From: a virus
Length of the DNA stretch: 23,146 bases
IMG/VR virus record: IMGVR_UViG_3300030118_000563
Coordinates: 1-23,146 of that record
Reading direction: 5' to 3' (one strand)
Positions 1-23,146 of this stretch are shown here, piece by piece. The notes under the pieces are model-generated. The model was not told where the DNA came from and did not search any database. It saw only the letters and a program-made list of their open reading frames with translations. The first letter of the stretch is position 1; each line of letters starts with the position of its first letter. The translations under genes were made by a program, and so were the position numbers.

Positions 1-116
1 CCCTGAGCCAGCGAGCCAACCCCAGCGCCAAGACCAGCAAGCGTTGCGGCGGAAAGGCCGCCCGCACCAGCGAACAATGTGGGCGCTAATAATGAACCTA
101 TTAGGGGTAAAACCAT
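1..116 (-). CDS. Glycine/alanine-rich hydrophobic protein, 3' end outside window
   Basis: The first 38 codons of a gene reading off the window edge, starting at ATG 116, two bases after the amidase stop. An AGGAGA lies six bases before the start. It begins MVLPLIGSLLAPTLFAGAGG, then LSAATLAGLGAGVGSLAQ: hydrophobic with many glycines and alanines spaced like glycine-zipper helices. Such beginnings are found in phage proteins coded after the lysis genes in marine podoviruses, but I do not know a function. It could be a membrane-active internal virion protein. With only the start visible, no better call is possible. Confidence 0.7.
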   Translation of the reverse strand, partial: MVLPLIGSLLAPTLFAGAGGLSAATLAGLGAGVGSLAQ

Positions 117-118
117 TG

Positions 119-535
119 TTAGTCTCCTAGCTCTGCATATTCTGTCTTAGCGTCAAAGGAGGGGCAATCCTTGTCAGAAAAATCTCTATGCCCGTATATT
201 ATCGCATCTGGATAGGTATTTTTCAACAAGCCCAGCAAAGTTTCTAGAGAAAGTTTTTGGTCATAATTTCTCGTATCCTTAGCGTTCCCGTCAGCATCAA
301 CGCCACCCACATAACACACTCCTATAGAACTACTATTTCTTCCGCTACAATGCGCTCCAGAGCGTGATTGCGGTCTTCCCACACCTATCGCCCCGTCAAG
401 CTCAACAACAAAGTGATAGCCTATATCTGACCATCCGTTGTCCCTTGTGTGCCATGCTCTTATCTCAGATGTCTTGACATCTCTGCCCTCTGGCGTGGCA
501 GAACAATGCACTATAATTTCAGATATCTCTCTCAT
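119..535 (-). CDS. N-acetylmuramoyl-L-alanine amidase, T7-lysozyme-like endolysin
   Basis: A 138-residue endolysin that cuts the amide bond between muramic acid and L-alanine in peptidoglycan. It is of the T7 lysozyme / Amidase_2 type and close to that length. Key residues can be matched by eye to T7 lysozyme: H10 (in IIVHCSATPEG), Y40 (GWSDIGYHFVV), H116 (YGHRDFS), K122 and C124 (DKDCPSFDA); His, His and Cys bind zinc, with Tyr and Lys at the active site. There is no signal peptide, in line with release through the holin. AGAGGAA precedes the ATG. T7 lysozyme also inhibits its RNA polymerase; no evidence for that here. Confidence 0.92.
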   Translation of the reverse strand: MREISEIIVHCSATPEGRDVKTSEIRAWHTRDNGWSDIGYHFVVELDGAIGVGRPQSRSGAHCSGRNSSSIGVCYVGGVDADGNAKDTRNYDQKLSLETLLGLLKNTYPDAIIYGHRDFSDKDCPSFDAKTEYAELGD

Positions 536-993
536 TTAATTCCTCTTGCTTTGTCTATGGCTCTTGAGCCAAACCAGAAGCTAATTATAGCGGCAAAGAT
601 TGCTTTTGTGTCCTCATCCCAAAGAACCATAAGAGCCTCAGCAACTTCCATCCCAGACTTTAGCGCCTCTCTTAGCAAGGTTATCTCTATAGCAAGGAAC
701 AACCCAAAGAAGCAGTATGTAATAACTGGCCTCACAGACTTCTGTAATCCAGTAATAAATCCAGTTCCCCTGTTTATACTGATATCATGCTGTATCAAAC
801 GCTCATGTTCTTTATCCTGCGCCTGTGCCTCAAAAGCTTTTAGCTCAAAGTCATAACCCTGCTTCCGCAACTCTGCGGCAACCTTCATCTTCTCAAGCTC
901 AAATTTTTGATTGCTTTTGTTTTTGAAATGGTCGGTAACGGCAGGGACTGCGCTACTAGCAAACCCCAACAATGAACCCACTACACTAAGCAT
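532..993 (-). CDS. Holin, three-helix GTA/phage type
   Basis: A 153-residue membrane protein resembling the 'three-helix' holin family of gene transfer agents and phages. A short hydrophobic N-terminus (SVVGSLLGFASSAVPAVT) is followed by a charged helical region (20-75), then VRPVITYCFFGLFLAIEITL (88-107) and, after LMVLWDEDTK, AIFAAIISFWFGSRAIDKAR (131-150). The 'RPV' before the middle span and the 'D...FAAI..FWFG.RA..K' end are family marks. It would make the inner-membrane lesions that let the amidase out. The stop overlaps the amidase start by four bases (ATGA). Membrane topology was judged by eye. Confidence 0.82.
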   Translation of the reverse strand: MLSVVGSLLGFASSAVPAVTDHFKNKSNQKFELEKMKVAAELRKQGYDFELKAFEAQAQDKEHERLIQHDISINRGTGFITGLQKSVRPVITYCFFGLFLAIEITLLREALKSGMEVAEALMVLWDEDTKAIFAAIISFWFGSRAIDKARGIK

Positions 994-1120
994 CCTTCTC
1001 TCTCTTTCTTTTGGTCAACCTTACTTGAAGGTTTTTTCTTCTAATCTTTGCCCATCTTTCGTATTCTCGATATTTGTTCAAACGTCCTTGGTATCTAAAT
1101 ATTATCTTCGGCTCATCCAT
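986..1120 (-). CDS. Very small basic protein between lysis genes
   Basis: A 44-residue reading frame I found in the 108-base gap before the holin. It starts at ATG 1120, 19 bases inside the EF-hand gene, and ends with TAG at 986, eight bases inside the holin gene, so it is joined to both. It reads MDEPKIIFRYQGRLNKYREY, then ERWAKIRRKNLQVRLTKRKR and EKDA; 16 Lys/Arg against 6 acidic residues. It is helical, with no membrane span, so it is not a typical holin, antiholin or spanin. No strong ribosome binding site is seen. Its fit into the gap and overlap pattern argue that it is real; function is unknown. Confidence 0.6.
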   Translation of the reverse strand: MDEPKIIFRYQGRLNKYREYERWAKIRRKNLQVRLTKRKREKDA

Positions 1121-1422
1121 GCCGATACGCCCATATACGCCCCCACGACGCCAGCTTGTGCAATATAAAACAAACCAAGCAAATCAGCCAAAGCGTTGAC
1201 GCGACTGTCAGGAATAATAGGAAGAAATAAAAAAGTGCTAAACACCAGCATAGACCCCATAGCGACCCAAGCCATTGATTGCTGTTGCTTTGCTTTTTCT
1301 TCTCTAAGCTCAAGCTCGACCATCTCTTTTTCACGAGCTATCTCCTCATCTGTTACGACGCCATCTCCGTCGAGGTCGTGCGCCTCAAATCTACTGCCTT
1401 TCTCTAGTTTCTTCTGCGCCAT
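1102..1422 (-). CDS. EF-hand membrane protein of lysis region
   Basis: A 106-residue protein. Residues 16-27 (DLDGDGVVTDEE) form a canonical calcium-binding EF-hand loop: Asp at positions 1, 3 and 5, Gly at 6, Val at 8, Glu at 12. A charged helix (28-48) leads to two membrane spans, about 51-70 (AWVAMGSMLVFSTFLFLPII) and 81-103 (LLGLFYIAQAGVVGAYMGVS). There is no clear ribosome binding site, so translation may couple to the previous stop 11 bases away. It is followed by a small basic gene, holin and amidase, so a holin-related or lysis-timing role is inferred. Similar EF-hand/two-helix proteins recur in marine phages as far as I recall, unassigned. Confidence 0.78.
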   Translation of the reverse strand: MAQKKLEKGSRFEAHDLDGDGVVTDEEIAREKEMVELELREEKAKQQQSMAWVAMGSMLVFSTFLFLPIIPDSRVNALADLLGLFYIAQAGVVGAYMGVSAWMSRR

Positions 1423-1424
1423 AA

Positions 1425-1440
1425 AAGTTGCCGTTAACTT
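1425..1440. repeat. Degenerate palindrome AAGTT-GCCGTT-AACTT across gene junction
   Basis: A 5-base inverted repeat in the 11-base gap between the 98-residue gene and the EF-hand gene, overlapping the TAA stop of the former and placed just before the start of the latter. It looks like a weaker member of the palindrome group at 6298, 17253 and 20683. It occupies the place where a ribosome binding site would be expected. Confidence 0.3.
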
Positions 1441-1730
1441 ATAGATACTGTAACCGAACCAACACTAGATGTCATTGATACGCCAGCAGGGAAGGCTAGG
1501 TCTAATTGAGATATAAACACTCTGTTCCCGTCAGCGAAAAGAGTACCCGGCTCCAACCCCTTGTCTCCCTGCTGTATGTTTGTAATGACTAACTTAAAAG
1601 CTCTTTGCTCGCCTACAGACTTTAGCGCTCGAACAAGCAGATTATAAGACTGTTGCTTTTGCATTTCTTGATATTGGTTGTATCTCGCCTCTGCGTTGCC
1701 AAACAGAGGAAAGGCTATACGTCTACTCAT
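1434..1730 (-). CDS. Hypothetical small tail-end protein
   Basis: A 98-residue protein of unknown function, overlapping the hub gene by four bases (ATGA). The N-terminal half is helical and polar (RYNQYQEMQKQQSYNLLVRA). The second half is strand-rich (RAFKLVITNIQQGDKGLEPG, RVFISQLDLAFPAGVSMTSS, VGSVTVSIS). The end resembles the 'GVSAT..VGSVTV' type of repeat seen in phage structural proteins, but only one copy is present. Its TAA stop lies inside an AAGTT/AACTT inverted repeat that also abuts the next gene's start. Possibly a small tail protein. Confidence 0.6.
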   Translation of the reverse strand: MSRRIAFPLFGNAEARYNQYQEMQKQQSYNLLVRALKSVGEQRAFKLVITNIQQGDKGLEPGTLFADGNRVFISQLDLAFPAGVSMTSSVGSVTVSIS

Positions 1731-3613
1731 CTTTTCCCATCCGTTCTAACATTAACTCTAGGAGAGCCTGCCCTCCATTGCACATCTGTTTCAGAACTTT
1801 CGTATCTAAAAGCAAAAGACCTGCCGCGAAGTCTTACATCACTCTTTTCAGTAAACTGCTCCACTGGTAACGTGGCTGTTTTGGTTACAGAGCTTGTGCT
1901 TGTTTCGGTAAAATTAGCCCCCGGAAAATTCCTGCTTTTCAGAACTACGTTCATCTTAGGGTTAGGGGTAGAAGAGCCGTCGAAGGTAACGTCGTGTATT
2001 ACACGACTTACAAAAGTAAACTGTTCGCCATCACCAATATCCATCTGACTGCTTTCAATAAAAGAGTTCAAGCCACTGGCAGGAGATGTGCTTCCATCGT
2101 TTAAGTCTCTTTCATGTTCGTATATAAATCCGTCAGTGCTGGCGGCTAATGGATACTCATATATACCCCTGTCCGCCCAAGCTGTTCTCGGCATATCCCC
2201 AAAATACCACAACTGCTCCTGATAATTATAAATAACATACTTGTCGTTATTTTCTGAACTAGCAGATGGGTAAAACCACCACACCTCGTTGTATGTGCTG
2301 TTGACTGACGCAAAGACTTTGGCTGACTGTCTAAAGTTAAAATCATTAAAAACTTTAGACCTTACTGTGCAATCTATCTTTTGAACCGAGCCAGAGTACA
2401 GGTAAAAGTTTTCTTTCCCCATCCAAAACACAACGCCGTCCACAGCAACCGCAGAGTTCGGTCCCATAATTGTCGTCTGCCCTGATATAGGCGCGGCGAC
2501 AAAAATCAATGGAGGTCCAATGTTTTGCATTGAGTACAAGCTTGCGTCTGTAAAGACTAAAGTCTCTTGTCTTGTGTGTACTGCTGATACAATTTCATTA
2601 CCGCTTGCCAGCAATATATCTCCAGCGCTGTTTGTCCCAATATCAGGGTTCCAAATTGTTGCGTCATTAGCATCGCTGAACCTAATTAATAGTGGGTCAA
2701 TCTCGCCGTTGCCGCTACGAGCTAAAGTCTGTTCGACAGGAGTACAGCCAAAAGCAATGACATGCCTGTCTATATCAGAGACAAGTATTTGTTTTGCGTT
2801 GGTTGGGGCGAAACCGTCTGCTCCAGATATAGAATTTACATGCACAGCCGACGCAAAGCTGGAGCGATTGGCAGATGTATCCCAATAATAAATACCCTCA
2901 TCACGAATATTAAATATCAAGTCCTCTCTAAGTATATCGTGACTAATAAGTCGTAGCCCCAAAAGAATATCAGAGCCTAGATATTCGTCACCCCAAGCAC
3001 CTGTATTCCAAGGAGCCGCACCCCAACCAGTACCAACAATCTGAGTATCAAGACCCGTGTTAATTTGATATACAGCGCCCACAGTGCCGCCGCCCGAAGA
3101 TACCGTGCTACTTGCGGCTGATGCAACTGTAATTGTGTATGCGTTATTTGACGTAATGCTGGTTATCTCATGCTCTTTGTTTAAGTTAGCCGCAGTAACC
3201 CCGCCAGTGTCTGACGCCCCAGACAAAGTAACAAAATCACCAAGAACAGCACCATGAGAAGCGTCGGTTACAGTAACCGTAGTGCTACCGCTTGTTGTAG
3301 CTATTGGGTTTGAAAGTCCCGTAGATGTTTTGCGGATAGGCGTGATGTTGTTTAGAGAGCCGCCCTTGTAGACATAATATTTTTTAGAGGTTCCAACACC
3401 TATAAGCTTGTCTCCCTCGAAGTCTGCCCATGTACGAATACCTCTAATTAATCCGTCCACGGCAGTATCAGTAAACTTTGTCCAGCCTTTAATTTTCTCT
3501 GGCACACCCATGCGGAAGCGCACTAAGTTGCAATCAAACCAGCCGCCTTCATTAGAGTATGACGTAGTTTCCCTATTAACGCCCGGCCTAAATTGTAATT
3601 TTTGCAAAGGCAT
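1727..3613 (-). CDS. Tail hub / P22 gp10-like stabilisation protein
   Basis: A 628-residue protein of the P22 gp10-type tail accessory (phage stabilisation) family, which forms the hexameric nozzle of the short tail. The opening LQFRPGVNRETTSYSNEGGW, then VRFRMGVPEKIKGWTKF, is diagnostic. The many Trp/Gly-rich blades (IRTWADFEGDKLIGVGTSKK, GVVFWMGKENFYLYSGSVQK, YNEVWWFYP, YQEQLWYFGD) fit a beta-propeller. Residues 99-180 (TVTVTDASHGAVLGDFVTLS and on) are a Ser/Thr/Gly-rich beta insertion interrupting the propeller. GGAG precedes the ATG. The gene lies far from the connector and adaptor genes, after the fibres. It overlaps the next gene by four bases. Confidence 0.82.
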   Translation of the reverse strand: MPLQKLQFRPGVNRETTSYSNEGGWFDCNLVRFRMGVPEKIKGWTKFTDTAVDGLIRGIRTWADFEGDKLIGVGTSKKYYVYKGGSLNNITPIRKTSTGLSNPIATTSGSTTVTVTDASHGAVLGDFVTLSGASDTGGVTAANLNKEHEITSITSNNAYTITVASAASSTVSSGGGTVGAVYQINTGLDTQIVGTGWGAAPWNTGAWGDEYLGSDILLGLRLISHDILREDLIFNIRDEGIYYWDTSANRSSFASAVHVNSISGADGFAPTNAKQILVSDIDRHVIAFGCTPVEQTLARSGNGEIDPLLIRFSDANDATIWNPDIGTNSAGDILLASGNEIVSAVHTRQETLVFTDASLYSMQNIGPPLIFVAAPISGQTTIMGPNSAVAVDGVVFWMGKENFYLYSGSVQKIDCTVRSKVFNDFNFRQSAKVFASVNSTYNEVWWFYPSASSENNDKYVIYNYQEQLWYFGDMPRTAWADRGIYEYPLAASTDGFIYEHERDLNDGSTSPASGLNSFIESSQMDIGDGEQFTFVSRVIHDVTFDGSSTPNPKMNVVLKSRNFPGANFTETSTSSVTKTATLPVEQFTEKSDVRLRGRSFAFRYESSETDVQWRAGSPRVNVRTDGKR

Positions 3614-3633
3614 TGCTTGGCTCCGTTTCCCCG

Positions 3634-4242
3634 CTATATAACCACAATAGAAGTTGTGGCTTGCTGTGAACTAACTTCACCAAACGGGGAGGCTCCAGCC
3701 GTAGTATTCCAAGCCCATCTGGTGTTACTGCTCCCTTGTGTGTAAGTTGCGGCTGTTCTGTTGTAATCAACGCCGCCAATTTTAAGTGTCGTAAACCCAG
3801 AATTTGAGTGCGCCCCCGCAACCTCAAAAACAAGCACCCCAGCAACCCCCTCCGAGTCAACTGTACTCTCACCCAAAACAATTAAATTAGAGCCGCCAAG
3901 AAAATCTACGGTGGTGTCATTAGCAGAGCCTATATTACTTGAGGTAGCAAAAAGGTTGTCCTCTGATGTTCCTGATTTAAATCCATTGTAAAATATGGTA
4001 AAAAACCCGGCGTTGAAATTGGTGTATCCGTTGGATACAGTTATTGACCAAAGAGCGCCTTGTGTACCGTAAAAATCTGTTAGTGTAATTTGCCCAGATG
4101 TAGGCACACCTGAGTTAGCAGACACAGAGGCATTAACTAGACTGCCACCCTTATAAAATTCTGTTAATTTGTGCGGTGCGCCGTCAGAAAACTCAGAAGC
4201 GATTTGCTTCAAGCTTATTTGACCACTACTCTGAAGAGCCAT
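3634..4242 (-). CDS. Tail/virion protein with SGQI..L..FY modules
   Basis: A 202-residue protein. It opens with QSSGQISLKQIASEFSDGAP, then HKLTEFYKGGSLV, and SGVPTSGQITLTDFYGTQ (44-61), a repeated 'SGQI.L..F(Y)' module frequent in cyanophage and marine-phage structural proteins. The C-terminal half is a strand-rich domain (VLVFEVAGAHSNSGFTTLKI, RWAWNTTAGASPFGEVSS) that could be exposed and binding. AAGGAG precedes the start, which lies within the end of the preceding fibre gene. Probably a short fibre or fibre-linked protein. Confidence 0.75.
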   Translation of the reverse strand: MALQSSGQISLKQIASEFSDGAPHKLTEFYKGGSLVNASVSANSGVPTSGQITLTDFYGTQGALWSITVSNGYTNFNAGFFTIFYNGFKSGTSEDNLFATSSNIGSANDTTVDFLGGSNLIVLGESTVDSEGVAGVLVFEVAGAHSNSGFTTLKIGGVDYNRTAATYTQGSSNTRWAWNTTAGASPFGEVSSQQATTSIVVI

Positions 4243-5641
4243 TCTCTAACTCCTTTTTAAGCTGAGATACCTCTTCCTTTAATTCTTTTACGCTGGCGAC
4301 CAAGAGGCCGACAATCTGATTGTAGTCTACAGTTAAATACTCACTGCCTGTATCCAGATTCTTTTGCGTTTTCACAGCAGAGCCAAACCCGGCCTCGGAG
4401 ACATCCTGCGCTATAACACCAGCAGATGAAGACCCGTCACGCTTCCAATCAAAGGTCACGCCATTTATTTGCGAAAGAATACCAAAAGGGTCTTCTATGT
4501 TTTGTATGTTGTCCTTGAGATTTCTGTCAGAACCTACAGATGTAGAGGCCGCAATAACATCCCCATCAGCATGAAAATCCCCAGCGCTTACATCAAAAAG
4601 ATATTTTGTTGTTGTGCCGCTTCTTACAAAAAAGTCTCCAGTGTCAATGTCTAAAAAACCATTACTACCATTGTGGAACAACTGTGCGTCGTTATCTGTG
4701 CCAAGCTGTAACTCAACGCTATCATTAAGCCTTGGGCTTGCACTAAATGTAAAAACGCCGCTAATGGTGTCAGCCGCATCGCTTCTTGCATAGCTGGCGG
4801 CGGCCACACTTCCTAGCTGAGTTGCGTTTGTAGCTGTTGTTGCAGTTGTTGCGGTTGCGGCAGATGCCACAGTTTGAGAAGCTATGTTAGATGTTGTGAT
4901 AGCAGTTGAGGCTGGTTGAAAATGAGAGCCATGATTTCCGTCTAGCAAGTCAGCATCTAGCCCAGAGCCATCGCCATCTACCCCTTTAATGTCTGTAAAT
5001 ATTTGTGCTGTTGATTGATTTTTCTGCGCTTCCGCTTCAATTTGGTCAAGCTTCGCCCCATCTCCCGAAAGGTCTCTGCCATCTACAGTCCCAGTTACAG
5101 ATATATTTCCGCCTACAGAAACATTGTTAGTAATTGTTGCACTATTTAAAGTTGCCGCCCCAGTTGTTTGGAGTGTTGTGAATATAGGGTCAGTGATAAT
5201 TTTAGTTACAGTCGCTGAAGATGAACCCCCGCCATCAAAATAAAGTATAGCGGTTTCCCCGTTTTCAATCTGTACATCTTTGCTGTCATCAAAGGTGTCT
5301 GTTTGAAAAATCTTTGCGGCCTGAGTGGTTAGGCTGTTTTTAAAATATATTATTCTTTCGGCGCTGTTGGGTGTAAGCTGGAAGTGCTGAGTAGCCCCTT
5401 TGTCCCCATTATCAGTTAGCTCTATAAATGCTCGCCCACCTTCGTTTGTTTTAGAGCCATCAGCAATCGCAATTTGTTTTGGACTACTAGAAGTTTCATC
5501 TGCTGTGATGCTCACAGTTTGTTTTTGAGTAATAGCCGCTTCGAGCGTTTCTAAATTAATATTAGTGATGTTGCCCCAACTACCTGCTCGCTCACCGTCT
5601 CCGATAAGCTCAATACCTAAATTATCTGTGTTTGTACTCAT
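4226..5641 (-). CDS. Tail fibre with S74 self-cleaving chaperone
   Basis: A 471-residue fibre. The N-terminus (NLGIELIGDGERAGSWGNIT, then NINLETLEAAI) is a fibre-base domain seen in many marine phages. The shaft holds repetitive segments including LDADLLDGNHGSHF (228-241), the 'LLDG..' repeat of phage fibres, and an Ala/Thr-rich stretch (253-272). The chaperone has S371-D-R-N-L-K376, then VTFDWKRDGSSSAGVIAQDV, giving an intact Ser-Lys dyad. It ends in a coiled coil (VKELKEEVSQLKKELEN). AGGTG precedes the start. It overlaps the next gene by 17 bases. It is the third S74 fibre of the window. Confidence 0.9.
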   Translation of the reverse strand: MSTNTDNLGIELIGDGERAGSWGNITNINLETLEAAITQKQTVSITADETSSSPKQIAIADGSKTNEGGRAFIELTDNGDKGATQHFQLTPNSAERIIYFKNSLTTQAAKIFQTDTFDDSKDVQIENGETAILYFDGGGSSSATVTKIITDPIFTTLQTTGAATLNSATITNNVSVGGNISVTGTVDGRDLSGDGAKLDQIEAEAQKNQSTAQIFTDIKGVDGDGSGLDADLLDGNHGSHFQPASTAITTSNIASQTVASAATATTATTATNATQLGSVAAASYARSDAADTISGVFTFSASPRLNDSVELQLGTDNDAQLFHNGSNGFLDIDTGDFFVRSGTTTKYLFDVSAGDFHADGDVIAASTSVGSDRNLKDNIQNIEDPFGILSQINGVTFDWKRDGSSSAGVIAQDVSEAGFGSAVKTQKNLDTGSEYLTVDYNQIVGLLVASVKELKEEVSQLKKELENGSSE

Positions 5642-5649
5642 TTTGTCAC

Positions 5650-6282
5650 CTACGCCACTTTATCCCATGTTACATCAGTTCCAGTTGCTAGGCTAGTCCA
5701 CGTTGCGTCACTGCCTGCCGACAAATCCGACCATGTAACATCAGAGCCTGCGTTTAAATCATCCCAGAAAAATAAGTTCCCTATGCTTTGCGTAATCTCT
5801 AAACCAGTAACAGCAAGCGAGACACTAATAATAATTGTTGTTTGACCCACTTGCGCCTGTGCGCTCGTTGTAGATATTGGGGTTACTGCGGTTGCTGTGA
5901 CCACCTCACTGCCTGTGGCAAATGTAGCAGAAACACCAGTAACAGAAACATTGGCCTTAGCCACCACGGACTCATCGCCCAAGCCTCCAGTGACAGCCGC
6001 CCCAACGACGCCCTCTATGGCGTCCCCTTTAGATACGACTTGGTCAGACACTGTAAGTGTCATGCCTATCCCGGTCATAGTTAGGTTGTTTACAGAGATG
6101 GTGCTAGGCGTGTTTGTGGACAGGGTTGCGCTAACGCCGGACACAGAGATAGCGGCAGATGCTGAAACGACTACAGAATTAGTGGAACTGGTTGCTAATA
6201 TGCTTGTCGCAGAAACGCTAACATCAGTGCTACCTTGCGAGGCTATAGGAACTTCAGAAAATGAGGTTTGAGAAAGGCTCAT
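5650..6282 (-). CDS. Repeat-built Ser/Thr/Val-rich tail protein
   Basis: A 210-residue protein with two sorts of repeats. SGVSATLST (48-56), TGIGMTLTV (70-78), TGVSATFAT (115-123) and TGLEITQSI (159-167) mark four copies of a beta-rich unit like the 'GVSAT' repeats of cyanophage structural proteins. The C-terminus has three 11-residue copies, WDDLNAGSDVT, WSDLSAGSDAT and WTSLATGTDVT (173-205), then WDKVA. No enzyme motif is visible. AGGA precedes the ATG. It lies between two S74 fibre genes and is likely a tail or fibre-associated protein. Confidence 0.72.
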   Translation of the reverse strand: MSLSQTSFSEVPIASQGSTDVSVSATSILATSSTNSVVVSASAAISVSGVSATLSTNTPSTISVNNLTMTGIGMTLTVSDQVVSKGDAIEGVVGAAVTGGLGDESVVAKANVSVTGVSATFATGSEVVTATAVTPISTTSAQAQVGQTTIIISVSLAVTGLEITQSIGNLFFWDDLNAGSDVTWSDLSAGSDATWTSLATGTDVTWDKVA

Positions 6283-6297
6283 GTTTACTTATCCTAT

Positions 6298-6313
6298 AAG
6301 TTACATATAACTT
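6298..6313. repeat. Palindrome AAGTTA-CATA-TAACTT at fibre stop codon
   Basis: A 6-base perfect inverted repeat with a 4-base loop, in the 30-base gap after the 548-residue fibre gene. The 16 bases are the exact reverse complement of those at 17256-17271. It touches the TAA stop codon, as the copy after the capsid gene does, and has no T-run downstream. Confidence 0.65.
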
Positions 6314-7959
6314 TAAGCACTCTCCAGCGATGTTAGCCGAGCTTCAATGCTTGTTAATCGTTGTTCAGTAGCCGCACCAATGAAAGCTAATAACTCAGGA
6401 TAGCGGATGCCCAGAAGAGTTTTTTGCGTTGAACCTTCGGGCGCTTCATCTGCTGAATAATAGTCATCTATTCGTGTATACGCATCTTGTGCTTTAATGT
6501 TATTTTTTTCGTCTGCCTCAACGGCTGGCACTTCAACACTATGTTCCCACCAAGTATCAGAACACCAGAAAGAATATTTTGATGCATCTAGTCCCTCTGA
6601 TTCTAAAGCAGTGCGAACTTGTTGAGCAATCACTCCTGTATGTATTCTGGCATCATCACCCTTTGATGCAACGGCATCTTTATATTTATAAGTTTTAAAT
6701 AATTTGCTTAAAGCTGTGGCGGCTTTTATTTCTGCTTCAGAAAGCGACGCAATGTTTTGTTTTTCGTTTTCATCTGATGTATTAATTGTAGCATTACCGC
6801 AAAAAATCTCATTAAACTTTGCGCCAGAAGAACCTAAAGTTAATGTATTATTAATAGCCGCGTTAGTATTACAATTAAATGGTTGCAGTGCATTTAAACC
6901 ATCATTAAATCGTATTCCCGTATCGCCTGTGCCGATATTTATATCGCCAGATTTACAATTAATTTGTCCGTCAGTTGTGCCAGCTTGCATAAAAGTTAAA
7001 ATAACCCCATCGCTTCCCTTTCGATTTAGAAACAACGGAGATGCACCACTAGCTGAATGAACTGTCACACCATCTACACGAAGTTCGTGACCAACAGTGT
7101 CAACATCTTGCGAGTTTTTAGCGACAAAAAAATCACCACCAGAACCTACGCGCATAGTCTCTGTTACACTCCCAGCTATATTATTCTTAAATATTAAAAG
7201 ACCATCTTCAGTGCCATCCGAAACATCATCTGCTTTAGCTTGAATTGTTGCATACTCCACTGTCTCTGCGGCATCGTTTTTGCCATCAAACTTTATAATA
7301 CCAAGAACATCGTTATCGGCGGGGCTTGATGAATTTCTAAATAAAGTTAAATCTGGGGCGTTTGATGCACCAGAATTGGTGTTTTCAATGATAACTTGGT
7401 CGTCTGTTGTGTCGCCTTTAATGTGTAATTCTGCTGTCGGGCTGTCGTGTCCTATTCCTACGCCACTTCCTCCAACAGAGAGCATGGTTGCATGTGAGTT
7501 AACACTAGACCCACTTGACCCTGCTGGTGTTGTTTTCATTAATATTTTACCTGCCGCGCCTGAACCCGTTGAGGCTCCCCCTTGTATCGTAAGTGTTGTA
7601 CCAGCCGTGTTTGTTCCTGATGCATCAGCAACGTCAACAAGCGGAGATATTACACTATTAGCAGTAATACCATTGGTAAACGTACCGCTAAACACAGAGA
7701 ACACATCATAGACAATAACTTCTAGTATATCGCTTGCCGTTGCACCAGAATCTAAAACAATACTCGTAAGACTTGTTGCAGTATAATCAGCAGGGTCAAG
7801 AAGCACACCGTTAAGATAAACATCTACATAAGCACTGTCTGCATAAGATAGTGCGTTACCACTATCATCAGTGTTAAACGTGGTTTGTCCACCCGTAGCA
7901 GTGTAGATAAACCTACTACGAACTCCAAAACCATCTTGTTGTCTACCGATATATGCCAT
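6313..7959 (-). CDS. Tail fibre with S74 self-cleaving chaperone
   Basis: A 548-residue fibre. The N-terminal domain (FGVRSRFIYTATGGQTTFNT, then YVDVYLNGVLLDPADYTATS) is a typical phage fibre base. The shaft has VGIGHDSPTAELHIKG (167-182). The S74 domain begins near S395-D-E-N-E-K400, the Ser-Lys dyad, and continues with TGVIAQQVRTALESEG (441-456). The C-terminal coiled coil is AFIGAATEQRLTSIEARLTS. The segment 456-515, including SFWCSDTWWEHSVEVPAV, is an insertion relative to a minimal S74 domain. The ATG overlaps the previous stop by one base. Its stop codon lies in a recurring palindrome. The call is confident; the receptor is unknown. Confidence 0.9.
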   Translation of the reverse strand: MAYIGRQQDGFGVRSRFIYTATGGQTTFNTDDSGNALSYADSAYVDVYLNGVLLDPADYTATSLTSIVLDSGATASDILEVIVYDVFSVFSGTFTNGITANSVISPLVDVADASGTNTAGTTLTIQGGASTGSGAAGKILMKTTPAGSSGSSVNSHATMLSVGGSGVGIGHDSPTAELHIKGDTTDDQVIIENTNSGASNAPDLTLFRNSSSPADNDVLGIIKFDGKNDAAETVEYATIQAKADDVSDGTEDGLLIFKNNIAGSVTETMRVGSGGDFFVAKNSQDVDTVGHELRVDGVTVHSASGASPLFLNRKGSDGVILTFMQAGTTDGQINCKSGDINIGTGDTGIRFNDGLNALQPFNCNTNAAINNTLTLGSSGAKFNEIFCGNATINTSDENEKQNIASLSEAEIKAATALSKLFKTYKYKDAVASKGDDARIHTGVIAQQVRTALESEGLDASKYSFWCSDTWWEHSVEVPAVEADEKNNIKAQDAYTRIDDYYSADEAPEGSTQKTLLGIRYPELLAFIGAATEQRLTSIEARLTSLESA

Positions 7960-8480
7960 TATGCGTTCTCCAACGCTTCAATTCTTGCCTTCAAATCCTC
8001 AATAATTACTTGTTGTTCTTGAATTGCTTTGGTTAATACTGCCGCAAAACCGTCCCAACCCTCTAAACCCCAATTGTCATTTTCAGTATCATTCCAAGCT
8101 AGATGCTCATCTGCTTCAATACTTTCTTGCGCTAAAAATCCAAGCTGTCTTCTATCGCTGTCTTTCCAAGAATAATATAATGGTTTAAGTTTTTTTACTG
8201 TTTCAATGCCATCAATATCATAGTCAAAATCTTTTTTTAACCTTGCATCAGAAGTTACAAGAATTAGTTGACCTGTAGATGAGTTGTAAAAAACATCTGC
8301 TCTATTAGCATCAGTTCCACTAGCAGAGAGTACAATAGTTCCAGCGACATGAAGTTTCCCCGATGGTGAAGTTGTACCAATACCAACATTTTCACTACTA
8401 TCAATAGTCACAGCCGTAGCGTCAGCCGCACTGCTGTTTATGCGGTTAATGCTATCGGCTATGTCTCTTGGTCTAGTCAT
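7959..8480 (-). CDS. Short tail fibre with S74 self-cleaving chaperone
   Basis: A 173-residue protein with a very short fibre part and a complete-looking intramolecular chaperone (peptidase S74). The N-terminal 76 residues include NVGIGTTSPSGKLHVAG (31-47), the usual shaft motif. SDARLK at 77-82 provides the Ser77-Lys82 dyad at the spacing known from endosialidase chaperones (Ser911/Lys916), followed by LYYSWKDSDRRQLGFLAQES, the conserved 'W...G..AQ' core. The end (QEQQVIIEDLKARIEALENA) is a coiled coil. Autocleavage would leave only a 76-residue fragment, unusually short for a fibre. It might be a cap, or a genuine trimeric spike tip. Confidence 0.85.
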   Translation of the reverse strand: MTRPRDIADSINRINSSAADATAVTIDSSENVGIGTTSPSGKLHVAGTIVLSASGTDANRADVFYNSSTGQLILVTSDARLKKDFDYDIDGIETVKKLKPLYYSWKDSDRRQLGFLAQESIEADEHLAWNDTENDNWGLEGWDGFAAVLTKAIQEQQVIIEDLKARIEALENA

Positions 8481-8758
8481 TAGGGTGTCTCTTGGTTGTC
8501 CGCGAATGTTTCGTAGGCTGATTTTACGTCACTCGTCCACACAGCGTTACAAACTGCCTGTACTGTTGCGTCTTCGCCCGATATGTCTGTGTCACCCCAA
8601 GTGTCACCTGTCTTGGTACGGCAATGCAAAACATGTCTGTGATATGTGCGGCTAATCTCTACACCATCATCTTTCACGATTGTTGCCTTGCGAACTTGGA
8701 CGTTTTTGTGTTCGCCCCTTACTTCGCAGTCATATTCAAATTCTTTTGTTAAAGACAT
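8480..8758 (-). CDS. Small protein of fibre region, ISRT.HRHVL family
   Basis: A 92-residue protein. Its motif order FEYDCEVRGEHKNVQVRKAT, IVKDDGVEISRTYHRHVLHC, TDISGEDATVQAVCNAVWTS and DVKSAYETF is a small phage family that I recall near tail fibre genes, with unknown function. It is probably a mixed alpha/beta protein. It has AGGAGA before the start, and its stop overlaps the start of an S74 fibre gene by one base, so the two are translationally coupled. A fibre assembly or capping role is possible. Confidence 0.66.
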   Translation of the reverse strand: MSLTKEFEYDCEVRGEHKNVQVRKATIVKDDGVEISRTYHRHVLHCRTKTGDTWGDTDISGEDATVQAVCNAVWTSDVKSAYETFADNQETP

Positions 8759-8777
8759 TTTAGTCTCCTGTATTATC

Positions 8778-8793
8778 GTGGCGGGGTTGCCAC
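8778..8793. repeat. Intergenic hairpin GTGGC-N6-GCCAC
   Basis: A 5-base perfect inverted repeat in the 64-base gap between two fibre-region genes; a weaker CCCG/CGGG pair (8802-8818) lies beside it. There is no T-run, so termination is unlikely. It may shape or stabilise the mRNA around the next gene's leader. The following ATG has a clear AGGAGA site. Nothing else is visible in the gap. Confidence 0.35.
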
Positions 8794-8822
8794 CTGTCCA
8801 GCCCGACTTCCAGACGGGTTAA

Positions 8823-9608
8823 TTAACTTACTCTATATACTACTGAACCAATTAAAAATGACAATGATGCGGCTCCATTTGATAAAGTACTCGCACCGCC
8901 ATCATTGCCATGGTAAAGTCTAAATTCTGTAGCGTTCTGAAACACATAAGCCAGTACCATACCCGGTGCGTCCACAGGCGTAGTAAAATATGTAAGCGCA
9001 CCACCTCTCAAGGCTCCTCCTGTTTCATTTACAGATGTGAAAGGTAATCCTGTAATTTGAACATGCGCTCCCGTGCTTGATGAACTACTAAATTGTATAA
9101 AGAAAAAAGCCTCTACTAAATTCCCCACTTTTTGGTAGTTTCCGTTTTGATATGCATAAGAGGGGCTTGACCACCCTGCCGCTACAACAGGTGTCCAAGT
9201 TCCTTCTTCATAGTCATCAAGCGCATTTGCCGCCGCAGTGTCTCCGTTAAATGTTAATCCACCACCAGCAAGCATACGCAAACGCTCTGAAGTGCCGCTT
9301 TGAAATGCTATATAACCAGAATTTGCATTGTTCAAATAAGCACCACCAGCAGAACCACTACCAGAAGTAATACCTAAGTCTAAAGTTTGATTTGTATTAT
9401 TAGTAAAACGACTAACAATTCCTGATGATGTATTGGCAACTGTAAACTTTTCTAATGAACTTGTCATGCCAATGCCTACTTTATTTTCAGAGGCATCAAC
9501 AAACAGTGTGTTAGTATCGACAGTTAAATCACCAGTGGCTGTTACATCTTTTGTAGAGATGTCTCCAACTTCTAGTTCTGGTTTTGGACCGTCGCCAATA
9601 TACGCCAT
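8823..9608 (-). CDS. Tail fibre with C-terminal beta domain, no S74
   Basis: A 261-residue short fibre. The N-terminus (MAYIGDGPKPELEVGDISTK) has the MAYIG opening also used by the fibre at 6313-7959, suggesting a shared attachment site. KVGIGMTSSLEKFTV (43-57) is a 'VGIG..S' shaft motif present in its two sister fibres. The C-terminal part begins with ALDDYEEGTWTPVV (129-142) and continues YQNGNYQKVGNLVEAFFFIQ to VQITGLPF, a domain seen in many phage fibres and probably host-binding. Unlike its neighbours it has no Ser-Lys S74 chaperone. The next gap (8759-8822) holds a hairpin. Confidence 0.8.
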   Translation of the reverse strand: MAYIGDGPKPELEVGDISTKDVTATGDLTVDTNTLFVDASENKVGIGMTSSLEKFTVANTSSGIVSRFTNNTNQTLDLGITSGSGSAGGAYLNNANSGYIAFQSGTSERLRMLAGGGLTFNGDTAAANALDDYEEGTWTPVVAAGWSSPSYAYQNGNYQKVGNLVEAFFFIQFSSSSSTGAHVQITGLPFTSVNETGGALRGGALTYFTTPVDAPGMVLAYVFQNATEFRLYHGNDGGASTLSNGAASLSFLIGSVVYRVS

Positions 9609-9937
9609 CAGGTAATCTCCAATATAGACAAGGCAACATCACCAGAAGACGCTGTGTTTGTTGTTACCTTCAATACGTCTGATGCTTCCATAACAACCTT
9701 TTGGTCGCCACCTACGACAACCAAGGCACTGCCAACTGGCACTGGAGCCGCCTTAACTAAATAGATATTATCGCCATCATTGTTCTCTAACTGCACATCA
9801 ACAGTAATTTGCGATGCAACAATGTTAGCAACAGATAGTCCTATAATTGTAGTTTGTGTTGAGCCGGGGCAGGTGTAAATAGTAGCCGCACCTGTGCCTA
9901 CAGCAGTGTCAGTTTTAATCTTGAATGTATTAGCCAT
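9608..9937 (-). CDS. Small beta-sandwich virion protein
   Basis: A 109-residue protein composed of strands: FKIKTDTAVGTGAATIYTCP, TTIIGLSVANIVASQITVDV, NIYLVKAAPVPVGSALVVVG, KVVMEASDVLKVTTNTASSG, DVALSILEIT. This is a compact structural family found next to tail fibre genes in marine phages. AGGA lies ten bases before the start. Its stop shares two bases with the next ATG (TGATG). It may be a fibre connector or a capsid-surface protein. It resembles in pattern the 91-residue protein at 16248-16523. Confidence 0.68.
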   Translation of the reverse strand: MANTFKIKTDTAVGTGAATIYTCPGSTQTTIIGLSVANIVASQITVDVQLENNDGDNIYLVKAAPVPVGSALVVVGGDQKVVMEASDVLKVTTNTASSGDVALSILEIT

Positions 9938-9944
9938 ATTTCTG

Positions 9945-10439
9945 TCATCCTAAAGCTATGGCAAGTGCGACTGCTGTTCCTGCCTCGTCTACATTAAGGG
10001 TTGTTCTTGCGGCAGACGCATCTGCATCGTCTATTAACGACCTGCCATAAGCAGTCAAATCTGTTACATCTGCAACTGAAGCACCATTAAAAAACGGCAA
10101 CTTATTTGCCGCGCTTGTTTGGTCTGAATCAAGAACCATGACTTTCTGTGCTGGCATTGTGCAAAATAATGTTTTTACCCCAGCCGACCAATCGACAGCA
10201 GAATCGCTGTTGCTTGACTGCAAGATAGAAGTTCTCGCAAGAGTTGTTCCTGAAGATGCGTATGTCCCGACACCCACCTCAAAGTTTCCGGCATCATCAA
10301 CACAACCATAATAAGTTGTATTACCGTTTCCTATGGAGGCAAATGTCTCAAATCCGGTCACTGCGCCAGCAAGAGTGTATGTCCCCGTGCCTGTGGTGTT
10401 GCTGGTTTCTTTGACCCTATCAGCAATAACCAACGCCAT
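9945..10439 (-). CDS. Virion protein, tail-fibre-associated family
   Basis: A 164-residue protein. The start (LVIADRVKETSNTTGTGTYT, then LAGAVTGFETFASIGNGNTT, YYGCVDDAGNFEVGVGTYAS) belongs to a common phage structural domain of 90-100 residues. After AGVKTLFCTMPAQKVM, the tail part (NKLPFFNGASVADVTDLTAY) resembles the start of a fibre shaft, ending in a short ALAIALG. It is short for a full fibre, so it may be an adaptor for the fibres encoded downstream. The start lacks a strong ribosome binding site. Confidence in 'virion protein' is good, in a precise role low. Confidence 0.7.
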   Translation of the reverse strand: MALVIADRVKETSNTTGTGTYTLAGAVTGFETFASIGNGNTTYYGCVDDAGNFEVGVGTYASSGTTLARTSILQSSNSDSAVDWSAGVKTLFCTMPAQKVMVLDSDQTSAANKLPFFNGASVADVTDLTAYGRSLIDDADASAARTTLNVDEAGTAVALAIALG

Positions 10440-10448
10440 AACAGACCA

Positions 10449-10877
10449 CTATGCTATACGGATAATGGCTGTGCTTGCCGCCGCCGATGGGAATTGAATA
10501 GTAAAATCCCCGTTAGTTGAAGTCTTGTCAGCGCCAAACGCTAAAACAGCAACAGCCTTGTTAGATGCGCTAGAGTTATAAATTAACGCTCCGTTTGCTG
10601 TTATTGTTGCAGTTGAAAAAGTTGTGTCAGCAAAATCACAAACTGCCGTGTCTGAATCAAGCACAGGAGTTACGCTGGTTAAGCTGTTGCCGCCAGAACT
10701 ATAGCCAGTGCCAGACACTTCATTGGTCGTCGCAAAAGCGGTTGTGCTTTTATTAAGGGTTGCAGAACTTGTAAAAAGAGCAAGTTTAAAAGTATGCCCA
10801 CTAGATGCAGTAAAGTTATGCTCCGCTTTGAGCAACTCAGCTTTGAAGGAGTTACACATTTCTTGGGTAATAGCCAT
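10449..10877 (-). CDS. Small beta-rich virion protein, first of the tail group
   Basis: A 142-residue protein with a familiar phage structural pattern: an N-terminal helix (CNSFKAELLKAEHNF), then HTFKLALFTSSATLNKSTTA, an EVSGTGYSSGGNSLTSVTPV strand, FADTTFSTATITANGALIYN, and AVLAFGADKTSTNGDFTIQF. This is found widely in tail and fibre regions of marine and freshwater phages. AGGAGG precedes the ATG, which overlaps the preceding stop. It is likely to be a virion component, perhaps a fibre-attachment or collar protein. There are no enzyme motifs. Confidence 0.7.
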   Translation of the reverse strand: MAITQEMCNSFKAELLKAEHNFTASSGHTFKLALFTSSATLNKSTTAFATTNEVSGTGYSSGGNSLTSVTPVLDSDTAVCDFADTTFSTATITANGALIYNSSASNKAVAVLAFGADKTSTNGDFTIQFPSAAASTAIIRIA

Positions 10878-11176
10878 TACAGCCTCCTAATTTGTTCAGC
10901 CACATCTTTGTGACCGTTCTTACAAAGTATATTATACACAGTAGTTCTGTCACTGTTAATAGCCTCTCTCATATAAAAAACTAAAAGAGGCCGAAGCACA
11001 TCCCTAAATGCATATGCCTGCTCCCTAATCGGAGAGGGGGCCGTTTCAGAAACCTGTATAATTTTATCGAGACATCTTTCTGCAACTTCTTCAGGGCTAT
11101 GCCCCCTGTTCTCTGTCGCATGGACAGTTACAATCGGTTCTTTAGGCAGTTCCATTGAGGCAGAGTTTCCAAGCAT
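10877..11176 (-). CDS. Conserved-looking small helical phage protein
   Basis: A 99-residue protein coupled to its neighbours by one-base overlaps on both sides. After a short variable N-terminus it has HSPEEVAERCLDKIIQVSET, then APSPIREQAYAFRDVLRPLL and YMREAINSDRTTVYNILCKN, ending AEQIRRL. It appears almost wholly helical. The pattern 'GH.PEEVAERC..KI..VS..AP..IR.QA..F' is familiar from podovirus tail regions, but its role is not known to me. GAGG and AGGG lie upstream of the ATG. It probably helps assembly of the adaptor or is a small virion part. Confidence 0.66.
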   Translation of the reverse strand: MLGNSASMELPKEPIVTVHATENRGHSPEEVAERCLDKIIQVSETAPSPIREQAYAFRDVLRPLLVFYMREAINSDRTTVYNILCKNGHKDVAEQIRRL

Positions 11177-11814
11177 TATACCCTTGCCTCCCCATCTCTA
11201 TAGCTATCTCTTTTCAATCTGCTCTCAGTTTGTTGAGCGAGAAGGGCTATTGCTTCTTGATATTTATTTTCATACATCTGAGAAACATCTGGGTCGCTTT
11301 TCATAAATACTGAAGCCTCTATAAGACAGCCATATAACAGGGGAACCTCCGCATTAGTGCCTAGCCAGCTTGTGCCGTCACCCGACGCAGTAATAGATAT
11401 TGGGTCTCTTGCGTAGTGCAACTGAACTGCATAAGTAGCGTCTGGTGTCGGAGCAAGCATAAAATGCTCGTCATCGTGATTTGCATAATACAAAGGAAAA
11501 CCAGTTGTTGTGGTTTTTGGATACGCCTCTCTTAAAAAATTAGCATCCTTGTCTAAAAGAAAAACATAATCTCCGTCTGTCTCTTTTACAGCAATAGAAT
11601 ATATATACTGGAAGTCTGCTGGTTTGTTTAAAAACCTCTGTCCGTTTATCAAGGTTGAGTCCACAACCCTACGCAAACTAGGTATTTGCAAAGTTCTGTA
11701 AAGCCTCTCCTCAGCGTTTTGTATAAACCTAGAAAGATTGTTTACAAAGGTTGTTTCGGTGTTTTCAGTGTAATCCTGTATCGCTTGTTTAAGCGTAGTA
11801 AACGTGTACGCCAT
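11176..11814 (-). CDS. Phage adaptor protein, SU10-like
   Basis: A 212-residue tail adaptor. The N-terminus FTTLKQAIQDYTENTETTFV, then NNLSRFIQNAEERLYRTLQI, is typical of the SU10-type adaptor family, which joins portal/connector to the tail. Beta strands follow (FLNKPADFQYIYSIAV, YVFLLDKDANFLREAYPK), then the 'P.D..Y...LHYARDP' block, and a helical C-terminus (LLYGCLIEASVFMKSDPDVS, then EAIALLAQQ). GAGGA precedes the start, and its stop overlaps the next start by one base. The phage thus has two proteins that could form the ring below the portal, this and the gp4-like protein. Confidence 0.84.
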   Translation of the reverse strand: MAYTFTTLKQAIQDYTENTETTFVNNLSRFIQNAEERLYRTLQIPSLRRVVDSTLINGQRFLNKPADFQYIYSIAVKETDGDYVFLLDKDANFLREAYPKTTTTGFPLYYANHDDEHFMLAPTPDATYAVQLHYARDPISITASGDGTSWLGTNAEVPLLYGCLIEASVFMKSDPDVSQMYENKYQEAIALLAQQTESRLKRDSYRDGEARV

Positions 11815-11816
11815 AG

Positions 11817-12491
11817 CTAGTCCTCGTTGTAAAGATTATCAAAAATCCTATTAACATCTAGCGTATAGTCTAAATCACTTTTACTGTAATGTATATGTGC
11901 AGACGGCTTAAAATCTGGTGCGCCCTCTCCTGTCTCAAACCACGCTGGGTGCGTTACTCTAACCCTATTGTTTGGCAAGGCTACAATATTTCCTGTCCAC
12001 TCCCCTGCATCTAACAAGTGCATAACATGGCTTTGCTTGTGTTGTGCGGGGTCATCTGCAATCTCGCTATCGGTATAATCAACAGTAAACATATACTTTG
12101 CTGGGTAAAAGTTACCGCCAACTTTTGCAAGCCAAGGGCAGGGAGTAGCCCTATCTATTGTATATACAGCATGTGTATGAGACGGGCAGTCCCACGGCTG
12201 TGCGTCATGGACGTCCATAGGCTCAGGCCATTCATCAAGAGGTTCGTCTGCCACCAACGCTGTAATAGGCATCCTCGCCCACATAGCCCCGCCATGCACA
12301 GTGTCCTTTTCTTCTCCCTCTGCCTCTATGCCAGTAAATATCATTTGAAAGCTTAGGCATCTGTTGGGCAAAGTGGTAACAGCGACAGCCATAGCGTGGA
12401 GAAACTCTCCATGATAGGCTTCGTGATTATGCGTGTATTCACGCCTCACCCAACACTTGAAGTGAGGTATATTGCTTTGAAGATATGGCAT
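11817..12491 (-). CDS. Histidine- and tryptophan-rich virion-associated protein
   Basis: A 224-residue protein of unknown function. It has many His and aromatic residues in conserved-looking blocks: HFKCWVRREYTHNHEAYHGE, FLHAMAVAVTTLPNRCLSFQ, VHGGAMWARMPITALV, WDCPSHTHAVYTIDRATPCP, WLAKVGGNFYPAKYMFTVDY. The C-terminal part has WTGNIVALPNNRVRVTHPAW and FKPSAHIHYSKSDLDYTL. The density of His could bind metal, but no known site pattern is evident. It sits between the repeat protein and the adaptor, overlapping the first by one base. I believe it is a conserved marine-phage protein, probably structural. An enzyme role cannot be excluded. Confidence 0.6.
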   Translation of the reverse strand: MPYLQSNIPHFKCWVRREYTHNHEAYHGEFLHAMAVAVTTLPNRCLSFQMIFTGIEAEGEEKDTVHGGAMWARMPITALVADEPLDEWPEPMDVHDAQPWDCPSHTHAVYTIDRATPCPWLAKVGGNFYPAKYMFTVDYTDSEIADDPAQHKQSHVMHLLDAGEWTGNIVALPNNRVRVTHPAWFETGEGAPDFKPSAHIHYSKSDLDYTLDVNRIFDNLYNED

Positions 12492-12742
12492 TAAGCTTTA
12501 GTGAGCTTATAACCTTTTGCTTTAGCCGCAGAGCGAATCTGAGCAAGGGTCATTGGCTTGGCAGTTCTTCCACCACGCTTCATACCCTTTGACTTCATCA
12601 TCCCGCCACGTTTCATGCCCTTAGATTTCATCATGCCGCCGCGCTTCATGCCTTTGGATTTCATCATGCCTCCACGACGATACCCCTTAGACTTCATAGC
12701 TCCGCCACGCTTCATACCTTTGGATTTCATTTTACGTTTCAT
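12491..12742 (-). CDS. Protamine-like protein with five 11-residue repeats
   Basis: An 83-residue protein. Residues 5-58 are five consecutive copies of MKSKGMKRGGM (with variants ending GGA, or with YRR in the second), a repeat of net charge about +4 or +5. The C-terminal 20 residues (MTLAQIRSAAKAKGYKLTKA) look like a short helical SAP- or LEM-like end. The 33-base units differ at third codon positions (serine is written TCA, TCT or TCC), so the peptide repeat has been kept while the DNA diverged. GAGG precedes the ATG. Its stop overlaps the next start (TAATG). Condensing or accompanying DNA in the head is a reasonable guess; function is not known. Confidence 0.7.
   Translation of the reverse strand: MKRKMKSKGMKRGGAMKSKGYRRGGMMKSKGMKRGGMMKSKGMKRGGMMKSKGMKRGGRTAKPMTLAQIRSAAKAKGYKLTKA
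12569..12730 (-). repeat. Tandem 33-base coding repeat, five units
   Basis: Five in-frame units of 33 bases (the last one three bases short) encode MKSKGMKRGGM and close variants. Units are similar but not identical, with most changes synonymous. They lie wholly in one reading frame, with no spacers, so this is a coding repeat and not a CRISPR or an origin iteron. Confidence 0.9.
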
Positions 12743-12745
12743 AAT

Positions 12746-13498
12746 TTACCTCACTCTGAAACTACCGCCTCTAGTCGCCGCACCCATGCCGCGCACTGTG
12801 CCACCAACCGATTTACTAATAACACCGCCTGAACTTTTACTCTTTGCCTGCCTATCTTTAAGGTATTTGTCTACCTTGCCATATCCGCCAGCCTTTTCAA
12901 GCTCTGACTTTGTAGCCACGGAATACTGCCTTCCCTTAAAAGAAAACTTAGTAGCGCCACCTGCTTTATATTTCTTCCTAGCGTCTGCGTATTTCTTTTG
13001 GAACTCACTCAAATCTGCTTTGGGTGGCTTCTTAATCTTCGTATCCCCTGTCGGTGCGCTTATCTTACTGCTTGTTGTGGCGGCTTTGCCTGTAATCTTA
13101 GGAGTTTCGGTGGTCTGAGTTTGGGTCTTTGTTTCTTTAGGCTTTGGGGTCGTCTTTGGTGTAGTCACATCAGTTGTAGCGGCACTAGCATCTGCTCTTT
13201 TTTTGTCGCCGACTTCTTGAGCTTTTTTAAGCCCAACCGCAAGCCCTGTTCCAACGACACCTGCCCCGCCCACCTTGGCGGCTGTTCTAACCTTTTTATC
13301 GGCGGCGGCTTTACTAGAGGCAAAAGCCTTGTTTTTGGGGTCTCTCATATTAGGAGAGCCGTCTTTATTTTTCTTTCCGGGGAATTTGTCGAAACCCTTG
13401 GCCTCTAAAGACTTCTTAATCTTTTCTCCGATTTCAGAAACTTTTTTCTTAACTGGCTTTGCGCTACCAATCTTTTTAAGAATTTGTCCTGCTACCAT
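12746..13498 (-). CDS. Basic, low-complexity protein with glycine-rich hydrophobic segment
   Basis: A 250-residue, strongly basic protein I cannot assign. Residues 1-70 are Lys-rich (KKVSEIGEKIKKSLEAKGFD, PGKKNKDGSPNMRDPKNKAF). Residues 74-91 (KVGGAGVVGTGLAVGLKK) form a short glycine-rich hydrophobic stretch, too weak to be a sure membrane span. A Thr/Pro/Lys linker (about 104-135) is surely disordered. A more ordered part contains LSEFQKKYADARKKYKAGGA and TKFSFKGRQYSVATKSELEK. The tail is Gly/Ser/Arg-rich. GGAGG precedes the start. The mix of disordered basic tracts and a small hydrophobic patch fits an internal or ejected virion protein, but that is inference. Confidence 0.62.
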   Translation of the reverse strand: MVAGQILKKIGSAKPVKKKVSEIGEKIKKSLEAKGFDKFPGKKNKDGSPNMRDPKNKAFASSKAAADKKVRTAAKVGGAGVVGTGLAVGLKKAQEVGDKKRADASAATTDVTTPKTTPKPKETKTQTQTTETPKITGKAATTSSKISAPTGDTKIKKPPKADLSEFQKKYADARKKYKAGGATKFSFKGRQYSVATKSELEKAGGYGKVDKYLKDRQAKSKSSGGVISKSVGGTVRGMGAATRGGSFRVR

Positions 13499-13580
13499 AA
13501 AGGCCTCCTGCGTGTTAGGCGTATAAACTGTCTCATCTCAATATTACAATAATAATATAATTTATTAATTAACGTAACCC
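13499..13580. other. A/T-rich gap without a gene
   Basis: The bases 13535-13572 are almost purely A and T (AATATTACAATAATAATATA and on), unlike the rest of the window. I see no hairpin with a T-run and no convincing minus-strand promoter pair; a TATAAT on the plus strand faces no gene. The segment next to the following start carries a clear GGAGG ribosome binding site. It could hold an unrecognised phage promoter, given its composition and its position before the next gene. Confidence 0.4.
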
Positions 13581-13880
13581 CTAGGTGACTATTTTAACAC
13601 TTCCAACACTGATACTTAAATCAGTGAACAACCCGCCCACTGGGTTATGACCAAAGGCAGAATCATTGCTGTTGTCTGGCCTAGGGTCTTTAAGCGACTG
13701 TGGGTCAGTAACCTTCAGCCTGCCCACAAAATTTTGCGGATGGTCGCCATCCCTTACATCTTTTCCCACAAGTAGCCCTGTGCGTACACCGTTCTGAAAT
13801 TCAGGCACAAGCTCTTTTAAGGGATACCTGAACCCTGTTCTGTCGCAATAACCAAACGCCTTGCTCCCGCGAGAATACAC
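13581..13880 (-). CDS. Small phage protein of the CDR-G-F / HPQ family, GTG start
   Basis: A 99-residue protein. The start is GTG (13880-13878), directly after the connector stop. I accept it because GGAGG lies five bases upstream and the conserved part begins soon after. It contains FGYCDRTGFRYPLKELVPEF, TGLLVGKDVRDGDHPQNF and then a polar C-terminus. Many phage relatives have a zinc-ribbon-like start (CDRCGF) and a 'G.L.V..D..D..HPQ' motif; here only one cysteine remains, so zinc binding is unlikely. The gene sits between connector and basic-protein genes and probably encodes a minor virion protein. It is followed by an 82-base A/T-rich gap. Confidence 0.68.
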   Translation of the reverse strand: MYSRGSKAFGYCDRTGFRYPLKELVPEFQNGVRTGLLVGKDVRDGDHPQNFVGRLKVTDPQSLKDPRPDNSNDSAFGHNPVGGLFTDLSISVGSVKIVT

Positions 13881-14567
13881 CTAGCCCTCCACATACAAAG
13901 AGCTAAACGGCACAAATCGAACAGACACCCTGTCTGCGTCTTCTCCTGCGGCAAGCTGGTACTGAAACTCATACTCCTCTTTCAAGGCCGCCGCACGTTC
14001 TGCGCCTTCAGGTTTTTTCATTGCTATTTGATATGCAAGCCCTGCCACCAGACACGGAACCCACCTTGGAGGAATGAAGTTTGTTGTTGTCCCAGTTATA
14101 CCGCTTGCCATGCCGTCCGTGCCGACAAGCCTATAATAAAACAAAGTATAGGTTTCAGCGCTGTCAGGGACAGGCCATAAGGTCACTTGCGTAGAACCTG
14201 CTAACCTTTCGACGAAGATTTGGGTCGGCCTACCTTGCCTGTTTTTTTGGTTTTGCTGGGCGTAGGTTGAGACACTGATTCTTTCAAGGTTGGTGTCGGT
14301 TTGGTTGGTTCCTGTACCCGTCCGAAGTTGGTGTTCCAGAAGGTCAACAGTGTCTGTCGGGAGAGTATACGTTGTAGTCCCTGCGGTAATAGACTGCGTA
14401 CCGCTCGCAATGGTCCAAAGATTAAGTCCACGATTTTGCCACTCCAATGTTATAAGGTTAAAACTACGTCGGGCAGTTTTTAAGTCGTACCCAGAGCGAA
14501 GTTCTGTGCCTGCCCGTTCAAAGGCTTCCTCAAATATCTCCGGTAAATCTGGTGTTACAACTGCCAT
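13881..14567 (-). CDS. Head-tail connector, P22 gp4-like
   Basis: A 228-residue protein of the P22 tail accessory factor gp4 type, which binds under the portal and starts tail assembly. The helical N-terminus (PEIFEEAFERAGTELRSGYD, then TARRSFNLITLEWQNRGLNL) and the following strand region (TYTLPTDTVDLLEHQLR) are typical. ISVSTYAQQNQKNRQGRPTQ leads to the usual 'P-D...Y.L.YYRL' strands and a C-terminal helical pair (VPCLVAGLAYQIAMKKPEGA, RAAALKEEYEFQYQLA). Length fits the longer marine members. It ends immediately before a GTG-start gene. Confidence is high for connector function. Confidence 0.85.
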   Translation of the reverse strand: MAVVTPDLPEIFEEAFERAGTELRSGYDLKTARRSFNLITLEWQNRGLNLWTIASGTQSITAGTTTYTLPTDTVDLLEHQLRTGTGTNQTDTNLERISVSTYAQQNQKNRQGRPTQIFVERLAGSTQVTLWPVPDSAETYTLFYYRLVGTDGMASGITGTTTNFIPPRWVPCLVAGLAYQIAMKKPEGAERAAALKEEYEFQYQLAAGEDADRVSVRFVPFSSLYVEG

Positions 14568-14570
14568 TGT

Positions 14571-14912
14571 CTACCCCGTTTTCTTCTTCATAGCGTTTAT
14601 ATACTTTCTGTATACGGCGCTAGAAGCAGATTTCTTTGCGGCTTTTGCTCTTTGTTCCATAGCTACAGCCGCTTGAATTTTGTGAGCATGTGTGCGCCCA
14701 CTTTTTTTAATCTTGCGTATGCTTGCCTCTGCGTCCTTTACAGTGGCAAACTTTAGCCCATGTATTGTACCCCGTGGGTTTTCATCAGTATAGAGGTCAC
14801 TGTGTTTTTTTGACCTTGCAGGCTGACCTTTTTTTCTTGGTATCCTTCTGCTTGTTCGCTTTCCTTTGGGCTTCGTAACCTGACTGCCCATATTAGCTCT
14901 AGACATAACCAT
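14571..14912 (-). CDS. Basic phage protein with HAHKIQAA motif
   Basis: A 113-residue basic protein. The N-terminal third is Lys/Arg/Pro-rich and probably disordered. The rest carries SDLYTDENPRGTIHGLKFAT, then VKDAEASIRKIKKSGRTHAH and KIQAAVAMEQRAK, a combination that recurs in small proteins of marine and freshwater phages. Two possible ATG starts lie nine bases apart... six bases of coding (MVM); the first overlaps the preceding stop (TAATG) and is preferred for coupling. No membrane span or catalytic site is seen. It precedes the connector gene and belongs to the basic cluster. Confidence 0.66.
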   Translation of the reverse strand: MVMSRANMGSQVTKPKGKRTSRRIPRKKGQPARSKKHSDLYTDENPRGTIHGLKFATVKDAEASIRKIKKSGRTHAHKIQAAVAMEQRAKAAKKSASSAVYRKYINAMKKKTG

Positions 14913-15169
14913 TACGTCTTTCTATGCCTCCGAACCTTTTTTGCCACCCTCTTGGGCTGTTTAGAAAACTGCTTACCCTTCTTGGTGTCTGCTCTCTTTT
15001 TTCTAGTCGTTGCCGCATATTCTTTTGCAGACAAAGACTTTATGGCGCTAGAAGGCAGGTAACGCTCACCAGTTGCTTTTGCCCCTTGTGTGCTTGGCTT
15101 GCCAGACTTAGTCCGCCACTTTTGCTTAGTCCATTTCTCTAAGCTTTTCTGAGACTTTTTTCTTGCCAT
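14912..15169 (-). CDS. Very basic phage protein, DUF5872-like
   Basis: An 85-residue protein in which about one residue in three is Lys or Arg. The core SLEKWTKQKWRTKSGKPSTQ, GAKATGERYLPSSAIKSLSA and KEYAATTRKKRADTKKGKQF closely follows a conserved phage domain that I believe is DUF5872. The start has no visible Shine-Dalgarno site: the 11 bases before the ATG are A/T except for one C/G region further up, so initiation may rely on the A/T-rich leader. Its stop overlaps the next start by one base. Function is not known; nucleic-acid binding is plausible from charge. Confidence 0.7.
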   Translation of the reverse strand: MARKKSQKSLEKWTKQKWRTKSGKPSTQGAKATGERYLPSSAIKSLSAKEYAATTRKKRADTKKGKQFSKQPKRVAKKVRRHRKT

Positions 15170-15180
15170 ATTAAATAATA

Positions 15181-15654
15181 CTATGAAAACACAGCCAGAA
15201 CAATAAGAAGAAAGACAACGGATACGCCTGCAATTACAGAAGCAACGAGCATGCCAAATTTTATTTCTTCATTTCTTTTTCTTCTTTTTCTTTCTGCTTC
15301 TATCTTAGCCTGCTTGATAGCCTCCTTTTCCTCGGCAATCCTTTTGTTTCTTTCGGCAATAATGGCTCGCCATGTTCCGTAACCAAACCTATTATCAATT
15401 AATACCGAAATTTCTTGGAGTTGCTCCTGCGCTAATTTGGCGTCAATAACAGAGTGAGCCGCCTCCTTGGACTGACCAATAATTGATTTATCGCCAAACC
15501 GCTTCTTTTGTACTTGCTTCTCCCCTTCAAAAAGACCGTCCAGTGCGCCTGCTATATCCCTTATATCATTTACAGTGTTGATATTGCTCTTAATAAAATC
15601 TACAGACTTCTGGACTAAAGCAATGCCTGCCAAACCTGTTGATATGGGGTCCAT
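15181..15654 (-). CDS. C-terminally membrane-anchored phage protein
   Basis: A 157-residue protein. Residues 1-60 are moderately hydrophobic and helical (MDPISTGLAGIALVQKSVDF, then DIRDIAGALDGLFEGE). GYGTWRAIIAERNKRIAEEK starts a long, highly charged helix (about 95-130, with AERKRRKRNEE). The protein ends in one clear membrane span of about 24 residues (MLVASVIAGVSVVFLLIVLA) with almost no tail beyond it. It is the only membrane protein in the middle of the basic cluster. It could be an ejected internal protein that reaches the host membrane, or a tail-anchored accessory protein. AGGTG precedes the start. Function is unknown. Confidence 0.68.
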   Translation of the reverse strand: MDPISTGLAGIALVQKSVDFIKSNINTVNDIRDIAGALDGLFEGEKQVQKKRFGDKSIIGQSKEAAHSVIDAKLAQEQLQEISVLIDNRFGYGTWRAIIAERNKRIAEEKEAIKQAKIEAERKRRKRNEEIKFGMLVASVIAGVSVVFLLIVLAVFS

Positions 15655-15661
15655 GTTTCAC

Positions 15662-15892
15662 CTAGTCTCTATAGCCTCCGCCAGCTTTCTTGTAGGCTGA
15701 GGCTAACATTTGAGCCTTTCTTGCGCTCCACTGACCGGGCTTACCCCCCTTCCCGCCAGCTTTAATTCTGTTAAATAACTTTTTTCTCATGGTGGGCTTT
15801 GTGTAATTACCCGCCTCGTTAACTCTTGATTTGGTTTTGCCGCCCTTTTTCATAGCGATGGGTTTGGGACAACCCTTTCTTCCTGCTTTCAT
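15662..15892 (-). CDS. Lysine/glycine-rich small phage protein, DUF6321-like
   Basis: A 76-residue basic protein. After an N-terminus of MKAGRKGCPKPIAMKKGGK, it contains RVNEAGNYTKPTMRKKLFNR, then IKAGGKGGKPGQWSARKAQM and LASAYKKAGGGYRD. This EAGNYTKP...GGKPGQWSARKAQ pattern is a conserved phage domain, which I believe is DUF6321; the number is from memory. The MKKGGK stretch echoes the MKSKGMKRGG repeats of the protein at 12491-12742. The ATG overlaps the preceding stop by four bases. Function is unknown. Confidence 0.7.
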   Translation of the reverse strand: MKAGRKGCPKPIAMKKGGKTKSRVNEAGNYTKPTMRKKLFNRIKAGGKGGKPGQWSARKAQMLASAYKKAGGGYRD

Positions 15893-16248
15893 TTCTTTTT
15901 CCTGCCGTATTTCTTGTGCTTCTGAGATTTAGGCGGAGACTTTTTAGACCCGCCCTTTGACCACAACTCTTTGTTTGCCCAATATGCCGCCGACATTTTG
16001 CCCTTGGCTATGTTCTTTCCGTGTCGTGCTTTAAAGTTTTTCCGTGCCGCCGCAGAATAGTTGTGTCCCATAGAGCTGTCGCCATAATGGATGAGCTTAA
16101 CCTTGTCACCCTCTTTGGCAAGAACCATGCCTTTTTTCCCAGCACGATTAGAGCGCTTGGGCTTGTTAAAACCCGCGAACTTTGTGCCTCTATATTCAAT
16201 ACCCCCGCTAGGGAGGCGCTTCACACCGGGATATTTTGTTTTAGACAT
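15889..16248 (-). CDS. Lysine-rich small phage protein with conserved core
   Basis: A 119-residue, strongly basic protein. The middle part, with KVKLIHYGDSSMGHNYSAAA followed by RKNFKARHGKNIAKGKMSAA and YWANKELW, matches a family of phage proteins with an aromatic 'GD..M..NYS..AR..F.ARH' core that I recognise but cannot name securely. The C-terminus is a Lys/Ser/Pro-rich tail (SKGGSKKSPPKSQKHKKYGR). It overlaps the next gene by four bases (ATGA). It opens the cluster of basic proteins between capsid and connector genes. DNA binding or a minor virion role is inferred only from composition. Confidence 0.65.
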   Translation of the reverse strand: MSKTKYPGVKRLPSGGIEYRGTKFAGFNKPKRSNRAGKKGMVLAKEGDKVKLIHYGDSSMGHNYSAAARKNFKARHGKNIAKGKMSAAYWANKELWSKGGSKKSPPKSQKHKKYGRKKK

Positions 16249-16523
16249 TAGGACAGAAACACTGTCACGCTATCACAATTAGTCAAATCCAAGTAAACAT
16301 CAGTCTCAAACAATATGCCGTTATCAGGTATATTCACGGCATGCGTTTGGGAGGTGGTAAACGACACATCAACCAAAGATGTGCCGCTTGCGCCCCCGTC
16401 CTTTAGCACGACTTGCGGGCTTCCAGAACTTGCTGTCTTCACATGAATTTGACGTACTCGCGCACGATTAGCAAATACCGTAGCGTCTGCTGTTTTAGTT
16501 ACTGCAAATACATCACTCGACAT
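16248..16523 (-). CDS. Small beta-rich virion protein
   Basis: A 91-residue protein made of short strands (RQIHVKTASSGSPQVVLKDG, VDVSFTTSQTHAVNIPDNG, LDLTNCDSVTVFLS). Its pattern resembles the 109-residue protein at 9608-9937, with a small molecule-like beta sandwich of about 90 residues, so the two may share a fold. GGGGG lies five bases before the ATG. The stop codon overlaps the next start by one base (TAATG), indicating tight coupling. No function is known; a small head or vertex protein is likely. Confidence 0.6.
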   Translation of the reverse strand: MSSDVFAVTKTADATVFANRARVRQIHVKTASSGSPQVVLKDGGASGTSLVDVSFTTSQTHAVNIPDNGILFETDVYLDLTNCDSVTVFLS

Positions 16524-16532
16524 GACGACCCC

Positions 16533-17153
16533 CTAGAATAATGAGTATTCTAGTTCAACAGTAAATCTTCCTGCTGATGCGTCTGCGTTTAATGTCGTTG
16601 TCGCCGCCGCATAAAGATTTTTGCTTGCGATAGGCGCAGAAACATTTGGCTCAAACACATGGAAATTACCTGCTGTATTATTAAAGTTAATGTCAATTTC
16701 AGTCACAGACCCTGCGGCAGAAACCTGTGGGTCAAAGATGGTCACACCTGCGCCGACAATCTCTGTGCCAGAGGACACGGCGGCGTTAGTTGCAGTGCCT
16801 GAAGTAGCACTAAGCTGTAAACTGCCGATAAGAGTTTGCCCACATGCTGTTGTAATACCAATTACCGCTTTATGAATAAAAAACTTTGTAGGCGTTACTA
16901 TGCCGTCTGGCGCATCCGTGTTGAGAGTACCAAGCTCTACAAGAACATCACCATCTGCATACGCAGAGGCCGTGTCTGTAGCGGCAAGAGTGCCAACAAA
17001 TGTTTGGATTTTTCTAGTACCAAGTGAAATAAGCTGACCAGTAGAGTTTACAGAAAAACCTGTCTCTGTAATCGCACCAGTTGTAGCGTTTTTGTTAATA
17101 ACATTGAATCCGCCTTCGGAACGAATCGGACCCGAAAAAGTAGAGTTAGCCAT
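16533..17153 (-). CDS. Beta-rich virion structural protein
   Basis: A 206-residue protein, rich in Thr, Ala, Val and Ser, first gene after the capsid terminator. It starts MANSTFSGPIRSEGGF, followed by FSVNSTGQLISLGTRKIQTF and a long set of alternating strands ending FTVELEYSLF. A good GGAGATAGAT site precedes the ATG. The opening motif reminds me of a structural protein seen after the capsid gene in other marine phages. There is no enzyme motif. A minor capsid or decoration role is the likely explanation, and a trimeric surface protein is an alternative. Confidence 0.65.
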   Translation of the reverse strand: MANSTFSGPIRSEGGFNVINKNATTGAITETGFSVNSTGQLISLGTRKIQTFVGTLAATDTASAYADGDVLVELGTLNTDAPDGIVTPTKFFIHKAVIGITTACGQTLIGSLQLSATSGTATNAAVSSGTEIVGAGVTIFDPQVSAAGSVTEIDINFNNTAGNFHVFEPNVSAPIASKNLYAAATTTLNADASAGRFTVELEYSLF

Positions 17154-17178
17154 ATCTATCTCCTGTCGTGGCTAGTGT

Positions 17179-17197
17179 CAGTCACACCATGTGACTG
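17179..17197. promoter_or_regulatory. Hairpin CAGTCACA-CCA-TGTGACTG in the capsid/tail gap
   Basis: A perfect 8-base inverted repeat with a 3-base loop, between the capsid terminator and the start of the next gene. It has no T-run. In the same gap a weak promoter-like pair on the minus strand (TTGCCG at the terminator, 17 bases, TATCCT) would start transcription just upstream of it, so it could be an operator or the 5' hairpin of the tail-operon message. The promoter is only a suggestion. The gap 17154-17271 holds no gene. Confidence 0.45.
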
Positions 17198-17223
17198 TCA
17201 GGAATATAAATAGGATACCCCAT

Positions 17224-17252
17224 AAAAAAGGGGGCGGCAACAGCCACCCCCC
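17224..17252 (-). terminator. Intrinsic terminator after the major capsid gene
   Basis: Read on the minus strand this is GGGGGTGGC, loop TGTT, GCCGCCCCC, then six T. The nine-pair stem contains one G-U wobble that would be a C-A mismatch in plus-strand RNA, and the T-run follows only in the minus direction. It is therefore oriented for minus-strand transcription. It lies 20 bases past the capsid stop codon. It probably ends or reduces transcription between head and tail genes. Confidence 0.9.
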
Positions 17253-17274
17253 TAAAAGTTATATGTAACTTTTA
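17253..17274. repeat. Palindrome TAAAAGTTA-TATG-TAACTTTTA over the capsid stop codon
   Basis: A perfect inverted repeat with 9-base arms and a 4-base loop. It includes the TAA stop of the capsid gene (17272-17274). Its 16-base core is, as reverse complement, identical to the core at 6298-6313. It directly precedes the terminator hairpin in the direction of transcription. It could be a processing or stabilising hairpin or a binding site. Confidence 0.7.
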
Positions 17275-18177
17275 CGCTCCCGGCGAACCGTAGATACCAA
17301 GTGGGTCGCTGACGCCGAAGCTGTAACGCTCACGAGCTTTGTAGCGAACATTACCTGTATCGAAGTCACCATCCATTTGCGTAGTCATTGGAGTTCTCTC
17401 GAAATGCTTCATGCCGTTAGGAACATCGGTAATCAAGAAGAAAGCGTCTGTGTCAGTCAGATAGTGATTGACACGGAAACCTTCAGGAATTGACCCGTTG
17501 TTCACCAATGCATTGATGTCATTATCGGAGGTTCCTGTCCGCATTTCAGATTGGAGCAATCTGGTTGCCACAAACATTAGCGCTGGTGGGACAATCAGCT
17601 TACGCGGACGTGCCGCAATAAGTAGACCGCGCTCATCAACAAAGGCGGCAATGTCAATGACAGCTTGTTCGAGAGATGTCTCGTTCAAGTCCGCGTCTGT
17701 GCTAAGTCTGTTGGCGTTGTTTCCGCCCTGTACTGTGGGGTGCGCTGTGTTAAACAGTGTCACACCATCGCCAGATTGGAATGTGTCAAAGCCAGTATTC
17801 AGCAACGCCGCCGCTTTGGTCTGCTTGGTATATGCCATAGCGCGAGCCAATGCTTTGGTGTAGCGAGCAGATAAACTGTCATACAGATTATCCTCTACCG
17901 CCTCTTCCGTTATTGAAAAGCCCATTGCCACGGTTTCGTGGTTATAACGGGCGGTGTACGACTCCTGCGCCGAATCGAATGAAATCGAAGAACCTTCTGG
18001 TTTAACAGGTGCGGCTCCGAATCCAGAGAGTTTGACCTCCTCTTCAAAGCTACGCTCTGATGATTCTGTCTCGTAAATCTCTGCATGTTCGTTTTCATAC
18101 TTCTCGTACTCAAGCCCGAATAGAGCGTTGAGTCCCGGCAGAAGTTCTTTAAGTAACTGTGGTCTTGCAATAGCCAT
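17272..18177 (-). CDS. Major capsid protein, HK97-fold, Mu gpT-like
   Basis: A 301-residue coat protein. It begins with ARPQLLKELLPGLNALFGLE, then a charged loop (EIYETESSERSFEEEVKLSG) that fits the E-loop of HK97-fold capsids. YNHETVAMGFSITEEAVEDN and LLNTGFDTFQSGDGVTLFNT are characteristic of the Mu gpT-like major head subunit family. The C-terminal FERTPMTTQMDGDFDTGNVR and YKARERYSFGVSDPLGIYG match the closing P-domain strands. An AGGAG precedes the start. No separate N-terminal delta domain or protease site is evident, in line with use of a separate scaffold. The gene ends directly at a palindrome and then a strong terminator, which probably sets its transcript apart from the weaker-expressed tail genes. 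Confidence 0.93.
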   Translation of the reverse strand: MAIARPQLLKELLPGLNALFGLEYEKYENEHAEIYETESSERSFEEEVKLSGFGAAPVKPEGSSISFDSAQESYTARYNHETVAMGFSITEEAVEDNLYDSLSARYTKALARAMAYTKQTKAAALLNTGFDTFQSGDGVTLFNTAHPTVQGGNNANRLSTDADLNETSLEQAVIDIAAFVDERGLLIAARPRKLIVPPALMFVATRLLQSEMRTGTSDNDINALVNNGSIPEGFRVNHYLTDTDAFFLITDVPNGMKHFERTPMTTQMDGDFDTGNVRYKARERYSFGVSDPLGIYGSPGA

Positions 18178-18188
18178 AACTTAATCTC

Positions 18189-18791
18189 CTATGCCGAGCC
18201 AGTAGCTGAACTATGCTGATGATAGTTAAACTTGCACACGAGAACAGGGAAAGATGTGCCTTTCTCGTCACCCTCATGTCCACCCAAGTAATCAATTACA
18301 CGGATGGGGTTTTGAGCGTCTGTGCTGAGTTCACTAATGTCCAAAGCAACCCGTGACACTTTCAAAGAAGTATTAGGGGCTGTTTGTACCAACAGCGTGT
18401 TTTTACCATAAATGTCATTCACATTTGTTGGCGCACCGTCTGCCTGAATAGTAAACAGGACATTCGGGTCGTCAACAACATACGCCATAATATCTGAAGC
18501 TGTTGTGCTTGCAGGATATAATGTGCTGAATGTTTTTTGGTTTGTATTCGGGTCTGTATAAGACACACCCATGAAAATTCCGACGATATCAATTTCTGTT
18601 GAATCGTCGCCTGTGCCAGATTGTTTCTCAATCGTTGTAGCCGTGCCACCGTCTACGAGGTGAACAACGTCACCCGCCGCAATAGCGGTCCCGTAGCCGG
18701 ATGCGATTGGATACTGACGCATAACCTCAAGCGAGCCTGAGTCTAGTCGTCCGATTGGTCGCAATCCAAAAGGTGCTGATGAAGCTGACAT
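18189..18791 (-). CDS. Putative head decoration/stabilisation protein
   Basis: A 200-residue, beta-rich, cysteine-poor protein immediately upstream of the major capsid gene. The opening SSAPFGLRPIGRLDSGSLEV, followed by YPIASGYGTAIAAGDVVHLVDGG, is a pattern common in phage structural proteins encoded beside capsid genes. The latter part (TLYPASTTASDIMAYVVDDP, then FTIQADG) also suggests a compact beta-barrel. The ATG at 18791 has an excellent TAGGAGG site eight bases upstream, as expected for an abundant virion protein. A lambda gpD-like capsid-stabilising role is inferred from position and fold-like pattern; it could instead be another head surface protein. Confidence 0.65.
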   Translation of the reverse strand: MSASSAPFGLRPIGRLDSGSLEVMRQYPIASGYGTAIAAGDVVHLVDGGTATTIEKQSGTGDDSTEIDIVGIFMGVSYTDPNTNQKTFSTLYPASTTASDIMAYVVDDPNVLFTIQADGAPTNVNDIYGKNTLLVQTAPNTSLKVSRVALDISELSTDAQNPIRVIDYLGGHEGDEKGTSFPVLVCKFNYHQHSSATGSA

Positions 18792-18843
18792 AATATATGC
18801 CTCCTAGCTAAATTAAAAATTAAGCAAGGACGCCTCCCCTACC

Positions 18844-19287
18844 TTACTTTCCAAATGTCGTGCGCGTAGTTTTCTCCGGTCTAAGGATTGGCATACGCGG
18901 GTCGGATTCTCGCATCAAGTTATTATCGACAGACTCCATCTGATGTGATGCCTGTTCCCTCATATACTCTCTGCGAGCTTCCACATTTTCGGTGGAGTTC
19001 TTACAAAGTAACAATCCCCCAACCTCTACATTGCCCTCGAACCTACTGTCGATATCTGGCAACACTTGCATTTCAGGATGCTCGTCAGCTTTTACTGCTT
19101 CCCAGCCTTCACGAAAACGAGATGACACGTTTTTGGTGTCAGAGTTTCCAAGGGTGCTTGTTCTTACCCAACGATACTCTACGCCATTTTCCTGCTCTGG
19201 GTCAGGTAGTGCGGAAGGTCTTACCCAAGCCTTCTTCCGTTGCGTCTTTTCTCGCGTCTGTGTGGTGCGTGGTTTCCGGTCAGCCAT
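18844..19287 (-). CDS. Hypothetical head-module protein
   Basis: A 147-residue protein between scaffold and decoration-like genes, overlapping the scaffold end by eight bases. A clear AGGAG (in ACAGGAGCAAGCTAATG) precedes the ATG. The N-terminus is very basic (ADRKPRTTQTREKTQRKKAW), followed by a mixed region with EYRWVRTSTLGNSDTKNVSS and a C-terminus ending MPILRPEKTTRTTFGK. There is no signal peptide, membrane span or known catalytic motif. I have the impression that this type recurs next to capsid genes in marine podoviruses, but I cannot give it a function. Its place argues for a role in head assembly, for example as a minor head or packaging-vertex protein. Confidence 0.7.
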   Translation of the reverse strand: MADRKPRTTQTREKTQRKKAWVRPSALPDPEQENGVEYRWVRTSTLGNSDTKNVSSRFREGWEAVKADEHPEMQVLPDIDSRFEGNVEVGGLLLCKNSTENVEARREYMREQASHQMESVDNNLMRESDPRMPILRPEKTTRTTFGK

Positions 19288-20248
19288 TAGCTTGCTCCTG
19301 TTTTAAAAGTTGCGCCGCATATTGTTCGGGGGTAATCCCCAGCCGCTTGGCGAGTGCGACTTGTGTAGAGGTTAGTTGCACCTTGCGTGATTTACTTGCA
19401 CTCCGTTGTGCGGGGGCAACCACGTTGCCAGCTTGATTGCGGGGTGCTTCCTCTTGTCCGCTACCAAACTTGTCTGGGAACCTTACGAGCATTTCAGCAT
19501 CAAGCTGTTTATAATACTCGATTGGGTCATCAAGGGGGCTTACGCCATTCTTTACAAGGTCTTGGTGTACACCCATAGCATACGCCGTCATCTTGTCATC
19601 CTTGTTGAACCACGGGTTCGCTTCACTCCATTCTACATCAATTCTGGTGGGTTTGTGAACCTGTGGTCGTGAATTTTCTTTAGGGGCAACCTGTGGCCTT
19701 TGTTGCGGCAGGTTTTGATATAATGGTTGATACTGGTCAGCCTGTATTTCTGAGGCTTGCGCCTTTGTTAAAAGCATTTGAGCATCTGCTATGGCCTCTG
19801 GGTCGCCTGTGTTAAAAGCTTCTGTATAGGCTCTTTTAGCCGCCGCAACTTCGGCGGTTGCCCTGCCCTTTGCCTGCTCTATTAAAACATTTTCACCCGC
19901 TTTTAAACTTTCACGCAATCTTTGATTGTCATTAAAAGTTTGCTGGGCAAATGCAATGGCTTCTTCACGCTGTCTATCTGCCTCCTCCTTGGCTCTACGC
20001 TCTTCGTGATATTCATATTTAAGTTGTTTGATTCTTTTTTGAACACGCTCGCTGTATTGTGCGGCCTCGCCCTCGTCCTCATCTGCTGTTTCTGCGGGGT
20101 CTGCTCTCGGCGGGACACGGTCTTCAATCGGCCTGTCATCAACAACCTCAATTTCAAAACCGTCATCTGCGCCTGTCTCTTGAGTTTCTTCGCCTTGGTC
20201 TACAGGCTCAAACTCGGTTTCATCTTCTATTTTACTTAGCTCACTCAT
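19280..20248 (-). CDS. Capsid scaffold protein
   Basis: A 322-residue protein with the composition and position of a scaffold, which guides coat assembly and leaves before or during packaging. Residues 1-60 are strongly acidic and probably disordered. Residues 62-135 are a charged helical, coiled-coil-like region (SERVQKRIKQLKYEYHEERR and on). A Gln/Pro-rich linker follows near 175-205. The C-terminus is basic with a helix-turn-helix look (SKSRKVQLT, then VALAKRLGITPEQYAAQLLK), matching the coat-binding tail seen in podovirus scaffolds. It overlaps the co-chaperonin gene by four bases and the next gene by eight. No protease gene is visible nearby, so removal may be without cleavage. The call rests on features and location more than on sequence identity. 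Confidence 0.82.
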   Translation of the reverse strand: MSELSKIEDETEFEPVDQGEETQETGADDGFEIEVVDDRPIEDRVPPRADPAETADEDEGEAAQYSERVQKRIKQLKYEYHEERRAKEEADRQREEAIAFAQQTFNDNQRLRESLKAGENVLIEQAKGRATAEVAAAKRAYTEAFNTGDPEAIADAQMLLTKAQASEIQADQYQPLYQNLPQQRPQVAPKENSRPQVHKPTRIDVEWSEANPWFNKDDKMTAYAMGVHQDLVKNGVSPLDDPIEYYKQLDAEMLVRFPDKFGSGQEEAPRNQAGNVVAPAQRSASKSRKVQLTSTQVALAKRLGITPEQYAAQLLKQEQANG

Positions 20249-20625
20249 ACTCTTTTAACTCCCCTTGGGTCTTCAACAACAGCTTCAACAGTATCATCGT
20301 TTATTATGCGGAACTCTTGGTTCTCAACTTTAAAACGTGTGCCAGAATAAGAGCGAAACACAACCCAATCGCCCTCTTCACAATAAGGGCCGCTTGGAAA
20401 CTTGTCTTCATCCTTATAAGCTTCGTTGCCCATCATTAGAACAAGCCCAACCACAGATGCGGTTGACTCTTGTTGCTTCATACTGTCTGGGAGAAACACG
20501 CCGCCATCTGTCTTTTCTTCAAGGGATGGCATCGCAATTAAAAGTTTATAGCCCTTCGGCTTCGGCATGATAGCTTTTTTCTTTAGGCGCTCCATGTCCA
20601 AGTCTTTGACATCGGCTGAATACAT
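20245..20625 (-). CDS. GroES-like co-chaperonin (Cpn10 family)
   Basis: A 126-residue protein of the Cpn10/GroES family, which caps the GroEL chaperonin during folding. After a 20-residue N-terminal extension, PKPKGYKLLIAMP forms the first beta strand. EEKTDGGVFLPDSM (residues 36-49) matches the GroES mobile loop; V43-F44-L45 sits where the GroEL-contacting IVL tripeptide lies. GDWVVFRSYSGTRFKVENQE (85-104) and FRIINDDTVEAVVED are the closing strands. ATG 20625 has an AGGAAG site four bases upstream; M11 and M20 are possible alternative starts. It overlaps the scaffold gene by four bases (ATGA), which ties it to capsid assembly. No GroEL is seen in the window, so it presumably works with host GroEL, like T4 gp31. 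Family call is strong; role is inferred. Confidence 0.88.
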   Translation of the reverse strand: MYSADVKDLDMERLKKKAIMPKPKGYKLLIAMPSLEEKTDGGVFLPDSMKQQESTASVVGLVLMMGNEAYKDEDKFPSGPYCEEGDWVVFRSYSGTRFKVENQEFRIINDDTVEAVVEDPRGVKRV

Positions 20626-20639
20626 TTCACTTCCTAGCA

Positions 20640-20706
20640 GTGGATAAGGTCCACAGTCCTTGCGAGGCTAATTCCTCGTTGTCTAAAAGTTATCGTAAAC
20701 TTTTAG
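20640..20706 (-). promoter_or_regulatory. Three consecutive hairpins upstream of the co-chaperonin gene
   Basis: The 90-base gap 20626-20715 holds no gene but three perfect inverted repeats: GTGGA/TCCAC (20640-20654, 5-base loop), CGAGG/CCTCG (20663-20678, 6-base loop) and CTAAAAGTT/AACTTTTAG (20683-20706, 6-base loop). None is followed by a U-run on the minus strand, so they are not ordinary intrinsic terminators. They would form in the leader of the co-chaperonin mRNA or between co-transcribed messages. RNA processing, mRNA stabilisation or a protein-binding operator are all possible; I cannot choose between them. Confidence 0.55.
20683..20706. repeat. Palindrome CTAAAAGTT-N6-AACTTTTAG
   Basis: A perfect inverted repeat with 9-base arms, starting ten bases beyond the stop codon of the 61-residue gene in the transcription direction. 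Its AAAAGTT/AACTTTT arms match the palindromes at 17253-17274 and 6298-6313, so it looks like one of a family of dispersed intergenic elements. Confidence 0.6.
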
Positions 20707-20715
20707 AAAACGCAA

Positions 20716-20901
20716 CTACTGCTCAGTAACTTTTTTGTTGAGTTCTAAAATCTCTCTCTCAACAATAGCCAACGCTTCTATTTTTCCTGTGATGTATTTG
20801 TATTCTGTGAAGTCTTTTGCGCCCCCACCCGCAAGGTGGTCAGCGCACTCATTCATATACTCTCTAATCTTGAGTTGGAGAGCCTCTAATATGGGGTCCA
20901 A
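20716..20901 (-). CDS. Conserved-looking small phage protein, TTG start
   Basis: A 61-residue protein of unknown function lying one base after the preceding stop. The start codon is TTG (20901-20899). I accept it because a strong GGAGG sits five bases upstream and there is no other start codon near the beginning of the frame. The protein looks helical, with a central HLAGGGAKDFTEYKYITG segment and an acidic/hydrophobic C-terminal helix (IEALAIVEREILELNKKV). Small proteins of this size and style commonly accompany podovirus portal genes. No catalytic motif is visible. It is followed by a 90-base non-coding leader with three hairpins. Confidence 0.7.
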   Translation of the reverse strand: MDPILEALQLKIREYMNECADHLAGGGAKDFTEYKYITGKIEALAIVEREILELNKKVTEQ

Positions 20902-20902
20902 A

Positions 20903-21073
20903 CTATCCTCCTATTGTTTGGGTGAGAAGCACGAGTATGATTGTTCCTGCCGCGCCTATAATGACAGCCTCTAATCTTTTAATCCTATTGATTGTTTCAA
21001 GCCAGCGCTCTTCTAATACACCCTCTAGAACTGTGAGCCGCTTGTCCAAATCATTCACCGTTGGTTTCGCCAT
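20903..21073 (-). CDS. Small coiled-coil and membrane protein, XhlA-like
   Basis: I found this 56-residue gene by reading the strand between the portal and the next gene. It starts at ATG 21073, overlapping the portal end by 23 bp, and ends with TAG at 20903. Residues 7-34 (NDLDKRLTVLEGVLEERWLE and on) form a heptad-like helix; residues 35-53 (AVIIGAAGTIILVLLTQTI) are one clear membrane span. This layout matches small XhlA/hemolysin-like phage proteins, which have a short coiled coil followed by one membrane helix. There is no strong ribosome binding site, so translation is probably coupled to the portal. Its sequence ending GGAGGATAG supplies the ribosome binding site for the next gene. Function is unknown; a membrane role in lysis or entry is possible. 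Confidence 0.75.
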   Translation of the reverse strand: MAKPTVNDLDKRLTVLEGVLEERWLETINRIKRLEAVIIGAAGTIILVLLTQTIGG

Positions 21074-23146
21074 CTAGGTTCTCACTCACTAATCGCTTTG
21101 TCGCCTCAATGCCAAGCTTTGCGCCCTCTTTTTTCAATGCAGTTTTGTTTTTGTCTGACTCAACGGCAACCTTGACACCTAACTTCGCACCCTCGACACG
21201 CTCTTTTGACTTCATGCTGTCATAAGCCCTTTCGGTTTCTTGCTCAAGCCTTCTCTGCTGATGCTCCATGTTTGCCATCTTAGACGCTTTGTCAATCTCA
21301 AGCTTCTCTTTGTCCATTTGCATTTTGTGCTGAAGCTCTTGTTGTTTCATTTGCAACTCAGCTTGTTGTATCTGCGTAAGCGGGTCAGCCTGTTGTGCGG
21401 CGGCTTGTTGCGCTTGTGCCTCTGCTTGGTTTTTGCCAAGCAAGGTTTCTGCGGCTTGCTTAGAAATGCGAGATAGCTCAAGCTCAACATCTTCTGGTAG
21501 CGGTGCATCTGGGTCTGGCATAGACACACCAAGGTTCTGCTCAACCTGTGAGCGATATTGCTCTGCGACGTGTTCTGTAATGTGTGACTGCATAGCGTTT
21601 TGTATTGCAGAAGCAAAAGGAGATTGCCCAACCATCTGCTGAATTTTCGGGTCTTGTATTGCCGCCATATGTACAGCGATATGTGACTCGTGGTCTTGAT
21701 AAGAAAATACTTTGGTCGGCTCTTGTTTAAGCATACGCATATTTTCTGTTACAGGGTCTGCTGGTGAAACCTCATCTGGAAGTTTTACGATGTCCTTGGC
21801 ATCAGATATACCAAGCACCTCAAGCATTTGCCTGTGCAGTTTGCCCATATCATATAGCTGTGGGCTTTGCTGTGCTAATTGCAGGGCGGCCTGATACTGC
21901 ATAATTCTTTGGGACATGGTCGCCGCATTTGGGTCTGTTACAGGAATAACATCTACCCTGCCATCAAAATCTCGAACACGGTCATGGTCGCCCTCTGTCT
22001 CGTATTGATACTTTGGTCCCATAAAGTCATGCACTATTCTTGCAATCAAGCGCAGTTCATTTTTAAATGATGCGTGAAGTCTAGCTTGGACGCCAGACAT
22101 GACTTTCATAGAGCGCTCCATAAGGGCGAGGGTTGTGCCAACAGGAGCTTGGTTGTTTAGGTCTCCAACTTGTACATCGGCAACAGAGCCAATACGCCTT
22201 CCCTCTTCAACGATATTGCCTAATAGTTGATACAAAACACTTGATGGCTCTTTGTACGGAATAAAAGTTATGGCGTCTTTGATAGCACCGCTTGGCACAT
22301 CTACATCACGGAACTCACCCGGCATTAGCGGCGAGTCATCACCCTTGATGCGAAGTCCACGAGCTTTGAGGCCAGCCGGAAGATTAGATAGCGTTCCCGC
22401 GTCGATGAGTTGCCGTAGTATAGAAGTGGCGCTTTTCGCGAGGCCACCGATGAGGTGTATGAGTCCGGTTCCATAAAATCCGAGTCCGGGTAAGTATCTG
22501 TAGTGGGTGAAGTGTAGTCGCTTGGTTTTTTCGGGGTCATCTTCGTACCAGTTCTTTCTGATTGACAGCACCGTGCGAGAACTTTTGTCTATGGTAATCA
22601 CATAAGGGCAAGCCAATCCATTGGGTTCTTCAAATGGTGGGGGCATTAGCATGTCGCAATGTATCTCTAAAAGAGTATGCCTATCGTCGTCTTCTATAAC
22701 CGCACTTTCACCCTCAAGCTCGTCATACTTTTCTTGTATGTCAGAGTAGTCTGGCTCAGGGTCTGGAAGCTCAACCTCTCGATAGAAACCATTATAAATT
22801 AATTCTGCCACCTCATTTGAGGTTTTCTTCATAACGTGTGTGTATCTTGGGCAGGTTGCCAAGTCAGATGCGCCATAGGAAAGAATAAAATCCTCTGCCG
22901 GAACAAACATAGAAGCGGGTCGTTTTCTAATTGGGTCGTAGTATGATTTCTTAAAGGCAGAGCCTGCAAGCGGAAGCCTAAACAACATCTGCTCAAGCTC
23001 ATCACGGTATTCTGTCACCTCTTCTGTAAGAAGATAGTTTAGCTCGTTTTCAACTCTATTTGCTTGCTGTATCTTGTCATTGGTTTGTTTGCCAACCACC
23101 TTTGTCCTAACCGGACCACTAGCTGGGAACATTTCTGACATGGCTT
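21051..23146 (-). CDS. Portal protein, P22-like, 5' end outside window
   Basis: This is the portal, the dodecameric ring at the head vertex through which DNA is packaged and ejected. The reading frame is open to the window edge (a GCC codon precedes the first visible ATG at 23141), and the visible part begins in what is normally the middle of the N-terminal half, so the true start lies upstream. About 697 codons are visible. The stretch with ANRVENELNYLL, EYRDELEQML and LPLAGSAFKKSYYDP is typical of P22-family portals. The last 120 or so residues are rich in Gln, Ala, Lys and Glu with no prolines, fitting a long helical barrel or coiled coil. The stop codon lies inside the next small gene (23 bp overlap). 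Family assignment is confident; the exact full length is unknown. Confidence 0.92.
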   Translation of the reverse strand, partial: AMSEMFPASGPVRTKVVGKQTNDKIQQANRVENELNYLLTEEVTEYRDELEQMLFRLPLAGSAFKKSYYDPIRKRPASMFVPAEDFILSYGASDLATCPRYTHVMKKTSNEVAELIYNGFYREVELPDPEPDYSDIQEKYDELEGESAVIEDDDRHTLLEIHCDMLMPPPFEEPNGLACPYVITIDKSSRTVLSIRKNWYEDDPEKTKRLHFTHYRYLPGLGFYGTGLIHLIGGLAKSATSILRQLIDAGTLSNLPAGLKARGLRIKGDDSPLMPGEFRDVDVPSGAIKDAITFIPYKEPSSVLYQLLGNIVEEGRRIGSVADVQVGDLNNQAPVGTTLALMERSMKVMSGVQARLHASFKNELRLIARIVHDFMGPKYQYETEGDHDRVRDFDGRVDVIPVTDPNAATMSQRIMQYQAALQLAQQSPQLYDMGKLHRQMLEVLGISDAKDIVKLPDEVSPADPVTENMRMLKQEPTKVFSYQDHESHIAVHMAAIQDPKIQQMVGQSPFASAIQNAMQSHITEHVAEQYRSQVEQNLGVSMPDPDAPLPEDVELELSRISKQAAETLLGKNQAEAQAQQAAAQQADPLTQIQQAELQMKQQELQHKMQMDKEKLEIDKASKMANMEHQQRRLEQETERAYDSMKSKERVEGAKLGVKVAVESDKNKTALKKEGAKLGIEATKRLVSENLDGETNGE

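Follow-up and report, generated by a model that had tools for sequence, protein, structure and literature searches.

Holins set the time at which a host is lysed, and the cue that trips them is a long-standing question. Opening of the phage T4 holin requires its short N-terminus on the cytoplasmic side (PMC12162936), which may by analogy be taken as a precedent for N-terminal control. In the phage lysin LysGH15, an EF-hand-like calcium loop of 12 residues within the CHAP domain acts as a switch (PMC4022735). In the open-access literature we found phage calcium sites in lysins such as this one and none in holins, and no EF-hand holin was found described there. For phage Melnitz, a curli pore has been proposed by its authors as the pinholin analogue (PMC9004378).

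Here we analyze a small protein encoded in a 23,146-base virus record (the whole stretch is referred to as the window), which combines a predicted EF-hand with two membrane helices (referred to as EF-2TM). It belongs to a large, unnamed family of phage proteins whose EF-hand, judged by sequence, is under selection. We infer that it is best read as a class-II-like holin, or a regulator of a holin, that carries a calcium sensor in the cytoplasm.

Anatomy and neighborhood of the EF-2TM protein

The window comes from a tailed phage. Read in the direction of transcription, its genes for the portal, the capsid, an SU10-type adaptor and structural proteins come before the lysis module, which ends with the amidase gene (Table 1). 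The EF-2TM reading frame translates to MAQKKLEKGSRFEAHDLDGDGVVTDEEIAREKEMVELELREEKAKQQQSMAWVAMGSMLVFSTFLFLPIIPDSRVNALADLLGLFYIAQAGVVGAYMGVSAWMSRR. Its hydrophobic segments, residues 52–70 and 81–99, agree with the two long helices of the AlphaFold2 model, which was built from a 55-sequence alignment and consists of a short helix (11–15), the loop and helices 25–65 and 72–105, with a mean pLDDT of 82. The first of the long helices is unbroken from the EF-hand exit through TM1. Helices flank the loop on both sides, the entering side being of low confidence, as is the EF region generally (pLDDT 54–69 in the first 30 residues). A freshwater-branch member was modeled with the same layout at lower confidence. 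The loop has ligands at positions 1, 3 and 5, glycine at 6, a hydrophobic residue at 8 and glutamate at 12. Thus the original prediction of a complete calcium loop (D16, D18, D20, G21, V23 and E27) on a two-helix membrane protein was borne out by the reading frame, hydropathy and AlphaFold2. There is one loop per chain and no paired second EF-hand; pairing could only happen between chains, and calcium binding by the single loop may be weak. Apart from the loop, the family signature is QRxMAW at the start of TM1, where MAW is nearly invariant, together with small residues in TM2. A fold search of BFVD and PDB gave no significant match, as expected for a short hairpin with a single loop; the distant EhCaBP1 EF-hand at E 3.2 is not evidence.

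Table 1. Features of the lysis module in the window.
Feature	Position	Strand	Evidence
N-acetylmuramoyl-L-alanine amidase endolysin	119..535	-	PF01510 Amidase_2, E 5.6e-13; phrog_822 (amidase, lysis), E 7e-58
Holin-like membrane protein, 153 aa, GTA_holin_3TM-like	532..993	-	PF11351, E 0.0013, below cut-off; phrog_6637, E 2e-26
Basic ORF, 44 aa, overlapping the 3' end of the EF-2TM gene	986..1120	-	ORF; similar ORFs, equally offset, in L001, L003, L004, L005 and L019
EF-hand and two-helix membrane protein (EF-2TM), 106 aa	1102..1422	-	ORF, translation, hydropathy, AlphaFold2, conserved family
TM2 helix, residues 72–105; many small residues, positive C-terminus (SRR)	1108..1209	-	AlphaFold2; hydropathy peak 81–99
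Exiting EF helix running into TM1, residues 25–65	1228..1350	-	AlphaFold2 (helix 25–65); hydropathy peak 52–70; MAW motif
EF-hand loop DLDGDGVVTDEE, 12 residues, residues 16–27	1342..1377	-	Invariant ligands in relatives; calmodulin profile match

The gene had been placed next to a holin and an amidase and described as having no ribosome binding site of its own. The amidase is well identified by its Amidase_2 match. The holin is weak: its product scores 19.7 bits against a curated PF11351 cut-off of 24.8, and phrog_6637 is itself without known function. Moreover, it is not an immediate neighbor, because the 44-aa ORF, possibly part of the lysis module, intervenes; both lie between the EF-2TM gene and the amidase. 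The absence of a ribosome binding site is true of the window and not general, since a Shine-Dalgarno-like motif precedes the gene in 24 of 79 close relatives and in 69 of 79 members of the freshwater branch.

Three other small proteins of the window were noted, all on the minus strand. A protein of 157 aa whose only membrane helix is C-terminal (15181–15654), 14 kb from the EF-2TM gene, resembles the phrog_32327-like proteins directly upstream of that gene in the CRP-9 and freshwater branches. Beside the portal gene lies a 56-aa tail-anchored protein (20903–21073), and similarly laid-out small single-helix proteins are found two genes upstream of the freshwater-branch EF-2TM gene (e.g. L152:2969-3133). 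The third, of 83 aa (12491–12742), is very basic and consists of MKSKGMKRGG-type tandem repeats.

Conservation of the calcium loop

The first scan of viral contigs used six peptide seeds, none of them within the loop, and returned 317 relatives, 80 of which were kept. In the 55 distinct proteins of this set (the window protein and 54 relatives), loop positions 1, 3, 5, 6 and 12 read D, D, D, G and E with no exception, while positions 4, 7, 9 and 11 are variable. In further scans, 213 distinct and complete EF-bearing proteins were recovered, and the loop is canonical in every one, with D or N at position 3, V or I (once L) at position 8 and always E at position 12. Since some seeds of the later scans touched the loop, the first set is the unbiased proof of conservation. 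At the fixed positions the codons differ synonymously (GAT/GAC, four Gly codons, GAA/GAG), and therefore selection acts on the protein. Lack of conservation in homologues had been named in advance as grounds for dropping the original prediction; the comparison was run and the loop is strongly conserved.

It is hardly credible that the loop is a D-rich motif that arose by chance and has no function. The window protein alone does fall below the Pfam EF-hand cut-off (15.1 against 25.9 bits). However, its ligand positions are invariant amid free variation, and the profile of the 55 sequences matches the EF-hands of calmodulin and EhCaBP in PDB over the loop region (best E 1.2e-6). Shuffling of residues 1–50 yielded the loop pattern in 18 of 200,000 trials. 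We rejected the chance reading on the conservation of the ligands and the synonymous codon change, and calcium binding by the predicted loop is highly probable.

The loop differs somewhat between habitats. In the freshwater branch (L090-L169) about half of the distinct proteins have N at position 3, and position 4 is often H, while nearly all marine members have D and G at these positions. The difference may reflect an adjustment of calcium affinity to the habitat.

Size and branches of the family

Four scans of IMG/VR gave between 204 and 489 matching stretches each, in sets that may overlap. The complete loop had been called unusual for a phage, which holds for phages in general and fails for the protein itself, common in aquatic phages according to these scans. 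Roseobacter phages CRP-9 and CRP-1 encode proteins 60% identical to that of the window, and members from CRP-207, Limnohabitans phage DC31, Methylophilales phage Melnitz (gp108, L088 3995-4324) and Sinorhizobium phage phiN3 (gp119) are about 30% identical, all with the loop kept. The proteins of the CRP-9 branch start five residues before the loop, so that they possess the loop and the exiting helix and are missing the entering one. Stenotrophomonas phage DLP_6 has a member with a degenerate loop, and the group of Limnohabitans phage DC33 has the hairpin without an EF-hand loop. The EF-bearing and EF-less hairpins are homologous, with a profile comparison probability of 96.9% when the bridging DLP_6 sequence was left out. 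The window protein matches phrog_27150, which contains phiN3 gp119, at E 2.7e-9; this group carries no function label and spans only part of the family. As a query, the phiN3 protein matched itself and one relative only. A scan of a genome collection gave six loci and no firm host, because all six are from metagenome-derived or binned genomes.

Two database records deserve comment. PQ492659.1 (Limnohabitans phage DC33, L089) carries the taxonomy Inoviridae on a 39-kb genome whose spanin/endolysin cassette is of the kind typically seen in tailed phages, and the label is likely wrong. In MZ892987.1, gp73 of Roseobacter phage CRP-207 is annotated as "putative lysozyme"; its close relative (L172:2535-3116) matches no Pfam lysozyme and resembles a membrane protein carrying a helix at its N-terminus.

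Genomic context of the branches

We gathered the neighbors at 349 loci, typed them with Pfam, PHROGs and NCBIfam and counted them with profiles built from them. In the freshwater (DC31-like) branch, 76 of 81 loci have the order EF-2TM, Rz/Rz1 spanin, M15 endolysin, and 15 of 19 loci of the EF-less DC33 branch read hairpin, Rz/Rz1, endolysin; in the DC31 and DC33 groups taken together, Rz1-type lipoprotein frames lie within the spanin region at 82 of 94 loci. In the CRP-9 branch the order is EF-2TM, endolysin (phrog_465), spanin-like lipoprotein at 62 of 82 loci and endolysin, EF-2TM, spanin at 18; this lipoprotein matches a spanin2 model at E 1e-14, yet below the model's cut-off. The endolysins beside the family are of unrelated types (Amidase_2, M15_3, phrog_465 and GH108). 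Another small protein with at least two predicted TM helices lies nearby in 7 of 61 freshwater loci and in 20 of 54 CRP-9 loci, those listed for the latter being the spanin-like lipoprotein.

The order is varied in the window's own branch: portal, EF-2TM, 3TM at 25 loci and EF-2TM, 3TM, endolysin at eight, a 3TM holin-like gene following the EF-2TM gene in about 39 loci of the branch. At 27 loci the EF-2TM gene lies upstream of the large terminase gene, in 12 of them with a weak transglutaminase-like peptidase match between. The CRP-207/T4-like branch has baseplate hub neighbors at 28 loci and an endolysin nearby in none of 67 informative ones. In phiN3, Melnitz and DLP_6, the family gene comes after the baseplate hub catalyst gene, and in DLP_6 the gene after it is annotated as lysozyme and bears a GH108 domain. 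The placement in a lysis module, as originally proposed, is well supported by these data: two EF-bearing branches and the EF-less relative stand in complete endolysin and spanin cassettes, which gives a lysis link in three branches.

Possible functions

Because the EF-less homologous hairpin fills the same slot, the hairpin is the core of the protein and the EF-hand an added module. Both forms occupy the holin position, beside endolysins that are unrelated to one another and spanins of two kinds; the best reading of the hairpin is therefore a holin or its partner. We consider a direct role in lysis likely, with some preference for a holin rather than a regulator. Our main reading, to which we assign a probability of roughly 0.45 as a whole, is a holin-type lysis protein with a calcium-binding EF-hand, whose opening would be made abrupt by calcium. 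The hairpin would be embedded in the inner membrane, its two ends most likely cytoplasmic, and at lysis time hairpins would oligomerise, thereby opening the membrane or collapsing its potential. Calcium is low in the resting cytosol and about 10 mM in seawater, and therefore a first leak would load the EF site, empty until then in the living cytosol. Since the exiting EF helix continues into TM1, binding would act on TM1 directly: the filled loop may rigidify this helix and drive oligomerisation, and the opening would be abrupt, possibly all-or-none. Topology is uncertain, because the charge flanking TM1 is near neutral in the EF-bearing members. The C-terminus is positive; in the EF-less relatives, TM1 is preceded by the strongly positive RWKNRRR, which points to an N-in orientation.

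Several results count against the holin reading, namely the CRP-207/T4-like branch without endolysin, the separate 3TM holin-like gene in the window's branch, the lack of T7 holin homology, the sub-threshold Pfam holin matches and the CRP-9 branch without entering helix. Two alternatives compete with it most strongly: EF-2TM may regulate the 3TM protein, or its calcium site may be purely structural. As an antiholin or trigger, EF-2TM would act on a second membrane protein (the 3TM GTA-holin-like one in the case of the window), with calcium releasing or imposing a block. The 3TM gene follows the EF-2TM gene in many loci of this branch and in the window lies between it and the amidase; moreover, two-holin cassettes are known from other phages (PMC13056207). 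However, nearly all loci of the freshwater, CRP-9 and EF-less branches are without a 3TM homologue, and mostly without another hairpin, and still keep the gene in the cassette, which makes a regulator unlikely. Invariant ligands would be equally expected if the EF-hand were permanently loaded with calcium or magnesium, as a structural or membrane- or partner-binding site that stabilizes and does not sense; were the N-terminus outside, seawater calcium would keep it filled. We hold this to be quite unlikely, given the predicted location on the cytoplasmic side with its low free calcium and the EF-less relative that keeps the hairpin without an EF-hand.

The baseplate context of one branch leaves open a membrane protein of tail or baseplate assembly or of DNA entry, with incidental proximity to the endolysin. 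The hub neighbors and missing endolysins of the CRP-207/T4-like branch agree with such a role, as does the position after the hub catalyst gene in phiN3, Melnitz and DLP_6. It is nevertheless improbable, since the freshwater, CRP-9 and EF-less branches link the gene to a spanin and to endolysins of several unrelated types, and since the gene annotated as lysozyme follows it in DLP_6; besides, holin genes may stand away from the endolysin gene, as that of T4 does.

As to the calcium part of the holin reading, control of lysis by calcium is plausible, going beyond the present evidence, and calcium as a timing or cooperativity signal is proposed only tentatively. The widest form of the idea, a widespread family of calcium-gated holins in marine and freshwater phages, with the EF-hand fused to TM1 and calcium entry triggering or sharpening the lysis clock, is doubtful. 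Some viruses may, as predicted from sequence, time lysis by calcium, and a holin-like family with a conserved built-in calcium site would provide a direct handle on the lysis cue, through mutating one loop and varying calcium. The family also supplies a candidate holin where none has been named, e.g. Melnitz gp108.

Comparison with known systems

Two proteins were considered as relatives of EF-2TM and rejected. HolAP of Acidovorax phage AP1, a proven lysis partner, belongs by its published description to the holin 2_3 superfamily and has one TM (PMC8879335). No sequence homology to the T7 holin gp17.5 was detected, so EF-2TM would work like a class II holin and is not a member. In Pfam its holin matches are sub-threshold only (PF07332, E 0.0026), there is no match to GTA_holin_3TM (PF11351), and NCBIfam gave nothing credible. 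The GTA-holin-like 3TM protein of the window, itself a weak match, shares the lysis module with EF-2TM and is a separate protein without an EF-hand. Calmodulin-type EF-hands have the loop residues and exiting helix in common with EF-2TM, in which, however, a single loop with no paired EF-hand in the chain is fused to a membrane helix. LysGH15, too, is a lysis protein of a phage and has a calcium loop of 12 residues; it is, however, a peptidoglycan-degrading enzyme, while EF-2TM is a membrane hairpin whose EF loop is canonical. Class II holins (T7 gp17.5 and S21 of phage 21) are similarly small, with two membrane helices, a charged C-terminus and the holin slot, and differ in that the hairpin of EF-2TM is preceded by an EF-hand domain of about 45 residues. 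The cassette of class II holins is found in the freshwater, CRP-9 and EF-less branches and not in the CRP-207 branch; the window has the endolysin. In CRP-1 and CRP-9, the order EF-2TM, endolysin, spanin-like gene and terminase recalls that of T7, which is holin, terminase small subunit, Rz/Rz1 and terminase large subunit.
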